Of a stretch of DNA of 64,000 nucleotides, positions 1 through 64,000 are shown one piece after another. Positions within the stretch are counted from its first letter, which is position 1. The number at the start of each line of letters is the position of its first letter. The DNA is from Opitutaceae bacterium (GTDB lineage: Bacteria > Verrucomicrobiota > Verrucomicrobiia > Opitutales > Opitutaceae). The translations under genes and the position numbers were made by a program. Where the stretch lies: the NCBI GenBank assembly GCA_003151515.1, contig PLXS01000041.1, positions 62,001-126,000 on the forward strand, given 5' to 3'. The notes under the pieces were generated by a model that saw only the letters and a program-made list of their open reading frames with translations, did not search any database and was not told the origin of the DNA.

Positions 1-2930
1 GCCAGCAGGCGGCAGACCGCGAGGCCCAGGCCGGTCCCCCGGATGTTGTTCGTGCGCGCCGACTCGAGCCTCGTGAACTTCGTGAAGAGGGTCGCCATCT
101 CGGCCTCAGTCATCCCGGGCCCCTGGTCCTTGACGAAGTAGCGCACGCGGTCGTGGAAGCCGGGCGTCGCGCCGACGACGATCGGCTTGCCGCCGCCGAA
201 CTTGAGCGCGTTCGTGAGGTAGTTGAGCACGATCTGCTGCACCCGCGCCGAGTCGCCGATGAACTGCTCGGGCAGCCGGCCCGCTATCGACACCGAGATG
301 CTGCTTCCCTTGGCGCGGGCCTCCTCGTTCACCATCGCGACGCACTGCTCAAGGAGGATGCGCGGCGAGAACGGCGCCGAGCGAAGCTCGATCTTGCCGG
401 CCTCGATCTTCGAGAAGTCGAGAACGTCGTCGACCAGGGTCGCGAGCAGGTTGGCGCAGCTGTTGATCGAGTCCGTCAGGTGCTTCTGGCGCTCGTCCAT
501 GGGCGTGTCCTCGAAGGCCATGGCGAGGCCCAGGATGCCCTGGATCGGGTTTCGGATCTCGTGGCTCATGTTCGCGAGGAACTCGGACTTGGCCTCGTTT
601 GCCTTCTCGAGCTGCTCGGTCTTCTTCTTGACGAGGGCCTCGAGCCGGACGTTCTGGCGCCTGAGGAACGCGAGGCGCCACTGCAGCGCCCCGTAGAATC
701 CCGCGATCACCAGCAGAGCGAAGCCGACCAGGGCGGGCAGCGTCCGGTACCACGGGGGGAGGACCGTGAACCTCAGGACGGAGGCCGGGCCGGTCACGCC
801 CGCCTCGTTCACCAGGCGAACGGCGAACTCATAGTGGCCGCTCTGGAGGCCGGCCAGGAGGATGTGGTTGTCGCTCGTGGGCGCCGACCATTCGTTGCGG
901 CCCCCGGAAAGGCGCGTCTCGAAGCGGTACGCCGACCTCCGGCTGAATTCCACGGCAGAGAAATCGAAGCCGACGGAGTTCCTGTCGGCGGGAAGCCTCT
1001 CGTCCCGGCCGACGCTCGCAACGAGGAGCGGCGTCCGCGGCGTTTCGACCGGCTCGAGGTGGGCGGGATCGAGCCGGAGCAGGCCGTCGGAACCTCCGAC
1101 CCAGACGATGCCCCGGTTGTCCACGAACAGGGACAATACCTCGCCCAGCTGCGGAAGCCCGGGCACGGCGTACGGCTTCCACGAATTCTGCCCATTCGGG
1201 GCCACAGAGAGGCGTCCTATGACAGGAGTCCTCTTGCCCTCGGTGAAGGGGCTCTCAAAGGCAATCCACATGGAGCCGGATGCGTCGCAGTTCGATGTCG
1301 CAACGGCTGCCGCCTTAGGAGTGGCATCAAGAGGAACCGGCGGCCTTCCAAAGCTCGAGTAGAGCTTTGCGCCGCTCCTCGTGAATACCGCGACGTAGTC
1401 ACCCACCCGCGAAACGGCGACCGGCGTTGTCTCATCCTCTCCCGTTGGTCCGCCGACCCGTATCCGCTGCGCCGGGGCGTTGCCACGCCGGTCAATGAGA
1501 TAGGCGCCATTCTTCAAGGTGGCGACCCAGATGTTTCCATCACGGTCCTCCGCCATGCTTGTCGGCCCGTCGGGAACGTGCCCAAGCATCGCTGCTGCAG
1601 GGCCGTTTTCGGCGTTCTCAACAACCCGCATTACGTCGTAATTGCTAACAGCTATGAAGCTGCCGGGTTCAGTCGACGATGGGCGGAAGAGGAAGATGTC
1701 GTTGATGGAGGAGAACACCTTGTTGACGTGCCCCAGTCCAATCCGGTCGACTCGCTTGAATCCCGCGGCGTAAACCGATCCGTCCTTTGAGGTCTCCAAA
1801 CTGTAATAAAGGCCGGACATCTCCGGCAGAGAGTGAAAAGGTTCGGGTGAGCCGCCGATAGGGAGGCCAAAGACCCCCTCGGCTGTCGCGACTAACACCT
1901 CGTTGCCACATTGAGCGATGCTGTGGCTCGGCTTTCCCGTTAGGCCCTGCCTGGAATCGAATGCCGTAACACCTGAAACAAAATCGATTCGGGTGATGCC
2001 CACAGGAGAGGTGGCCCACACGGCGCCGTCGTGCGCCGTGAAGAGCGAATAGGTGGTTCGTGAGAGCATGCCGGCATCGGTGCTAAGCGTCCTCTTAAGA
2101 TTTCCCGTAGGTCCAACGACGGCTATGCCGCCAAGAACGGTGCCAAGGCAAAGATCGCCATCCGGAAGCCGGCAGACCGAGACCAGGGCGTTCTTGCGGA
2201 TGAACGCTGAAAGCTCAGCACCGAATTCGGTAGCCTTTCCATTCTTGTAGCTGAGCGGGCCGTCCGTGGTGCCGATGAGCCAGCCCGACGGACCGTCCTC
2301 TATCCAGACGGCGCCGGAGTTGTTCAGCGTCTCTGCTGATATGAACTTGTGGAGGCCGTCGGAATTCAGGGACCAGATGCCGGTTGGGGAATGACTGATG
2401 TAGATGATCCCGTCGACCTGGTTCGCAATCAGCCGCCTTGCACCCGGCATATTGTAAACCTTGAACGCGCTCCCATCCCAGAAAAGTATCCTATCCGCTG
2501 TGACAAACACGGCTCCATTTCCAAAAGCCATCGTCTGCCAGACATCGTGCAGCGCGCGGTCCTTCTCTGGAAGAAATCCGACCAATGAGTGATAGGTCGA
2601 CAGGCCCGATTCGGATTTGTCGAAATATCCGACCTCGTTGAAAGCGCCTACCCACAATCGGCCGTTGTTTCCGATGGACAGGCCTCGGACAAGGTAACTG
2701 CCCGGCACCACGTACGCCTTCCATCGCTCGCCATCGAAGCTGAGGACCTCATCGCCGCCGAAATAAAGCACGCCATTGCTGTCCTGGACAGAGATCCAAC
2801 TTTCGGCGCTCGCCCCGATATCGCGCGAAGTGAATCCGGTGACAATCGGGCTTCCCTGCTCAGAACGTCCCGCAATTGGGACCGCCAGTGCGATCACGCA
2901 GAGGCTGAGGGCCGATTTTAGGGGGCTCAC
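1..2930 (-). CDS. Beta-propeller sensor histidine kinase (3' end outside window)
   Basis: One continuous reading frame runs from a GTG at 2930 off the left edge (at least 976 codons). The N-terminus is a signal peptide. About 600 residues of short repeats follow, of the kind seen in two-component-regulator propeller domains (for example VWVGGSDGLLRLDP). Next come a Y_Y_Y-like beta-sandwich, one membrane helix near residue 730, a coiled coil, a HisKA dimerisation helix with the phospho-acceptor in MSHEIRNP (His790) and an HATPase domain whose GTGLGLAV G2 box lies at the window edge. Known relatives sense extracellular ligands and autophosphorylate in the cytoplasm. A receiver or DNA-binding domain may follow outside the window. 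The gene is divergent from the peptide/YcaO locus starting at 3078, so it is a candidate regulator of it (inference). Confidence 0.9.
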   Translation of the reverse strand, partial: MSPLKSALSLCVIALAVPIAGRSEQGSPIVTGFTSRDIGASAESWISVQDSNGVLYFGGDEVLSFDGERWKAYVVPGSYLVRGLSIGNNGRLWVGAFNEVGYFDKSESGLSTYHSLVGFLPEKDRALHDVWQTMAFGNGAVFVTADRILFWDGSAFKVYNMPGARRLIANQVDGIIYISHSPTGIWSLNSDGLHKFISAETLNNSGAVWIEDGPSGWLIGTTDGPLSYKNGKATEFGAELSAFIRKNALVSVCRLPDGDLCLGTVLGGIAVVGPTGNLKRTLSTDAGMLSRTTYSLFTAHDGAVWATSPVGITRIDFVSGVTAFDSRQGLTGKPSHSIAQCGNEVLVATAEGVFGLPIGGSPEPFHSLPEMSGLYYSLETSKDGSVYAAGFKRVDRIGLGHVNKVFSSINDIFLFRPSSTEPGSFIAVSNYDVMRVVENAENGPAAAMLGHVPDGPTSMAEDRDGNIWVATLKNGAYLIDRRGNAPAQRIRVGGPTGEDETTPVAVSRVGDYVAVFTRSGAKLYSSFGRPPVPLDATPKAAAVATSNCDASGSMWIAFESPFTEGKRTPVIGRLSVAPNGQNSWKPYAVPGLPQLGEVLSLFVDNRGIVWVGGSDGLLRLDPAHLEPVETPRTPLLVASVGRDERLPADRNSVGFDFSAVEFSRRSAYRFETRLSGGRNEWSAPTSDNHILLAGLQSGHYEFAVRLVNEAGVTGPASVLRFTVLPPWYRTLPALVGFALLVIAGFYGALQWRLAFLRRQNVRLEALVKKKTEQLEKANEAKSEFLANMSHEIRNPIQGILGLAMAFEDTPMDERQKHLTDSINSCANLLATLVDDVLDFSKIEAGKIELRSAPFSPRILLEQCVAMVNEEARAKGSSISVSIAGRLPEQFIGDSARVQQIVLNYLTNALKFGGGKPIVVGATPGFHDRVRYFVKDQGPGMTEAEMATLFTKFTRLESARTNNIRGTGLGLAVCRLL

Positions 2931-3077
2931 GGTTTTTGCTCTCTGAATCAACTGGCGACAGGTTCGGCGGGCGCTGGCAAGCTCCGCGTGACTACGGGAA
3001 AAGACGTAAGCGCGGGCATCAAATTATGCGATTATTGAATTCGGCTCACGGGGGAGAATTGAGCTAACTCGAGTCCG
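2931..3077. promoter_or_regulatory. Divergent intergenic region, sensor kinase / peptide-YcaO locus
   Basis: This 147-bp gap separates the kinase (minus) from the peptide gene (plus) and must hold both promoters. An AT-rich block at about 3019-3045 stands out from the surrounding GC-rich DNA. A purine-rich GGGGGAGAA lies near 3050-3058 but about 20 nt from the ATG at 3078, too far for a normal ribosome binding site. No clear -35/-10 pair could be assigned. Confidence 0.4.
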
Positions 3078-3260
3078 ATGAAAACCTTCAAACGTACCTC
3101 GTTCGGAATCATATCGAGCCTGCTGCTTGCAGTAGGCCTTGTCGGCGCAGCCCAGCAGCTGGATCCGCTGTCCAAATCGATCGTCATCGACAAGGGCTCA
3201 AACGTCGACATTACGCCGGCGCCAAACTGCGCGGCGCCCTGTTTATTCGCCGACAAATAG
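3078..3260 (+). CDS. Small secreted-type peptide, candidate RiPP precursor
   Basis: The gene encodes 60 residues. The N-terminus has the layout of a signal peptide: Lys/Arg-rich MKTFKR, then a hydrophobic stretch to residue 22, then a GAAQQ cleavage-like site. The remaining ~35 residues are polar and end in TPAPNCAAPCLFADK, with Cys51 and Cys55 separated by three residues. There is no lipobox. It lies 43 nt upstream of a YcaO gene in the same direction. YcaO enzymes of known function modify the backbone amides of peptides or the protein MCR, often at Cys, Ser or Thr, so a precursor role is a reasonable inference. A Sec-type leader is unusual for a cytosolically modified precursor, so it could instead be an ordinary small exported protein. 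I recognise no family. Confidence 0.6.
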   Translation: MKTFKRTSFGIISSLLLAVGLVGAAQQLDPLSKSIVIDKGSNVDITPAPNCAAPCLFADK

Positions 3261-3303
3261 GCTTGGGCCAAGTTGACCGAAAACCCTGACACGAGAGGAT
3301 ACC

Positions 3304-4197
3304 ATGATCAGCGTCGCAGGCTACCGCTACAGAAACGTCCTTGAGACAGAGGGAGGGCCCGTTTCGCGGGTCATGCTTCGCGAGTTCCCGGTCTACGGGC
3401 GCCCGATGTTCCAGGCCAACGCCTGGCTCTCCGACAAGGTCGTGTCGCACAAGAAGAGGTTCGCCCTCTACAGCGACGCGGACGGGACCGGCACCGCCGA
3501 CACGCCCATGGTGGCGCGCTACATGGCCATCTCCGAAACCATGGAGCGCTGGGCATACCGGGTTAAGGTGAGGGCCATGGATCGGGAGCTCTACGGCTTC
3601 GACATCGACGAGTCCTCGAACGGCATGGCCGCGTTCCCCGGGCTGTTCCGCTCTGAGGCCAAGCGGCGCGCGCAGCTGGAGGCGGTCGAGCGGGTGAGCA
3701 TCATCTCGTGGTGGGAGGGTGTGATAGACGGCGAGGTCCGTCAGACCGACTGGCCGGGAATCAGCGCCCTCGTGCTGCCGAGCCCCATCGGATACGGAGT
3801 CACCGTCGTCGCCTTCCGCCAGGTGACCGAGGACTGCTTCGCCTACGGCCAGGGCGCCGCGGTGAACGTCTTCGGCGCATGCGAGAGGGCGGTGATGGAG
3901 CTGGCCCGAAACGAGTATGTCCTGGGCCTTCGGCGGGTGTCCGTGGGTCTGGCCGTGCAGGACAAGCCCTCGGACCTCTTCGAGAGGCGCTGCCTGTTCT
4001 TCTCGACCGCGGAGGGCCACGCGATGTTCCAGGACAGGATCAACCGCAGGATAACCGGGCCGCGTTTCCGCTCGGAAATCATCTGCGACACGGAAATCGA
4101 GGGGCCCTGGTCGGAGTATGCGTCGGTCTGGCGCACGCTTGTCCGGCCTCCGACGACGGAGTTCCTGGTCAACTCGGAGAAGTACTTCTTCTGGTAA
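3304..4197 (+). CDS. Stand-alone YcaO-family protein
   Basis: This 297-residue protein has the three conserved ATP-binding segments of YcaO enzymes. They are an ExxER helix (ISETMER, Glu78-Arg82), the SNGMAA...LEAVER segment (Ser105 to Arg130) and a third helix after GQGAAVN (ERAVMEL, Glu194-Glu199). YcaO proteins phosphorylate a peptide amide to make azolines, thioamides or amidines. This one is shorter than typical RiPP YcaOs, lacks a fused E1-like or leader-binding domain and ends in EKYFFW rather than a Pro-rich tail; no TfuA or E1-like partner is adjacent. The start is supported by GAGAGG 6-10 nt upstream. It follows the small peptide gene and precedes an FMN dehydrogenase. Substrate and product are unknown. 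Confidence 0.85.
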   Translation: MISVAGYRYRNVLETEGGPVSRVMLREFPVYGRPMFQANAWLSDKVVSHKKRFALYSDADGTGTADTPMVARYMAISETMERWAYRVKVRAMDRELYGFDIDESSNGMAAFPGLFRSEAKRRAQLEAVERVSIISWWEGVIDGEVRQTDWPGISALVLPSPIGYGVTVVAFRQVTEDCFAYGQGAAVNVFGACERAVMELARNEYVLGLRRVSVGLAVQDKPSDLFERRCLFFSTAEGHAMFQDRINRRITGPRFRSEIICDTEIEGPWSEYASVWRTLVRPPTTEFLVNSEKYFFW

Positions 4198-4199
4198 GA

Positions 4200-4217
4200 G
4201 GGCTGGGGGCTCAGCCC
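4200..4217 (+). terminator. Short hairpin after the YcaO gene
   Basis: GGGCTG (4200-4205) pairs with CAGCCC (4212-4217) around a six-base loop, starting 3 nt past the YcaO stop codon. No T-run follows, so it may be a weak terminator, an mRNA-stabilising stem or chance. Confidence 0.3.
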
Positions 4218-4273
4218 GGTCCCCGCTAGAGAGGGGCGCGGCGCGCTCGACCATTGGGCCGCCGCGTATCCCC

Positions 4274-4303
4274 TTGCCTGCCTGCCGCCGGCCCGGGCAT
4301 AAT
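4274..4303 (+). promoter_or_regulatory. Possible sigma-70-type promoter before the FMN dehydrogenase
   Basis: TTGCCT (4274-4279) and CATAAT (4298-4303) are separated by 18 nt, about 10 nt upstream of the ATG at 4314. Transcription from here would give an almost leaderless mRNA. The assignment rests on consensus similarity only. Confidence 0.35.
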
Positions 4304-4313
4304 CCGCCCGAAG

Positions 4314-5381
4314 ATGGCTGATCCCCTAGACCTCAGGGATTACGAGCGTATGGCGCCCGGGCACATGTCGGAGATGGCCTGGGAGTATCTGCGGGGCGGG
4401 GCGGGCGACGAGCACACGATCCGCTGGAATGAGGAGGCCTACCAGCGCCTGCGCCTCATGCCGAGGCACCTGGTCGACGTGTCCCGGCTGGACACGGGCG
4501 TCTGCCTGTTCGGCCGCAGGCTGAGCCATCCGGTCATGCTCGCACCGGTGGCCTACCAGAAGCTCATGCACGCCGACGGCGAGCTCGAGATGGTCCGGGG
4601 CGCCGCCGCGGCGGAAGCCGCGGTCGTGCTGAGCAGCTTCTCGACGGTCACGCTCGAGGACGTGGCCGGGGCGGCGAAGACCCCGCTCTGGTTCCAGCTC
4701 TACATCCAGCCGGACCGCGAGTTCACGCGCGGGCTCGTGGGCCGCGCCGAGGCCGCGGGATACGCGGCCCTGGTCGTGACCGTTGACACGCCCGTGCTCG
4801 GGGCCCGCTACAGGGAGCAGCGCATGAGCTTTGCCCTGCCGCCCGGGATGGTGCAGGCGAACCTGAAGGGGCTTGCGACCGCGACGGGCGACCACAGGCC
4901 CAAGGGGCAGCAGATCTACAGCGCCGTCCTGGACCCCAGGCTGTCCTGGAAGGACATAGATTGGCTTCGCTCGATCACACGGCTTCCGATCGTGCTAAAG
5001 GGGGTGCTCAACCCCGATGACGCCGCGCGGGCGGTGGAGGCGGGAGCATCCGGCCTCATCGTGTCCAACCACGGGGGGCGCAACATGGACACGGTTCCGG
5101 CGACGATCGACGCGCTGCCGGCCGTCTCGGCGAGGGTGGCCGGCAGGATCCCGGTTCTCGTCGACGGTGGTATCAGGAGGGGGACCGATGTCCTCAAGGC
5201 GCTCGCGCTTGGCGCTTCCGCGGTGCTCATTGGAAGGCCCTACGTGCACGGACTCGCCATCGGCGGGGCGCTGGGCGTCTGCCACGTCGTGCGGATCCTG
5301 CGCCGCGAGCTCGAGATGGCCATGGCGCTTTCCGGAAGGACGTCGATCGAGCAGGTCGACGCCTCGCTCATCCTGCGCTGA
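4314..5381 (+). CDS. FMN-dependent alpha-hydroxy-acid dehydrogenase/oxidase family
   Basis: This 355-residue TIM-barrel protein belongs to the glycolate oxidase / L-lactate dehydrogenase / mycofactocin MftD family. It keeps the active-site Tyr near residue 25 (EYLRGGAGDE), FQLY (128-130), the flavin-contacting Lys in LKG (229) and the catalytic base with its Arg in SNHGGR (His253, Arg256). It should therefore be catalytically competent, oxidising a 2-hydroxy acid or, as in MftD, a peptide-derived centre. The frame is open to 4254, but MADPLDL at 4314 matches the usual family N-terminus. It follows the YcaO gene by 116 nt on the same strand, so it could be a peptide-modifying dehydrogenase or simple lactate metabolism; the gap with its own possible promoter leaves both open. 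Confidence 0.88.
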   Translation: MADPLDLRDYERMAPGHMSEMAWEYLRGGAGDEHTIRWNEEAYQRLRLMPRHLVDVSRLDTGVCLFGRRLSHPVMLAPVAYQKLMHADGELEMVRGAAAAEAAVVLSSFSTVTLEDVAGAAKTPLWFQLYIQPDREFTRGLVGRAEAAGYAALVVTVDTPVLGARYREQRMSFALPPGMVQANLKGLATATGDHRPKGQQIYSAVLDPRLSWKDIDWLRSITRLPIVLKGVLNPDDAARAVEAGASGLIVSNHGGRNMDTVPATIDALPAVSARVAGRIPVLVDGGIRRGTDVLKALALGASAVLIGRPYVHGLAIGGALGVCHVVRILRRELEMAMALSGRTSIEQVDASLILR

Positions 5382-5517
5382 AGCGCGGGGCCGGACCCCG
5401 CCTGGCATCGGGGCGAAAGATCGAGGAACAGGGCCGCCCGCCCGGGCGGATTTCGGGCTCCCATTCTCGAGCGTGAACACGGGTGAAAGAAAGGCGTCTG
5501 CAAAACCCAGTCTTTGC

Positions 5518-5561
5518 TTGACCTTTGTGGGTCAAAGTGGGTTGAAATGGAGCATTGTGGG
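5518..5561 (+). promoter_or_regulatory. MraZ operator: four TGGG-type repeats at 10-bp spacing
   Basis: TGGG occurs at 5528, 5538 and 5558, with TGGA at 5548, giving an exact 10-bp period. MraZ is known to repress the dcw promoter by binding a short array of such repeats. A TTGACC (5518-5523) just upstream could be the -35 hexamer, which would place the array over the promoter. The array also shows that the long open frame from 5514 is not coding and that mraZ starts downstream at 5586. Confidence 0.8.
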
Positions 5562-5585
5562 ACGAGTTCATCGCCCACTTTCCCC

Positions 5586-6038
5586 ATGGCGCATCCCGGC
5601 AAAGAATATTTCACGGGCCTTTTTAGGCATACCCTCGACGACAAGGGTCGCGTCACGATCCCCTCGGCTTGGCGCGAGGCGCACCTGGACGGGGACGTCT
5701 TTTTGGCGACGCCGCACCCCGACGGTTACGTGGCGGTGCTGCCGCCGTCGGAGGTCGACAAGCTCCACGCAAAGATCGCGCAGATGGCGCTGAGCGACGG
5801 CGCCGGCCAGGACTTCGCGTCCCGGTTCTTCGCGCGCACGCAGTCTTTCGCATTCGACAAGCAGGGACGCGTCGGCCTGACGGCCGATTTGCTGGAGCAC
5901 GCCGGGATCTCCAAGGAGGCGGTCCTCGTCGGCTCCCTAACGAAGTTCAACCTCTATTCACCCTCCCGCTGGAAGAAGGTCGAGGCGCGCACGTCCGGCG
6001 AGAATTTCGGCGACATCATGCGCCGCCTCGGAATCTAA
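5586..6038 (+). CDS. mraZ: Transcriptional regulator MraZ
   Basis: This 150-residue protein opens with the typical FTGLFRHTLDDKGRVTIP and has a second AbrB/SpoVT-like half with SFAFDKQGRVGL and LVGSLTKFNLYSP. MraZ is a ring-forming DNA-binding protein that represses its own dcw operon. Start 5586 (MAHPGKEYF) is preferred over 5514 because the operator repeats occupy the intervening DNA. It is the first gene of the cluster. Confidence 0.93.
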   Translation: MAHPGKEYFTGLFRHTLDDKGRVTIPSAWREAHLDGDVFLATPHPDGYVAVLPPSEVDKLHAKIAQMALSDGAGQDFASRFFARTQSFAFDKQGRVGLTADLLEHAGISKEAVLVGSLTKFNLYSPSRWKKVEARTSGENFGDIMRRLGI

Positions 6039-6041
6039 ACA

Positions 6042-6259
6042 TGCGACATATAGCACGCATCTCCGCGACCGGCGCCCTCCTGAAGAAGGCGGCCAAGCTT
6101 GCTGCCTCCCACACCTTCCCCGCCTGGATAGACGCGTCCGAGAGCGGCGTTGTGCCCGCCACCGTTGTCCCACGCGTCCGGGACGCCCTGGTGCTGCGCC
6201 TCGTGGCCGGCCGCCGGGCCCGCGAGCGAACACTCGCCCATGCAACTGCAGCACATTGA
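6042..6259 (+). CDS. Possible small ORF between mraZ and rsmH
   Basis: An ATG three bases after the mraZ stop opens a 72-codon frame (MRHIARISATGALLKKAAKL...) that would overlap the upstream candidate start of rsmH. Similarity to any family is not recognised and no ribosome binding site is visible. It fills an otherwise unexplained ~230-nt gap in a cluster where most genes touch or overlap. It may equally be a leader region without coding function. Confidence 0.22.
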
Positions 6260-6275
6260 TTTCGCGCAAGCGAGC

Positions 6276-7196
6276 ATGACCCCCGGTCACGAGCCCGTCC
6301 TCCTCGGCGAGGTGATGGGGTTCCTGTCGCCGGTGCCCGGCGGCAGGTACCTGGACTGCACGTTCGGGGGCGGGGGGCACTCCAAGGCGCTGCTTGAGGC
6401 CGCCGACGGCACTGAAGTTATTGCACTGGACAGGGACCCGGAGGCCGTGGCCCGTGCCGGCGCGCTTTCCGGGGCGTTTCCGGGAAGGTTTCAGCTCATC
6501 GACCGCGATTTCGGGCGGCTCGAGTCGCTCGGGCAGACGGACTTCGACGGCATCCTGTTCGATTTCGGCCTCTCGTCGTACCAGCTGAACGACTCGGGGC
6601 GCGGCTTCTCCTTCCGCGGGGACGGTCCGGCGGACATGAGGATGGACCCGCGCTGCGGCGTGCCCGCGTCCCGCTGGCTCGAGACCGCGACCGAGGCGAT
6701 GCTCGTGCGCGCGGTGAGGGACTTTGGCGAGGAGGCGAACTGGCGGCGGGTGGTGCGCGCCCTCGTGGCCGCCAGGGGAACCGGGGCCCTGGGCAGGACG
6801 GCCTCGCTCGCGGAGGTGATCTCAAACGCCATCCCGGCGCGCGACAGGCGCGAGTCGAGGATCCACCCCGCGACGCGCGCCTTCCAGGGCATAAGGATAG
6901 CCGTGAACGACGAGCTGGGCTCCATCGAGCAGGCCCTGCCGGCGGCCTTCGCAAAGCTCAGGCGCGCCGGCGTGCTCTGCGCCATAAGCTTCCACTCGCT
7001 CGAGGACAGGCTGGTGAAGCAGTTCTTCCGTCGGATGTGCGGGCAGCCGGAGAGCGCCGAGGACGCAACGCCGAAGGACCTGAGGCGCATCCTCGCCGAG
7101 CCCCTGACGAACCGTCCCGTGACCCCCTCCCGGGCCGAGGCCGAGGCCAACCCGCGAAGCCGCTCGGCGAAGCTGCGGGCCATTAGGAGGCTCTGA
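6276..7196 (+). CDS. rsmH: 16S rRNA (cytosine-1402-N4)-methyltransferase RsmH
   Basis: RsmH (MraW) transfers a methyl group from SAM to C1402 of 16S rRNA. The protein has the family N-terminus HEPVLLGEVMGFL, the SAM-binding DCTFGGGGHSKALL, ILFDFGLSSYQL and the C-terminal ISFHSLEDRLVKQFF motif. From 6276 it is 306 residues, the usual size; an in-frame ATG at 6240 would add 12 residues. Its TGA overlaps the ATG of the ftsL-like gene by one base. Confidence 0.95.
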   Translation: MTPGHEPVLLGEVMGFLSPVPGGRYLDCTFGGGGHSKALLEAADGTEVIALDRDPEAVARAGALSGAFPGRFQLIDRDFGRLESLGQTDFDGILFDFGLSSYQLNDSGRGFSFRGDGPADMRMDPRCGVPASRWLETATEAMLVRAVRDFGEEANWRRVVRALVAARGTGALGRTASLAEVISNAIPARDRRESRIHPATRAFQGIRIAVNDELGSIEQALPAAFAKLRRAGVLCAISFHSLEDRLVKQFFRRMCGQPESAEDATPKDLRRILAEPLTNRPVTPSRAEAEANPRSRSAKLRAIRRL

Positions 7197-7594
7197 TGCG
7201 CACCCGCGGCAACACCGGGGCCAGGGCCTTCGTGAACCAGTTCATGGTCTACGCCCTTTTCGCCATCTGCAGCAGCGCGTCGATCGGCCTGGGGACCGTC
7301 TGGATGCGCCACCAGATCTCGTTGGTAGCCAACGAGAACAAGGATTTTGAGACGGTGATAGCAAAGGTGGAGCACCAGATCGAGGAGACCGACGCCGCGA
7401 TCGCTGCGGAGCAGGACCCGACGGTGCTCAACCGCAAGAACATCGGGTGGAGGCTGGGCCTCGTTCCGCCCGGCGAGACGCAGGTGCGCCGGGTGACCGA
7501 GGATCCCGTGGCGCGCCTGTTCGCAATCCAGAACCGCAAACTCTTCGGGGAGGGCCAGGCGACGATAAACCTCAAGGTCGCCCTGGCACACTGA
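7196..7594 (+). CDS. ftsL: FtsL-like bitopic division protein
   Basis: A 132-residue protein with one membrane helix near residues 16-36 followed by a charged helical stretch (NENKDFETVIAKVEHQIEETDAAIAAEQ) that could form a coiled coil. Its position between rsmH and ftsI is the canonical ftsL position. FtsL sequences are poorly conserved, so topology and synteny carry the call. It starts at the TGATG junction with rsmH and ends 13 nt before ftsI. Confidence 0.72.
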   Translation: MRTRGNTGARAFVNQFMVYALFAICSSASIGLGTVWMRHQISLVANENKDFETVIAKVEHQIEETDAAIAAEQDPTVLNRKNIGWRLGLVPPGETQVRRVTEDPVARLFAIQNRKLFGEGQATINLKVALAH

Positions 7595-7607
7595 CGCCTG
7601 CAGACCC

Positions 7608-9581
7608 ATGTCGAAGGGCTTCACCTCCACCTACCGGATCGCCCTTCTAGCGAGCCTGGTCCTAGCGATGTTCGCGGGACTCGAGGTGCGGCTCGTCTGG
7701 CTTCACGTGATAGACCGCGACGAGCTCCTGCGATCCGTCGACGAGGCCCGCAGGCAGCTGATCGTGGACAACGCGAGGCGCGGGGACATCCGGGACTGCC
7801 AGGGGGCCCTGCTGGCAACCAGCCGCTCGGTCATCGTGCTCGGCGTGGACCCCCAGTCCGCAGGGCCGGAGGACCGCGCCAAGTGGGCGCAGCTTGCGTC
7901 CCTGATAGGGGTTCCGCTTTCGGAGATCGAGAGGGCCTTCACGACGAAGACACGGCCCGCGAGCGCCGCCGCCGAGGCAAAGGCGCCGGCTGGCGGCGAC
8001 GTGGCGATCAAGCTCTCCCTGCCCGCGGCCGACGGGGCCGATGGCGTCGCCGCCGCCGCGGCCCCGGAGAGGGGCGACGAAACCGAGCTCGACGAGCCCG
8101 ACAAGGACGGCAACCGGCCGATCCGCTGGGCGAAGCTGAGCGAGCAGGTCCCGGAGTCCGTCTACGCGCAGGTGGCCAAGCTCGGGATACGCGGCGTCTA
8201 CGGCAGCCGGGTCTACCGGCGCGACTACCCGCACAACGAGATGGCGGCCCACGTGATCGGCTACGTCGACCGCGAGGAGCGCCCGGTGACCGGAATCGAG
8301 CACTACGCGGACTTCTACCTGCGCGGCGAGAACGGGTGGCTCGAGTCCGAGAAAGACGGCAAGAGCCACGAGCTCGCGCAGTTTCGCACGAGGGAGGCGC
8401 CTCCCAGCGACGGCTACAGCGTCTCGCTGACGATCGACGCCACGATCCAGCGCATGGCCGAGGACGAGCTGGCCGCGATCGCCGAGAAGTACGATCCGGA
8501 GAAGGCGACGATCATCGTCAGCGACCCGCAGACGGGCTTCATACTCGCGCTCGCGAACTACCCGTCGTTCGACCTGAACGCCTACAACAAGCTCTCGCGC
8601 GCGGACCAGCGGCGCATGCGCAACACCGCGGTCGCCGACGAGTACGAGCCGGGCTCGGTGTTCAAGATCGTCGCGGCCTCGGCCGCGCTCAACGAGGGCC
8701 TCGTCACGCCGCGCACGGAGTTCGACTGCACCCTCGAGAAGATCGAGTACAAGGGGATCGTCAGGGGCCTGCCGCGGGAGAATGTCGGCGACAACTTCGA
8801 CCACCCGCTCTCCGTCTCGGAGATAATCTCGCACTCCTCGAACAAGGGCGCCGCCCAGCTCGCGATGCTGCTCGGCGACGAGAGGTTCTACGAGTACGCG
8901 CGCGCGTTCGGCTTCGGCCAGAGGACCGGCTTCCCGGTCGGCGGCGAGATCCCCGGCAACCTCAAGCCGCCCTCCAAGTGGGACAGCCTCACCATCACGC
9001 GCATGCCGATGGGCCAGTCCGTGACCGCCACGGCGCTGCAGATGCAGCAGGCGATGGGGGTCATAGCGAGCGGCGGACTCCTGCTTAAGCCGCAAATAAT
9101 AAACGGGATAGACGACTCGCATGGCGTGTTCGTCTACAAGTTCCTGAAGAACCCCGTGCGCAGGGTCATTTCCGATGCGACGGCGCGCACGGTGGCGAAG
9201 ATGCTGACGGGCGTCGTCTCTAAGGGCGGCACGGCCCCCCTTGCCGCCATCCCGGGCTTCGAGTGCGCGGGCAAGACCGGGACGGCGCAGAAGCTCCTGC
9301 CGGTGGAGCTGCCCAACGGGCAGACCGCGATCCGCTACTCCGCAAGTCATCACGTGGCGTCCTTCATCGGCTTCTTTCCGGCCAGCCGCCCGCAGATTGA
9401 GATCGCCGTCATCATCGACGACGCCGACGCGCGCTGCCCGGGGGGCGTCGCCTACGGCGCCACGGTCGCCGCGCCCGTGTTCAAGCACTTGGGCGAGAGG
9501 ATCATCCCGTACCGGGACATCAGGCCGACGATAGACGGCGACGCGGTGCCGGCCTTCGCGCTGGGGGGAGGGGGGCGGTGA
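7608..9581 (+). CDS. ftsI: Class B penicillin-binding protein (FtsI/PBP3-like transpeptidase)
   Basis: This 657-residue inner-membrane protein has an N-terminal membrane helix, a PBP dimerisation domain and a transpeptidase domain with all catalytic motifs: SxxK at Ser350 (SVFK), SxN at 410-412 (SSN) and KTG at 556-558. It cross-links septal peptidoglycan together with FtsW. A low-complexity Ala/Asp-rich insert at about residues 125-165 lies in the pedestal region and is longer than in textbook FtsI. Its stop overlaps a GTG of the following open frame. Confidence 0.94.
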   Translation: MSKGFTSTYRIALLASLVLAMFAGLEVRLVWLHVIDRDELLRSVDEARRQLIVDNARRGDIRDCQGALLATSRSVIVLGVDPQSAGPEDRAKWAQLASLIGVPLSEIERAFTTKTRPASAAAEAKAPAGGDVAIKLSLPAADGADGVAAAAAPERGDETELDEPDKDGNRPIRWAKLSEQVPESVYAQVAKLGIRGVYGSRVYRRDYPHNEMAAHVIGYVDREERPVTGIEHYADFYLRGENGWLESEKDGKSHELAQFRTREAPPSDGYSVSLTIDATIQRMAEDELAAIAEKYDPEKATIIVSDPQTGFILALANYPSFDLNAYNKLSRADQRRMRNTAVADEYEPGSVFKIVAASAALNEGLVTPRTEFDCTLEKIEYKGIVRGLPRENVGDNFDHPLSVSEIISHSSNKGAAQLAMLLGDERFYEYARAFGFGQRTGFPVGGEIPGNLKPPSKWDSLTITRMPMGQSVTATALQMQQAMGVIASGGLLLKPQIINGIDDSHGVFVYKFLKNPVRRVISDATARTVAKMLTGVVSKGGTAPLAAIPGFECAGKTGTAQKLLPVELPNGQTAIRYSASHHVASFIGFFPASRPQIEIAVIIDDADARCPGGVAYGATVAAPVFKHLGERIIPYRDIRPTIDGDAVPAFALGGGGR

Positions 9582-9682
9582 TCGGCTACCTCGTCCAGGA
9601 CCAGGCGCTCGTGCATGCGTTCCGCAGCCAGCCCTTGCGCCGCCGCAGCACGGGCTATCTTGGATTCAACCGAGCTTTTAAA

Positions 9683-11173
9683 ATGGCACCCATCCTCTCG
9701 GACTACTTTAGCGAAGGCGAAATCGTCGCCGTCAAGGGAAGCCTTGAGCGCCCCATATCGGGCCTGGTCATGGACAGCCGCCGGGTGGTTCCCGGCAACC
9801 TGTTCTTCGCCCTCCCGGGACTGCGCTCCGACGGCGCGTCGTTCATCGACGAGGCCGTGAGCCGGGGTGCGGCGGCGGTCGTGGCCCAGAGGATGCCCGC
9901 GCATCCCCCCGGAAAGGTCACGTTCATCCAGGTGCAGGACGCCCGGGCGACGCTCGCCCGGGTCTCCCAGCGCTACTACAAGTTCCCGGACCGGGCCATG
10001 TCGGTCGTCGGCATCACGGGCACGAACGGCAAGACGACCGTCACCCACCTCCTGCGCCACTTCCTGAACGGGGCCGAGCGCGTCGGGCTCCTGGGGACCA
10101 TCAGTTACGACCTCGGCGCGCGCACGGTGCCGTCGTTCCGCACGACCCCGGAGAGCCTGGACATCTTCGGGATGCTGGGGCAGATGCGCGACGCCGGATG
10201 CCGCAACGCCGTCATGGAGGTGAGCTCGCACGGCATAGCGCAGCAGCGCGTGCTGGGCCTGGAGTTCGCGGCGGCCGTCTTCACGAACCTGACGCGCGAC
10301 CACCTGGACTTCCACAAGACCCTGGAGGCGTACTTCGAGGTGAAGGCCCGGCTCTTCACCGGCAGCGCCGGCCCGGTGCCCAAGGTCGCCGTCGTGAACC
10401 TGGACGACCCGTACGGGGAGCGCCTCGCGGCAAGGATCGAGGCCGAGGTGCCCGCGGCGCGCCTCGTCACCTTCGGGGAGAACCCGCGCGCCCAGGTCCG
10501 CGCGGAGAACCTCGTCCTCAACTTCCGCGACAGCAGGTTCAGGCTCGCGTGGCCCGGAGGGGCGGCCGACGTCGCGTCGCCGCTCATCGGCCGCTACAAC
10601 GCCTCGAACGTCCTGGCCGCGGTGGCGGCGGCGTGGGCGCTTGGGCGCGACCCTGCATCGTTCGTGCCGCGCATCAGCGGCTTCAAGGGCGTTCCCGGCA
10701 GGATGGAGAGGATCGAGGAGGGCCAGCCCTTCAACGTGCTCGTCGACTACGCCCACACGGACGACGCGCTCAGGAACGCCCTGGGCATGCTCAGGGCCAT
10801 CACCCCGGGCAGGCTGCTCGTCGTCTTCGGCTGCGGGGGCAACCGCGACCGCACCAAGCGCCCCCGCATGGTGCAGGCCGTCCAGGAGTTCGCCGACCAC
10901 GCCTTCGCCACGGCCGACAACCCGCGCAACGAGCAGGTCGAGCGGATATTCGAGGACATGAAGGAGGGGGTGACCGACGCGGCGAAGATCACCTGGGTGA
11001 GCGACCGTCGCCGGGCCATCAGCCTCGCCCTGGACAGCGCGAGGGCGGGGGACAGCCTCCTCATCGCGGGCAAGGGCCACGAGGGCTACCAGGAGTTCGC
11101 GGACACGGTCATCCCGTTCGACGACCGGCAGGTGGTTCGCGAGCTGATCGGGATCAAGGCGATTCGAACCTGA
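9683..11173 (+). CDS. murE: UDP-MurNAc-tripeptide ligase MurE, meso-DAP type
   Basis: MurE adds the third amino acid to UDP-MurNAc-L-Ala-D-Glu. The 496-residue protein has the ATP-binding TGTNGKT (112-118), a central ligase domain (RTTPESLD, EVSSHGIAQ) and the C-terminal DNPR motif (412-415), which in known enzymes indicates meso-diaminopimelate rather than lysine. The frame is open back to a GTG at 9578 overlapping ftsI, but the extension is not family-like and start 9683 gives the normal length. The TGA overlaps the murF ATG. Confidence 0.94.
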   Translation: MAPILSDYFSEGEIVAVKGSLERPISGLVMDSRRVVPGNLFFALPGLRSDGASFIDEAVSRGAAAVVAQRMPAHPPGKVTFIQVQDARATLARVSQRYYKFPDRAMSVVGITGTNGKTTVTHLLRHFLNGAERVGLLGTISYDLGARTVPSFRTTPESLDIFGMLGQMRDAGCRNAVMEVSSHGIAQQRVLGLEFAAAVFTNLTRDHLDFHKTLEAYFEVKARLFTGSAGPVPKVAVVNLDDPYGERLAARIEAEVPAARLVTFGENPRAQVRAENLVLNFRDSRFRLAWPGGAADVASPLIGRYNASNVLAAVAAAWALGRDPASFVPRISGFKGVPGRMERIEEGQPFNVLVDYAHTDDALRNALGMLRAITPGRLLVVFGCGGNRDRTKRPRMVQAVQEFADHAFATADNPRNEQVERIFEDMKEGVTDAAKITWVSDRRRAISLALDSARAGDSLLIAGKGHEGYQEFADTVIPFDDRQVVRELIGIKAIRT

Positions 11174-12579
11174 TGCCCGCCTTCGATCCAAACCTTCTGG
11201 CGGAGTGGACCGGCGGCTCGTGGACGGGCGCCCCGGCAAGCGCCCCCGCGGGCTTCTCGGCCGACTCGCGCAGGATCCTCCGGGGCCAGGCGTTCGTCGC
11301 CCTGAGGACGGCGAGGCGCGACGGCCACGACTTCCTGGCGGACGCGGCCAAGGCCGGGGCCTCGGCCGCCATCGTCGCCAGGCCGCGGCCCGGGGCCGGG
11401 CTCGCCCAGCTCGTCGTCCCCGATCCCCTCGCCGCCCTCCAGTCGATCGCGCGCGAGCACCGGCGCCTGTTCACGGGCGATGTGTTCGCGATCACGGGGA
11501 GCGCCGGCAAGACCTCGACCAAGGAGATCCTGGCGCTGCTCCTCGGGGGGAGCGAAGGCGGGGTCATGGCCACCGAGGCGAACCTGAACAACCAGATCGG
11601 AGTCGCCCTCACGCTCACGCGCCTGGAGCCGGGAAAACACAGGTTCGCGGTGGTCGAGGCGGGGATCAGCGCCCCGGGGGAGATGGCCGCCCTGGCCTCC
11701 ATGATCGAGCCCGACCTGGCCATCGTGACCCTCGTGGGACCCGCGCACCTGGAGGAGCTCGGGGGGCTCGACGGGGTCGCGCGCGAGAAGGCTGCGCTCG
11801 CCAAGGCCGTCCGGGCGGGCGGCACCTGCATCTTCCCCAGCTCGTGCGAGGCGTATGCTGCCTTCAGGCTCGTGCGCGCCATCGGGTGCCTCGTCGTCGA
11901 GCCCGTGGGAAGGCTCGACGGGCGCGAGGCGCAGCCGGGGCGCGTCCGCTTCGCCGTGGCGCACTCGGCGGCGGCCACGGCGGTCGAGATCGCCTACGGG
12001 GCGCCGCCCGCGCTCAGGCTGAAGCTCGCCCGGGTGACCGACGGGATGGCCCAGAACGTGGCCCTTGCCGCCTGCGCGGCGCTCAGGGCCGGCGTCGCGC
12101 GCGAGCTGGTGCAGAGGAGGATGGGCGCCTGGCGCCCGTCGCCGCTGCGCGGCGAGTGGAGGCTGCTCGAGGGCCGCCGCCTCTACCTCGACTGCTACAA
12201 CGCCAACCCGGCCTCGATGGCCGACGCCCTGGCGACCTTCACGGCGGTGGCGCCGCAGTCGGAGCCGCGGATCTACGTCATAGGCTGCATGGAGGAGCTT
12301 GGGGCGGCCGCGCAGCACTACCACCTCGCGCTCGGCCGGTCCCTTCCCTTGAGGAAGGAGGACAGCGCGCTCGTGATCGGGAGCCTTGCGGGCGTCATCC
12401 GGCAGGGGGCGATGGAGTCGGGGGCCCGCGAGGGCCAGGTCGAGGTCGCGCAGTCGGCCGAGGCGGCCGCGGGCCGCCTGGAGGGCTTCCGGGGGTCGGT
12501 CTTCGTCAAGGGCAGCAGGCGATACGAGCTGGAGAAGGTGTTCTCGGGCGCGGAGCTGGCGGAGGCGTCCCATGCTTAG
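11173..12579 (+). CDS. murF: UDP-MurNAc-tripeptide:D-Ala-D-Ala ligase MurF
   Basis: A 468-residue Mur ligase with ATP-binding ITGSAGKTSTKE, a central domain containing NNQIGVALTL and VVEAGISAPGEM, and a C-terminal domain with YLDCYNANPASM, the MurF hallmark. It attaches D-Ala-D-Ala to the UDP-MurNAc-tripeptide, completing the cytoplasmic pentapeptide precursor. It starts at the TGATG junction with murE and its 3' end overlaps mraY by 8 nt, indicating translational coupling. Confidence 0.94.
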   Translation: MPAFDPNLLAEWTGGSWTGAPASAPAGFSADSRRILRGQAFVALRTARRDGHDFLADAAKAGASAAIVARPRPGAGLAQLVVPDPLAALQSIAREHRRLFTGDVFAITGSAGKTSTKEILALLLGGSEGGVMATEANLNNQIGVALTLTRLEPGKHRFAVVEAGISAPGEMAALASMIEPDLAIVTLVGPAHLEELGGLDGVAREKAALAKAVRAGGTCIFPSSCEAYAAFRLVRAIGCLVVEPVGRLDGREAQPGRVRFAVAHSAAATAVEIAYGAPPALRLKLARVTDGMAQNVALAACAALRAGVARELVQRRMGAWRPSPLRGEWRLLEGRRLYLDCYNANPASMADALATFTAVAPQSEPRIYVIGCMEELGAAAQHYHLALGRSLPLRKEDSALVIGSLAGVIRQGAMESGAREGQVEVAQSAEAAAGRLEGFRGSVFVKGSRRYELEKVFSGAELAEASHA

Positions 12580-13684
12580 TCTGCTCTCAGCCTACGACCA
12601 GTACTACGGGCCGCTTCGCATCCTGCGCTACATCTCGCTGCGCACGCTAATGGCCGCCGGCACCGCGGCGCTGATAGGCTTCGTGATCGGCCCGTGGCTC
12701 ATCGCGCACCTGCGCCGCCTCAAGTTCGGCCACGACTACGACGACGACCGGACCGGGGAGCTCGCGAGCCGCTTCGACAAGAAGAACACGCCGACCATGG
12801 GCGGGCTCCTCATTTTCGCTTCCGTCTTCTTCAGCTCGGTCCTGTGGGCCGCCCCGAACGTCTGGGTCGCCGTGGCGCTCTTTGTCTACGCGGGCCTGAC
12901 CGCCGTGGGCTTCCGGGACGACTACCTCAAGGTCGTCCGCAAGAACCGAAACGGGATCTCATCGGGCGCGAAGATATTCTGGCAGACGCTGATCACGGCC
13001 GCGGCGCTCGCGGCCCTGCTCGCGCACCCGATCAGCTCGGAGAAGATACGCGAGCTCTGGGTGCCCTTCGTGAAGCATCCCCTGGTAGCCAGCATGCCGA
13101 TCGCGGCCCTGGCGATCCTGGTGTACCTCTGGATCGTGGGATTCTCCAACGCGATCAACCTGACGGACGGCCTGGACGGACTCGCCATCGGCTGCACGAT
13201 AACGGTCGCCCTGACCTACGGGATCATGGCGTACACCGCGGGCAACGCGAAGATCGCGGACTACCTGCTCATCAGCTTCGTGCCGGGAACCGGCGAGCTG
13301 ACCGTGGTCTGCGGGGCCCTGGTCGGGGCGGGCCTCGCCTTCCTCTGGTACAATTCCCACCCGGCCGAGCTCTTCATGGGAGACACCGGGTCCCTCGCCT
13401 TGGGAGGGCTCCTCGGGATCATCGCCTTCATGGTGCAGCAGCCGCTCACCCTCGTGATCGTCGGCGGTGTGTTCGTGTGGGAGGCCGCCTCCGTCGTCAT
13501 CCAAGTCGGCTACTTCAAGTACACGAGGCGCCGCGGCGGCGAGGGCAAACGCTTCTTCCTGATGGCGCCGATACACCATCACTTCCAGAAGCTCGGCTGG
13601 CCGGAGACCAAGGTCGTGCTTCGCTTCTGGGTCCTGTCCCTCATCTTCGCCCTCGCCGGGCTCGGCACCCTGAAGATCCGCTAG
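12572..13684 (+). CDS. mraY: Phospho-MurNAc-pentapeptide translocase MraY
   Basis: A 370-residue multi-spanning membrane enzyme that transfers phospho-MurNAc-pentapeptide to undecaprenyl phosphate, giving lipid I. It has the conserved KKNTPTMGGLL, the Asp-rich FRDDYLKV, NLTDGLDGLAIG, GDTGSLALGG and the MAPIHHHFQ His motif. The start lies inside murF, and the stop is 7 nt from murD. Confidence 0.96.
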   Translation: MLSLLSAYDQYYGPLRILRYISLRTLMAAGTAALIGFVIGPWLIAHLRRLKFGHDYDDDRTGELASRFDKKNTPTMGGLLIFASVFFSSVLWAAPNVWVAVALFVYAGLTAVGFRDDYLKVVRKNRNGISSGAKIFWQTLITAAALAALLAHPISSEKIRELWVPFVKHPLVASMPIAALAILVYLWIVGFSNAINLTDGLDGLAIGCTITVALTYGIMAYTAGNAKIADYLLISFVPGTGELTVVCGALVGAGLAFLWYNSHPAELFMGDTGSLALGGLLGIIAFMVQQPLTLVIVGGVFVWEAASVVIQVGYFKYTRRRGGEGKRFFLMAPIHHHFQKLGWPETKVVLRFWVLSLIFALAGLGTLKIR

Positions 13685-13691
13685 TCGACCC

Positions 13692-14969
13692 ATGCCCTTC
13701 GAAACTCCAGACTTCCTCGGCACGCGCCTGCACCGGCCGGTTGCCGTCCTGGGCGCCGGCGTGAGCGGCTGCGGCGCCTGCGCCCTCTTGTCGCGGCTCG
13801 GGGCGAACGCCGTGGTCTATGACCGCAACGGAGTGGAGTTCGACCGGGAGGCGGCGGGCCGACACGAGCTGGTCATCTTCTCCCCGGGGTTCCCGCTGCA
13901 CCACCCCTGGCTTGAGCTGGCCAGGAAGTCGGGCTGCATCTGCATGGCGGAGATCGACTTCGCGTCCCTGTTCTGGTGCGGCCGCGTGGTGGCCGTCACG
14001 GGCACGAATGGCAAGACAACGCTGACGGAGTTCCTGGCGCACGCCCTCTGCGGCGCCGGCGCCAAGGCGCGCGCGGCGGGCAACATCGGCTTTCCCTTCT
14101 CGCGCCTCGCCGCCGAGGAGGACGGGGGCGTGCCGGAGGCAACCGCGGTCTGCGAGGTGAGCTCGTTCCAGGCGGAGCAGCTCGGGCATTTCAGCGCCGA
14201 CGCGTTGCTCTGGACGAACTTCGCGGAGGACCACCTTGAGCGCCACGAGAGCCTGCGGGCCTACTTTGACGCGAAATGGGAGCTGGTTGTGCGCACCTCC
14301 AAGGGCCGCTTCTTCGCCGGCAGCTCGGTCGCGCGCTTCGCCGGGCAGTTCGGCCGCGCGCTCCCGGCGGAGGCATGCGTGCAGACCGAGGGGCTTGCCG
14401 CCGACCCCCGGCTCAAGGGCACCGTCTTTGAATCCTACCCGCAGCGGGAGAACTTCGCCCTCGCCGAGGCCTGGTGGCGCGCCGAGGGCCTCGACCGCGC
14501 CGTCCTGCTGGCGGCCGCCCGCAGCTTCCGCCTCGGGCGCCACCGGCTCGCGCGGGTCGCGACGGTCGACGGGGTGACCTTCTGGAACGACTCGAAGGCG
14601 ACGAACTTCCACGCGGTCGAGGCGGCGCTCGCGGGCTTCCGAGAGCCGGTGGTCCTGATCGCCGGGGGGCGCTCAAAGGGGGGCGACATAGGCGGGTTCG
14701 CGCGCAGGATCGCGCCCAAGGTGGCGAACGCCGCCCTGATCGGCGAGACGGGCCCCGTGCTGGCCGCGGCGTTCGAAGCGTGCGGCGTCGCGCACGCGTG
14801 CTTTGCCGTGTTCGAGGATGCCGTGCGCGCGGCCGCCGCCGTGGCTCCGGCCGGAGGGCACGTGCTCCTCAGCCCGGGTTTCGCGAGCTTCGACATGTTC
14901 CGCAGCTACGAGGACCGGGGCGACCGCTTCGAGAGCGCCGTCAAGGACCTCCATCCCGCCAGAGTTTGA
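13692..14969 (+). CDS. murD: UDP-MurNAc-L-alanine:D-glutamate ligase MurD
   Basis: A 425-residue Mur ligase adding D-Glu to UDP-MurNAc-L-Ala. Visible are an N-terminal Rossmann-like AVLGAGVSGCGAC, the P-loop VTGTNGKTTLTEF, NIGFPF, EVSSFQAEQL and a C-terminal FWNDSKATNFHAVEAAL typical of MurD. It lies between mraY and the LysM gene. Confidence 0.94.
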   Translation: MPFETPDFLGTRLHRPVAVLGAGVSGCGACALLSRLGANAVVYDRNGVEFDREAAGRHELVIFSPGFPLHHPWLELARKSGCICMAEIDFASLFWCGRVVAVTGTNGKTTLTEFLAHALCGAGAKARAAGNIGFPFSRLAAEEDGGVPEATAVCEVSSFQAEQLGHFSADALLWTNFAEDHLERHESLRAYFDAKWELVVRTSKGRFFAGSSVARFAGQFGRALPAEACVQTEGLAADPRLKGTVFESYPQRENFALAEAWWRAEGLDRAVLLAAARSFRLGRHRLARVATVDGVTFWNDSKATNFHAVEAALAGFREPVVLIAGGRSKGGDIGGFARRIAPKVANAALIGETGPVLAAAFEACGVAHACFAVFEDAVRAAAAVAPAGGHVLLSPGFASFDMFRSYEDRGDRFESAVKDLHPARV

Positions 14970-14975
14970 TATAGC

Positions 14976-14991
14976 TTTAGCCAGCGCTAAA
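14976..14991. repeat. Perfect 6-bp inverted repeat in the murD-LysM gap
   Basis: TTTAGC (14976-14981) and GCTAAA (14986-14991) flank CAGC. The surrounding 59-bp gap is AT-richer than its neighbours, so this could be an operator or internal promoter/attenuator site. No T-run follows. Confidence 0.4.
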
Positions 14992-15028
14992 CCCAATCCT
15001 TCCCATAGCGTTAAAAGACGGCTCCTCC

Positions 15029-15856
15029 ATGAAAATACTCAAGATTCTCGGAATTGCGGCATTGCTCCATGCGCTCGCCCTCATGCTCATCTTCGCCAAC
15101 CCGGGCTGCAGCGCCACGAAGGCCGCGGGGCCCGACCCGTCGCCGATCACGGCGGCCCCGGACTCCGGTGCCCAGGCCCAGGGCCAGGCCGCGATCACGA
15201 TGCCGACGGACTCGGCCACGATCCGCTACAGCCCGACGCGGCCGGGGACCGCGGTCGCCTCGGCATTGGAGACGCAGCCCGTCTCCGACGTGACGCCCGC
15301 GACCACCTACAAGGTGGTTCGCGGCGACAGCCTCTGGAGCGTCGCGAAGAGGAACCAGCTGCCGCAGGCCGATCTCGCGGCGGCCAACAACCTGAAGGCA
15401 TCCGCCGTGCTGCACCCGGGCCAGAAGCTGATCATCCCGAGCAGGCCCACGAAGGCCGGCGCGGCGGCGCCCGAGGCGGCGCCGGCCGAGCAGGCGGCGG
15501 CGCCCGCGCCCGCCACTGCGGCGCCCGGCGAGTCGGCCAAGCACGTCGTCAAGCCCGGCGAGACCCTCGGCGCGATCGCGCGCAAGTACGGGGTCAAGCA
15601 GGGGGACATCGCCGTCGCGAACAACATCACCGACCCGCGCAAGATCCAGCCGGGCCAGGAGCTCGTGATCCCCGCCAAGTCGTCGCCGGCGTCGGCGAAG
15701 CACGCCAAGGCCGGGGCGCCGGCCCAGCCGGCCGCGGCGCCGGCGGGCGGCGCGGACCAGGACCTGGACGCGGGCCTCAAGCCGTCCACCGCCGAGGAGG
15801 TGCCGGTGATCAAGGTTGACGAGCCCGCGGGCAGCCAGCAGCCGAAGAGCCCCTGA
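15029..15856 (+). CDS. Exported protein with two LysM peptidoglycan-binding domains
   Basis: This 275-residue protein begins with a signal or anchor helix (MKILKILGIAALLHALAL...) followed by ANPGCSA, where the Cys could be a lipidation site although the box is not classical. Two LysM domains follow, at about 91-134 (YKVVRGDSLWSVAKR...PGQKLIIP) and 172-216 (HVVKPGETLGAIARK...PGQELVIP), joined by an Ala/Pro linker. No catalytic domain is present. LysM domains bind GlcNAc-containing glycans. Its place between murD and ftsW suggests a role in septal wall synthesis, though this is inference from position. Confidence 0.85.
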   Translation: MKILKILGIAALLHALALMLIFANPGCSATKAAGPDPSPITAAPDSGAQAQGQAAITMPTDSATIRYSPTRPGTAVASALETQPVSDVTPATTYKVVRGDSLWSVAKRNQLPQADLAAANNLKASAVLHPGQKLIIPSRPTKAGAAAPEAAPAEQAAAPAPATAAPGESAKHVVKPGETLGAIARKYGVKQGDIAVANNITDPRKIQPGQELVIPAKSSPASAKHAKAGAPAQPAAAPAGGADQDLDAGLKPSTAEEVPVIKVDEPAGSQQPKSP

Positions 15857-15865
15857 GCGCCCGCC

Positions 15866-17023
15866 ATGCCTAGCGAAAGGCCTGCCGAGACGTTCCGCGC
15901 CCGTTCGATTGCAACGCCGGTGGCGGTGATCGTGGTCTGCGCCATCGGCCTCACCTTCCTCGGGCTGACGATCCTCTTTAGCGCGAGCGTCTCGCTCAAG
16001 CAGGACCCGTACTTCTACCTGCACAAGCAGGTGGCGGGGGTGGCCGTGGCCGCCCTGCTTTGCTTTGTCGTGAGCCGCGTGAACCTGGACTACGCCCGGC
16101 GGGCCTCGAAATGGGTCGCGGCGGCCGCGCTCGTCCTGCTGGTCCTGGTCCTGATCCCGCACCTGGGGGTCTCGGTCAAGGGGAGCAGGCGCTGGCTGGG
16201 CTACGGGGCCGCGCGCCTGCAGGTCTCCGAATTCGCGAAGCTGGCGATGGTGTTCTGCCTGGCCCACTACCTGGCGCTCAACCAGACCAGGATCGGGGAC
16301 TGGAAGCGCGGGTACCTCTACCCGCTGGGCATCATCGGCTCCTTCGCGGGCCTCATCCTTCTCGAGCCCGACTTCGGCACCGCGGCGCTCGCCCTCTCGG
16401 TCGGCCTCCTCCTGCTCTTCCTGGCGGGGGCCAAGTGGCGCTACATGATACCGACTGTGGCGCTCTCGGCGGCCGCCTTCGCCCTCATGGTCGAGCACAA
16501 CCCCAACCGGCTGCGCAGGTTCACGGCCTTCATGGACGTCGAGGCCAACAGGCAGGGCGGCACCTACCAGCTCTACCAGTCGCTCGAGGCGTTCGCGGCC
16601 GGGGGCACGACCGGCGCCGGGCTGGGGGAGGGCCGCCAGCAGATCAACTTCCTTCCCGAGGCCCACACGGACTTCATCTTTGCGGTGGTCGGCGAGGAGC
16701 TCGGGATGTGGTTCACCCTGGCGGTCGTCGCCGTGTTCGCCGTCATGTTCGTCGCCGGCCTCGCGCACCTGAGGCGGGCGCCGAACCTCTTCCACTTCCT
16801 GCTCGCGGCGGGTTGCCTGCTCCTCATGTGCCTGCAGTCGATCATCAACCTGGGGGTCGTCACGGGCGTGCTCCCGACCAAGGGCATGTCGCTGCCGTTC
16901 ATTAGCGCCGGGCTTTCCAACCTCCTGCTCATGGGGCTGCTCATCGGGGTGCTCATCAACACGCAGCGCGTCTGGGGCCGCGCCGTGCTCCCGGACGGCG
17001 CGATGCGCGAGGTTCTGCAATGA
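15866..17023 (+). CDS. ftsW: Lipid II polymerase FtsW (SEDS family)
   Basis: A 385-residue polytopic SEDS protein. It has the conserved GSRRWLG, EFAKLAMV, LLEPDFGTAALA, EAHTDFIFAVVGEELG and a C-terminal PTKGMSLPFISAGLSN. FtsW polymerises septal glycan with its cognate class B PBP, here the FtsI at 7608. It ends in an ATGA overlap with murG. Confidence 0.94.
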   Translation: MPSERPAETFRARSIATPVAVIVVCAIGLTFLGLTILFSASVSLKQDPYFYLHKQVAGVAVAALLCFVVSRVNLDYARRASKWVAAAALVLLVLVLIPHLGVSVKGSRRWLGYGAARLQVSEFAKLAMVFCLAHYLALNQTRIGDWKRGYLYPLGIIGSFAGLILLEPDFGTAALALSVGLLLLFLAGAKWRYMIPTVALSAAAFALMVEHNPNRLRRFTAFMDVEANRQGGTYQLYQSLEAFAAGGTTGAGLGEGRQQINFLPEAHTDFIFAVVGEELGMWFTLAVVAVFAVMFVAGLAHLRRAPNLFHFLLAAGCLLLMCLQSIINLGVVTGVLPTKGMSLPFISAGLSNLLLMGLLIGVLINTQRVWGRAVLPDGAMREVLQ

Positions 17024-18150
17024 GCCGCTTCCTCATCTCGTGCGGCGGGACCGGGGGGCACGTTTCACCCGGGATCTCGGTCGCCGAGGGCCTCACCGCG
17101 AGGGGCCACGACGCCGTGCTGCTGATCAGCATGAAGAAGGTCGATTCGCGCCTCGTCGAGAAGTACCCCAACCTGAAGTTCGAGAGGATGCCCGGTTCGG
17201 GCTTCTCGTGGCGGCCGGCGGGGATGGCCCGTTTCGCAGCCTCTCAGGTCTCAGCCCTGAGGTGGTGCGTGCGAATCGTCAGGAGGGTGCGCCCGGACGT
17301 CGTCATCGGCTTCGGAGGCTTCACGTCGGCGCCGGCCGCCGTCGCGGGGCGCATGCTCGGCATTCCGGTCGCCCTGCACGAGGCCAACCGCGTCCCGGGC
17401 CGCGCGGTGCGCCTCTTCGGGAGGTTCGCGCAGCGCGTCTACCTGCCGCTCGGGGTGCGGCTGCCGGGCGTCCGTGTGGCCGCGATGCGCCACGCGGGCC
17501 TGCCGGTGCGAAGCGAGATCGCGAAGCTGCCGTCGGCCGCGGCGCGGCAGGCCCTGGGGCTCGACCCCAAGCAGAGGGTCCTCGTGATCCTCGGGGGGAG
17601 CCAGGGCGCCTCGGCCCTCAACGCGTGGGCGCGCTCCCGACTCGAGTACCTGGCGTCGGAGGGGATCCAGCTTGTTTGCGTGACGGGCCTGGGCAAGGGG
17701 GAGCCTGAGACCGTGGCGCTGCGCTCGAAGTCGGGCGAGCCGGTCAGGGCGATCTTCATGCCGTTCTGCGACAGGGTGGCGGAGCTGCTCTCGGCGGCCG
17801 ACCTGGCCGTCTCGCGGGCGGGCGCCGGGACCCTGGCGGAGCTGATCCGGTGCGAGGTGCCGGCGATCCTGATCCCGTATCCCCACGCGGCCTCCGACCA
17901 CCAGCGCGCGAACGCCGCGTTCTTCGAGCGGCAGGGCGGGGGCCTGGTCGTCGAGGAGAATGCGATGGGAGGCCTTCAGGCCGAGGTGATGGACACGATC
18001 TTCAACGACTGGCTCCTTCGCCAGTTCCGCGGGAACCTCAAGCGCATGGACCGGGCAAACTCGCTCGACCTCATGCTCGAAGACCTGGAGCAGCTCGCTC
18101 GCACGGCGGCCGAGGCGCGCGCCGGCGCACGCAGAAGGACAGCCGCATGA
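17020..18150 (+). CDS. murG: UDP-GlcNAc:lipid I GlcNAc transferase MurG
   Basis: A 376-residue GT28 glycosyltransferase forming lipid II on the inner face of the membrane. Diagnostic motifs are SCGGTGGHVSPGISVAEGL at the N-terminus, HEANRVPGRA, GGSQGASALN and SRAGAGTLAELIRCEVPAILIPYPHAA (split here as two adjoining pieces: SRAGAGTLAEL and PAILIPYPHAA). Its ATG overlaps the ftsW stop, and its TGA overlaps the murC-murB start. Confidence 0.95.
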   Translation: MSRFLISCGGTGGHVSPGISVAEGLTARGHDAVLLISMKKVDSRLVEKYPNLKFERMPGSGFSWRPAGMARFAASQVSALRWCVRIVRRVRPDVVIGFGGFTSAPAAVAGRMLGIPVALHEANRVPGRAVRLFGRFAQRVYLPLGVRLPGVRVAAMRHAGLPVRSEIAKLPSAAARQALGLDPKQRVLVILGGSQGASALNAWARSRLEYLASEGIQLVCVTGLGKGEPETVALRSKSGEPVRAIFMPFCDRVAELLSAADLAVSRAGAGTLAELIRCEVPAILIPYPHAASDHQRANAAFFERQGGGLVVEENAMGGLQAEVMDTIFNDWLLRQFRGNLKRMDRANSLDLMLEDLEQLARTAAEARAGARRRTAA

Positions 18151-20459
18151 GGCCCCAGCCGCTACCCCAGCTCTTCGGGAGGGCCGTGCGCCGCATCCAC
18201 TGCCTGGGCGCGGGCGGCATGGGCGTCGCGCCGCTCGCCGTGTACCTCGCGCGCTGCGGCTGGGAGGTCTCAGGCGAGGACGACGCCATGAGCGCGGAGG
18301 TCGCCCCGCTGCTGGCCGAGGCCGGAGTGGCGGTTCGCGCCCTCCCCGGGGAGTGCGACCTCGTGGTGCGCTCCTCGGCGATACCCGACTCGCACCCTTC
18401 GCTCGCGGCGGCGTCCGCCCGGGGCCTGGAGATCGTCAGGCGCGGGGAGCTCCTCGCCGAGGCCCTGCGCGACAAGAAGCTTGTCGCCGTCTGCGGCTCG
18501 CACGGCAAGACGACGACCACGGCCATGCTCGTGACGGCGCTTCGCGCGGCGGGCTTCCCGTCGGGCTACGTCTCGGGCGGGGTCTTCAACGACGACACCC
18601 CGATAGCGGCCGTGGGCTCCAACGAGTGGGTCGTCGCGGAGGTCGACGAGAGCGACGGCACGATGGACAGGTTTTGCCCCGAGATAACGGTGCTCGTGAA
18701 CCTCGACTGGGACCACCCGGACCGCTACGGGAGCCTCGCGCAGCTCGAGGCCGCGTTCGACGCGCTCTGCTCGAGGACCCGCGCGGCTGTGCTCGTGGCG
18801 GACTCCTGCGCGCACTCGCTGCGCCTCGCACCGACGGCGGCGACCTTTGGCAGGAGCGGAAGCTTCACGGGCAGCATCGCGGGCGAGGGCGACGGGCGCA
18901 TGACGCTCTACCTCGGGGGCCGCTTCGGCCGGATGGAGGCCGTCGTCAGGGCGGCCGGCGATTTCAACGCGTCAAACGCGACGGCGGCCCTGGCGGCCAT
19001 GAAGCTCATGGGGCTTGAGCCGACGCGCGACCTCCTCGCCGCGTACCCGGGCGTGCGCAGGCGCCAGGCCATCCTCATGAGCGAGGGCGGGCTCACCGTC
19101 ATGGAGGACTACGCCCACCACCCGGCGGAGATCCGAGCCCTCCTCTCGAGCCTTCGCTCGCGGGTTGCCCCGGGGGGCAGGCTGATCGCCGTCTTCCAGC
19201 CGCACCGATACAGCCGCACGGCCAAGTTCAAGGCCGAGTTCGCGGCGTCGCTCGCGCTTGCCGACAGCGTCCACCTCCTTGACGTCTACCCGGCGGGGGA
19301 GTCCCCGGTCTCGGGCGGGACGACAGCCGACGTCTACGCGGAGATGAAGAGGGGGGCGCCGCTGCTCCACGTGAGCTACCTGCCCGGCAACGCGCCCGGG
19401 TTCCAGGCGGCCCTCCTCAGGGACGCCGGGAACGGCGACCTCGTGGCCTTCGTGGGCGCAGGCGACATAAACCAGGCGGCGCGGAGCTGGGTCGCGGCTG
19501 CGAGGGCCGGGATCGAGCGATCGCAGCGCTGGGAGCGCTTCTGCGCGCTCGTGCGCCCGCGCCTGTGCGCCGCCACGGTGCTGGCCCGCGACGAGCCCCT
19601 CGCGCCCAAGACGACGATCAGGATCGGCGGCCCGGCGAGACTCTATGCCGAGCCGGCCTCGCAGGCCGACCTTCAAGCTCTGCTGGTGGAGGCGAAAAGG
19701 GAGGCCCTTCCCGTGTTCGTGCTCGGCAGGGGCTCCAACCTGATCGTCCCGGACGAGGGCGTGGAGGGCCTCGTCATCTGCCTCTCCCACAAGTCGTGGT
19801 CCTCGTTCGAGAGGCTCCCCGACGGGAGGGTCAGGGTGGGGGCCGGCCTGCGCCTCAAGAACTTCTGCGGGCTCGCGGCCGCGGCCGCGATCTCGGGTTT
19901 CGAGTTCCTCGAGGGGATCCCCGGCAGCGTGGGGGGCGCCCTGAGGATGAACGCGGGGGCCATGGGGGGCTGGATCTTCGACGTCGTCGACGAGGTGACC
20001 CTCATGTCCCTGGACGGCGTCGCGAGCACGATGCAGCGCTCGGCGATGAAGGTGGACTACCGCTTCTGCGGCGAGCTTCGCGACGCGATCGCGCTTAGCG
20101 CCGTTGTCAGGCCCATGGCGGGCGCCGACGTGGACGCGATCTCGAGGCAGATAGACGTCTACCGGCGCAAGCGCCACGAATCGCAGCCGCGCGAGCCGAG
20201 CGCGGGATGCATCTTCAAGAACCCCCCGGGGTCCTCGGCGGGGCGCCTCATCGAGGAGTGCGGCCTGAAGGGGGCGAGCGTCGGCGGCGCGGAGGTCTCC
20301 CGCGTCCACGCCAACTTTGTGGTGAACCGGGGCGAGGCCACGAGCGCAGACGTGCTCGAGCTCGTGCGCCGCGTGAGGTCGGCGGTGCGCAAGGCCAAGG
20401 GAGTGGACCTGGAGCCCGAGGTGCTCCTCTACGGCCGGGACTGGAAGGACGTCCTATGA
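18147..20459 (+). CDS. murC/murB: MurC-MurB fusion protein
   Basis: One 770-residue chain carries two pathway enzymes. Residues 1-455 are UDP-MurNAc:L-alanine ligase (P-loop GSHGKTTTT at 117-125, DESDGT, DYAHHPAEI). Residues 460-770 are the flavoprotein UDP-enolpyruvyl-GlcNAc reductase (IRIGGPA, GRGSNLIVPDEG, GIPGSVGGALRMNAGAMG, SAGCIFKNP, LEPEVLLYG). In MurB the proton-donating Ser is replaced here by Cys688, as in many type II enzymes. The two reactions are consecutive: MurB makes UDP-MurNAc and MurC adds L-Ala, so fusion may help channel substrate. Both junctions with neighbours are ATGA overlaps. Confidence 0.95.
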   Translation: MRPQPLPQLFGRAVRRIHCLGAGGMGVAPLAVYLARCGWEVSGEDDAMSAEVAPLLAEAGVAVRALPGECDLVVRSSAIPDSHPSLAAASARGLEIVRRGELLAEALRDKKLVAVCGSHGKTTTTAMLVTALRAAGFPSGYVSGGVFNDDTPIAAVGSNEWVVAEVDESDGTMDRFCPEITVLVNLDWDHPDRYGSLAQLEAAFDALCSRTRAAVLVADSCAHSLRLAPTAATFGRSGSFTGSIAGEGDGRMTLYLGGRFGRMEAVVRAAGDFNASNATAALAAMKLMGLEPTRDLLAAYPGVRRRQAILMSEGGLTVMEDYAHHPAEIRALLSSLRSRVAPGGRLIAVFQPHRYSRTAKFKAEFAASLALADSVHLLDVYPAGESPVSGGTTADVYAEMKRGAPLLHVSYLPGNAPGFQAALLRDAGNGDLVAFVGAGDINQAARSWVAAARAGIERSQRWERFCALVRPRLCAATVLARDEPLAPKTTIRIGGPARLYAEPASQADLQALLVEAKREALPVFVLGRGSNLIVPDEGVEGLVICLSHKSWSSFERLPDGRVRVGAGLRLKNFCGLAAAAAISGFEFLEGIPGSVGGALRMNAGAMGGWIFDVVDEVTLMSLDGVASTMQRSAMKVDYRFCGELRDAIALSAVVRPMAGADVDAISRQIDVYRRKRHESQPREPSAGCIFKNPPGSSAGRLIEECGLKGASVGGAEVSRVHANFVVNRGEATSADVLELVRRVRSAVRKAKGVDLEPEVLLYGRDWKDVL

Positions 20460-21391
20460 GTTTGCCGGTCATAGCGGTTTTCGCGGGAGGGACCTCGGCG
20501 GAGAGGGAGGTCTCGACGGGCTCCGGCGCGGCCTGCTCCGCCGCCCTGGCGCGCTCCTTCACGACACGCCTGTTCGACGTGACAGCGGAGGCGCTGCCCG
20601 ACGGATTCGATCCGCGACGCCACGCGGTGTTCTCGACCTTGCACGGGACGTTCGGGGAGGACGGCGGGATGCAGCGGCTGCTCGACGCCGCCGGTGGCGC
20701 CTATGCGGGCTGCGACGCGGAGTCGAGCCGGCTGACGATGGACAAGGACCTGACGAAGCGCACGGTGTCGGCCGCCGGCGTGCTCACGATCGAGGGCGTC
20801 ACCTTCGACGCGGGGGACAAGCCCAGCGCGGCGGAGCTCCAGGTAGCGGTCGGCGCCAGCGCCGTCGTCAAGCCCAACAGCGAGGGAAGCAGCGTCGGGC
20901 TCAAGCTGGCCGATGGCCCCGGGGAGCTCGAGGCCGCGCTCCGGGGGATCGAGCGCGGGCGCTGGATCGTCGAGCGCAGGATCGTCGGGCGCGAGCTTTC
21001 GGTCGGAATCCTGAGGGGCTCGGCCATGGGGATCGTCGAGGTCAGGCCCAAGTCGGGCGTCTACGACTACCAGAGCAAGTACACGAAGGGCCTGACCGAG
21101 TACCTGGCGCCGGCGCCGATCGGCGAGGCGCTGACGAGCGCGGTGACGGTTGCCGCGGAGACCGCGTTCGGCGCGTGCGGGTGCCGCGACTACGCGCGCG
21201 TCGACTTCATACTGTCACGCGACGGCGAGCCGTTTTTTCTCGAAATCAACACGCTTCCTGGCATGAAGGAGACGAGCCTGCTGCCTATGAGCGCTCGCTG
21301 CGCGGGGTTGGATTTCGCGGCCTTGGTAAGGGAGATGGTTTCACCCGCGGTCGAGCGTTTCCGCTCTGGCCTCGCCTCACGCCGTCCTTGA
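20456..21391 (+). CDS. ddl: D-alanine:D-alanine ligase
   Basis: A 311-residue ATP-grasp enzyme that joins two D-Ala for use by MurF. Visible motifs are FAGGTSAEREVS, STLHGTFGEDGGMQ, VVKPNSEGSSVGL and the metal-binding FFLEINTLPGMKETSLLP. It starts in the murC-murB stop codon (ATGA) and its own stop overlaps the TTG start proposed for ftsQ. Confidence 0.94.
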   Translation: MSLPVIAVFAGGTSAEREVSTGSGAACSAALARSFTTRLFDVTAEALPDGFDPRRHAVFSTLHGTFGEDGGMQRLLDAAGGAYAGCDAESSRLTMDKDLTKRTVSAAGVLTIEGVTFDAGDKPSAAELQVAVGASAVVKPNSEGSSVGLKLADGPGELEAALRGIERGRWIVERRIVGRELSVGILRGSAMGIVEVRPKSGVYDYQSKYTKGLTEYLAPAPIGEALTSAVTVAAETAFGACGCRDYARVDFILSRDGEPFFLEINTLPGMKETSLLPMSARCAGLDFAALVREMVSPAVERFRSGLASRRP

Positions 21392-22392
21392 GCAAAGACT
21401 CCATAGTTCTGCCCGAAACCCGCACCTGGAGGGAGATCCCCCAGCAGGTGAGGCCCCGCGCCATGTCGCCCGAGGGGCGCAGGCGCCTCGTGATGGGCAT
21501 CGTGCGGGCGACGGTGGGCTCCCTGGTCGTCGGGGCCGTCGCCTGGGGCGCCTGGGAGGTCTCGGCGGTCCTGCGCGACCCGCTGGCCATGCCCGAGGCC
21601 GCGAAGTCTGACCGGATCCGAAGCCTTGTCCTGGTGACGGACGGCGTCCTGGACAAGGAATGGCTGGCGCGCACGCTGGCAATCCCCCCGAACGCGACGC
21701 TCATGGGCACCGACCTGATGCAGCTGCGCGCCAGGGTGCTATCCGACACCCAGGTCATCTCCGCCTCCGTCTCCCGCAATTTCCCCGACACCCTGACGGT
21801 GCGCCTCTCGGAGCGCTCGCCGGTGGCCAGGCTGATGGCCCAGACGGGGGGGGACCAGCCGGTCATGCTGCTTGTCGCCAGGGACGGCGTCGCTTTCGCG
21901 GGCACGGGCTTCGACGCGGGCATGGTGGCGTCGCTGCCCTGGTTGGACGGCGTCAAGCTGACGAGGAGGGGCGAGCGAATCGAGGCGATCGCGGGCATGG
22001 CGGCCGTGGCCGACCTCCTGGCGTCCGCGAAGCTCGAGGCCGAGAACCTCTACAGGACTTGGCAGGTGGTGTCCGTCGGCAGGCTCGCCTCGGACAGCCA
22101 GATCGAGGTCCGCACGCGCGACGGGATGCGGGTCGTCTTCGGCACGGCCGAGGACTACCTCAGGCAGATCGCCAGGCTCGACCTGCTCATGGACGAGTCA
22201 ACCGACCCGACCCGGCCGCTCCGGGTAGTCGACCTCTCGCTCGGGGCGCAGGTGCCCGTGGCTTACGGGACGGCGGCCCCGACGATCGGCGAGCGGCCGT
22301 CGGCGCCGCCGGCCAGGACCGCGGCCCAGGGGGCCCTCATCATCCTGCCCGCCTTCTCAAACCTCCAAACCGACGCTCACCGTGGGATCTAG
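21388..22392 (+). CDS. ftsQ: FtsQ-like division protein
   Basis: From a TTG that overlaps the ddl stop (TTGA), this encodes 334 residues: a short cytoplasmic tail, one membrane helix (about 34-56), a POTRA-like region with MGTDLMQLRARVLSDTQV and SVSRNFPDTLTVRLSERSP, and a periplasmic beta domain with a Pro/Ala-rich tail. FtsQ links early and late divisome proteins. Position before ftsA and the POTRA/FtsQ signature support the call. An ATG at 21463 is an alternative start. The 3' end overlaps ftsA by 11 nt. Confidence 0.85.
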   Translation: MSKDSIVLPETRTWREIPQQVRPRAMSPEGRRRLVMGIVRATVGSLVVGAVAWGAWEVSAVLRDPLAMPEAAKSDRIRSLVLVTDGVLDKEWLARTLAIPPNATLMGTDLMQLRARVLSDTQVISASVSRNFPDTLTVRLSERSPVARLMAQTGGDQPVMLLVARDGVAFAGTGFDAGMVASLPWLDGVKLTRRGERIEAIAGMAAVADLLASAKLEAENLYRTWQVVSVGRLASDSQIEVRTRDGMRVVFGTAEDYLRQIARLDLLMDESTDPTRPLRVVDLSLGAQVPVAYGTAAPTIGERPSAPPARTAAQGALIILPAFSNLQTDAHRGI

Positions 22393-23596
22393 GAACACGT
22401 TCATAGGCGCAGTCGAGATCGGCACCTCCAAGGTGACGGCGCTCGTCGGCGAGTACACCGGCCGCGAGATCGTCATCATCGGCTGCGGCGAGTGCTCGTC
22501 GCGAGGCGTCATCAAGGGCTCCGTCGTGGACTACCGGGCGGCGACCGAGTGCACGCACAATGCGCTCGAGCTTGCCGAGCGCGACGCAAACGAGCGCATC
22601 GACTACGTCTTTTTGGCGCAGACGGGCGGGCACCTCGAGGGTTTCTACAACGAGGCCTCCGTCAACGTTAAGGCGGCCGACAACATGATCGAGAAGGACG
22701 ACATCCGCACGGTCTGCGACCTGGCCAAGGCGAAGGACCTGCCGCTCGGGCGGATGGTCGTGCACAACATCCGGCGCCCGTTCCGGGTCGACGGGCGCCT
22801 CGTCCCGACCTCGCCCGAGAACCTGGTCGGCCAGAGGCTCGAGGTCGGCTACTGGACCGTCCACGGCCAGGAGCAGCGGCTCGCCGACAACATCCACGTT
22901 ATCCGCGGATTCAACCTGGAGGTGCGCGAGCTCGTCCTGTCGAGCCTGGCCTCGGGCCACATGGTGACCTCGCTCGAGGAGCGCCAGAACGGCGTCCTGG
23001 CGATCGACATCGGCGCCGGCACGACCGACTTCGTCCTTTACCGAAATGGCGCCCCGCACACGACGGGCGTCGTCGCCGTCGGCGGCGGCCATTTCACGAA
23101 CGACCTGAGCATCGGGCTGCGCCTGACGGAGACGCAGGCCGAGAAGCTCAAGCTCAGGTTCGGGCGGGCCCTCGTGCAGGCCCGCGACAAGGCCGAGAAG
23201 GTGTGGCTCGACGGCAACTACGCGATAGGCGACCGGCAGTTCGCCCGCCACGCTATAGAGAGCGTCACCGCCGCCAGGGCCTGGGAGCTGCTCGAGGTCG
23301 TGCGCAAGAAGCTCGGCCACGCGTTCGAGGCCGACGCCTGCGCCGCGGGCGTGGTCCTCACGGGAGGCGCCGCGAAGCTCCCCGCGATCGCGGAGTGCGC
23401 GGCCAAGGTCTTCGCCACCCAGGCCCGCCTCGGCGAGGCGCCGTCCTGGGTGAACGAGAACCTGCGCGACCCGGGTTTCCACACGGCGCTGGGGATACTC
23501 TACTACGGCGTGAGCGCCCAGGGGGACCGCGCGGCCATGGGCCGGCGCAAGGGCGGCTTCCTGCAGAACATGTCCCGCCTCTTCGCCTCGACGTGA
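22382..23596 (+). CDS. ftsA: Divisome actin homologue FtsA
   Basis: A 404-residue actin-fold ATPase that tethers FtsZ to the membrane. It has FIGAVEIGTSKVTALVGEY (phosphate 1), the SHS2-type insertion, IDIGAGTTDFVLYR (phosphate 2) and VVLTGGAAKLPAI. The C-terminus MGRRKGGFLQNMSRLFAST is an amphipathic helix fit for membrane targeting. It starts with GTG inside ftsQ, and its stop overlaps the ftsZ GTG. Confidence 0.94.
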   Translation: MGSRNTFIGAVEIGTSKVTALVGEYTGREIVIIGCGECSSRGVIKGSVVDYRAATECTHNALELAERDANERIDYVFLAQTGGHLEGFYNEASVNVKAADNMIEKDDIRTVCDLAKAKDLPLGRMVVHNIRRPFRVDGRLVPTSPENLVGQRLEVGYWTVHGQEQRLADNIHVIRGFNLEVRELVLSSLASGHMVTSLEERQNGVLAIDIGAGTTDFVLYRNGAPHTTGVVAVGGGHFTNDLSIGLRLTETQAEKLKLRFGRALVQARDKAEKVWLDGNYAIGDRQFARHAIESVTAARAWELLEVVRKKLGHAFEADACAAGVVLTGGAAKLPAIAECAAKVFATQARLGEAPSWVNENLRDPGFHTALGILYYGVSAQGDRAAMGRRKGGFLQNMSRLFAST

Positions 23597-24843
23597 ACCC
23601 GAACGAACTTCCCCTCGAACACAAGGTGCTCTGCGACCGCAGCGTTGCCATCAAGCTCGTGGGCGTGGGCGGCGCGGGGTCCAACGCCGTCGACCGCCTG
23701 AAGATGGAGAGCCTGGAGCGCCTGCAGCTTGCGGTCATAAACACGGACAACCAAGCCCTCTCGAGCTCCCCCGTGCAGGACAAGGTGCTGATCGGCATGG
23801 GGACGACGCGCGGGCTCGGCGCCGGAGGCGACCCGGACCTGGGGCGGCAGGCCGCCGAGGACGACCGGCAGAAGATCGAGGCCGTGGTCAAGGACTGCGA
23901 CCTGGTTTTCATCCTTGCGGGGATGGGGGGCGGCACGGGGGGCGGCGCGTCCCCGATCGTGGCCGAGATTGCCGCCGAGCAGGGGGCGCTCGTCATCGCC
24001 TTCGTGACCCTTCCGTTCAGCTTCGAGGGGGGCCGGCGCCTGAAGCAGGCCGAGGAGGGCCTTTCCGCGCTCCGGCGCGCCTGCGACGCGGTGATCCCTC
24101 TGCCCAACGACATCCTCCTTCAGGAGGGCAGCGACAGCGAGTCCGTCCTCGACTCCTTCGCCCGGGCCGACGAGTGGATAGGCAGGGGCGTCAAGGCGAT
24201 CTGGTCGATGCTCTCCAAGACGGGCCTGATCAACGTGGACTTTGCGACCCTAAGGCAGGCCTTCCAGCAGCGGGGGGCGAAGACGCTCTTCGGCCTGGCG
24301 GAGGGGGCCGGCGATGACGCCGCCGCCGAGGCCATCGCTAACCTGAAGCTGTGCCCGCTGCTGCACACCCCGGAGTTCTCCCGCAAGGCGGACCGGCTGC
24401 TCGTTAACATCACGGGGGGGACGGACCTCACGCTTCCCAAGGTGAATGAGATCATGAGCGCCATCGCGGAGCAGTTCGGCCGCGACTCGCACATCATCAT
24501 GGGGGCCGTGATAGACGAGGGGATGCAGGGCCGCGTCGAGATCTCGGTCATCGGCGCGAGCGACATGGGCACCCGGGGCGCTGTCCAGCGAAGGCCCCTG
24601 CCCGCGAGGGCGAGGCCGGCCGCCGCCCGTCCCGACGAGCCCGCGCCCGCGAGGCCCGAGGCGCCCGCGGCCCAGGCCGCCGAGGCGGCGGCGGCGGCCG
24701 CCGCCAAGGCCACCCAGGAGGAGTTCGGGTTCGGCGAGTTGGAGAGCCGAGGCCAGTTCGAGCGCACGGACCGCAACCTGTTCGACGGCCATGACCTCGA
24801 CGTGCCCACCTACCTGCGCAAGGGCATCAAGATAGCGGTTTGA
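23593..24843 (+). CDS. ftsZ: Cell division GTPase FtsZ (variant tubulin signature)
   Basis: A 416-residue tubulin homologue forming the division ring. It has GVGGAGSNAVDRL, INTDNQAL, the signature loop MGGGTGGGASP, the T7-type loop NVDFATLRQAF and a C-terminal peptide HDLDVPTYLRKG that should bind FtsA. In most FtsZ proteins the signature is GGGTGTG; here the second Thr is Gly (residue 117), and T7 has ATLRQA where ADVR is common. Start is a GTG overlapping ftsA (GTGA). A linker rich in Ala and Pro spans roughly residues 335-375. It closes the dcw cluster. Confidence 0.95.
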   Translation: MNPNELPLEHKVLCDRSVAIKLVGVGGAGSNAVDRLKMESLERLQLAVINTDNQALSSSPVQDKVLIGMGTTRGLGAGGDPDLGRQAAEDDRQKIEAVVKDCDLVFILAGMGGGTGGGASPIVAEIAAEQGALVIAFVTLPFSFEGGRRLKQAEEGLSALRRACDAVIPLPNDILLQEGSDSESVLDSFARADEWIGRGVKAIWSMLSKTGLINVDFATLRQAFQQRGAKTLFGLAEGAGDDAAAEAIANLKLCPLLHTPEFSRKADRLLVNITGGTDLTLPKVNEIMSAIAEQFGRDSHIIMGAVIDEGMQGRVEISVIGASDMGTRGAVQRRPLPARARPAAARPDEPAPARPEAPAAQAAEAAAAAAAKATQEEFGFGELESRGQFERTDRNLFDGHDLDVPTYLRKGIKIAV

Positions 24844-24874
24844 TTGCCCAGCCGAATCGGATAGCGTCCGGGCG

Positions 24875-25912
24875 ATGTTTGTCGATGAATGCGTTATAAA
24901 GGCCTTGGCCGGAGACGGGGGGCGCGGGTGCGTCTCGTTCAGGCGCGAGAAATACGAGCCCTGGGGCGGCCCCAACGGCGGCGACGGGGGGCGGGGCGGC
25001 GACATCATCCTGGTCGGCGACGACGACACGAACAACCTGGTCGACTTCAAGTTCAAGCCCCACTGGAAGGCCGGGCGCGGCGAGCACGGCCTCGGCAAGG
25101 ACTGCAACGGCAAGGAGGGCGATGATGCGGTCCTGAGGCTGCCGCTGGGCACCGTGGTGACCGACCTGGGCACGGGCCGCGTGGTGGCCGAGGTCGTGGA
25201 GGACGGCCAGCGGATCATCCTGTGCAAGGGCGGCAACGGGGGGTGGGGCAACACGCACTTCAAGACGTCGACCAACAGGGCTCCGGACCGGGCCAACCCC
25301 GGCCAGGCCGGGGAGCGCGGGGAGTACCGCCTGGTCCTCAAGTCCATCGCGGACGTCGGGCTCGTGGGCTTTCCCAACGCCGGCAAGTCGTCCCTGACGA
25401 ACGCCATCACGCGGGCCCATCCGAAGACGGCCGCATACCCCTTCACGACGCTCCACCCCCAGATAGGCGTGATTGACTTCACCGAGGTGGTGCAGGGCGA
25501 CCGCCACCTGCTGATGGCCGACATCCCCGGGCTCATCGAGGGGGCGAGCAAGAACCGCGGACTCGGGCACCGCTTCCTGCGCCACGTGGAGCGCTGCGCC
25601 CTGCTGCTCATCATCGTCGACATGGCCGGCGTGGACGGCCGCAACCCCGCCGACGACTACCGGCACCTGCTCAACGAGCTCAAGCTCTATGACCCGGCGC
25701 TGCTCAAGAAGCCCAGGCTGGTCGCCGCCAACAAGATGGACCTGCCGCAGGCGGCGGGCAACCTGGCCAGGTTCAGGCGCCGCCACAAGGTCGATGCCGT
25801 CGAGATTTCGTGCCTGGCGGGCACGGGGCTTGACCGACTTAAGAAGGAATTGTTAAAGCGCGTGGGAATGTACCGCAGGAAGGAAAAGGATTCGCCAGCG
25901 GCCGTCGCGTAA
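24875..25912 (+). CDS. obgE: Ribosome-associated GTPase ObgE/CgtA
   Basis: A 345-residue Obg GTPase. The Gly-rich Obg fold is at residues 1-158 (MFVDECVIKALAGDGGRGC, GGPNGGDGGRGGD, GGNGGWGN). The G domain follows, with GFPNAGKSS, switch region FTTLHPQIG, DIPGLIEG and NKMD. It acts in 50S assembly and growth control. It lies 31 nt after ftsZ on the same strand. Confidence 0.95.
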   Translation: MFVDECVIKALAGDGGRGCVSFRREKYEPWGGPNGGDGGRGGDIILVGDDDTNNLVDFKFKPHWKAGRGEHGLGKDCNGKEGDDAVLRLPLGTVVTDLGTGRVVAEVVEDGQRIILCKGGNGGWGNTHFKTSTNRAPDRANPGQAGERGEYRLVLKSIADVGLVGFPNAGKSSLTNAITRAHPKTAAYPFTTLHPQIGVIDFTEVVQGDRHLLMADIPGLIEGASKNRGLGHRFLRHVERCALLLIIVDMAGVDGRNPADDYRHLLNELKLYDPALLKKPRLVAANKMDLPQAAGNLARFRRRHKVDAVEISCLAGTGLDRLKKELLKRVGMYRRKEKDSPAAVA

Positions 25913-25945
25913 GGCAATATTACCAGCGTGGCAACAGGCCAAGCC

Positions 25946-26521
25946 ATGTCCCCCGAGAACCGCTCGCTGCTCATGCGGGCTAACCGCCTGTTTGGCGCGG
26001 GCTTAGTTGAGCACAACCTGGTCAAGATCGAGGACCTGGAGAAGGCGAACGAGCGGCTGCTGGAGATCATCGCCTCGAACCAGCCCCGCCAGGCCACGGT
26101 CCTGGGCGTCCTGGCCTACGAGCTCAAGGTCATCCGCGAGGAGGACATCCTGCAGCACCTTGTTGAGACAGAGGGCCTGGGCCTGGTCGACCTGCGCGGC
26201 TACGAGCCGCCCGACGACACGAAGAAGGGCCTGGACATGGAGGCCTGCTGGGCGACCTGGTCCGTCCCGTTCGACCAGGAGGAGGACTTCACCTTCATCG
26301 CGACCGCCTACTACCTGAGCCCGGCGGTGCGCAGCTACTGGGAGAAGAAGTACGAGGGGCCGATCCTGTGGTTCGGCACCACGCTCGAGGCGATCGCGGA
26401 GCACCTCGACCGCCTGGCTGGCCCGGTAGGCTCAAAGGCTCCGTTCCCGGTCGCGGGCGCGGCCGCCGCGGCCCCCGCGCCGGCGGTGCCAGCCCAAGTC
26501 CTGGTGGCCAAGTCCGCATGA
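25946..26521 (+). CDS. Free-standing MshEN/GspE-N-like protein
   Basis: A 191-residue protein (GTG at 25928 would add 6 residues). Its first ~170 residues resemble the N-terminal domain of PilB/GspE/MshE ATPases: a helical bundle ([21 protein letters not shown]) followed by an alpha/beta part with a [20 protein letters not shown] core. A low-complexity Ala/Pro tail ends it, and there is no ATPase domain. Some MshEN domains bind c-di-GMP, but I cannot confirm the binding motif. It lies directly before a PilB-type gene and may regulate or bind that ATPase (inference). Confidence 0.6.
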
Positions 26522-26537
26522 CAACACCCGGCAAGCC

Positions 26538-28253
26538 ATGGCGCTAGGCAAGGTACAGTCCCTGATCGTGGCGAAGCTGATCGCGATGGGCCGCCTTACG
26601 GCCGAGCAGCGCGACTCGATAGCCGCGCGCCCCCAGGACCTGAACGGGGACGCCCTGGACCGCCTGCTGCAGGAGGATTTCAAGGTGACCGCGTTCCAGT
26701 GCCTGGTGGCGAAGGGCCGGGCGCTCGGCCTCGCCCCCTTCAACGTCGCGCGCTACCGCATCTCGTCGCAGACCTTCGAGCGCATCCCGCAGGAGTTCTG
26801 CCAGGAGAACCTCGTCCTGCCGGTCGGCCAGGTGGGCGACCTGCTGCTCGTGGCCTTCGCGAACCCCTTCGAGGTCACGCTCCCGGCGAAGATCCAGGAG
26901 ATGACGGGCAAGCGTGTCGTGCGGCTGCTCGCCCGCGAGAAGGACATCAAGGAGAAGTTCAGCAGGGCCAACGACCGCTCGTCGGGCTTCGACGACGTCG
27001 TCCAGCAGATCGGCGCCGAATACGGCATGCCGGGCGAGGGCGACGCGATCAAGGATGCGGACGTCAACGAGGAGTCGGGCCCGATCATCCAGCTCGCCAA
27101 CCGCATCATCGAGGACGCCTACTTCGCGTCGGCGAGCGACATCCACGTGGAGCCCCAGGAGAAGGACGTGATCGTGCGCTACCGGGTGGACGGCATGTGC
27201 CAGGAGAAGCTTCGGCTGCCGGTGAAGGTGGGCCCGGCCCTCGTGGCCCGCCTGAAGATCATGTGCAACCTGGACATCTCGGAGCGCAGGCTGCCCCAGG
27301 ACGGCCGCATCGTCTTCAAGCAGTACACGAAGAAGAACCTCGACCTGGACCTGCGCGTGTCCACGGCTCCGCTCAACCACGGCGAGGGCGTGGTCATGCG
27401 TATCCTCGACAAGCAGAAGAGCACCCTTCCCCTTACCGCCCTCGGCTTCAGCGAGGAGAACCTTGCGAAGTACCGCGAGTGCATCCGCCAGCCCTACGGC
27501 ATGATCCTTCACTGCGGGCCCACGGGCTCCGGAAAGTCGATGACGCTCTATTCGGCGCTAAACGAGATCAACACGCCCGACATCGTCATCCGCACGGCCG
27601 AGGACCCGATCGAGTACACGCTCGCGGGCATCAACCAGATGCAGATGCACAGGCAGATAGGCCTCACCTTCGCCATGGCCCTGCGCTCCTTCCTGCGGCA
27701 GGACCCCGACATCATACTCGTGGGCGAGATCCGCGACGTCGAGACCGCGGAGATCGCGGTCGAGGCGGCGCTCACCGGCCACCTGCTGATCTCGACCCTG
27801 CACACCAACGACGCGCCCTCCACGATCGCCCGCCTGACGGACATGGACATCGAGCCGTTCATGATCTCCTCCTCGATCCTGTGCGTGTGCGCCCAACGCC
27901 TGATGCGGCGCGTGTGCAAGCAGTGCCGGATCCAGTACGAGCCCAAGGGGCGCGAGAAGGAGATCCTCGAGAAGGCGATCGGCTGGTCGGGCCCGATCTT
28001 CAAGCACAACACGAAGGGATGCCCGAAGTGCAACGGGAGCGGCTACCGGGGGCGCGTCGGCATCCACGAGCTGATGGTCACGAACGAGGAGCTGATCGAG
28101 GGCATAAACAAGAAGATGGAGACCGCGGAGCTCAAGAAGATCGCCATGAAGGGAGGCATGAAGACGCTCCACCAGGACAGCCTGCTTAAGGTCAAGGACG
28201 GCCTATCCACCATGGAGGAGGCCATTTCAACGGTACCTCCGGACCTAGGATGA
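26538..28253 (+). CDS. pilB: PilB/GspE-type assembly ATPase
   Basis: A 571-residue secretion ATPase powering pilin or pseudopilin assembly. It has an N-terminal T2SSE-N domain, then Walker A GPTGSGKS (327-334), the Asp box RTAEDPIEY, Walker B ILVGEIRD, the His box STLHTNDAP and a zinc tetracysteine module (CKQC and CPKC). Length and motif order match type IV pilus PilB. No other pilus genes lie in the window, and it is followed by a TPR lipoprotein through an ATGA overlap. Confidence 0.9.
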
Positions 28254-28747
28254 GCGCCCGCCTGGCCCTGCTGCTGGCGGCCGTGCTCGCGCTGTGCGCC
28301 TGCCGCCACAAGGAGATCACGAAGCTCGAGCGCGACGAGGCGGCCAACGCGGCGAGCGAGGCCGACTTCGCCGTCACCGTCAAGGAGTGGAGCAGGGCGG
28401 AGGGGCTGTTCGCGAGGGCCGCGGCGCTCTGCCCCGACACCGGCGACTACTGGCTAAACCTCGGCCTTGTGCGGATGCGCCTGGGCAACCGGGACGGCGC
28501 CCGAACCGCCTACAAGTCGGCCCTGGGGGCCTACAAGGACGCGGCGGATCTCGATCCGGCCAACTCCAAGGCCGTGATCCGCAGGATCTACGTGCTGGTC
28601 GTGCTCGGGCGCGCGGACGAGGCGCGCTCGGTGCTGGACAAGGCGCGCGCGAAGACCCCCGCTGACAGGCTGCTCAGGAGCTTCTCGGAGAACGACGGCC
28701 TCTCCAAGATGATCGCCGACCCGGGGCTCAAGAGCGTGTCGCCCTAG
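28250..28747 (+). CDS. TPR-containing lipoprotein
   Basis: A 165-residue protein with a lipoprotein signal ([12 protein letters not shown], with the Cys near residue 16-18) followed by about three tetratricopeptide-like helices ([16 protein letters not shown]..., [23 protein letters not shown] split across the repeat, [15 protein letters not shown]). PilF/PilW-type pilotins are TPR lipoproteins for type IV pilus secretin assembly, and its start overlaps the pilB stop, so such a role is possible but not proven. Confidence 0.7.
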
Positions 28748-28756
28748 GGTCCGGCC

Positions 28757-29410
28757 GTGCACGGCTACTGGGCCCAGTTCCTGACGGTCGCCGTGGCGCA
28801 CCTGCTAGCGGTGGCGAGCCCGGGGCCCGACTTCGCGATGGTCGTGCGCCAGAGCCTCACCCACGGGCGGCGCGCGGCCGTCTGGACGAGCATTGGCATC
28901 GGCACCGCCATCCTGGTGCACGTGACCTACGCGCTTCTCGGGATCGGCATCCTTCTCAGGGCCTCGCACCTGTGGTTCTCAGTCATGAAGTACCTGTGCG
29001 CGGCCTACCTTGCGTGGATTGGCCTCAAGAGCGCCCTGACCCGCCCGAGGCAGGGGCTGGCCGGCGCACCGGCGGGCGCCGAGGCCGAGCTCGCGCGGCC
29101 GGCGCAGCCCGCGGCCCGCGTGGCCTGGACGACGGGCTTCCTCACGAACGTCTTCAACCCCAAGGCGACCCTGTTCTTCATCGCTCTCTTCGCCGCGGTC
29201 ATAGACCCCGCCACCCCGAAGCTCATCCAGGTCGGCTACGGACTGTGGATGTCGCTCACGACGATGGCCTGGTTCGTGATGGTGTCGGCCATATTCACGA
29301 GGGACGACGTCAGGCGCATGTTCCTCAAGGGCGGGCACTGGATCGACCGCGGCATGGGGGCCGTCTTAATCGCGATCGCGGTTGCCCTTGCCTTCGCCTC
29401 GGTGGGCTAG
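28757..29410 (+). CDS. LysE/RhtB-family amino-acid exporter
   Basis: A 217-residue, six-helix inner-membrane protein with the family signature HLLAVASPGPDFAMVVRQSL near the N-terminus and GFLTNVFNPKATLFFIALF in the middle. Family members export lysine, homoserine or threonine and related compounds; the substrate here is unknown. It begins with GTG 9 nt after the TPR gene. Its TAG stop consists of the TA target duplication plus the first base of the inserted element at 29410. Confidence 0.88.
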   Translation: MHGYWAQFLTVAVAHLLAVASPGPDFAMVVRQSLTHGRRAAVWTSIGIGTAILVHVTYALLGIGILLRASHLWFSVMKYLCAAYLAWIGLKSALTRPRQGLAGAPAGAEAELARPAQPAARVAWTTGFLTNVFNPKATLFFIALFAAVIDPATPKLIQVGYGLWMSLTTMAWFVMVSAIFTRDDVRRMFLKGGHWIDRGMGAVLIAIAVALAFASVG

Positions 29411-29475
29411 AGCATTTTAGATCTACGATCTAGATAGAACCGTATTGGGCATGGCGGAAGAAGCCCCGGCAGCGA
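29410..29475 (-). pseudogene. IS630-type transposase 3' remnant (left end)
   Basis: Reading the minus strand toward the left terminus gives RCRGFFRHAQYGSI followed by a stop, the typical extreme C-terminus of IS630 transposases. Only about 20 codons survive. The same stretch recurs as a degenerate direct repeat at about 30958-31010. Confidence 0.65.
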
Positions 29476-29561
29476 CCCGCGTCCGGCTCCGACCGATAAC
29501 CCCCTGTCACCCTAAGAGTTGAGGAGCGGAAGTGCTGGGCCGTGCGGCAGCGGTGTAGATC

Positions 29562-29579
29562 GGGTAACACCCCATAGGA
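29562..29579 (+). repeat. 18-bp motif, copy 1, upstream of csbD
   Basis: GGGTAACACCCCATAGGA lies 138 nt before the csbD ATG. It recurs with one mismatch at 30376-30393, upstream of the DUF3309 gene. It is not part of the IS630 remnants. It could be a shared promoter or operator for the cassette genes. Confidence 0.55.
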
Positions 29580-29716
29580 CCCCTTCGAGTTTTCGCTTAT
29601 GCTCTCTCTGCAACGAACAGCGAGGCAGTCTCCAACGGGGCCTTTTCTGACAGGCAACACAGACCCTGTGGCCTCTGCCCCGGCGACACGTAATACTTGA
29701 AAGGAAATCAAAAAGC

Positions 29717-29896
29717 ATGAAATCAAGCTCCAACGACAAAGTGGAAGGCACCGCCAAGGATATCGCGGGCAACGTCAAGGAGGCCGCCGGCAAGGCGACC
29801 GGAAACGATCAACTGAAATCCGCGGGCAAGGCGGAACAGGTCGAAGGTAAGACACAGAAGAAGATCGGAGAGATCAAGAAAGTGCTCGGCGCATGA
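29717..29896 (+). CDS. csbD: CsbD family stress protein
   Basis: A 59-residue, highly charged, Lys/Glu/Gly-rich protein with the family layout KVEGTAKDIAGNVKEAAGKATG and EQVEGKTQKKIGEIK. CsbD was described as a sigma-B-dependent general stress protein in Bacillus; its molecular role is unknown. A good GGAAA ribosome site precedes the ATG. The stop overlaps the start of the BON gene (ATGA), so the two are co-translated. It is carried inside the IS630-bounded insertion. Confidence 0.9.
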   Translation: MKSSSNDKVEGTAKDIAGNVKEAAGKATGNDQLKSAGKAEQVEGKTQKKIGEIKKVLGA

Positions 29897-30243
29897 ATCT
29901 GGCCCATTCCATGAAAACATCTCTCCAATTGGCAAAGTCTGCATCGTTTCTCGCATTGATCGGCGCCCTTGCGGTTGGTGGCCTTGCCACTGGCTGCGCG
30001 CCGAAAGCCACACCCGAAACCACCGGGCAATACGTGGACGATGCGGTCGTCACAACCAAGGTGAAGAGCGCCCTTCTGGGTGACGACGCGGTAAAATCAC
30101 TCGAGATCAAAGTCGAGACGCACCAGGGAATCGTTCAGCTCAGCGGCTTTGTGGATACTTCGATCCAGAAGTCCGCAGCAGGCAAAGATGCTTCGGGCGT
30201 TCCCAATGTGAAGGACGTCAAGAACGACCTCATCGTTAAGTAG
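29893..30243 (+). CDS. BON-domain lipoprotein
   Basis: A 116-residue protein with a lipoprotein signal ending in GLATGC and one BON domain (YVDDAVVTTKVKSALL, EIKVETHQGIVQLSGFVD, PNVKDVKNDLIV), as in OsmY-type proteins. BON domains are thought to bind phospholipid or act at the periplasmic face of membranes; several are osmotic-stress proteins. Translation may begin at 29893 or at the second Met (29911), which gives a cleaner signal peptide. It forms an operon with csbD. Confidence 0.88.
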   Translation: MNLAHSMKTSLQLAKSASFLALIGALAVGGLATGCAPKATPETTGQYVDDAVVTTKVKSALLGDDAVKSLEIKVETHQGIVQLSGFVDTSIQKSAAGKDASGVPNVKDVKNDLIVK

Positions 30244-30267
30244 CCCGCCGAACCGAGCCACGCGAGA

Positions 30268-30288
30268 CCCCGGGAGGACATCCCGGGG
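30268..30288 (+). terminator. GC-rich hairpin after the BON gene
   Basis: CCCCGGGA (30268-30275) and TCCCGGGG (30281-30288) form a perfect 8-bp stem with a 5-base loop, 25 nt past the BON stop. No T-run follows, so it may be a partial terminator or an mRNA 3'-end stabiliser. Confidence 0.5.
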
Positions 30289-30375
30289 AAGGCTTGGCCG
30301 ATGCCTTCTCTTGAGTGTTCCCTTGAATGTGCCGTCAGAGTATTCGGTTGGCCTCTCGAAGGCAGTTTTGACGGA

Positions 30376-30393
30376 GGGTAAGACCCCATAGGA
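30376..30393 (+). repeat. 18-bp motif, copy 2, upstream of DUF3309
   Basis: GGGTAAGACCCCATAGGA differs at one position from the copy at 29562-29579. It ends 30 nt before the ATG of the next cassette gene, a distance that fits a core promoter or an operator close to it. Confidence 0.55.
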
Positions 30394-30423
30394 GCGGCCA
30401 CGGCATCATGATATCGTGCGGCT

Positions 30424-30579
30424 ATGAATCTGATACTCCTCATAATTGTGCTTCTTCTCCTATTCGGCGGCGGCGGTTTCTACTTCGGAGGGCCCGCCAT
30501 CGGTGGAGGCGGTGTTGGCCTAATTCTACTGATATGCCTTGTCATCTTCTTGATGGGCGGCTTTCGCTCGAAAGAATGA
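30424..30579 (+). CDS. DUF3309-like small membrane protein
   Basis: A 51-residue, almost entirely hydrophobic protein: MNLILLIIVLLLLFGGGG, a Gly-rich turn (FYFGGPAIGGGGVG) and a second helix (LILLICLVIFLMGGF), ending in a basic tail. Layout and Gly pattern match the DUF3309 family of two-helix membrane peptides, often found with stress genes in Proteobacteria. Function is unknown. Confidence 0.8.
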   Translation: MNLILLIIVLLLLFGGGGFYFGGPAIGGGGVGLILLICLVIFLMGGFRSKE

Positions 30580-30749
30580 CCGGGTAGCGAACGGCTCGCC
30601 AACATGGGCGGCTGATCGCCCAGCCTTCGAGGCGCAACTCCATCCTGTCCTCGCGCAATTCGATGCTTAAGCCAGAGACACCGCAGTGATAGAGCAGTTG
30701 CTTGGTGAGAGAAATCCGTTCCTCAACCCGTCATTAAAAAGAACACGCG

Positions 30750-30950
30750 ATGCCAAAGCTGACTACAGCGACCAGAAGGAGAATTCCGACCGGCAAATTC
30801 GCTTTGCCCGGACGCAGGTATCCAGTCGAGGATGAGGCTCACGCCCGTAATGCCCTTTCCCGCGTTTCGCAGGACGGAACGCCCGCCGAAAAGGCGACCG
30901 TGCGCCGCAAGGTCCACCGGCTGTTCCCTGGCCTCAAGCACGGCAATTAG
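30750..30950 (+). CDS. DUF6582-like small basic protein
   Basis: A 66-residue basic protein (KLTTATRRRIPTGKFALPG, YPVEDEAHARNALSRVSQ) resembling the short DUF6582 type, also seen at the ends of phage-related proteins. It is the last cassette gene, 170 nt after DUF3309. The gap holds a GGGCG/CGCCC stem at 30606-30621. No function is known. Confidence 0.65.
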   Translation: MPKLTTATRRRIPTGKFALPGRRYPVEDEAHARNALSRVSQDGTPAEKATVRRKVHRLFPGLKHGN

Positions 30951-30959
30951 ATCATCGTC

Positions 30960-31245
30960 GCGTTAGATAGGCCCGCATTGGGCGCGGCGAAAGAAGCCCC
31001 GGCATTGATCGGGGTGGAACGGGCCGGGACCGGCTTCGACCGCGCGCATGGAGATCCTCGATGGCTCGGGCGGTGGTCAGACGCAGGTGGCCTTGAGTTT
31101 GGCGAAGGACTGCTCGATCGGATTGAGATCGGGGCTGTAGGCGGCCGGGGAACTCCCGCTCGCGCCCTTTGCCGCCATGAGTTTGGCGATCGCCGCAGTC
31201 TTGTGGATGCAGCGGTTATCGAGGATGACGGGGGCGCAACTCCTC
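30960..31245 (-). pseudogene. IS630-type transposase fragment (internal)
   Basis: Minus-strand translation gives APVILDNRCIHKTAAIAKLM and then AAYSPDLNPIEQSFAKLKAT, the catalytic-core motifs of IS630 transposases (the VILDN Asp and the PDLNPIE Glu). A premature TGA follows, and a shifted frame then gives DQCRGFFRRAQCGPI and stop. The 5' half of the gene is missing. Its end shares a degenerate direct repeat with the left terminus of the insertion. Confidence 0.75.
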
Positions 31246-31249
31246 ACTC

Positions 31250-31330
31250 AGTGGTCTCGTGGGCATATCTCCATCGAAACCCATTTCGCCACACCCAACC
31301 CTAACGTGCCTGTCTAAATCGAAAATGCTC
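31250..31330 (+). pseudogene. IS630-type 3' remnant and right terminal repeat
   Basis: Plus-strand translation shows HRNPFRHTQP and stop, matching the end of an IS630 transposase, then the terminal repeat ending AAAATGCTC at 31330. It faces right, opposite to the remnants at 29410 and 30960. This outward-facing pair defines the insertion boundaries. Confidence 0.6.
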
Positions 31331-32412
31331 TAGGCGTAGACGCCGCCGCCCAGCAGCCTGTCTCCGTCGTAGAGCGCCAGCACCTGCCCCGGCGCGAGCG
31401 CGCGCTGGGGGCAAGAAAAGCGCACGAGCGCCCCGCCCGCCCCGTCGGGCTCGAAGGCGAGCGCGACGCGCCGGTCGCGGTAGCGCACCCGCCCCTCGAG
31501 GCCGCGGGCGGCGGTCACCGGGTCCCCGGTCCAGCTGAGCGAGTGCACCCGCGCCTCGGCCTGGAAGAGGCCGGGGGCGTCGGCGTGGTCGAAGGCGACA
31601 AGAAGGGCGTTGTCGGCCGTCCTCTTGCCCACGACCACGTAGCGCTCGTGGTCGGCGTTGGAGGGGATCCCGATCCCCTTGCGCTGGCCTAGCGTGAAGT
31701 AGTGCAGGCCCCGGTGCCGCCCGAGCAGGGCCCCGTCGGCTGCCCGTACGATCGGGCCCGGCCACTCCGGGACGTAGGCCTTGAGGAAGTCGCCCATGCG
31801 CACCTCCCCGATGAAGCATATCCCCTGGCTGTCCTTCTTGTCGGCGGTCGCGAGGCCGGCCTCGCGCGCGATCCGCCTCAAGTCCGGCTTCTCCAGGTCG
31901 CCCACCGGGAATCGCGCGTCGCGCAGCTGCTCCTGCCCGAGCAGGGCCAGGAAGTAGGTCTGGTCCTTGTTGCGGTCCGCGGCCTCCCGGACCTCCACCG
32001 CGCCGCCGCCATCCGCGAGGCGCCGCGCATAGTGGCCCGTCGCCACCGCCGAGAAGCCGCTGGAGAGCGCCCACCGCCGGAAGGACCCGAACTTGATCTC
32101 GCGGTTGCACATGATGTCGGGGTTGGGCGTGAGTCCGCGGCCGTAGCCGTCCAGCAGGTACTGCACGACCTTCTCGCGGTAGTCCTGCATCAGGTTGACG
32201 ACCTGGAAGGGGATCCCGATCTGCCCGGCGACCCGGCGGGCGTCATCGATGTCCTCCATCCAGGGGCAGTGCCCGACGACCCCGTCCTCGTTGATCCAGT
32301 TCTTCATGTAAGCCCCGGAAACGTCGTGGCCCTGCCTCTTGAGGAGGAGGGCGGCGACGGAGCTGTCCACTCCGCCCGACATGGCGACGACGATGCGCTC
32401 ACGCTCTGGCAC
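31330..32412 (-). CDS. mnmA: tRNA-specific 2-thiouridylase MnmA
   Basis: A 360-residue PP-loop enzyme that thiolates U34 of Lys, Glu and Gln tRNAs. It has the ATP-binding [14 protein letters not shown], the first catalytic Cys in [13 protein letters not shown] and the second in [11 protein letters not shown], plus the C-terminal beta-barrel ending LGGGVYA. Its stop codon (31330-31332) includes the TA duplicated by the adjacent IS630-type insertion. Before that insertion it would have overlapped the LysE-type gene's stop in a shared CTAG. Confidence 0.95.
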
Positions 32413-32457
32413 GGCACGACAAACACGCTCCGGCGCCCGGCGCGTGTCAACCCAACG

Positions 32458-33315
32458 TCAGGCGGCGCTGGTCTTGCTGCCCGCGTTCTCGAGGTGGTCC
32501 GAGGGCTCGGGGGCGTCCAGGAGCCTGCCCAGGTCCTCCGCCGAGGCTTCCTCGGACTCCAGGGGGTATTCTCGGGAGAAGGTCGCGTACTCGATGAGCT
32601 CGTAGGAGCCGTCCCAGTGCTCGACGACGGCCGTGAGCGACTCGATCCAGTCGCCGGAGTTGAGGTAGTGGATGTCCCCGAGCATCTTGTCGGCGGGCGT
32701 GTGGATGTGGCCGCACATCACGCCGGAGCACCCCCGGTCGCGGGCGAGCTCCGCGATGTGCTCCTCGAAGTTCGAGACGTGGCTGACGGCCGACTTGACG
32801 CGCGCCTTGATGGCGCGGCTGAGCGACCAGTACTCGAGGCCGCGCCACGAGCGCCAGACGTTGTAGGCGCGGTTGATCCCGAGGAGCGCCTGGTAGCCCC
32901 AGTCGCCCAGGTGAGCGAGGAACACGAGGTTCTTCGTCACCGTGTCGAAGACGTCGCCGTGGAGCACCAGGTAGCGGCCCCTCGGCCCCTCGTGTATGTA
33001 CTCGTCGACAATCTGGAGGTTCTCGAACTCGAGCGGCAGGAACTTCGCCAGGATGTCGTCGTGGTTTCCCCGCAGGTAGACGATCTTCGTGTCGCGCTTC
33101 TCGAGCATCTTCAGCACGATGCGGATGAAATGGGTGTGGGACTTCGTCCACTGGCCGCTGCGCTTGAGCTGCCAGCCGTCGATGATGTCGCCGTTCAGGA
33201 TCAACTTCTCGCAGCGCACGTGGCGCAGGAAGTGGTTGACCTCGGAGACCTTTGAGTCGGCGGTGCCGAGGTGGATGTCGGACAGGATGACGGTTCGTAC
33301 CCTGAGCTTTTTCAC
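32458..33315 (-). CDS. PlcP-like calcineurin-fold phosphoesterase
   Basis: A 285-residue metallophosphoesterase with SDIHLG (Asp13, His15), NGDIIDGW (Asp43), RGNHDD (Asn84, His85), LHGDVFD and CGHIHTP, the two-metal ligand set. It resembles both UDP-2,3-diacylglucosamine hydrolases (LpxH family) and PlcP, the phospholipase C that releases diacylglycerol from phospholipids during phosphate-limitation lipid remodelling. The long middle region (WGYQALLGINRAYN..., YWSLSRAIKARVKSAV) favours PlcP. It is the last gene of an operon with a diacylglycerol-kinase-family protein and two glycosyltransferases, which also favours a lipid role. The ATG overlaps the kinase stop. Confidence 0.8.
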   Translation of the reverse strand: MKKLRVRTVILSDIHLGTADSKVSEVNHFLRHVRCEKLILNGDIIDGWQLKRSGQWTKSHTHFIRIVLKMLEKRDTKIVYLRGNHDDILAKFLPLEFENLQIVDEYIHEGPRGRYLVLHGDVFDTVTKNLVFLAHLGDWGYQALLGINRAYNVWRSWRGLEYWSLSRAIKARVKSAVSHVSNFEEHIAELARDRGCSGVMCGHIHTPADKMLGDIHYLNSGDWIESLTAVVEHWDGSYELIEYATFSREYPLESEEASAEDLGRLLDAPEPSDHLENAGSKTSAA

Positions 33316-34256
33316 GGCAGTTGGAGGGCGAAAGCGGAGGCGGGCCTGCTCCCGGGGTGAGCTAGGGCGGCGCAGTCGGCGGGGATGGCAAGGCGCAGGC
33401 TGCGGGGCCGAACGTCGACCTCGACGAGCGCGCCGGTCTCATGGGTCTCGCCGTCGGTGTGGATGAACCCCCGGGACGGGCGCTCGATCACGAAGCGCGC
33501 CCCGCCGATGCGCCGCACCCTGCGGCTGGCGTCTATCGACCCCAGGAAGAGCCTCGCGCCCAGGACGCACGCCCCGAGTATCCCGACCGGGCGCACGGCG
33601 ACCAGGTCGAGGACGCCGTCGTCGACGCGGGCGTGCGGCGCTATCCTCGCGTTGTTGCCGTACTGGTCGGAGTTGGCGACGGCGATCAGGAGCGCGTCGA
33701 TCGTCTCGCTCTGCCCGCCCGACGTCACGAGGAAGCGCTCGTTCCTGCGGCCGAAAAACGCGGCGAGCGCCGTTCTCGCGTAGGCGGGCAGGCCCCGGCG
33801 GGTGAGCCGGTTGAACCTGCGGCCCACGTCGGCGTCCAGGCCCATGCCCATCGCGTTCACGAACAGGAACGCGTTGGCGACCCCCGTGTCTATCTCAGCG
33901 ACCCGCCCGGTGCCGCCCGCGGCGAGCTCGAGGGCGTCGGCGAGCCGCCTGGGGATGCGAAGGTGCAGAGCCAGGCCGTTTCCGGATCCGCACGGCACGA
34001 GGGCCATCGCCGCGGGCGTGTGGACAAGGGCCTGGGCGACCTCGTTGACGGTGCCGTCGCCGCCGACGGCGACCACCCGCTGGCAGCCCTCAGCGACGGC
34101 GTCCCTCGCTATCTCGGTCGCGTGGCCGGGGCCCTCGGTGCACACGATGTCGGCGTCGAGCGCCCTGGCGGCGATGAAGCTGCGCAGCGAGGGCAGGATC
34201 GACGCGTTCTTCAGCGGGCGGCCCGAGCGGGGGTTGAAGATGAAGCGCAGTTTCAT
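33312..34256 (-). CDS. Diacylglycerol kinase-family lipid kinase
   Basis: A 314-residue DagK/YegS-type protein. It begins FIFNPRSG and has the nucleotide-binding AVGGDGTVNEVAQAL, VPCGSGNGLALHL and a C-terminal beta domain with GETHETGALVEVDVRPRSL split over the usual positions. Members phosphorylate diacylglycerol or related lipids. The frame is open further upstream, but start 34256 gives the family N-terminus and an ATGA overlap with the preceding glycosyltransferase. In this operon it could return diacylglycerol to phosphatidate. Confidence 0.88.
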   Translation of the reverse strand: MKLRFIFNPRSGRPLKNASILPSLRSFIAARALDADIVCTEGPGHATEIARDAVAEGCQRVVAVGGDGTVNEVAQALVHTPAAMALVPCGSGNGLALHLRIPRRLADALELAAGGTGRVAEIDTGVANAFLFVNAMGMGLDADVGRRFNRLTRRGLPAYARTALAAFFGRRNERFLVTSGGQSETIDALLIAVANSDQYGNNARIAPHARVDDGVLDLVAVRPVGILGACVLGARLFLGSIDASRRVRRIGGARFVIERPSRGFIHTDGETHETGALVEVDVRPRSLRLAIPADCAALAHPGSRPASAFALQLP

Positions 34257-35404
34257 CGTAGCGCCTCCGAGAGCCCGGGGCTCTTGGCGGCCGCGCTGGC
34301 CGGCAGGTGGCGGAGGACGTGGCCGGCGATGGCGCGGGCGGCGTCTGGGCGCGCGAGGGCCTGCAGCGCCCGGTTCCATCCGCACCACGTGCGCCCGCCC
34401 TGGTCAAACGCGCCCCGCAGGGTGTCGACGACCTCGGCCGGCGTCCTTGCCAGCGCGCCCGCGCGGTGGCGCAGCAGCAGCTCGCAGTTGCCCTCCTCCT
34501 GGCCGGGGACCACCTGGTTAACCACCATGGGGCAGCGGGCGGCGATCGCCTCCTGCGTGGTCGCGCCGCCCGCCTTGCTGACAACCACGTGATGCGTCAT
34601 CAGAAGCCTGGGTATCTGGTCCGTCCAGCCGAGGATCGAGGCCGGGCGGGCCCTTTGGGAGGCGACTGACGAAAGGGTCCTTCTGAGCGACTCGTCGCGC
34701 CCCACGGCGCAGGTGACCTCCCAGGCGTCCTCCGCGAGCAGGCTCCTCGCCGTCGCCTCGGCGTTCTGCGTCCCGGAGTTGATGATGTAGAGTATCCTCG
34801 GGGCCGCGCCCGCGGCGAGGTCGGGGCGCGCGAGGATCCCGTCGTTTCGGCGGAAGAAGGACGTCACGGGGAACCCCGTGACGTGGATGCGCGCGGGGTC
34901 GACCCCCGCCGCCCGCATGACCTCGGCCGAATCCTGGTTCGGGACGAACCATCCGTCGCAGCCCGGCCGCCACCAGATCGAGTTGATGCTTATCGAGTCG
35001 GTGACGACGTTGTAGTGCGGGGCGCCGTAGCGCCCGAGGCGCGCCAGCCTCTGCAGCATGGCCGCATAGGCCGGGAACGTGCTGCAGACTGCGGCCGGCT
35101 GCTCGCGCGCGATCACCTCCTCGAGCACCCGCGACTGCGCCCGGAGCAGCGTCGTGCTGCGCCTCGCGAATCCGGGGCTGTCCATCCAGGCGTACACCCG
35201 CCGCCACAGCCTTGGTGTGCCGTTTATCGCGGCCAGGTAGGAGCGGCGAACGAGGGAGTTGAGCCTGGGGCACGAGAGGGCGAACACGTCGACCACCAGG
35301 GCCGTTCCCGGCGTCTCCTCGTTGAACGCAGCCTCCAGGGCGCGAGCCGCGGCGTTATGGCCCTCACCATAGCTCGCGGTCATGATGAGGATTCGCGGCT
35401 GCAT
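34253..35404 (-). CDS. MGDG synthase-like GT28 glycosyltransferase
   Basis: A 383-residue GT-B enzyme with the MGDG-synthase signature near its start (LIMTASYGEGHNAAARALE), an SIWWRPGCDGWFVPN segment, and a MurG-like nucleotide-sugar site (VSKAGGATTQEAIAARCPMV, then PGQEEGN). Such enzymes transfer a hexose to diacylglycerol, making membrane glycolipid. It starts 2 nt after the GT4 stop and overlaps the lipid kinase. It lies on the cytoplasmic membrane face in known relatives. Confidence 0.85.
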   Translation of the reverse strand: MQPRILIMTASYGEGHNAAARALEAAFNEETPGTALVVDVFALSCPRLNSLVRRSYLAAINGTPRLWRRVYAWMDSPGFARRSTTLLRAQSRVLEEVIAREQPAAVCSTFPAYAAMLQRLARLGRYGAPHYNVVTDSISINSIWWRPGCDGWFVPNQDSAEVMRAAGVDPARIHVTGFPVTSFFRRNDGILARPDLAAGAAPRILYIINSGTQNAEATARSLLAEDAWEVTCAVGRDESLRRTLSSVASQRARPASILGWTDQIPRLLMTHHVVVSKAGGATTQEAIAARCPMVVNQVVPGQEEGNCELLLRHRAGALARTPAEVVDTLRGAFDQGGRTWCGWNRALQALARPDAARAIAGHVLRHLPASAAAKSPGLSEALR

Positions 35405-35406
35405 GG

Positions 35407-36573
35407 TCACGCGATGGCCCGGGCCTCGCTCGCGGCCGTCCTGGCCAAGCCCGCCAGCGCCTCCAGGTCGCCCTCGAAGCGGGCTATCACCTTCTCCCAG
35501 GACTGAGCCTCGACCGCCTCGCGGGCGGCGGCTCGCAGCCGCTTCCTGAGCGGTTCGTCGGTCGCCAGCCGGACCGCCGCGGCGATGAGCCGTTCCGGCT
35601 CGCCGCGCGGCGCCGTGAGGCCGTTCTCGCCGTCCCTGATGAACATGCGCGCCGCCGCATAGTCGAATCCGGCCGCCGCCAGCCCGCTCGCCATGGCCTC
35701 CGTCAGGACGTTGCCGAAGGTCTCCGTCAGGCTGGCGTGGATGTAGATGTCCGCGGACGCGTAGTGCCTGCCGATCTCCTCGCGCGGGAAGAAGCCGGCG
35801 AAGACGAAGCCGGGGTGCTTCCTTTTGAGGGAGCGCTTGAGCGGCCCCTCTCCGGCGAGCACGAAGCGGCATGCCGGGTTCGCCTCGCGCATCGCGGCAT
35901 AGGCCCTGAACAGAAGCGGATAGTTCTTCTCGGCGGCCATCCTGCCGACATGGATGACCACGGGGTCGTCCGGGGCGGCGTTCCACTCGGCGCGCAGGGC
36001 GCTGGAGCGCCTCTCGGGCCCGAACTGGCGGGTGTCGACCCCGCGGGAAAGCACCGCCAGGTTCCTGAAGCCCGCGCGCTCCAGCTCCGCGCACAGCTCA
36101 ACGGTGGGCGCGAATGTCCTCAGCGTCTGGTTGTGCACGTACCTAAGCCATGCGAGGGCCATGCTCTTGAAGAGCGACGCCCTGTAGTGCTTCGCATATG
36201 CGTGGAAGTTGGTGTGGAAGCTCGAGGTTACGGGGATCCCGAGCGACCTCGCGGCCCTGACCGCCGACAGCCCCAGGGGCCCCTCTGTCGCCACGTGGAC
36301 CAGGTCCGGGCGGTCGGCCGTCCACGCGCGCCGCAGCCTGCGTCCGGCGGGAAGCCCCATCCGCAGGAGGGGATAGCCGGGCAAAGGCAGCCCCGGCATG
36401 GCGACCTGCCAATAGCCGGCGCTATCCCGGGCCTCCGAAAGCTCCGGCCTCCACGGCCTGTAAATTGCAACCGAATGTCCGCGCCTTCCCAGCTCCTCGG
36501 CTATCACGCCAAAGGTCATCGCGACGCCGTTGATCTCCGGCAGGAATGTCTCGGTGACTATCGCGAGTTTCAC
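35407..36573 (-). CDS. GT4-family glycosyltransferase
   Basis: A 388-residue GT-B protein with N-terminal TETFLPEINGVAMTF, a central HVGRMAAEKNYPLLFRA and the GT4 donor motif SLTETFGNVLTEAMASGL (EX7E type). It resembles alpha-mannosyl- or glucosyltransferases acting on phosphatidylinositol or diacylglycerol glycolipids. As the first gene of the operon it may supply the second sugar or an alternative head group. The donor sugar cannot be told from sequence alone. Confidence 0.85.
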   Translation of the reverse strand: MKLAIVTETFLPEINGVAMTFGVIAEELGRRGHSVAIYRPWRPELSEARDSAGYWQVAMPGLPLPGYPLLRMGLPAGRRLRRAWTADRPDLVHVATEGPLGLSAVRAARSLGIPVTSSFHTNFHAYAKHYRASLFKSMALAWLRYVHNQTLRTFAPTVELCAELERAGFRNLAVLSRGVDTRQFGPERRSSALRAEWNAAPDDPVVIHVGRMAAEKNYPLLFRAYAAMREANPACRFVLAGEGPLKRSLKRKHPGFVFAGFFPREEIGRHYASADIYIHASLTETFGNVLTEAMASGLAAAGFDYAAARMFIRDGENGLTAPRGEPERLIAAAVRLATDEPLRKRLRAAAREAVEAQSWEKVIARFEGDLEALAGLARTAASEARAIA

Positions 36574-36635
36574 GGAATGCGTGGTTTACGCATTCCAGTG
36601 TGGGTCCGACGCGTGCCGTTAATGTGTCGGGCCGG

Positions 36636-37508
36636 TTACGATTTGGACAAGTCCGCGCCCGGCGCAGCCGCCGGAATGGCGACGCACTGGTAGAGCACGC
36701 GCCCCCCGGCAAAGGTCGTCGAACCCGACACGACGAGCTGGAGGCGGCCGAACGAGAACGGCGCGCCGGCCGAAAGCTTCTGCGCGAGCCCCTGGTCCCT
36801 CTCGAGCGCCGCGACCCACTCGGCTTCCGGCGCAAGGACAATGGGCGCGCCGGGAGGGGCCAGCAGGATGGAGAAGACGAGGACCGGCCCGGCGGGGGGG
36901 CCGACGGGCGCCGCCGGCACCGCGGCCATGCCAGAGGCGGCTCCGGCCGGGGCGGGAGCCCCGGGCGCGGCCTCCGGGGCCTGCGCGTGGCGCACCTCGA
37001 GCTTGATCATGCGCGCGACGGACTCGGGTCCCGCGTCGCCCAGGACCGAGCTCACCCAGTCCAGCAGGAGGTTGCGCACCGCGTTCAGGTCGCTGGCCTT
37101 GGCGATCGGCTCGATGCCTCCGCTCTTGCGGATGGCCTTCACGAGCGTCGATACTTCCTTCAGGTAGACGTTCTTCTGCGCGCCCGGGATGTAGTACATC
37201 ACCACGAGGTGCACGGGGCTCCCGTCGGGGGAATCGTACGCAATCCCGAGGGACGACCAGCCTATGGCGCAGAAGAGCTCGCCCTCCTCGCGGCGCCCGC
37301 GCACGTGCGGCACCGCCACGCCGAGCCCGATGCCGGTGTTGCACTCCTTCTCCCGCGCCGTGATCTCCTCGCCCGCGTCGAGGCCGGACTCCATGTTCGG
37401 GTTCGCGTCCAGGATCCTCGCCAGGAACCCGAGCACGCGCTCCTTGGAGGCCCCCTCGGGCAGTTCAAATAGGCGTCCGTCCTGCAGGGCGGTGAGAATG
37501 CTGCGCAT
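36636..37508 (-). CDS. PTS EIIA-Ntr-like regulatory protein
   Basis: A 290-residue protein whose first ~155 residues are a PTS EIIA type-2 (PtsN-like) domain with the phospho-acceptor in GVAVPHVRG (His68). A Pro/Ala linker and about 100 further residues with no recognised fold follow. No sugar permease or EIIB is nearby, which suggests regulation rather than sugar uptake. It starts 12 nt after the Mg2+ ATPase stop, so the two are probably co-transcribed; EIIA-Ntr proteins are known to regulate cation transport systems such as K+ uptake. Confidence 0.82.
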   Translation of the reverse strand: MRSILTALQDGRLFELPEGASKERVLGFLARILDANPNMESGLDAGEEITAREKECNTGIGLGVAVPHVRGRREEGELFCAIGWSSLGIAYDSPDGSPVHLVVMYYIPGAQKNVYLKEVSTLVKAIRKSGGIEPIAKASDLNAVRNLLLDWVSSVLGDAGPESVARMIKLEVRHAQAPEAAPGAPAPAGAASGMAAVPAAPVGPPAGPVLVFSILLAPPGAPIVLAPEAEWVAALERDQGLAQKLSAGAPFSFGRLQLVVSGSTTFAGGRVLYQCVAIPAAAPGADLSKS

Positions 37509-37520
37509 GGATCAGTCGGT

Positions 37521-40139
37521 TCAGTCCGTTCCGAAGTGTTTGTAGAACCACGTTTTCACGAGGTGCGTGAGGACGCAATAGGTCAGTGAGAACAGGGCGA
37601 GCCAAAGGAAGAATGTCCCGGGCAGCGGGTAAAGGCCAATGAAGTGGCCCAGCGAGGAGTAGGGCAGCCACGTGCCGATCGCCATGATGCCCATCGTGGT
37701 CAGGAGCATCGGCCTGCTGGCGCAGCTCTGGATGAAGGGAATGCGCCGCGTGCGGATGATGTGTACGATGAGGGTCTGCGTGAATATGGACTCCACGAAC
37801 CACGCGCTGTGAAACATCTGCTCCAGATGCGCCTTGTCGGCATCGGGCGTCGACGAGAGGCCGAACGCCGCGCAGTTAAAGCCGTAGAGCATCAGGAACC
37901 AGGTCGCGTAGTCGAAGATCGAGCTAATGGGCCCCACGAACACCATGAAGTTCTGGATGCTCTTGATGTTCCAGCGGCGCGGCTTGTCCAGGTACTCCTG
38001 GTCCACGTTGTCGAGCGGTATGCCCACCTGCGAGAAGTCGTAGAGCAGGTTGTTCACGAGGATCTGCACGGGAAGCATCGGCAGCAGGTCCCTGGGGAGC
38101 ACGAACGCGGAGCCGAGCATGCTGAACATGTTCCCGAAGTTCGAGCTGGCGCCCATCTTGATGTACTTGATGATGTTTCCGAAGACCTTCCTTCCCTCGA
38201 CGATGCCGTCCTCGAGCACGAGCAGGCTCTTCTCGAGCAGGATGATGTCGGCGGACTCCTTGGCGACGTCGACGGCCGTGTCCACGGATATGCCGACGTC
38301 TGCCGCCTTCATGGCTAGGACGTCGTTGATCCCGTCCCCCATGAAGCCCACCACGTGGCCCAGGCCGCGCAGGGTCTTGATCACCTTCTCCTTCTGGTCG
38401 GGGGTCAGGCGCGCGAGGACGTTCGCCTCGAAGACCTCGCGGGCGAATCCGGCCTCGTCGAGGGCGGCAAGCTGGGGCCCCGTCATGATCTTCGTTATCT
38501 GCATGCCGACGTCGTTGCAGACCTTGCGCGTGACGAGCTCGTTGTCGCCGGTCAGTATCTTGACCGTGACGCCCGAGCGCCCGAGGGCCTCTATCGCGCG
38601 GGCCGACGTGTCCTTGGGCGGGTCGAAGAAGGCGATGTAGCCAAGGAGGATGAGCTCGGACTCGTCCGTCACGGAGAACACGGACTTCGTGCGGTCGAAC
38701 TCCCGGTAGGCGATCGCGAGGACCCGGTACCCGTCGGCGCTCAGGGTGCGGTACTCGTCCAAGAGGTCGTCGCGGATGAGCTGGATCAGGGGGTTGATGT
38801 CCTCGTCGACCTGGTAGTTGACGCAGGCCGCGCTCACCTCCTCGACCGCGCCCTTGCAGATCAGCACATGGCGGTCCTCGTAGTCGATCACGACCGACAT
38901 CCTGCGCCGCTTGAAGTCGAACGGGATCTCGTCGACCTTCCTGCAGTTGCGCTCCACGTCGAGGTCGCTGTGCGCGAGTATCGCGCGGTCGAGGAGGTTG
39001 CGCAGCCCGGTCTGGTAGAAGCTGTTCATGTACGCGTAGCGCAGGACGTCCTCGCTCACGCGGTTGGTCACGTCCACGTAGCGCTCGAGCACGACGTGGT
39101 CCTGCGTGAGCGTCCCGGTCTTGTCGGTGCACAGGACGTCCATCGCGCCGAAGTTCTGGATGGCGTGAAGGTGCTTAACGATCACCTTCTTTCGCGACAT
39201 CATGAGCGCGCCCTTGGAGAGGCAGACGGTCATGATCATCGGGAGCATCTCCGGGGTGAGGCCGACCGCCACCGACAGGCCGAAGAGCATCGCCTCGATC
39301 CAGTTGTGGTCGCGTAGCCCGTAGACCAGGAACACGATCGAGACCATGACGATCATGAACCGGATCATCAGCCAGGTGAAACCCTGCACCCCGCGGTCGA
39401 AGCTCGTCGGGTCGCGCTTGGAGAGGAGCTTCTCTGCAAGCGAGCCGAAGAAGGTCCGGGCGCCGGTGGCGAGGACGACCGTGCGGGCCGAGCCGCTCAA
39501 GACATTGCTCCCCATGAAGCACGCATTGGTGCATTCAAAGGCCGCCTTGCCCGCCTGGCTGGTTTCGGGGCCCTTCTCGACCGGCATGGACTCGCCGGTG
39601 AGGGCGGACTGGCTCACGAAGAAGTCCTTCGCCGAGAGGACCCGCACGTCCGCCGGGATCAGGCTGCCCGCGGCGAGCACCACGACATCCCCGGGAACCA
39701 CGTCCTCGAGGAGGACGTCGACCTCCTTGCCGTCCCTCACCACGGTCACCGTGGTGCGCACCATCTTCTGGAGCTTCTCCACCGCGCGCGACGAGCGCGC
39801 CTCCTGGAAATACGAGAGGAAGACGCTCAGGAAAACCATGCCGCCGACCACGCTCGTGGACCCGTAATCGCCCGTGAGGAAGAGAACAATCGCGATGATC
39901 AGCAACTGGATGACGAGTGGGTTCTTGCAGCGGTGCAGGAGGTCCATCACGATCGAGGCTCGGCCGCTGCTTGCGATGGCGTTGGGCCCGAATTCCTCCA
40001 GCCGCGCCGCGGCGGTCTCGGAGGAGAGGCCCCCTGCGGAGGCGCCTATCTTCGCAAGAAGCTCGGCCTCGGGCATCGCGTACAGGGCGGCATCCACCGA
40101 ACCCTCCTTGCCGTTCACGGACTTGGCGTTTGTGGCCAT
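37521..40139 (-). CDS. mgtA: Mg2+-importing P-type ATPase
   Basis: An 872-residue P3B-type ATPase. It has an N-terminal actuator region (ALTGES), phosphorylation motif DKTGTLTQ (Asp339), nucleotide domain, MGDGINDVLAMKAADVGISV, then a C-terminal membrane domain with ASSNFGNMFSMLGSA, typical of MgtA/MgtB. It imports Mg2+ in known relatives. The frame is open to 40175, but MATNAKS at 40139 is the more likely start. It leads an operon with the EIIA-like gene. Confidence 0.93.
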   Translation of the reverse strand: MATNAKSVNGKEGSVDAALYAMPEAELLAKIGASAGGLSSETAAARLEEFGPNAIASSGRASIVMDLLHRCKNPLVIQLLIIAIVLFLTGDYGSTSVVGGMVFLSVFLSYFQEARSSRAVEKLQKMVRTTVTVVRDGKEVDVLLEDVVPGDVVVLAAGSLIPADVRVLSAKDFFVSQSALTGESMPVEKGPETSQAGKAAFECTNACFMGSNVLSGSARTVVLATGARTFFGSLAEKLLSKRDPTSFDRGVQGFTWLMIRFMIVMVSIVFLVYGLRDHNWIEAMLFGLSVAVGLTPEMLPMIMTVCLSKGALMMSRKKVIVKHLHAIQNFGAMDVLCTDKTGTLTQDHVVLERYVDVTNRVSEDVLRYAYMNSFYQTGLRNLLDRAILAHSDLDVERNCRKVDEIPFDFKRRRMSVVIDYEDRHVLICKGAVEEVSAACVNYQVDEDINPLIQLIRDDLLDEYRTLSADGYRVLAIAYREFDRTKSVFSVTDESELILLGYIAFFDPPKDTSARAIEALGRSGVTVKILTGDNELVTRKVCNDVGMQITKIMTGPQLAALDEAGFAREVFEANVLARLTPDQKEKVIKTLRGLGHVVGFMGDGINDVLAMKAADVGISVDTAVDVAKESADIILLEKSLLVLEDGIVEGRKVFGNIIKYIKMGASSNFGNMFSMLGSAFVLPRDLLPMLPVQILVNNLLYDFSQVGIPLDNVDQEYLDKPRRWNIKSIQNFMVFVGPISSIFDYATWFLMLYGFNCAAFGLSSTPDADKAHLEQMFHSAWFVESIFTQTLIVHIIRTRRIPFIQSCASRPMLLTTMGIMAIGTWLPYSSLGHFIGLYPLPGTFFLWLALFSLTYCVLTHLVKTWFYKHFGTD

Positions 40140-40520
40140 TATGGATTGAGCATGCGCCTGCCCGGGGGTGGGCAAGCCCGATTCTCGGGCTCAGCGCAAA
40201 TTTCACATGCAGCGATGGACACGGGCCTTGCCATCGCGCCGGGCCTTCGGGCCCACCCCCGGGCGGGCGCCCCGTGCGGATCGCGCGGGGCCCGGCCTCC
40301 AAACGCGGCGTTTGGCAGCATCCCGGGCGCAAATGCCCGTTTCGCACCCATGTGCGCCCCGACCGGCTTGCAAGGGTTGGTCATGGTCTCGGACGAGCAA
40401 CGGCAACCCCCTTGGGAGGGGGGCGCAAGCCGCAAAAGCCGCCGCAGCCCGAGTTTTCCAGTAGCGAGAAAACTATTGCACGCGATCGGCCATGCTCTCT
40501 ACGTTAAACCTTTTAGGTAA
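40140..40520. promoter_or_regulatory. 381-bp divergent intergenic region with possible structured mgtA leader
   Basis: This very GC-rich gap separates mgtA (minus) from the SNF2 gene (plus). On the minus strand, AGCCCGA and TCGGGCT (about 40175-40192) form a perfect 7-bp hairpin about 40 nt before the mgtA start; a CCCCC/GGGGG stem lies near 40407-40424. I do not recognise the conserved M-box elements, so no riboswitch is assigned. Several short open frames on both strands here lack coding character. Confidence 0.4.
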
Positions 40521-43133
40521 ATGCAAACCCACGGTCCGAAAAGGGTCTACACGCCTCATTCACTGGAATGCTGGTTCGACCTCCTAGCGGACGACTGGTC
40601 CGAGACCTTTACGTCCAGCCAACTGGACGAGGGCAGACGCATCTACCGGAACGGGGAGGTGAGGGAGCTGGAGCTCACGGATCGCGACGCCATCATCCAC
40701 CGGCGCATCGAGAAGAAGGACGAGTACGCCGTGATCGAGTGGAACTCGGGAATGCTCGCCGTGCGCTCGTCGATGACTGACAGGGAAATCGCGCATGCGC
40801 TTGCGGTAGCGGGACTTCACGAGATCGAGGAGCTCGTCGCCGACGAGATCTCGCCGCTGCCGGCGGATCCGGAGACGATCGGCGCGCCCCAGACGGGCGG
40901 CTCCGCGAATGGCACCAATGGTTCAAACGGCGCAAACGGCGCCAACGGGGCGAACGGCAAGTCAGGTGCAGTAGTCGGGCCGCCGAGAAGCGCCCCGCTG
41001 GCGCGGATAAACGGCCCCTCGCGCCCCCTGCAGCTCGTTTTCAAGATCAGGACCTCGGGCCTCGCCTTCCAGGCCTACTGGATCGAGCCGGACAAGAAGA
41101 CGCGCAACCCGGCGCTCGGGCCCGAGGCCCACGCGGGCAACAACGGGCACGTGTCGTCCGGTGAGCGGGCGAAGCTGATCGGGCTGGCCGCGTACGCGCG
41201 CAAGGCGCATTTCCAGTACGCGCAGGACACGGGCGTCTACCTCATGGAGTCCCTTGTTGAGATCCCGAATTTCCTGAAGGTGACCCTGCCGCTCTGGACG
41301 CGGGTGTTCTCGATAGAGCTCGACGAGAAGACGGCCAACCTGCTCAAGGGCACCCGCAGCGTCGAGATCGAGGCCGTGGCCGAGCGCGCGCAGGGCGAGG
41401 ACGGCCTGAACCTTCGCTGGATATTCCGGGCCGGGGAGCGGATGCTCACGGACTCCGAGGTGAACGCCCTGCTCAAGCGCGGCGGCCAGCCCGTGATCCT
41501 GCCCAACCTCGGCATCGTGGCCCTCTCGGCCGACAAGTGGGAGTCCTACAGCTCGTGGCGGCGCAACCTCGCGGAGACCAAGGAGGGCGGGGGGGCCCTC
41601 CTGCAGTACCTCATATTCTCGCTGTTCAACGACGCGCGCCTGAAGCTGACGCTCTCCCCGGAGATGGAGGCATGGCGCCAGCGCGTCCTCGCCCCCTCGG
41701 AGACGCCCCATGAGCTGCCCCCGATCCTGCGCCCGTACCAGCGCCGGGGCGTCGAGTGGATGCACCACCTCTGCGAGGTCGACTGCCACGGGCTTCTCGC
41801 CGACGAGATGGGCCTAGGAAAGACGCTGCAGGTCCTGGCCCTCCTGGCCGTCAGGCCGCTCCAGGAGGAGCGCCCGAGCCTGATCGTCTGCCCGGCAAGC
41901 GTTGTGCCGGTCTGGCGCGAGGAGATCGCCAAGTTCTTCCCCGACATCCAGTCCGACGTCCTCAAGACCGGCAATGACTTCTCGAGCCACAAGGGCCCGC
42001 TCATCTGGCTGTGCAGCTACACGCAGCTGCGCAAGCACCGCGGGCTCCTGGACAGCGTTGACTTCTCGTACGCCGTTCTCGACGAGGGCCAGTTCATCAA
42101 GAACCCGGACGCCAAGGTGACGCAGACCTGCTTCGCGGTCCGCGCGCGCCACAGGATGGTGCTGACGGGAACGCCCCTGGAGAACCGCCAGCTCGACCTC
42201 TGGAGCATCTTCCGCTTCCTGCTGCCGGGCCTCCTGGGCTCGCGCTCCTCGTTTGAGAATGCGCTCAGCGCCGACCGCGAGGGGACGCTGGCGAGGCTGC
42301 GGGCGCAGCTTGCCCCCTTCGTCCTGCGAAGGACGAAGAAGGAGGTCGCCCAGGAGCTGCCCCAGAAGGTGGAGATAGACCTCATCTGCCCGCTCACCGA
42401 CGTGCAGCGCGCCGAGTACGCCCGGATCTGCACCGAGGGCCTCGAGCGCCTCGGCGATGACGTCGGTTCGGCCATGCGCGAGAAGTCGTTCGGCTTTCTG
42501 GCGCTGCTGACGCGCCTGCGCCAGACCTGCTGCGACCCGGACATGCTGCCGTGGCTCAAGGCGCCCCTGACCGACTCGGGCAAGATAAACCTCCTGCTCG
42601 AGAAGCTGGCCGAGATTGTCGGCAGCGGCCACAAGGTCGTCATCTTCTCCCAGTTCGTGATGCTGCTTGATCGCGTCCGCGCGGCGCTCATCCAGAACTT
42701 CCCGGAGCTTCCCCGCTTCGAGCTCACGGGGATGACGCTCGACAGGCAGAAGCCCGTCCAGGCGTTCCAGGGCGCGGCCGGCGCCGCCGCCATGCTCGTC
42801 TCCTTGAAGGCGGCGGGGACGGGGATCACGCTGCACGCGGCCGACTACGTCTTCCTGCTCGACCCCTGGTGGAACCCCGCCGTCGAGGCGCAGGCGGTCG
42901 ACCGGGTTCACCGCATCGGCCAGACGAACACCGTGTTCGTCTACCGGATGGTGACCGCCGGCACCATCGAGGAGAGGATCCAGGCGCTCAAGGCGTCCAA
43001 GCGGGACCTGTTCGACCGCCTGGTGGGGGACCTGGGCGGGGACTTCGACCTGAGCCAGCACTTCTCGTCAATGAAGAGCCTCGTGCAGCTGACGGTGTCA
43101 TCGGAGCAGGAGGTCGCGGAGCCTGTGCCGTAG
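40521..43133 (+). CDS. SNF2-family helicase
   Basis: An 870-residue Swi2/Snf2 ATPase. The N-terminal ~330 residues are a family-specific region with a Gly/Asn repeat (NGTNGSNGANGANGANGK, about 132-150). The motor has motif I DEMGLGKT (428-435), motif II DEGQ, motif III TGTPLENRQLDLWSIF, and motifs V-VI near AAGTGITLHAAD and VDRVHRIGQ. Such enzymes translocate on DNA to remodel protein-DNA complexes; the bacterial role is usually unknown. The N-terminus lacks the Cys/His of a SWIM zinc finger. Its end overlaps a possible minus-strand ORF. Confidence 0.9.
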   Translation: MQTHGPKRVYTPHSLECWFDLLADDWSETFTSSQLDEGRRIYRNGEVRELELTDRDAIIHRRIEKKDEYAVIEWNSGMLAVRSSMTDREIAHALAVAGLHEIEELVADEISPLPADPETIGAPQTGGSANGTNGSNGANGANGANGKSGAVVGPPRSAPLARINGPSRPLQLVFKIRTSGLAFQAYWIEPDKKTRNPALGPEAHAGNNGHVSSGERAKLIGLAAYARKAHFQYAQDTGVYLMESLVEIPNFLKVTLPLWTRVFSIELDEKTANLLKGTRSVEIEAVAERAQGEDGLNLRWIFRAGERMLTDSEVNALLKRGGQPVILPNLGIVALSADKWESYSSWRRNLAETKEGGGALLQYLIFSLFNDARLKLTLSPEMEAWRQRVLAPSETPHELPPILRPYQRRGVEWMHHLCEVDCHGLLADEMGLGKTLQVLALLAVRPLQEERPSLIVCPASVVPVWREEIAKFFPDIQSDVLKTGNDFSSHKGPLIWLCSYTQLRKHRGLLDSVDFSYAVLDEGQFIKNPDAKVTQTCFAVRARHRMVLTGTPLENRQLDLWSIFRFLLPGLLGSRSSFENALSADREGTLARLRAQLAPFVLRRTKKEVAQELPQKVEIDLICPLTDVQRAEYARICTEGLERLGDDVGSAMREKSFGFLALLTRLRQTCCDPDMLPWLKAPLTDSGKINLLLEKLAEIVGSGHKVVIFSQFVMLLDRVRAALIQNFPELPRFELTGMTLDRQKPVQAFQGAAGAAAMLVSLKAAGTGITLHAADYVFLLDPWWNPAVEAQAVDRVHRIGQTNTVFVYRMVTAGTIEERIQALKASKRDLFDRLVGDLGGDFDLSQHFSSMKSLVQLTVSSEQEVAEPVP

Positions 43134-43341
43134 CGGCTCGGCGCGTGCGGCGCGCGGCCCCGGCGAGGGCGCGGTCCGCCTGGCGCAGCAGCATAAGAAG
43201 GGTCCAGGGAAGCGCGACCATGGCCGCCGCCCTCAAGGGGCCCGCAAGCGCGCTCGATGAGGCCGCGGCCAGCGAGAGGGCGGCAATGCAGAGCGCGAGC
43301 GCGGCGCGGACCGCTCCCCGGTGCGCTCCGGCGGGCCTCAT
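42988..43341 (-). CDS. Possible small membrane protein of the secretion operon
   Basis: An ATG at 43341 overlaps the SSB stop (ATGA), the same coupling used throughout this operon. The first ~55 residues form two hydrophobic segments (VRAALALCIAALSLAAASSS and LRAAAMVALPWTLLMLL) separated by an ALAGP turn. The frame then runs antisense into the last 146 nt of the SNF2 gene, giving 117 residues in total. Two-helix proteins with an N-terminal signal are typical of VirB2/TraA pilins or TraL-like subunits, but similarity is not evident and the long antisense overlap is a warning. Confidence 0.4.
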   Translation of the reverse strand: MRPAGAHRGAVRAALALCIAALSLAAASSSALAGPLRAAAMVALPWTLLMLLRQADRALAGAARRTRRAATAQAPRPPAPMTPSAARGSSLTRSAGSGRSPRPGPPPGGRTGPAWTP

Positions 43342-43775
43342 GCGGCCTCGCTTGGCGCCCGGCGCGGCCGGCCGGCGCCGCGGCCGGCGGCATCGGACCC
43401 GGGGTCTGCAGGCGGCTCCTCGGCGACGGACCTCCTGATGCGCAGGAACTGGACATTGTCGGCCACGACCTTCATGCGCTGCCTCTTTGCGCCGCTCTTT
43501 CTGTCCTGCCACCGGTCGACGTCCATGCGCCCCTCGACCAGGACGAGCGAGCCCGAGGTGAGGAAGTGGGCGCACGCCTCGCCGGTTGGGCCCCAGACCT
43601 CGATGTCGTTGATGTACGTCGTGTGCGTGCGCTTCTCGCCGGACTCGTCGCGCGAGTCCCGGTTGATCGCGACGTTGAGAAGGCAAAGCGCCTGCTTGCC
43701 GTCAACGGGCTTGAGGCGCAGCTCGGGCGCCTTGGTCAGGTTTCCGACGAACGCGCAGCGGTTGAGGTAGGGCAT
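43338..43775 (-). CDS. ssb: Single-stranded DNA-binding protein (SSB/OB-fold)
   Basis: A 145-residue OB-fold protein beginning MPYLNRCAFVGNLTKAPELR, with LNVAINRDS, NDIEVWGPTGEACAHFL and SLVLVEGRMDVDRW, all SSB features. The C-terminus ends GRPRRAPSEAA and lacks the acidic DDDIPF-type tail that recruits replication proteins, so it is probably not the main SSB. The open frame extends upstream to 43883, but start 43775 gives the SSB N-terminus. It follows the type IV secretion-like genes, as accessory SSBs of conjugative systems do. Confidence 0.85.
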   Translation of the reverse strand: MPYLNRCAFVGNLTKAPELRLKPVDGKQALCLLNVAINRDSRDESGEKRTHTTYINDIEVWGPTGEACAHFLTSGSLVLVEGRMDVDRWQDRKSGAKRQRMKVVADNVQFLRIRRSVAEEPPADPGSDAAGRGAGRPRRAPSEAA

Positions 43776-43821
43776 GGGTTGATCCTTGTGTTTGGGTTGT
43801 TGCCTGGACGGGCGTAGAAGG

Positions 43822-44394
43822 TCAGGGGACGCTGCCTGGGGGCGCGGGTTCGCCCTGGGATTGCGCGCGCCCGGCGGCTTCAAGCTGGCGAACGCGCGCC
43901 TCCGAGGCTGCCAGAAGCTGCGCGAGGCGCTTTCCCTGGGCCTCCAGCTCGAGCGCCCTCTCAGAGAGCTCGCGGCTCCTCTGCATCACCGTCTCAAGGG
44001 CCGCGTTCATGCGGGCCGTTCTCTCGCGGCTGTCGGCAAGCTCGGCCGCGAGCTCCTGGGAAAGGGGCGCGGGCTCGTACGACAGCTCGCCGCGCGCGGC
44101 ATCGCCCGCGATGATGCGCAGGGAGGAGCCGCCCCGGAACGCCCTCGCGTCCGTCTCGCGAACGAGGGCGAGGTGCCCATCGACTAGCAACAGGCGGTAG
44201 GCGGACGGCACGGTGAGGATGTCCGGGAGCTGCGGCTCGCCCCGGGCCTCGGGTGGCGAAGCGGCGCCGGGCGCGACGGGCGCAAGCGCCCGCCCGGGAA
44301 GGCCGATGGGCTCGGCGCCCGGCGCCGCCTGCGGGCGCCGGGGCGACGCGCAGGCGCACAGGGCCAGGGCGAGCGACGCGGCCGCGGCCCTCAT
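43822..44394 (-). CDS. Coiled-coil lipoprotein, VirB7/TraV-like by position
   Basis: A 190-residue protein with a short lipoprotein signal (AAAASLALALCACAS). Residues 55-105 resemble a small beta domain, and about 110-175 form a strongly predicted coiled coil (LAAELADSRERTARMNAAL...). It overlaps the VirB10-like gene by ATGA. In type IV secretion systems a small outer-membrane lipoprotein (VirB7, TraV) sits beside VirB9 and VirB10; the position fits but the sequence alone does not prove it. Confidence 0.6.
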   Translation of the reverse strand: MRAAAASLALALCACASPRRPQAAPGAEPIGLPGRALAPVAPGAASPPEARGEPQLPDILTVPSAYRLLLVDGHLALVRETDARAFRGGSSLRIIAGDAARGELSYEPAPLSQELAAELADSRERTARMNAALETVMQRSRELSERALELEAQGKRLAQLLAASEARVRQLEAAGRAQSQGEPAPPGSVP

Positions 44395-45593
44395 GGGGCG
44401 GCCTCCCTGCGTCCGGGCAGTCTGAGCCCGACCTCGGCCGCCCCGGTGTCGATCGTCTGCTCGACGAAGAGGTAGAAGGGCTTGCCGGCGGGAATCCGCA
44501 CATAGACCCCCCGGCTCGCTATCTCGGAGCGGATGCGCGACACCATCTCGTTCAGGGCCTCCGTCGTCCCCGCGCTTAGCGAGCCCGCCAGGGCGTTGCC
44601 GAGCGTCGGCGCGATCTGCGTGGCCCCTAGGGCGCCCGAGACTCCGGGCGCCGGCTGCTGGCGCTCCGCTACGGCGCCGACGCCCTGGGCCATCCCGCTG
44701 ATTGCGGCGGCCGCGAAGAGCTTCAGCTCCTTGTTGTCGAGCGAGGAGAGCGTGTAGCCGATGAGCCCGTCGGCGCCGTCGTCGATGCCCCATGAACGCA
44801 CCTCGCCTTTCGCGCCCAGCGAGGCCTCCCTGCGGTCGACCGCCCGCGCCCTTAGGACGAGCTCTCTTCCGTTGGGAAGGCCTCCCCGCTCGGGGAGGAC
44901 AAGCGTCCACTCGCCGCTGTCCACGAGGCGCCCGACGCCCTCCGCGTCGACTACCGGCTGAGGCTTGGCGTAGCCGAACGCCTCGGTCCCGGCCGGGATG
45001 ACGACCCGCCCGTTCCAGTCAAGGTCCTGGGCGACAAGGGCGACGATCGGCTCCGACCTCGCCGTCACGCTGTCAATCGTGTTCACGAGCGCGCACTTGA
45101 CGAGGCGGCCGAAGGGGGCGAAGGAGTCGGACACCGCGGCGGTCTCGGGCCTGGCCGCCTCGCGAGGGGCCGCGGGAGGGGAGGGCTGCGGGGCCCGGTC
45201 CTGCTCCGGGGGCATCCGGAAGACCTCGGGCAGCATGCGCTTTTCGTCGCGCCTGCGGCTGGCCGGCTCGCCTGCCGGCTGGGCCTTTGCCGCGTCCTCC
45301 TCGGCGGCGGGCGCCTCCACGGGGCCGCGTACCGGCTTGGGCCTTTCGACCTCCCTGCGATAGGGGTCCGCCACAGGGGTCGCCTCCTTGAGCGCCTCCG
45401 CCTCGCTCGCGGCGTCGGGCTGCAGCCTCGTGGGCATCGCCTTGGCAGGCGCAGCCTCGGCGCCCTGGGGCGGCGCCGGGCGCGACCTCAGTGCGACGGC
45501 GGCGGCGGCCAGCGCGACGGCTCCGGCGACCAAGAGCGCCGCCCGCAGCGGCACGGCCGCCCCTCCCGGTCGATCACCCTGCCCGGCGCTCAT
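44391..45593 (-). CDS. VirB10/TraB/TrbI-family core protein
   Basis: A 400-residue protein with one N-terminal membrane helix (about 17-36), a long Pro/Ala/Glu-rich periplasmic linker (about 40-150) and a C-terminal beta domain with WNGRVVIPAGTEAFGYAKPQ, a hydrophobic antenna-like stretch (LKLFAAAAISGMAQGVGAV) and VYVRIPAGKPFYLFVEQTID. This is the layout of VirB10/TrbI, which spans both membranes in the type IV secretion core. The operon order VirB8-VirB9-VirB10-lipoprotein fits the F-type traE-K-B-V order. Confidence 0.8.
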   Translation of the reverse strand: MSAGQGDRPGGAAVPLRAALLVAGAVALAAAAVALRSRPAPPQGAEAAPAKAMPTRLQPDAASEAEALKEATPVADPYRREVERPKPVRGPVEAPAAEEDAAKAQPAGEPASRRRDEKRMLPEVFRMPPEQDRAPQPSPPAAPREAARPETAAVSDSFAPFGRLVKCALVNTIDSVTARSEPIVALVAQDLDWNGRVVIPAGTEAFGYAKPQPVVDAEGVGRLVDSGEWTLVLPERGGLPNGRELVLRARAVDRREASLGAKGEVRSWGIDDGADGLIGYTLSSLDNKELKLFAAAAISGMAQGVGAVAERQQPAPGVSGALGATQIAPTLGNALAGSLSAGTTEALNEMVSRIRSEIASRGVYVRIPAGKPFYLFVEQTIDTGAAEVGLRLPGRREAAP

Positions 45594-46552
45594 CTCAAGT
45601 CGGGCCCCTCCAGGCTCAGGCGCCTGACGGGCCGGGGGTTCACCAATCCGCTCAGGGCCACGCTGGGCTCGAACGCGTTGTCGGCCAAAAGGCCGGTTGT
45701 CGCACCGTCGGGGCCGCCGGCCACGACAAGGAAGGCAGCGGCGCTCGCCCGGGGCTCGAGCTCCGAGGCGAAATCAACGGTCCCGGCCGGATAGACATGG
45801 TCGCCGACGCGAACGACCCAGCTCATGGGGTCGAAGAGCAGGCGCCTCGGCGTCTGGTTGGCCACGCTGACGCACAGGCCGAGCTCTCCCGTCGCCGAGT
45901 CGCGCACCGCGAACCGGCAGGCGAGCGAGAAGCCGCCGAAGTCCCGCGGCGGAGCGTCGGCCGCGCACAGTGAGAGGGCCGGATTGGCGGCGACAATGTC
46001 GCGGGCGCCCTCAGCGCTGGTGTTCAGGAGAAGGCGCATGGTGCGGATGAGGCCGATCTCGGAGCTTGGGCCCGGCGCCCGCAGCCGTGCGCGCGGGGGA
46101 TCCCTCTGGAGGGTGACGCAGGGGCGCTGTGCGTCATCCGGCGCCGCCACGACGAAGGTCACCTTGCGCCACGCAAGGGTGGGCGGGGCGGGGATGAACT
46201 CGAGCGGCAGGCTCCGCGTGGCGCCACCGCCCAGCGCCATGACGACGTGCAGCACGCGGTGGGCGTCCTGGGCCACCGGCGTCACGAACAGGCGGCGCCC
46301 CCCCCGGGCGGCCTGGATGACGAAGTCGCCCGCGTACCTCTCGGCATCGGGCGTGAATCCCCGGCCCGCCCAGTCCTCGAGCGGCCAGGGCAGCTCGACC
46401 TCGAGGGTGTTTCCGGGCTCCGTCGGCACGGCGAAAGGCTGGCGCTCGGAGTCCTCCGGCCAGAGAGCCACCCGGACGACGGTCGCCGGGGCGGGCGCGG
46501 CGAGCGCGGCCGCCGCGGCCGCCGAGGCCGCCATGATCGCCCTTGGGCTCAT
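45590..46552 (-). CDS. VirB9/TraK-like secreted protein
   Basis: A 320-residue exported protein: signal peptide (AIMAASAAAAAALAAPAPA) then mostly predicted beta-strand (VVRVALWPEDSERQPFAVP, FVIQAARGGRRLFVTPVAQD, LACRFAVRDSATGELGL, DPMSWVVRVGDHVYPAGTVD). Sequence similarity to VirB9/TraK is weak by eye; position between VirB8- and VirB10-like genes, with ATGA overlaps on both sides, carries the assignment. VirB9 and TraK proteins form part of the outer-membrane core ring. Confidence 0.6.
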   Translation of the reverse strand: MSPRAIMAASAAAAAALAAPAPATVVRVALWPEDSERQPFAVPTEPGNTLEVELPWPLEDWAGRGFTPDAERYAGDFVIQAARGGRRLFVTPVAQDAHRVLHVVMALGGGATRSLPLEFIPAPPTLAWRKVTFVVAAPDDAQRPCVTLQRDPPRARLRAPGPSSEIGLIRTMRLLLNTSAEGARDIVAANPALSLCAADAPPRDFGGFSLACRFAVRDSATGELGLCVSVANQTPRRLLFDPMSWVVRVGDHVYPAGTVDFASELEPRASAAAFLVVAGGPDGATTGLLADNAFEPSVALSGLVNPRPVRRLSLEGPDLR

Positions 46553-47250
46553 GGGGAGGCCGGGCCGGCGGGCCAGCGCACCACGGCGCGGTGGTGCGCG
46601 ACCACGTAGGGGTAGCGGCCCTGCTGCATCGCGTCGTCCTGCGCCGCCAGTTCGACTATGAGGTGGAACTCGCCCGGCGGGGGCTGGTAGGCGAGCCCCT
46701 CGACCGAGCCCGAGCGCACGACAAAGCCGCGGACGCGGTACCTCGGGCTGCTTCCCTCGTCGAGCACGTCGATCGCCTCGACCTCGGGGTGGTCGTAGAG
46801 GTTGCGCCTGCGCCGCTCGGCGAGCTCCGATCGCACGTCGCCCTCAAGCATCCGCCAGCTGTCGCCGATGAAGATCCTGCGCGCGACCTCGGGATAGGAG
46901 AGCCCGCCGGGGTTTCGGGTGAAGCAGGCCTGGGCCGCCTGCAGCAGGATCTCGCGGAAGAGGGCGCTGCGCGCCTCGGCCGGCCTCACCGGGCCGTAGT
47001 GGATGGTGCCCGCGCCGTCGACGGAGTACGCCCACACCCCGCGCTCGAGGTTGCGCGTGGCTCGCAACAGGACGAAGAGCGAGGCGAGCGGCGAGGCGAC
47101 CGCCACGGCCATGCTGAGCACCTTGACCTGCCGCTCGGCGACCCAGCGCGCCGCCGGGGTGAACGCCGGGTCGCGCGCCGGCCGGCCGCGGGGGCCGGGA
47201 TTCGCCGGCGCGGGCGGTAGCGGCTCGTCATCGGGGAAGGATTCGCTCAT
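46549..47250 (-). CDS. VirB8/TraE-like membrane protein
   Basis: A 233-residue protein with a Pro-rich cytoplasmic tail, one membrane helix (about 42-63, KVLSMAVAVASPLASLFVLL) and a periplasmic alpha/beta domain whose length and strand pattern suit the NTF2-like VirB8 fold. The first gene of the virB8-9-10-lipoprotein set, it ends in an ATGA overlap. Similarity is mainly topological, so TraE-like is an alternative label within the same superfamily. Confidence 0.6.
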   Translation of the reverse strand: MSESFPDDEPLPPAPANPGPRGRPARDPAFTPAARWVAERQVKVLSMAVAVASPLASLFVLLRATRNLERGVWAYSVDGAGTIHYGPVRPAEARSALFREILLQAAQACFTRNPGGLSYPEVARRIFIGDSWRMLEGDVRSELAERRRRNLYDHPEVEAIDVLDEGSSPRYRVRGFVVRSGSVEGLAYQPPPGEFHLIVELAAQDDAMQQGRYPYVVAHHRAVVRWPAGPASP

Positions 47251-47295
47251 CGGGCGCGCAGGAGAGCACGCCCGATGGATATAGACAAGTCAAAC

Positions 47296-47601
47296 TTACT
47301 GTTTTAACGCGCGGCGGGTTTGCGCCCGGGCCGCCGGCGGCGGGCCCTCGCCCGTCTCGGCCCACTTCTCGGCCCGGCGCACCTCGGCCAGTGCGGCCCC
47401 GCTCAGCTCGGTGAGGCGGGCTCCGTCCGCCGAGACCGTGTTCACGTAGTAGCGCGTCGCGCCGGGGCGCTCGCCCGGAAGGGGCGGCGGCGGAAGCTTG
47501 CGGATGGTGCCGGCGAAGCCGAGGCGCTGCCTGCGCGCGAACGCGCGGGCGATGCCTGCGAAGATCCTCTCGAAGACGGCCTGTCTTTGGGCTGGGCTCA
47601 T
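47296..47601 (-). CDS. Small unknown protein leading the secretion operon
   Basis: A 101-residue basic, Arg/Ala-rich soluble protein (ERIFAGIARAFARRQRLGFAG, ATRYYVNTVSADGARLTELS). It has no signal peptide or membrane helix. It lies 45 nt upstream of the VirB8-like gene on the same strand and is divergent from the gene at 47715. I recognise no family. Confidence 0.6.
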   Translation of the reverse strand: MSPAQRQAVFERIFAGIARAFARRQRLGFAGTIRKLPPPPLPGERPGATRYYVNTVSADGARLTELSGAALAEVRRAEKWAETGEGPPPAARAQTRRALKQ

Positions 47602-47714
47602 GGCGTGCGGGAAAACCAGAAGAAAAAGCGTTTGCTAAACGAGTCTAATCAAGCTATCTAAGTTTTCACCGGTTTTCAACCACCTCATAGCTGAATAGAT
47701 CCCATTAAAACGCC

Positions 47715-48341
47715 ATGAGTGACAAGACCAAAATGCTTGGGGCGTCCCGGGGCCTCTCCGCGACCGTGGCGGCGACGCGGGGGATGTCGGAGCCCGACGT
47801 CGTCGACTTCCTGCCGCTTCCCGTCTACCCGCTTCTCGGCGTGCAGGTGCACTGCGTGCGCTGGCAGAAGATCGTCCAGGGGATGAAGAAGAAGGGCGTG
47901 GTGGTGCGCGTGCACCGCGAGAGCGACCGCGGGGGGCTCTTCAAGGCGGCGTCCAGGCTCGACGTGAAGCTGACCAGCCGGCGCTGCTCCGGCGCGCCCG
48001 GTGAGGAGCCGAGCTGGCTCGTGCGCGTGCGGGAGGCCGGCGGCAGGAACGCGGCCGACATAGACGCGGCCGATGCGACGGCCTCCGACAGGGGCCGCTA
48101 CCGGGCCCTGGGGCTGCTCGTTCTGGAGCGCGGCTCGCTGGCGGTGAGGGGGCGCGGGATGGCCGTCGCCCTGCACCGCTCGCTGCGGGAATTCATCCGG
48201 GAGAGCGGGCTCGCGGGGCGGCGCCAGCGAAACGCCGTCGTCGCCGCGCCCGGCGCGGGCGACGAGTTCACGGTGTCCGTAGCCGAGAACATCCGCTCGG
48301 CCTACTCCGACAGGGAGAGGAACAAGACTCCCGCCGCTTGA
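47715..48341 (+). CDS. Unknown protein paired with an AAA+ ATPase
   Basis: A 208-residue soluble protein (VDFLPLPVYPLLGVQVHCVRW, KKKGVVVRVHRESDRGGLF, ALHRSLREFIRESGLAGRR) with no recognised domain. It is divergent from the secretion-like operon across a 113-bp AT-rich gap and overlaps the AAA+ gene (TTGA), so the two are likely translationally coupled partners, perhaps a substrate or adaptor of the ATPase (inference). Confidence 0.65.
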   Translation: MSDKTKMLGASRGLSATVAATRGMSEPDVVDFLPLPVYPLLGVQVHCVRWQKIVQGMKKKGVVVRVHRESDRGGLFKAASRLDVKLTSRRCSGAPGEEPSWLVRVREAGGRNAADIDAADATASDRGRYRALGLLVLERGSLAVRGRGMAVALHRSLREFIRESGLAGRRQRNAVVAAPGAGDEFTVSVAENIRSAYSDRERNKTPAA

Positions 48342-49345
48342 CGCGCGGACCCGCCGGGTCCAACAAGCGGGGCGTGGAAAATTCGCCGAGCAGCCGCACG
48401 GGCCTCGCGCGCCTCCGGGGCCTGCGCCGCGCCCTCGAGGAGGCTGTGCTCGGCCAGGAGGAGGCGCTGGCCGGCCTCTGCGACGCCCTGCTTGCCGGGG
48501 AGCTGGGGCACACGCCCGCCGGAAGGCCGAGGAGCATCGTCCTCATCCTCGGGCTCACGGGCACGGGCAAGACCAGGGCGGTGGCGGCCGCGAGCAGCCA
48601 CCTCTACGGGACGGACGCGATCGCCCGGATAAACGCGGCCGAATTCGCGTCCGGCCAGAGGGTTCCCCTGCTTCTGGGCTCGGGCCCGGGGCAGCCCGGT
48701 CTGCTGGGCGCCGAGATCGCGCGGCTGCGGCGGGCCGGCGGGCGCATCCTGCTCATCGACGAGATCGAGAAGGCGGACCCGCGCGTGTCCGACCTCCTGC
48801 TCGGGATCGAGGAGGCCTCGGTGACGCTCGCCAGCGGGGAGAGGCTCGACCTGTCGGACCTGCACATCGTCGCGACCTCGAACATCGGCTCCCAGGCGAT
48901 CGTGGAGCTGGAAGGGGTCGCCCGCTCGTCGCTTCGCCGCTACGTGGAGCAGGAGGCCGCGGCCCACTTCAGGCCCGAGGTCGTCGCCAGGTTTTCCGCG
49001 ATCCTCGTGTTCGCGCAGCTCTCGCGCGACACCCAGGTGAGGATCTGCCGCAAGATGCTTGAGGAGGAGGTGGCCTTCCAGTCCGGGGTCCTGTCGCGCA
49101 GGTTCGGCCATCCTCACCTCGTCAGGGCCGAGCCCGGGGTCTGGACGCGCCTGGTGAGCGAGGGATGGAGCCGGCGCCTGGGCGCCCGGCCGATGCGCAA
49201 CGCCGTCGAGCGGCGGGTGCGCGGGGCGCTGGTCGAGGCCCAGCTGCGCGGCGCCCTGGGCCCTGGCGTGAGCGAGACCGTCCTTACCTGCGACGCGCGC
49301 TCCGGCGTCCGCGCGGCCGTGGGCCGCGCGGACTACGTCCTTTAG
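48338..49345 (+). CDS. ClpB/ClpA-type single AAA+ ATPase
   Basis: A 335-residue AAA+ protein from a TTG overlapping the previous stop (GTG at 48374 is an alternative). It has Walker A ILGLTGTGKTRAV, Walker B ILLIDEIEKADP, sensor I IVATSNIGSQ, an Arg-finger region and a sensor-2 helix in GARPMRNAVERRV, as in the second ATPase domain of ClpA/ClpB. It lacks the N-domain, first ATPase ring, middle coil and an obvious IGL/IGF ClpP loop, so it is unlikely to be a ClpP partner. It may remodel proteins for the adjacent secretion-like complex. Confidence 0.82.
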   Translation: MTRGPAGSNKRGVENSPSSRTGLARLRGLRRALEEAVLGQEEALAGLCDALLAGELGHTPAGRPRSIVLILGLTGTGKTRAVAAASSHLYGTDAIARINAAEFASGQRVPLLLGSGPGQPGLLGAEIARLRRAGGRILLIDEIEKADPRVSDLLLGIEEASVTLASGERLDLSDLHIVATSNIGSQAIVELEGVARSSLRRYVEQEAAAHFRPEVVARFSAILVFAQLSRDTQVRICRKMLEEEVAFQSGVLSRRFGHPHLVRAEPGVWTRLVSEGWSRRLGARPMRNAVERRVRGALVEAQLRGALGPGVSETVLTCDARSGVRAAVGRADYVL

Positions 49346-49360
49346 GGGCCGGGCACCGCC

Positions 49361-52300
49361 TCAGCGGCGGTCAGGGTAGGGCGGGGGCGGCGGCAGGGAC
49401 TGGCCGTGCTCCTTGAGCTCGAGCAGGATCTCCTCGACCGCCCGGTCAAGCTGCTGGTCCACGCCCGCGAACTCCTTCGCCGGGTCGTTGTCGACCACGA
49501 TGTCAGGGTCGACCCCGTACCCCTCGACTGGCCAGTTCTTGCCGTCCTTCGCGTAGGGGCCGAACTCGGGCTTGTTGAGGTAGCCGCCGTCGACGATGGG
49601 CAGGGACTGGCGGATGCCGACGACCCCGCCCCAGGAGCGCTTGCCGATCAGCTTGCCCAGGCCGTCCATCTTGAACCGGTACGGGAAGATGTCCCCGTCG
49701 GACGCCGAGAACTCGTCCATGAGGACCACCTTGGGCCCGAGCTGCATGTCGCGCGGGTTGGTCTGGGGCGTCGCGTTGCGCGGCTTCTCCACCATCACGA
49801 GCTCGCGGGAGAGCCGCTCGATGATCATGGGCGAGACGTTTCCGCCGCCATTGCCGCGGTCGTCCAGGATCAGGGCCTTCTTGCTCAGCTGCGGGTAGAA
49901 GTGCTTCGCGAACTCGCTCAGGCCCTTGGGGCCCATGTCCGGCATGTGGATGTAGCCGACCTGGCCGCCCGTCTTCTCCGTCACGTAGTCGATGTTGTGC
50001 TGCACCCAGGCGCGGTAGTAGAGCGGCGCCTCGTCGGCTATCGGCACGACGGTCACCCTGCGCGCGCCCTCATCGGCGGGCTTGGAGTTGACCTCGAGGA
50101 CCACCTGCACGCCGGCGTTGCCCACGAGGGCCGCGTAGATGTTTGGCAGGTCGCGCACCGGACGACCGTCGACGGCCAGGATGTAGTCGCCCTCCTTCAC
50201 GTCCACGCCGATCTCCGTGAGCGGCGAGCGCGTGGCCTCCTCCCAGTTGTCCCCGGCCAGGATGCGGTCGATCCTGTACGCCCGGCTCTGGGGGTCGCGC
50301 GAGAGCTTGGCCCCGAGCAGCCCCATCGGCACGCGCGGCGCCTTCGGTGCGTCGCCCCCGCCCACGTACGTGTGGCTGTTGTGGATCTCCCCGATCAGTT
50401 CCCCGATCAGGTACGTGAGGTCGTAGCGGGTCTGCGCGTACGGGACCAGCTCCGCGTATTTCGCGCGCATCGTGGGCCAGTCGGCGCCGTTCATCGTGGG
50501 CGAGAAGAAGAAGTCGCGCATCTGGCGCCAGCACTCGTTGTAGATCTGGGCCCACTCGGCGTGCCTGTCGACGCGCAGCGTCAGCTCGTCGAGCGCGAGC
50601 TTGTTCTCCTTGTACTCGATCTTTGCCGTGGGCAGGTCGATGATTGCATATTCCTTGCCGGCCTTGATGAGCATCTTCTTCCTGTCGGCGGTGATCTCGT
50701 AGGCCGCCACGCGGCCCAGCTCGGTCTCCTTGCGCTCCTTCAGGTTGTAGACGAGCAGCACCTTGGGCCTGGGGCCCATCCCCTCGAACACCTCGTCCTC
50801 GTCGTCGTCGCCGCGCAGGTAGTAGACCTTGTCGCCCACCGCGCTCAGGGAGCGGTAGTTCGAGGACCTGACCGGCAGGCCGATCAGCCGCTCCTTGATG
50901 CCGTCCTCGTCCACCTTGACGACGACGGGCTTGGGCTTGGCCTCCTTCTTGGCCTCGCCGGCATCGGCCGCCTTCTCGTCGGCCTTGGCCGGCGCCGTCC
51001 CGATCGAGACCTCGTCGCTCTTCGGCTTGAGCGGCGACTCCGTTTCCTTGGAGAGGGCGATCAGGTAGACGCGCTCCAGGTCCTTGTAGATGTGCTCGAA
51101 CTCGATGTCGCTCAAGGTGCGGTGGAAGTCGCGGCCCGAGGCGATGAGCAGGAACTTGCCGTCGTCGCTGAACGCCGGCGCGCTGGCCTCGTACCAGCCG
51201 TCGGTGACCTCGAACTTCCTGGCGCTCGCCAGGGAGTACATCCAGACCTTGGTGAGCGAGTTGTCCTCCGGGCGCGTCCAGGCGACCCACGCGCTGTCCG
51301 GCGACCAGCAGTACTGGGCGATCTCGAAGTTCGTGGCCGTGTCCACGAGCGTGACCGCCTTGGTGTCGACGGTGATGAAGCGCAGGCGCTGGAGCCTGTC
51401 GGACCAAAGCAGCTTCTTGCTGTCGGGCGACCACACCGGGGAGTAGTAGTAGGTGTCCGCGCCGCGGGTCAGCTGTACCGGGTCGCCGGAGCCGTCTTGG
51501 GGCCGCACGTAGAGCTCGTTCTCGCCCGACTCGTCCGAGACGTAGGCGATCGACTTCCCGTCCGGGGACCACGCGGAGTCGCGCTCGTGCACGCCGGTCT
51601 TCGTCGTCAGCGTCCTTATCGCCCCGTCCTTGGCGGGCACGGTGAACGTGGCGCCGCGCGCGTTGACGACGGCCCTCTTGCCGTCGGGCGCCGCGGAGAC
51701 GCCCTCGATCAGCTTGGAGACGTTCAAGACCTCGGTGCGCGAGGTGACGAAGTCGTCCTTGACCACGATTGGAACGCGCCTGGCGGCGCCCCCCTTGATG
51801 TCGTATGACCAGATGTAGCCCGCCTCCTCGAAGACGATGATGCCGGCTCCCATCGAGGGGAACTTGATGTCGAAGTCCTTGAAGTGCGTCAGCTGCGCGG
51901 TCTCCTTGGTCGCCAGGTTGTAGCTGTAGAGGTTGAGCCGCTTGACGCCGTCCGCCTCGCGGTCCGAGAGGAAGTAGATGCGGTTGTCGGGGCCCCACAT
52001 GGGGATGATATTCTGGGCCGGGTTGTGGGTGATGTCCTCGATGGCCCCGGTCTTCATGTCGTAGATCCAGATGTCGTCGGCCATGCCGCCGCGGTAGTCC
52101 TTCCACGTGCGAAACTCCCTGAAGACGCGGTTGTAGGCCATCTTGCTGTCGTCGGGCGAGAACGAGAGGAACCCGCCCCGGGGAACCGGCAGCTGCCTGG
52201 GCAGGTCGCCGTCGGTGCCGACGGTGAAGAGCTGCCCGTTGAAGTCGTTGAAGGAGATCATCCTCGAGCGGAAGGCGATCTCCTGGGTGGTGTTCTTCCA

Positions 52301-52684
52301 GGCCATCACGATGTTGTTGGGCCCCATGCGGTCGCCCAGCTCGTCGCGACCAAGCGTCGCCGTGTACGTGATGCGCTTAGGGGTCCCCCCGTCGGCCGGC
52401 ATCAGGTAGACCTCGGTGTTGCCGTCATACTGCGCCGTGAACGCGATCTGCGTGCCGTCCGGCGAAAAGCGCGGGAAGAGCGCATAGCCGGGGCCGTTTG
52501 TCAGGCGGCGGGCCTCGCCGCCCTGGACGGCGACCGTGTAGAGCTGGTCGGCGTAGGAGAAGACGATCTGGCGGCCGTTAGTCGCCGGGAAGCGCAGCAG
52601 GCGCGTCTCCTCGGGCGAAGTCTGGGAATGGAGCGGGGCGGTAAGGAGCGCCAGGCTTGCGCCCAGCAGGAATGCCTTGGTCAT
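49361..52684 (-). CDS. Tricorn-type S41 protease, exported
   Basis: A 1107-residue protein with a signal peptide (AFLLGASLALLTAPLHS). It has N-terminal WD40-like PD40 repeats forming a beta-propeller (SPDGTQIAFTAQYDGNTEVY and several SPDGK/SPDSK repeats), a tricorn C1 domain, a PDZ domain (VKEGDYILAVDGRPVRDL) and an S41 protease domain with the GNGGGNVSPMI oxyanion/Ser region and DEFSASDGDIFPYRF. Tricorn proteases degrade peptides to short oligopeptides; export suggests nutrient peptide breakdown. Length is typical. It is convergent with the AAA+ gene. Confidence 0.92.
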   Translation of the reverse strand: MTKAFLLGASLALLTAPLHSQTSPEETRLLRFPATNGRQIVFSYADQLYTVAVQGGEARRLTNGPGYALFPRFSPDGTQIAFTAQYDGNTEVYLMPADGGTPKRITYTATLGRDELGDRMGPNNIVMAWKNTTQEIAFRSRMISFNDFNGQLFTVGTDGDLPRQLPVPRGGFLSFSPDDSKMAYNRVFREFRTWKDYRGGMADDIWIYDMKTGAIEDITHNPAQNIIPMWGPDNRIYFLSDREADGVKRLNLYSYNLATKETAQLTHFKDFDIKFPSMGAGIIVFEEAGYIWSYDIKGGAARRVPIVVKDDFVTSRTEVLNVSKLIEGVSAAPDGKRAVVNARGATFTVPAKDGAIRTLTTKTGVHERDSAWSPDGKSIAYVSDESGENELYVRPQDGSGDPVQLTRGADTYYYSPVWSPDSKKLLWSDRLQRLRFITVDTKAVTLVDTATNFEIAQYCWSPDSAWVAWTRPEDNSLTKVWMYSLASARKFEVTDGWYEASAPAFSDDGKFLLIASGRDFHRTLSDIEFEHIYKDLERVYLIALSKETESPLKPKSDEVSIGTAPAKADEKAADAGEAKKEAKPKPVVVKVDEDGIKERLIGLPVRSSNYRSLSAVGDKVYYLRGDDDEDEVFEGMGPRPKVLLVYNLKERKETELGRVAAYEITADRKKMLIKAGKEYAIIDLPTAKIEYKENKLALDELTLRVDRHAEWAQIYNECWRQMRDFFFSPTMNGADWPTMRAKYAELVPYAQTRYDLTYLIGELIGEIHNSHTYVGGGDAPKAPRVPMGLLGAKLSRDPQSRAYRIDRILAGDNWEEATRSPLTEIGVDVKEGDYILAVDGRPVRDLPNIYAALVGNAGVQVVLEVNSKPADEGARRVTVVPIADEAPLYYRAWVQHNIDYVTEKTGGQVGYIHMPDMGPKGLSEFAKHFYPQLSKKALILDDRGNGGGNVSPMIIERLSRELVMVEKPRNATPQTNPRDMQLGPKVVLMDEFSASDGDIFPYRFKMDGLGKLIGKRSWGGVVGIRQSLPIVDGGYLNKPEFGPYAKDGKNWPVEGYGVDPDIVVDNDPAKEFAGVDQQLDRAVEEILLELKEHGQSLPPPPPYPDRR

Positions 52685-52730
52685 TTGGGATGGTGATTGC
52701 CGGGATCCTAGAGCGAGTGTTTCACATAAG

Positions 52731-52752
52731 CCAATAACCGTGTGTCTATTGG
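52731..52752. repeat. Inverted repeat in the tricorn/YfhO divergent gap
   Basis: CCAATA (52731-52736) and TATTGG (52747-52752) form a perfect 6-bp inverted repeat with a 10-bp spacer, centred between the two divergent genes. A regulator site is possible; nothing identifies the protein. Confidence 0.3.
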
Positions 52753-52810
52753 ACGCATTGCTTGATGGGCGGCGTTGCCCGCCGGCCGCGAATCTGAGTC
52801 ACTCCCCGCC

Positions 52811-55084
52811 ATGCTCAAGAGCCCGGCAGAAGGTGGCGGCGCAATCGCCGCAGTCTGGCAGGATTCGTCCATAGGGCGGGCCGCGCGCGCCCACCCCGAC
52901 GCGGCCTTGGCGGCCGGGGCGCTCCTGGTCGCCCTGTTCGCGACGGCCTGGATGCTCCTGCAGTCCCCGAACTTTTTCTCCGGCTACGACTTCGTGCGGA
53001 TGCACGCCTTCTACAAGGCGTTCTACCGCGAGTCGCTCCTTAGCGGCCGCCTGCCCCTGTGGAACCCGTACGTCGGCCTCGGGCGGCCCTTCATGGCCGA
53101 CATCGAGACCGCCACGCTCTATCCCCCGAGCCTGCTTGTCCTCTTCTTCGGCGTGCCCGCGGGCCTGGCGCTCATGGTCGTCGCGCACCAGGCTCTGGCG
53201 ATCTTCGGGGGCGTGAAGCTTGGCCGCTGCCTCGGCGCGAGCCCCGCGGCGGGCTGGCTCCTGGGGGCCGGGATCGCCCTCTCGGGGCCGTTTTCGGCCC
53301 GCCTGTCGGTCGGCATTGTCGAGGGGTACTTCACCCTGACCTGGCTTCCCGCGCTCTTCTGGCTTGGGGCGCGCCTGCAGGATGGCTGGGATCCCCGGGC
53401 GGGGGCGGCCTTCGCGGCCGCGGTGGCGCTTGCGATCCTGGCCGGCCAGCCGCCGCTGCTCTTCGTGGTGCTTGTCGGGCTCGCCGTCTTCCTCGTGTTA
53501 CGCCACGACTGGGCAGGCGATGCGGCCGGCCGCCCCCGACGGCTGGGCGCCGCCGCCGGGCTCGCCGCCGCGGGCGCCCTGGGGGCCGGGCTCGCCGCTG
53601 CGGCGCTTTTGCCCTTCTTCGAGCTCGTGGGGCAGGGCAACCGCCCTCTTAACGCCCCCGCCTTCGCGGTGGCCAACGGAATGCCGCCCGCAAGCTGGCT
53701 CTCGCTGCTCGTCCCGGCATCACCCGCCTTCGCGCCCAACTGGGAGTACGACATGCACTGCGGCCTCGTGCCGCTGCTGGCCTGCCTCGGGGGCCTGCTG
53801 CTCTGGCGCGAGCGCGGCGCGCGCGCCCTGATCGGCATGGGGCTTGTGGGCGCGCTCCTTGCCGCGGGCGACCGGGCGCCCTTCCTCGGCTGGGCCGTTC
53901 GCGTCCTGCCGGGGGCTTCCGCGCTTCGCATCCCGTCGCGCTACGGGATCCTGGTGGCGGTCTCGCTCCTGGGCCTGGGCGCCCTCTCCCTGTCGCGCCG
54001 CCACTCCCGCCCTTCGCTCGTGCTCCTTCCGGCCCTTGCGGCCGGCGTCGCGCTTCTCGTCTGGCTAAGGCCCCACCTGGCGGCCGGCGCGCGGGAATCC
54101 GCGGCAGGGGTGGCCCTGATGGCGGCAGCGCTGGCCGCGGCCGCGCTCCTCGTCGGGCTCTGGCAGGCGTGCGAGCGCCGGCCGCGCCTGTCGGCGGCCG
54201 TCGCGGGGCTCCTGTGGGCCTTCTGCGCCGCCAACTGGCTCTGGGCGGTCGCGCTGCAGTCGCCGGTGTACTCGTCCTACGGGTTCAGGACCTCGGAGGA
54301 GTCCGTGCGCGAGCAGCTCGCGAAGAGGGGGCTTCTACGCGACGGGGCGCCGCCGCCGCGCATCGCGTTCAGCCCGTCCGACCTCTGCGAGAACGCGGGC
54401 ATGACCGGCGGCTATAGCACGTACAACAGCTACGTCGCCCCGTCCCTCTACCGCACCTGGTACTACCTGTACGCGGCCGCCGGGATCCCGGTGTCGGCGA
54501 CGGACTTCATTAGGATGCCGGGCGGGCTCGGCAGCGCGCCCGCGCTCTGGGGCTCGATGAACCTCGCCGGCACGCTGGAGCGCAGCTCGCGAATGATCGC
54601 CTTCGCCGCGGACCCGGACCCGAGGACGTACGTGGTCTTCGACGCGCGCAGGGTCGCCGACTTCAGGGCGGCCGAGGACCTGATGGCGCAGGGTCACGAC
54701 TTCCACCGAAGCGCCCTGCTCGAGGAGGGGGCCGCCCCCGGGTTCCGGCCCGCGCTCGGCCATCCGGCTGCGCGGGCCGAGGTGGCGAACTTTGCGCCCA
54801 ACCGCGTCGTCGTGCGGGCAAGCTCCTCGGCCCCGGCCATCCTCGTGCTTGCGGAGGCGTGGTACCCGGGCTGGGCGGCCACCGTCAGGGGCCGCCGCAC
54901 GGAGGTCTTCCCGGTCAACGGGTGGATGCGCGGCGCGAGCGTTCCGGCGGGCGAGAGCGAGGTCGTCTTCGAATACCGCCCGCGCACCCTTGCGGCCGGC
55001 GCCGCCATAAGCCTCGCCAGCGCGGCCGTCCTCGTTGCGCTCCTGCGCCGGGGGCCCCGCGGAAGCTCCGCCGCGAAGGCCTAG
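52811..55084 (+). CDS. YfhO-family polytopic membrane protein
   Basis: A 757-residue membrane protein with about 10-12 helices, the conserved first-loop segment LPLWNPYVGLGRPFMADIE and WLPALFWLGARL, then a C-terminal periplasmic beta domain (VLAEAWYPGWAATVRGRRTE, NGWMRGASVPAGES). YfhO-family proteins are GT-C-like and are thought to glycosylate cell-surface polymers such as lipoteichoic acid in Bacillus. The substrate here is unknown. Start 52811 avoids a short upstream extension without family features. Its stop overlaps that of htpG in a shared CTAG. Confidence 0.85.
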   Translation: MLKSPAEGGGAIAAVWQDSSIGRAARAHPDAALAAGALLVALFATAWMLLQSPNFFSGYDFVRMHAFYKAFYRESLLSGRLPLWNPYVGLGRPFMADIETATLYPPSLLVLFFGVPAGLALMVVAHQALAIFGGVKLGRCLGASPAAGWLLGAGIALSGPFSARLSVGIVEGYFTLTWLPALFWLGARLQDGWDPRAGAAFAAAVALAILAGQPPLLFVVLVGLAVFLVLRHDWAGDAAGRPRRLGAAAGLAAAGALGAGLAAAALLPFFELVGQGNRPLNAPAFAVANGMPPASWLSLLVPASPAFAPNWEYDMHCGLVPLLACLGGLLLWRERGARALIGMGLVGALLAAGDRAPFLGWAVRVLPGASALRIPSRYGILVAVSLLGLGALSLSRRHSRPSLVLLPALAAGVALLVWLRPHLAAGARESAAGVALMAAALAAAALLVGLWQACERRPRLSAAVAGLLWAFCAANWLWAVALQSPVYSSYGFRTSEESVREQLAKRGLLRDGAPPPRIAFSPSDLCENAGMTGGYSTYNSYVAPSLYRTWYYLYAAAGIPVSATDFIRMPGGLGSAPALWGSMNLAGTLERSSRMIAFAADPDPRTYVVFDARRVADFRAAEDLMAQGHDFHRSALLEEGAAPGFRPALGHPAARAEVANFAPNRVVVRASSSAPAILVLAEAWYPGWAATVRGRRTEVFPVNGWMRGASVPAGESEVVFEYRPRTLAAGAAISLASAAVLVALLRRGPRGSSAAKA

Positions 55085-56922
55085 ACCGACTCGAGCAGCT
55101 TGTAGAGGCGCTTCACCATCGCCGGGGCGTCGTCCAGGAGCCCGGCCGAGATGAGGGCGTTGTCCAGGACCTGCTGGGCCACCAGAGCGGCCTTCTGCGG
55201 CTCGGAGGCGCGCAGCTGCGCCAGGCGCTTGATCAGGGCGTGTCGGGGGTTGATCTCCAGGTTGACGCGCAGCGGTGACTCGGCGCCGTCCTTGTTGAGG
55301 GCCCTCATGAGGCGGCGCATGTGGGGCGAGCCGAGCTTGTCGGCGTTAAGCGCCATGGCCGGCGAGTCCACCAGGCGCTCGCTCGCGCGAACGTCCGCCA
55401 CGCGCTCGCCGAGCGTGTCCTTGAGCCACCCCGAGAGGGCCTTGACCTCGTCCTCGCCCAGCGCGCCCTCGGCCCTCGGCTGCTCCGAGAGCTTAACGTC
55501 GGCGTGGTCCGCCGCCGTTATCTTCCTGCCGTCGAACTCGCGCACGTTGCCCATCACGTACTCGTCCACGGTCTCGAAGCAGAAGAGCACCTCGATGTTT
55601 CGGGCCCTGAAGCCCTCGAGGTAGGGGCCCGCCTCGATCGCTGCGCGGTTGGGGCCGACAACGTAGAATATCTCCTTCTGCTCCGCTCCCATCCGGGAGA
55701 CGTAGTCGGCGAACGTGGTCGACTTGCCGGCCTCCGTGAGCGAGGACTCGAAGCGCAGGAGCTTCATGAGTGCGTCCTTGTGCGCAAAGTCGAGCGCCGC
55801 CCCCTCCTTCAGGAAGATGCCGAACTCCTTGTAGAACTGCGCATACTCCTCCGGCCGGTTCTTCGCCTCCTCGTCCAGGAACTTGATGAAGCGCTTCGTG
55901 AGCACGCGGTTCAACTTCTCCACGAGCGAGCGGTCCTGCATCGTCTCGCGCGAGATGTTCAGCGGGAGGTCCTCGCTGTCGACGACGCCCTTCACGAAGC
56001 GAAGCCACTCGGGCAGCAGGTCCTTGGGCCTCGCGTCGATCATCACCTTGCGGCAGTAGAGCGCGACGGACGGCTCCAGGCGCGACAGGCCCAGCTTCTC
56101 GGTGTTGTCCTTCGGCACGAACAGGAGCGCGTTTATGGAAATCGGGGCGTCGGCGCTGAAGTGCAGGCGCAGGCGCGGCTTCTCGCTGTCGTGGGCCTGG
56201 TACTTGTAGAACTCGTCGTACTCCTCCTCCTTGATGTCGGCCTTGCCGCGCAGCCAGAGGGCCTGGACCGTGTTCACGCGCTTGCCGTTCAGGTTGATGG
56301 GGAACGAGACGAACGAGCTGTAGCGCTCGAGGACCTCGCGCACCCTCCACTCGTGGCTGAACTCCGAGCACTCGTCCGTGAGCTCCACCACCACCTTGCA
56401 CCCCCGCCGCTCGCCGGGGCTCTCCTCGATGGCGAAGCTGCCCCCGCCGTCGCTGCTCCATACCAGGCCCTGCTCGGACTCGCGCCAGGAGTGCGTGTAG
56501 ACCCTGACCATCTTCGCCACCATGAAGGCCGAGTAGAAGCCGACCCCGAACTGCCCGATCAGGCCGGCGGCCTTCTGGTCGCCCTCGCCCAGGGCCTTGA
56601 TGTACGCCTTCGAGCCCGAGTGGGCGATCGTTCCCAGGTTCTCGACAAGCTCCGCCTGCGTCATCCCGACGCCGAAGTCCTGGATCGTGAACGTCTTGGC
56701 CTTGTCGTCGGTCGTGATGTTGATCTCGAGCTCCAGCTTGTCGTCGAAGACGGACTTCTCGGTCACGCTCAGGTGGCGCAGCTTCTCGAGCGCGTCGGCT
56801 GCGTTCGACACGAGCTCCCGAACGAAGATCTCCTTCTCCGTGTAGAGGGAGTGGATGACGATATCGAGCAGCTGCTTGATCTCGGCCTGGAACTCGAAGG
56901 TCTGCGGTGCGGGTGTGGACAT
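55081..56922 (-). CDS. htpG: Molecular chaperone HtpG (Hsp90)
   Basis: A 613-residue bacterial Hsp90. The N-terminal ATPase has ELVSNAADALEKL, IQDFGVGM and IAHSGSKAYI (GHKL motifs). The middle domain has RLEPSVALYCRKVMI and SREDMQ-like SRETMQ, and the C-terminus is a dimerisation domain. It aids folding of client proteins under stress. Length matches the family. It is convergent with the YfhO-type gene. Confidence 0.96.
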   Translation of the reverse strand: MSTPAPQTFEFQAEIKQLLDIVIHSLYTEKEIFVRELVSNAADALEKLRHLSVTEKSVFDDKLELEINITTDDKAKTFTIQDFGVGMTQAELVENLGTIAHSGSKAYIKALGEGDQKAAGLIGQFGVGFYSAFMVAKMVRVYTHSWRESEQGLVWSSDGGGSFAIEESPGERRGCKVVVELTDECSEFSHEWRVREVLERYSSFVSFPINLNGKRVNTVQALWLRGKADIKEEEYDEFYKYQAHDSEKPRLRLHFSADAPISINALLFVPKDNTEKLGLSRLEPSVALYCRKVMIDARPKDLLPEWLRFVKGVVDSEDLPLNISRETMQDRSLVEKLNRVLTKRFIKFLDEEAKNRPEEYAQFYKEFGIFLKEGAALDFAHKDALMKLLRFESSLTEAGKSTTFADYVSRMGAEQKEIFYVVGPNRAAIEAGPYLEGFRARNIEVLFCFETVDEYVMGNVREFDGRKITAADHADVKLSEQPRAEGALGEDEVKALSGWLKDTLGERVADVRASERLVDSPAMALNADKLGSPHMRRLMRALNKDGAESPLRVNLEINPRHALIKRLAQLRASEPQKAALVAQQVLDNALISAGLLDDAPAMVKRLYKLLESV

Positions 56923-57061
56923 AGGTTTGGAAAACGGGGAGAAGCAACGTTACGACAGGGCCGAAAAAAATCAACGGCGCAGCCGCTGGAGGAGTGTGTC
57001 CAAACGGGACCTATTTCCCGAACGGAGCCTTTCGGGCTGCCCGGCCGCGGCTTATAGCCAC

Positions 57062-57096
57062 AAAAAGGGGCGCACCAGTGGAAAGTGCGCCCTTTT
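57062..57096 (-). terminator. Rho-independent terminator for the 65-residue gene
   Basis: GGGCGCAC (57068-57075) and GTGCGCCC (57085-57092) form an 8-bp GC stem flanked by A5 and T4, so it can work in either direction. On the minus strand it follows the stop of the gene at 57115-57312 by about 20 nt and ends in a U-run. Confidence 0.82.
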
Positions 57097-57114
57097 GGCT
57101 AGTCGCGGCTGAAG

Positions 57115-57312
57115 TTACCAGTGCCGGCCGAACAGCTTGTCCTCAATGTCCTGCCGATACTTCGTGGCCTGAGCCGAGGCCGGCTCCAGGCGCTGCTTGT
57201 CGGCGGCGAACCCTTCCGTCGTGGTCGGATACGCGAGTTTCGCCAAGATCCGGCGCCGGTACTCCTTCAGCAAGGCCGAGTTCACGGGCGATTTGGTACG
57301 AGCGCAAGCCAT
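57115..57312 (-). CDS. Small unknown protein
   Basis: From ATG 57312, which has a strong AGGGGG ribosome site 6-12 nt upstream, this encodes 65 residues: MACARTKSPVNSALLKEYRR, then a charged helical region ending DIEDKLFGRHW. The longer frame to 57450 is not needed. It is monocistronic, with a good terminator. I recognise no family; the good ribosome site and terminator argue that it is real. Confidence 0.65.
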   Translation of the reverse strand: MACARTKSPVNSALLKEYRRRILAKLAYPTTTEGFAADKQRLEPASAQATKYRQDIEDKLFGRHW

Positions 57313-57390
57313 CGGTGTCCCCCTGAATAGGGTGCCCGAGGCGCGCGCGTTTTCTCGAGGGAGGCTTTGGCAGTTAACATTCCTCATGCA

Positions 57391-57487
57391 CTTTGTACCT
57401 CTAAACAAAGTAATCCCAGCCCTTCTCAGGCGATCTGGCTTTGCTGTCATCGGGAAGATCCAATTGCACGGGAGTCACGAACGTGAC
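57391..57487. promoter_or_regulatory. Two palindromes upstream of the M61 peptidase gene
   Basis: CTTTGT/ACAAAG (57391-57396 and 57405-57410) and GTCACG/CGTGAC (57474-57479 and 57482-57487) are perfect inverted repeats in the 285-bp divergent gap between the 65-residue gene and the peptidase. Their spacing suits dimeric regulator sites, but no regulator can be named. The rest of the gap shows nothing. Confidence 0.3.
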
Positions 57488-57597
57488 CCCTCGAGTCGAT
57501 CAGGGCCACGAGGACCGCGAGTCCGCATGGATTCAGACGCATCCGGACGAGAAACGCGGGCTTTACCTAGGCCCACCCCAGGGCATTCTCACGACCC

Positions 57598-59541
57598 ATG
57601 AGCCTCCGCGTGCCCCGGGTCGCGTTGAAAGCAGCCCGGAGGCGGGGAACCCGCCTGGGCACGGGCGCCCTGCTCCTGGCGCTTCTTGCCGGCCGCGCCG
57701 GTGGCGGAGAGCCAATGACCGTCCAAGCGGACCTGAGGGACGCCGCGCGCGGGCTCATCGGCGCGACAATCGGACTGCCCGTCGTGGAGGGCCCGCTCAC
57801 GCTGCTCTATGCAAAGTGGATCGCGGGCGAGCACGGCCCGACCGGGCCGGTCACGAACCTCTCGGGCATCCAGATCACGGCGGCGGGCCGGCCGCTCGCC
57901 TGGCGCAGGGACCTTGAGAACATGTACGCCCTGCACGTGGACGTGCCGGCCGGCGTATCCCACATTGAGGTGCATACCCAGTACCTCCCGCCCGCAAACG
58001 GCAACTTCGGGGCGGGCCCCACCACCACGCCCAAGATAGCGGTGCTCAACTGGAACGTCGTCGTGCTCTACCCCGCCGGCGCCGCGGCCGCTGACCTGGC
58101 GGTCGTTCCGAGCGTCACCGTGCCCGAGGGCTGGGGTGTGGGCAGTTCGCTGGCGGTGGACTCAGTCGACGGCGCCACCACCCACTACAAGCCGGTCTCC
58201 CTCGAGATGCTAATCGACCAGCCGGTGATCACCGGCGCCTACTTTAAGCGCTTCGACCTGACGCCCGGCTTGACCCCGGGGCACTTCATCGAGGCGGCGG
58301 CCGACAGCCCTGAGGCGCTGGAGGTGAACAAGGCGCGGACCCAGGCCCTCGACCGCATTCCGGCCGAGTACGCGGCGCTCATGGGGATCCGGCACTACGA
58401 GACCTACCACTTCCTCCTCTCCCTCTCCAACCGCTTCGATTACAGCGGGGTCGAGCACCACCAGACCTCCGACGACCGCGCAAGCGAGCGCTCGCTGGTC
58501 GACGACGACCTGTTCCCAACCTTTGCGAACTTGCTGACCCACGAGTACTTCCACAGCTGGAACGGGAAGTTCCGCAGGCCCGCCGACCTGCTTAGCCCCG
58601 ACTACCAGAAGCCGATGCAGACCGACCTGCTTTGGGTCTACGAGGGCCTGACCCAGTACTACGGCAACGTGCTCGCGACCCGCGCGGGCCTCTTCTCGCC
58701 CGAGGAGTACCGCGAGAACCTAGCGGCGACCACCGCCCGGATGGCGGCCGTGAAGGGCCGCACATGGCGGCCGCTCCAGGACACGGCCGACGCCGCACAG
58801 CTGCTGTACCTGGCCCCGGTTTCCGGGCAGTCCCGCCGGCGGGGAGTCGACTTCTACGACGAGGGCGAGCTCATCTGGCTCGAGGCCGACGCCCTGATCC
58901 GCACCCGCACGCATGGCGAACGCAGCCTCGACGACTTCGCCCGGGCGTTCCTGGGCGACGGCGGCGGCGGTCCGATCAACCCGGAAACCGTGCCCGGCGA
59001 GCGGCCACGCGTGGTTCCCTACACGGCGGCGGACGTGACTGCGACGCTGGGCCATATCCTCCCCTACGACTGGACCGCCTTCTTTGCCGAGCGGCTGACG
59101 ACCCTGCGCGACCGCCCGCCTCTCGAGGGGATCGCGCTCGCCGGCTCCAGGGTGGCCTACACCGAGAAGACGAACATCACGGTCGAGTCCTCCGACAAGG
59201 CCTTCCACAACCTGGATCTCACCAGCTCCCTCGGGCTGGCGCTCGACGACGACAAGGCCGAGGTGGCGGACGTGGTCCCGGGGTCGCCGGCGGACCTGGC
59301 GGGGCTCGCCCCCGGCATGGACCTCTTGGCGGTCAACGGCAGGAAGTATTCCGACGAGCGCCTGAAAAGGGCGATCGCCGAGGGCAAGAAAGGGGCGCCC
59401 ATCGAACTCCTCGTGGATTCGGGCAGCTTCGTCTCGAGCCACCGCCTCACCTATGGCGGCGGCCTCGTCTACCCCCACCTTGAGCGCACGCCTGGTGTGA
59501 CCGACCTGATCGCGGCGATCATCGCGCCCCGAGTGAAATAG
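57598..59541 (+). CDS. M61-family (glycyl aminopeptidase-like) metallopeptidase with PDZ domain
   Basis: A 647-residue exported protein with a signal peptide near residues 15-38. It has the M61 N-terminal beta domain, a DYSGVEHHQTSDD substrate-site segment, the zinc motif HEYFHSWNGK (HExxH, His315-His319) with a downstream Glu in WVYEGLTQYYG, and a C-terminal PDZ (VVPGSPADLAGLAPGMDLLAVNG as adjoining pieces). M61 enzymes cleave N-terminal Gly or Ala from peptides. It probably acts in the periplasm. Confidence 0.9.
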   Translation: MSLRVPRVALKAARRRGTRLGTGALLLALLAGRAGGGEPMTVQADLRDAARGLIGATIGLPVVEGPLTLLYAKWIAGEHGPTGPVTNLSGIQITAAGRPLAWRRDLENMYALHVDVPAGVSHIEVHTQYLPPANGNFGAGPTTTPKIAVLNWNVVVLYPAGAAAADLAVVPSVTVPEGWGVGSSLAVDSVDGATTHYKPVSLEMLIDQPVITGAYFKRFDLTPGLTPGHFIEAAADSPEALEVNKARTQALDRIPAEYAALMGIRHYETYHFLLSLSNRFDYSGVEHHQTSDDRASERSLVDDDLFPTFANLLTHEYFHSWNGKFRRPADLLSPDYQKPMQTDLLWVYEGLTQYYGNVLATRAGLFSPEEYRENLAATTARMAAVKGRTWRPLQDTADAAQLLYLAPVSGQSRRRGVDFYDEGELIWLEADALIRTRTHGERSLDDFARAFLGDGGGGPINPETVPGERPRVVPYTAADVTATLGHILPYDWTAFFAERLTTLRDRPPLEGIALAGSRVAYTEKTNITVESSDKAFHNLDLTSSLGLALDDDKAEVADVVPGSPADLAGLAPGMDLLAVNGRKYSDERLKRAIAEGKKGAPIELLVDSGSFVSSHRLTYGGGLVYPHLERTPGVTDLIAAIIAPRVK

Positions 59542-59971
59542 GCCCCCTCCCGAGGACTCGCCCCGGCCCGTTTGCATTGAATGCACGCCCGAGTGACGTG
59601 CCATCTGTATTCTGAGCCAGGGTTGTGTAATTCGGAGCGGGATTTGAAGTGCCTATGCCCCAGACTTTCCTATCTCGCCCCAAACGGGAAGCCCGGCGGG
59701 TCCATTTCGAGCCTTGAGCGCTCCGTTGATTTCAGGCCTCACCGGCGCTCAAATTCCCTGGCACGCCAGCCGAAAGCCAGTGTTTCAAAAAGGACCCTGC
59801 TATGAAGCCGTCGGCGTCGAGTCCAAAATGCTCCGGTCCATTTGCGGGCACTCCGAACCAGGTTGTCTGCGAGTTGGTGCTGGCGTGCCGGTTAAGGCAC
59901 CCAAGTTTCAGTCGCCTGTGTCTTATCAGCGGAATTCAAGTTTTCCGTCAGGCACGGGTAGTGGCGATATG
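59542..59971. other. 430-bp gap with no recognised gene
   Basis: This stretch separates the M61 gene from the sensor kinase. GC content falls here, marking the start of the accessory-looking right end of the window. Short frames on the plus strand lack ribosome sites and coding bias, and I see no repeat or RNA. Confidence 0.5.
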
Positions 59972-62187
59972 TCATTCACGTTGGGCCCTATCGGCTAGCA
60001 CGCGGTGAACAACTTGGCCAAGCGTTCGAATAGTTGGCGGCTTAGGCAACAACTCGCGGATGCCCATCGGCCGGAGTTGCTCGATCTTCAATTGGCCTAT
60101 GTAGCCAGTTGTGAGGATGATCGGTAAATCGGGGCGAATAAGTCTGATCTGGCGGGCAAAGTCGATGCCTGTCATGGACGGCATTGTTTGATCGGCAATT
60201 ACGAGGTCGAACCGTCCGGGATCAGTGCGGATCAACTCGAGCGCCTCCAAAACGTCAGTGCGCGCGTCGACCGAATAGCTAAGGCGCTCAAGGATCGCTT
60301 TGCCCAGGCGTGCGAGGGGTGCCTCGTCGTCTACAAACAACACACGTTCGCCGGTCCCAGACGGAGTCGCGGCTGCCTGAATCTCAGCGGTTGCCTCCTC
60401 GCTCGAATGAGCGGGAAAATACAGGCGAAACGTGGTCCCAACACCAGGCTTGCTATAGACGGTGATCGCGCCGTCGTGGCTTAGCATGATTCCGTGAACT
60501 ACCGACAGCCCAAGGCCCGTGCCCTCGCCGACGACCTTTGTGGTAAAAAATGGCTCGAAAATTCGGCTGAGAGTCGCCTGGTCCATGCCTTTGCCGGAAT
60601 CGCTGATGGATAGGCGGGCGTATCGGCCTTCTCGCAATTGGGGTGTGTGGGCAGCCAGCTCCTGATCGACGACGAAGGGTTCCAATTCCACCTCGAGTTT
60701 CCCGGCACGATCCCTCATTGCGTGCCACGCGTTGGTGCCGAGATTCATGACGATCTGATGAACCTCTGTGGCGTCTGCCAGTACAGCGGGCGCATCGGCA
60801 GCCAGATGGAGGCGAATTTCGATGGTGCTCGGAATCGTAGCACGCAGAAACTTCGTTGCCTCCTCGATCACGGGTGCCAACTGCATGGGCTCACGCTGCG
60901 TTTGTTCCTGCCGGCTGAACGTCAGGATCTGCCGCACCAAGCCAGCGGCGCGAGCCCCTGCCTTCGCCACGGCGTCCAGATGCTCGTTGAATTCGGGCTG
61001 GTCGGCCAACGATATTTTTAGCAGCTCGGTGTAACCGTTTATTATTGAGAGTATGTTGTTGAAATCGTGCGCGATCCCGCCCGCAAGGGTACCGATAGCC
61101 TCCATTTTCTGCGCCTGACGAAGCTGCTCCTCAAGCTGTCGCCGCTCGATAAACTGTCCGACCTGCATTCCAATGGCTGCGAGGGTCGCCAACATCTCGG
61201 CGTCCGGCGACTGGATCTGAGCGCTAACAAGCTCCACAACACCAAGAATCCGTCTGGGAAGCACGACGGGGAACCCGATCCATCCGTGCATGCCCGCATT
61301 GATCGCCGTCCGTCTTTCGAAGCCGTCGACTGTCCCTATATCCTCGCGCCATGCAGCCTGCCCGTCGGCCCATACGCCGCCGGGCAAACCCTGGCCGATG
61401 ACGAAAGTCTTTAGGCGATTCTCATCTGCGAAGGCGCGATATTCTGTCGATGGAGGATGCCAAACTTCGGCGCAGCTGAGAGCTTTGGCGGCCCGATCAA
61501 CGATCCAGATTACCCCCATATCCCAGTGCAAGCCGGTGCAGAGCTTCTCAAGGATATTAAGATAGGTTTCATTCAACGGTGCCGCGTCCGCCAGTACAGC
61601 CGTCACCGAGCGTTGGAGCTGCAGCCGCCTTTCGGCGCGCTTTCGAATTGTGACATCATCACCGATGCTCGCGGTGCCCATGATCTTACCCTCTCCGTCC
61701 CTGAGCATGGTATTGCTCCAGACAATCTCCCGCAATTCTCCATTCTTGGTCTTAATCTGGTTTTCGAGATGCGGCGCAATTGTGCCCGACTGGATATTCT
61801 CAATGAAAACTCTCTTCCGTGCTGGATTGGCCCCTGGGACAAATATCGGAAAATAGTCTTTGCCATGCACTTCATCCCGCCGCCATCCCGTCAGTCGAAG
61901 CATGTGATTATTACAGAACGTAACGACTCCGTTCTTATCGAGGGTGACTGCGAGGAGATCGACGTTCTCCAACATTTCCCTAAAGCGCCGCTCCGATTCC
62001 TCCATTACTGCTTTAGTGCCTCTAAGTTCGGTTAACGCGGAAAGAGCGCTTCGGTGCAATATCCGTTGTTTCCGAAGTGCGAGATAAGTTGGAATGATGG
62101 CAATAAGGGCGCTTACGGCAACAGAGGCAAAGCTCTCGAGGCTGCTGAGGCGCTGCAACATGCCCGAAAGGAAGAACTCGTAGGTAC
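59972..62187 (-). pseudogene. Hybrid sensor histidine kinase, main part, cut off from its start by an IS
   Basis: The fragment keeps, in order, the second membrane helix (about 22-39, counted from a TTG at 62191), a PAS domain (about 66-187), a GAF domain (about 195-350), HisKA with GGIAHDFNNI (His375), an HATPase domain (NLGTNAWHAMRD, FTTKVVGEGTGLGLSVV as pieces) and a C-terminal receiver with phospho-acceptor Asp667 in IADQTMP. The first membrane segment and true start lie beyond the IS4-family element at 62197-63504. Removing the IS and one target copy rejoins one frame of about 782 residues. A TTG inside the target duplication could still start translation, so loss of function is likely but not certain. 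Confidence 0.85.
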
Positions 62188-62196
62188 TCAATAGGG
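62188..62196. repeat. Target-site duplication, left copy
   Basis: TCAATAGGG here and at 63505-63513 flank the IS directly. A 9-bp duplication is in the usual range for IS4-family insertions. Confidence 0.9.
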
Positions 62197-63504
62197 CACG
62201 GCTGTCCAGTTAAGGAGCTAAATGAAATTGGTAAGTCGCTTTTCTTTGGGCAGTAGCACGCTTCCAGACGTGTCCTCGACATGGTTTAAAAAACGGTGGA
62301 TCGGGTCATTCTGGCCCGGAAATGAATCCCGGCCCGACCGTCTTCTCCCAAATTCTCGCAGGGGTCGATCACACGGAGTTGGCGCGGGCGGCGGCCCGAT
62401 TTCCGATGCCGCGTGCTTCGCGGTCCCTCAGCGTTTACGACCACTTCGCTGCGATGGTCTTCGCCCAGTTGACCTATCGCGAGGGTCTGCGCGACATCGA
62501 GGCATGTCTGCGATCGCGGTCGGCGCGGGCTTATCACATGGGCATCCGCGGGCGCGTGACGCGGACGAACCTGGCCTACGCCAACGAGCATCGCGACTGG
62601 CGCGTGTTTGCCGACGTGGCCGCGGTGCTCATGCGTCGGGCGCGGCGACTTTACGCGGACAGCCCTTTCGAACTGGGCCTGGAGGCGGACTTGTTCGCCT
62701 TGGATGCGACGTTGATCGAACTGAGCCTGGCGCTGTTTCCCTGGGCCCGCTGGCAAAAGCAACAAGCCTCGGTGAAGCTCAATGTGCTGTTGGACTTGCG
62801 GGAGGACATCCCCATTTTTGCCAGCCTCCACGAGGGGAATCGGCACGAAGTGGCCTCGCTGGACGAGATTCCTTTGTATCCTGGCAGTGGGTACGTATTC
62901 GACAGAGGCTACTTGGACTTCCTTCGCTTGCATCGGCTGCATGCTGCAGGGGTCTTCTTCGTCACTCGCCTCAAAGCCGGCATCCGTTTTTATGTGGCCG
63001 AGTCGCGGCCCGTCGACGAAACGGTGGGGTTGCGCTGCGATCAAACGATCCGCCTCAGCTCGCGCAAGGGTCGGAGGGACTATCCCGAGCCGTTGCGCCG
63101 GATCAGTTATATCAATCCGGAAGACGGCCAGGCGTTTGTTTTCGTGACCAATTGGTTCGAGCTCTCGGCCTTCACGATCACTCAGACCTACCGTCGCCGG
63201 TGGGGCATCGAGTTGTTTTTCCGCTGGGTCAAGCAGCACCTGCGCCTGCGCGGATTCTTGAGCCACTCGCCCAACGGTGTGAGGGTACAAGTCTGGACCG
63301 CGCTGTGCGCCTACCTGCTCGTGGCGATCGCCAGACGGCAGAAGCATCTCGATGCCTCTCTGTATGAAATCCTGCAAGTCGTCAGCGTCTCCTCGCTCGA
63401 GCAAATACCCTTGGAGGAACTGCTTATGAAAATTGATACAAGAGAACTCCAAGTCGATCTTCCTAAACAGTTGGAGATCAATTGGTCATAACTGGACAGC
63501 CGTG
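62197..63504 (+). mobile_element. Complete IS4-family insertion sequence, 1308 bp
   Basis: Both ends carry the perfect 16-bp inverted repeat CACGGCTGTCCAGTTA (62197-62212 and its complement at 63489-63504), with the 9-bp duplication TCAATAGGG outside. One intact transposase gene fills the element. Identical target copies and an open transposase frame suggest a recent insertion. It lies in the sensor kinase gene, in opposite orientation to it. Confidence 0.95.
62322..63491 (+). CDS. IS4-family transposase (DDE type)
   Basis: A 389-residue transposase. The N-terminus (MNPGPTVFSQILAGVDHTEL) is of the DUF4372 type. The DDE core has DATLIELSL (first Asp), FDRGYLDFLRL (second Asp) and the Y-(2)-R-(3)-E-(6)-K signature in YRRRWGIELFFRWVK. 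The stop codon lies inside the right inverted repeat. It appears intact and could be active. Confidence 0.95.
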   Translation: MNPGPTVFSQILAGVDHTELARAAARFPMPRASRSLSVYDHFAAMVFAQLTYREGLRDIEACLRSRSARAYHMGIRGRVTRTNLAYANEHRDWRVFADVAAVLMRRARRLYADSPFELGLEADLFALDATLIELSLALFPWARWQKQQASVKLNVLLDLREDIPIFASLHEGNRHEVASLDEIPLYPGSGYVFDRGYLDFLRLHRLHAAGVFFVTRLKAGIRFYVAESRPVDETVGLRCDQTIRLSSRKGRRDYPEPLRRISYINPEDGQAFVFVTNWFELSAFTITQTYRRRWGIELFFRWVKQHLRLRGFLSHSPNGVRVQVWTALCAYLLVAIARRQKHLDASLYEILQVVSVSSLEQIPLEELLMKIDTRELQVDLPKQLEINWS

Positions 63505-63637
63505 TCAATAGGGCTACCACGATCAAAAACGTAGCTAGCAATGTGGGCACTAGATGAACGCCTTGCTTCGCGCTAATCGATGGAGACCCAGGCCTAGAAG
63601 CGGAGCCGTTCGATGCTGGCTTGGGTGAATCAGTCAT
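63505..63637 (-). pseudogene. N-terminal fragment of the split sensor kinase
   Basis: From ATG 63637 (ribosome site GAGAAGG 6-12 nt upstream; GTG at 63643 is possible) the frame encodes a short Ser/Pro-rich tail and the first membrane helix (VHLVPTLLATFLIVVALL). It runs into the right target copy and then the IS. The frame continues exactly at 62187 once the IS and one target copy are removed. It includes the right target-site copy 63505-63513. Confidence 0.85.
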
Positions 63638-64000
63638 TCGCACCTTCTCGAGGACTCAATCGAATCAAAGCCTTTAGTCTCGATCGAGAATCGTACACAT
63701 GCTCCTCCAATCTCGCAAAACTCCCACGCATGCGAATCCGTCAAGATGCCTAATGAACGGGGGACACCGCTCTTTTTCATGCTAAAGTGACCGATTGCTC
63801 CCAATATCTGCCACTAAACTGTGCAAGCACATGTCTAATCGTGAGATTCAAAAAGAAGCAGCCATGAAACTACATGAAAACGCGTAGAGTTGTGTGCACG
63901 GGTGCAAACGAATCTCGGCTTCCTTATCCGCGTGAATTGAAGCCCGAGGAGACGGGCCGTGACTATCAGTAGGACCATTGGCGGTGCCGACCTACCTTGC
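63638..64000. other. Right-edge region without a recognised gene
   Basis: These 363 bases lie upstream of the interrupted kinase and should hold its promoter. GC content is lower than the chromosome core. No ORF with coding character, tRNA or clear promoter was found; a gene could begin beyond the edge. Confidence 0.4.

What the first reader, a model, noticed from the sequence alone, without database searches (positions are those of the whole stretch)
3078..5381. Minimal peptide / stand-alone YcaO / FMN-dehydrogenase locus
Directly seen: a 60-residue peptide with a signal-peptide-like N-terminus and a CAAPC motif nine residues from its end, a YcaO protein with all three ATP-binding segments, and a catalytically complete alpha-hydroxy-acid dehydrogenase, all on one strand. 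Known: YcaO enzymes activate peptide amides, and an enzyme of this FMN family (MftD) acts on a peptide-derived product in mycofactocin synthesis. Inference: the three genes may make and oxidise a peptide-derived metabolite or cofactor. The lack of an E1-like or TfuA partner, the short YcaO and the exported precursor do not match any RiPP class I know.
Basis: partly seen in the sequence, partly recalled or inferred. Interest (0 to 1): 0.8.

Follow-up and report, generated by a model that had tools for sequence, protein, structure and literature searches.

The report
Likely modified-peptide signalling module, Opitutales
A tiny peptide gene and a small peptide-modifying enzyme sit, in dozens of related bacteria, beside a large membrane sensor and usually its regulator, which suggests a system in which bacteria make and sense a chemically modified peptide signal.

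Summary
The peptide and the divergent stand-alone YcaO are real and form a conserved pair. Of 81 loci compared, 78 have a candidate precursor upstream of YcaO (72 by profile, 6 by eye); two of the other three are contig ends. The precursor has a conserved hydrophobic leader and a fast-changing tail, usually with Pro-Cys; seven precursors repeat the tail unit 2-5 times. The FMN dehydrogenase is a bystander: none of 80 other loci has it in the fetched flanks.

A TAC-N10-GTA dyad precedes the peptide in 36 of 76 loci (1.75 expected). Precursor and YcaO agree in 38 of 38 genomes.

Best reading: an autoregulated system whose YcaO-modified peptide is sensed by the kinase, working like ComQXPA. The pair and its link to the two-component genes are well supported; ligand role, export and chemistry (perhaps a Cys thiazoline) are inferred, and one coevolution test was not significant. 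Ten full-text searches listed no description.

The parts
3078..3260 (+). Precursor peptide gene, 60 aa: hydrophobic signal-like leader (residues 1-31) and variable tail ending NCAAPCLFADK
   Evidence: ORF; homologous ORFs upstream of YcaO in 78 of 81 loci; search hit E 1.4e-22 in own genome
3228..3242 (+). CAAPC codons, residues 51-55: the Cys-x-x-Pro-Cys form of the common tail motif
   Evidence: Pro before the last Cys in 48 of 73 Cys-bearing precursors, 7.5 expected from composition
3304..4197 (+). Short stand-alone YcaO enzyme, 297 aa, presumed to modify the peptide
   Evidence: PF02624 27.0 bits; fold matches YcaO structures; relatives in 20 of 57 related genomes, own included
1..2951 (-). 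N-terminal 983 codons of a 1283-aa hybrid sensor kinase (start at 2951, divergent from the peptide; continues beyond the left edge of the window; whole gene L137:5101-8952)
   Evidence: HisKA, HATPase_c, Response_reg and Reg_prop over cut-off; divergent homologue in 74 of 80 other loci
747..2951 (-). Sensor part of that kinase (735 aa): N-terminal helix, double beta-propeller and an Ig-like domain by fold match
   Evidence: AlphaFold pLDDT 89.5, pTM 0.87; Foldseek 3v9f, 4a2m TM about 0.7; Y_Y_Y 20.4 bits, below its cut-off of 26.6
2993..3008 (.). Dyad TACGGGAAAAGACGTA (TAC-N10-GTA), 85 nt before the peptide start; candidate response-regulator site
   Evidence: 36 of 76 loci, 1.75 expected; conserved columns in the genus
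4314..5381 (+). FMN-dependent alpha-hydroxy-acid dehydrogenase/oxidase, judged a bystander
   Evidence: PF01070 441.8 bits; 0 of 80 other loci; 2 of 13 genus genomes

Best explanation
A self-regulated peptide-signalling module. SHOWN by comparison: precursor, YcaO, a divergent propeller-type hybrid kinase and usually a LuxR-type response regulator form a recurrent unit, and about half of the peptide promoters carry a conserved dyad. INFERRED: YcaO recognises the conserved leader and uses ATP to activate a backbone amide in the tail, most likely cyclising the conserved Cys (usually Pro-Cys) to a thiazoline. The leader takes the peptide through the general export route in most species; in Coraliomargarita and Cerasicoccus the route is unclear. 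The trimmed, modified tail binds the periplasmic sensor of the kinase. Phosphate then passes to the response regulator, which acts on TAC-N10-GTA sites before the peptide gene and, in this genus, before its own gene and an orphan sister kinase, giving feedback as in quorum sensing.
For: Unit: precursor in 78 of 81 loci, divergent kinase in 75 of 77 testable, regulator upstream in 50 of 58 testable and downstream in L107, L109, L120. Co-occurrence: precursor and YcaO agree in 38 of 38 genomes, 14 with both; in the genus the sensor orthologue (43-100% identity) is in the 9 genomes with YcaO and not in the other 4. RiPP marks: conserved leader, fast tail (core pN 0.53, leader 0.19, YcaO 0.12), repeated tail units in 7 precursors with 154 synonymous differences over 191.7 sites. 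Regulation: dyad in 36 of 76 (1.75 expected), other spacings 0-1, sites 22 bp apart where multiple; same dyad before the regulator gene in all 6 own-genus loci testable and before orphan sister kinases in 4 of 5 genus genomes inspected. Signal and receptor: module sensors 44-53% identical against kinase domains 79-83%, orphan sisters 53-63% against 60-73%, in 6 of 6 pairs of 4 genomes.
Against: Tail-sensor partial Mantel test not significant (r 0.086, p 0.087; with more controls r 0.035, p 0.27; n 60). The nearest solved sensor folds are Bacteroides sensors, one of them heparin-sensing. Sister kinases of the same lineage exist without peptide or YcaO, also in G012, which lacks YcaO. No dyad in 40 of 76 loci and before the regulator gene in 50 of 56. 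L092 has peptide and YcaO but no kinase or regulator; L098 has YcaO and kinase but no peptide. Cys is not universal: L112, L115 and L120 tails and one of two L108 units lack it. Weak signal-likeness of marine leaders. No export, protease or binding data.
Confidence: 0.6

Rival explanations
1. Sensor first: the kinase detects an outside cue (glycan, envelope stress, metal) and switches on a YcaO-modified peptide that acts elsewhere, as an antimicrobial, metal binder or envelope peptide. The peptide is the output of the circuit, not its input.
For: Sensor fold like the heparin-sensing BT4663; sister kinases without a peptide carry the same dyad; CxxPC/CxPC tails could bind metal (inference); tail-sensor Mantel test not significant.
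Against: Module sensors diverge far faster than their kinase domains while orphan sisters do not; I recognised no recurring glycan, immunity or transport gene in the 19 printed layouts (by eye); leader-sensor correlation beyond kinase and YcaO (r 0.34, p 0.001).
Confidence: 0.28
2. One reading: peptide, YcaO and FMN dehydrogenase make and oxidise a peptide-derived metabolite or cofactor, as in mycofactocin synthesis.
For: Three genes on one strand in the window.
Against: Dehydrogenase absent beside YcaO in 80 of 80 other loci and homologue in 2 of 13 genus genomes; MftD model half its cut-off.
Confidence: 0.02
3. Other chemistry on the same peptide: YcaO makes a thioamide or an amidine rather than a Cys thiazoline; the signalling reading is unchanged.
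For: E. coli YcaO thioamidates uL16 and E. coli has no TfuA (PMC13063428, passages); stand-alone YcaO takes part in amidine formation (PMC8442711, passages); some tails lack Cys.
Against: 71 of 78 first-choice precursors have Cys after residue 22 and Pro precedes the last Cys in 48 of 73; a partner-free bottromycin YcaO makes a thiazoline on Cys (PMC8442711, passage).
Confidence: 0.4

Closest known systems
ComQXPA of Bacillus
   Same: Short precursor with a variable tail, a dedicated modifying enzyme, a sensor kinase and a response regulator; ComP senses the modified 10-aa peptide ComX (PMC8895600, passage). That ComQ prenylates and that ComA is of the LuxR/NarL type is recalled.
   Different: YcaO instead of a prenyl transferase; periplasmic beta-propeller sensor instead of a multi-pass membrane sensor (recalled); Gram-negative order; signal role not shown.
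Streptamidine and bottromycin YcaO pathways
   Same: Stand-alone YcaO acting on a short precursor without an E1-like partner (PMC8442711, passages).
   Different: Those are multi-enzyme clusters in Actinobacteria and, as far as the passages say, not tied to a sensor kinase; here one YcaO, and a signal-like leader.
Bufferins (MNIO-modified RiPPs)
   Same: Cys-containing precursors with Sec-type signal peptides as leaders, called rare among bacterial RiPPs (PMC12452194, passages).
   Different: Different enzyme family with a partner protein, copper binding; no kinase.
Bacteroides hybrid two-component systems (BT4663, BT3049)
   Same: Sensor fold over the whole length, TM about 0.7, with HisKA, HATPase_c and receiver.
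   Different: Separate LuxR-type regulator; linked to a peptide and YcaO. BT4663 senses heparin and heparan sulphate (entry title).

Membership tests
RiPP | Precursor gene beside the modifying enzyme, with conserved leader and variable core | tested here: met
   78 of 81 loci; leader pN 0.19, core pN 0.53 in nine genus loci
RiPP | Enzymatic modification of the core | not testable with these tools
   No mass spectrometry; inferred from YcaO
YcaO superfamily | YcaO fold and family profile | tested here: met
   PF02624 27.0 bits, cut-off 25.7; 71 of 77 members at E 0.01; Foldseek
Linear azol(in)e peptides / TOMMs | E1-like or ocin-ThiF-like partner and nitroreductase-type dehydrogenase in the cluster | tested here: inconclusive
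   None recognised by eye in 19 printed neighbourhoods; no profile search was made
TfuA-dependent thioamide peptides | TfuA partner | tested here: not met
   PF07812: 0 of 13 genus genomes
Mycofactocin | MftD-type dehydrogenase | tested here: not met
   TIGR03966 234.6 bits, cut-off 470.85; other Mft genes not searched
Peptide quorum-sensing two-component systems | Precursor, modifier, kinase and regulator genetically linked | tested here: met
Peptide quorum-sensing two-component systems | Peptide promoter carries a conserved regulator-type site | tested here: inconclusive
   Dyad in 36 of 76 loci, 1.75 expected; binding not shown
Peptide quorum-sensing two-component systems | Peptide activates the kinase | not testable with these tools
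   Tail-sensor Mantel test not significant; fast sensor
Hybrid two-component sensors with periplasmic double propeller | Double propeller sensor, kinase domains and receiver in one protein | tested here: met
   (propeller by prediction)

The most novel reading that the evidence does not exclude
A YcaO-made peptide pheromone sensed by a periplasmic beta-propeller kinase: a peptide-based cell-to-cell signalling system native to Opitutales (Verrucomicrobiota), in which a single YcaO modifies a signal-peptide-like, sometimes multi-copy precursor, and signal and receptor diversify from species to species.
Probability: 0.5. Interest if true: 0.85.

Novelty: new variant of a known kind. Interest (0 to 1): 0.75.

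Why it matters
It would add a RiPP family with a very small gene set (one peptide, one YcaO), give a role to some of the many stand-alone YcaO proteins of unknown function, and offer a candidate peptide-pheromone circuit in Verrucomicrobiota. It would also point to peptide sensing by a sensor fold whose solved examples include a glycan sensor. Named strain records carry it (Cerasicoccus arenae KCTC 12870, C. maritimus NBRC 105382, C. frondis NBRC 105381, Coraliomargarita sp. SDUM461004), so it can be tested directly.

Tried and rejected
Rejected: the dehydrogenase as a partner. Rejected: my early suspicion that the sensor kinase in the window is broken; its ORF runs off the window and is intact. 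Phage, plasmid or viral carriage: no YcaO relative at E 0.001 in 50,697 phage and 72,556 plasmid records, and none confirmed among 19 pattern matches in viral contigs. Defence: no PADLOC family for YcaO or kinase; three weak matches for the regulator.

Led nowhere: PDB sequence searches with the YcaO protein (only a lipase at E 0.47) or the 22-row profile (none). Tail-sensor partial Mantel test not significant. Regulon search: in G027 the 18-bp palindrome is exact only at the module, against 2 places per strand for the backwards control at up to 3 mismatches; a 2-mismatch site lies at an unrelated place. In the own genome the degenerate site gave 11 places per strand against 21-22 for the control, so beyond the module site only one 1-mismatch site (window 63869) is worth a look. 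No precursor outside YcaO genomes apart from weak hits (G042, E 0.011, and several at 0.01-0.08).

Caveats: the leader profile was trained on 18 copies, some the same genes as in L044-L057; six precursors were added by eye; starts were set by hand or by profile. Repeat units were chosen by amino-acid identity, so only the synonymous figure informs. Shuffles keep base composition only. The 81 loci are not 81 genomes: some genomes have two loci (e.g. L109/L118, L087/L110, L056/L116, L098/L101). Loci and genomes are related by descent, so counts are not independent. The neighbour-cluster output was cut, and I rely instead.
Full report
WHAT IS THERE. The window is positions 62001-126000 of contig C30 of a 3.6-Mb, 42-contig genome. 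It is a relative of MAGs titled Opitutaceae bacterium, whose YcaO is up to 86% identical. The dehydrogenase is followed by MraZ-, RsmH- and FtsI-like ORFs (names by eye).

THE PAIR. YcaO was found in 20 of 57 genomes of the relatives search, own included, and in 9 of 13 of the genus. A scan of the genome-contig collection confirmed 101 relatives and kept the best 80 loci. Where the record title goes below class level they belong to Opitutia/Opitutales; several are titled only Verrucomicrobia or Verrucomicrobiia, one only 'bacterium'. Samples of the class and phylum gave 16 of 384 and 14 of 387 genomes, all of the same order (the samples overlap). Upstream of YcaO, 78 of 81 loci (80 plus the window) carry a small ORF of the same design: 72 by the leader profile, 64 of them at 25 bits or more, and 6 added by eye. 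The three without are L091 and L119 (10 and 120 nt of upstream sequence) and L098, where the kinase begins about 0.2 kb from YcaO. The best downstream ORF scored 4.1 bits. Precursor (E below 1e-5) and YcaO agree in 38 of 38 genomes: 14 have both, 24 neither.

THE PRECURSOR. The consensus leader is MKTxxRxxLGxxSSLLLAAGxxRAAxRLDPL (20 sequences). Its best 15-residue mean hydropathy reaches 1.6 in 62 of 78. It looks like a signal peptide but is more conserved than I would expect for export alone, so I infer that the enzyme also recognises it. In Coraliomargarita (L107, L109, L118) and Cerasicoccus (L115, L120, L122) it is a shorter, weaker hydrophobic stretch, and the tails carry TPTCLPTV, VPSCMPTV or PT[YFW]P[TC]EV. 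Elsewhere the tail mostly holds CxxPC, CxPC or PC. Among 73 Cys-bearing precursors (the Cys-bearing one where a locus has two) Pro stands before the last Cys in 48, against 7.5 expected. Seven precursors repeat the unit: five copies in L110, three in L087, L111, L117 and L121, two in L052 and L108, with 154 synonymous differences over 191.7 synonymous sites between copies. Amino-acid identity was the selection rule there, so the low non-synonymous count is not evidence. L070, L072 and L123 have two precursors in tandem, the second without Cys.

THE ENZYME. The YcaO model (77-row alignment, pLDDT 92.6, pTM 0.90) matches M. kandleri YcaO 6ci7 (E 5e-8), McbD 6gos and E. coli YcaO 4q85; these are all the matches at E 0.001 or better. 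Its sequence ends in YFFW. TfuA is absent from 13 of 13 genomes of the genus. Partner-free YcaO chemistry is known: one bottromycin YcaO makes a thiazoline on Cys and another the macroamidine, without partners (PMC8442711, passages), and E. coli YcaO thioamidates uL16 in an organism without TfuA (PMC13063428, passages). Thiazoline at (Pro-)Cys is my first choice. Thr in place of Cys in L115 and L120 could give an oxazoline, but L112 has neither residue near its end, which speaks against one universal reaction.

Divergent from the peptide, 126 nt away, starts a 1283-aa hybrid kinase (window 2951 leftwards and beyond the edge; L137:5101-8952). Pfam finds propeller repeats, HisKA, HATPase_c and a receiver over their cut-offs; a C-terminal Hpt-like stretch is my reading by eye, without a Pfam match. 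The sensor model (pLDDT 89.5, pTM 0.87) matches the outer domains of Bacteroides BT3049 and BT4663 with TM about 0.7. A divergent relative is present in 74 of 80 other loci. Four of the six without have under 300 nt of upstream sequence; L074 (1.8 kb upstream) and L092 (6 kb) remain. Beyond it lies a convergent LuxR-type response regulator (L137:4491-5144), in 50 of 58 loci with at least 5.4 kb upstream; L107, L109 and L120 have one downstream, and L092, L104, L108, L115, L118 and L122 have none in the held sequence. In the genus the sensor orthologue (43-100% identity, partial in two) is in the 9 genomes with YcaO; the other 4 have at most a 25% match. In a tree of 60 kinase cores, 14 other hybrid kinases form a side with 100/99 support, apart from the 40 module kinases and 6 sister kinases without a peptide. 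The module kinases are not one clade (4 label changes), and L121 and L114 are long branches.

REGULATION. The kinase/peptide gap holds a dyad. One clade has CTACCGGAATTCCGGTAG about 65 nt before the peptide, another TACCTTTTAAAAGGTA-like sites at -87, the own genus sites such as TACGGGAAAAGACGTA at -84 to -88. The common form TAC-N10-GTA occurs in 36 of 76 loci against 1.75 expected by composition shuffles; spacings 8, 9, 11 and 12 give 0, 1, 1 and 1. Where there are several sites they stand 22 bp apart (L088, L099, L116). The dyad also precedes the regulator's gene in 6 of 56 loci, all of the own genus, and the start of the orphan sister kinase in 4 of 5 genus genomes inspected (L176 lacks it). 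I infer that this is the regulator's site and that the peptide gene is autoregulated; 40 of 76 loci show no such site.

IS THE PEPTIDE THE SIGNAL? For: the sensor is predicted periplasmic, most leaders look export-type, and I recognised no recurring transporter, immunity or target gene in the 19 layouts printed (by eye). In four genomes of the genus, module sensors are 44-53% identical while their kinase domains are 79-83% identical; the orphan sisters of the same genomes have sensors 53-63% and kinases 60-73%, in 6 of 6 pairs (G003's orphan was left out because its module kinase is truncated). A fast sensor beside a fast tail (pN 0.53, leader 0.19, YcaO 0.12; nine loci) is what a changing signal-receptor pair would show. 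Against: the partial Mantel test of tail against sensor was not significant (r 0.086, p 0.087; r 0.035, p 0.27 with more controls; 60 loci). Tail-YcaO (r 0.11, p 0.025), leader-YcaO (0.22, p 0.005) and leader-sensor (0.34, p 0.001) correlations were found, none corrected for multiple testing. One of the nearest solved sensors is a heparin sensor, and sister kinases occur without peptides. I put the ligand reading at about 0.6.

THE DEHYDROGENASE. No relative stands beside YcaO in the fetched flanks of 80 loci or of the earlier set, and a homologue exists in 2 of 13 genomes of the genus. By sequence it resembles lactate, glycolate and hydroxyacid oxidases.

PRINT. Ten full-text searches of an open-licence library listed nothing that describes this system; three of the listings were capped. 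I saw passages of PMC8442711, PMC7298704, PMC10352776, PMC12452194, PMC8895600 and PMC13063428, and the abstract and outline of PMC12670281. Most subscription papers and preprints are not covered.

VERDICT. Observation confirmed; interpretation half right. The conserved unit is regulator - kinase - peptide - YcaO, a likely RiPP signalling module of Opitutales.

Noticed in passing
L175:5211-8951 (own genome, contig C6), L177:7443-11306, L178:4966-8718, L179:4780-8568, L176:5957-9703: Orphan sister kinases of the module kinase (about 33% identical in the sensor) in genus genomes that carry YcaO, without peptide, YcaO or regulator beside them; 4 of 5 have the TAC-N10-GTA dyad before their start. 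Possibly second receptors of the same signal.
   Followed up: partly
L070:5575-5907, L072:4334-4663, L123:5581-5899: Two precursor genes in tandem; the second keeps the leader but has no Cys in its tail.
   Followed up: no
window 63869-63886: A 1-mismatch copy of the genus form of the dyad (ACTACATGAAAACGCGTA) near the right end of the window, with no clear target gene.
   Followed up: partly
window 62322-63491: A transposase-like ORF of 389 aa (by eye, no family search) near the right end of the window.
   Followed up: no
L113:7061-7870, L102:7073-7855, L057:6885-9260, L070:7138-8892, L112:6923-7783: Clade-specific extra signalling genes directly downstream of YcaO: HATPase-only proteins, PAS hybrid kinases, or a receiver protein.
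   Followed up: partly
L137:3064-4374: A further small hybrid kinase (HisKA, HATPase_c, receiver) beside the response regulator in the own genome; similar ORFs stand there in L046 and L047.
   Followed up: no
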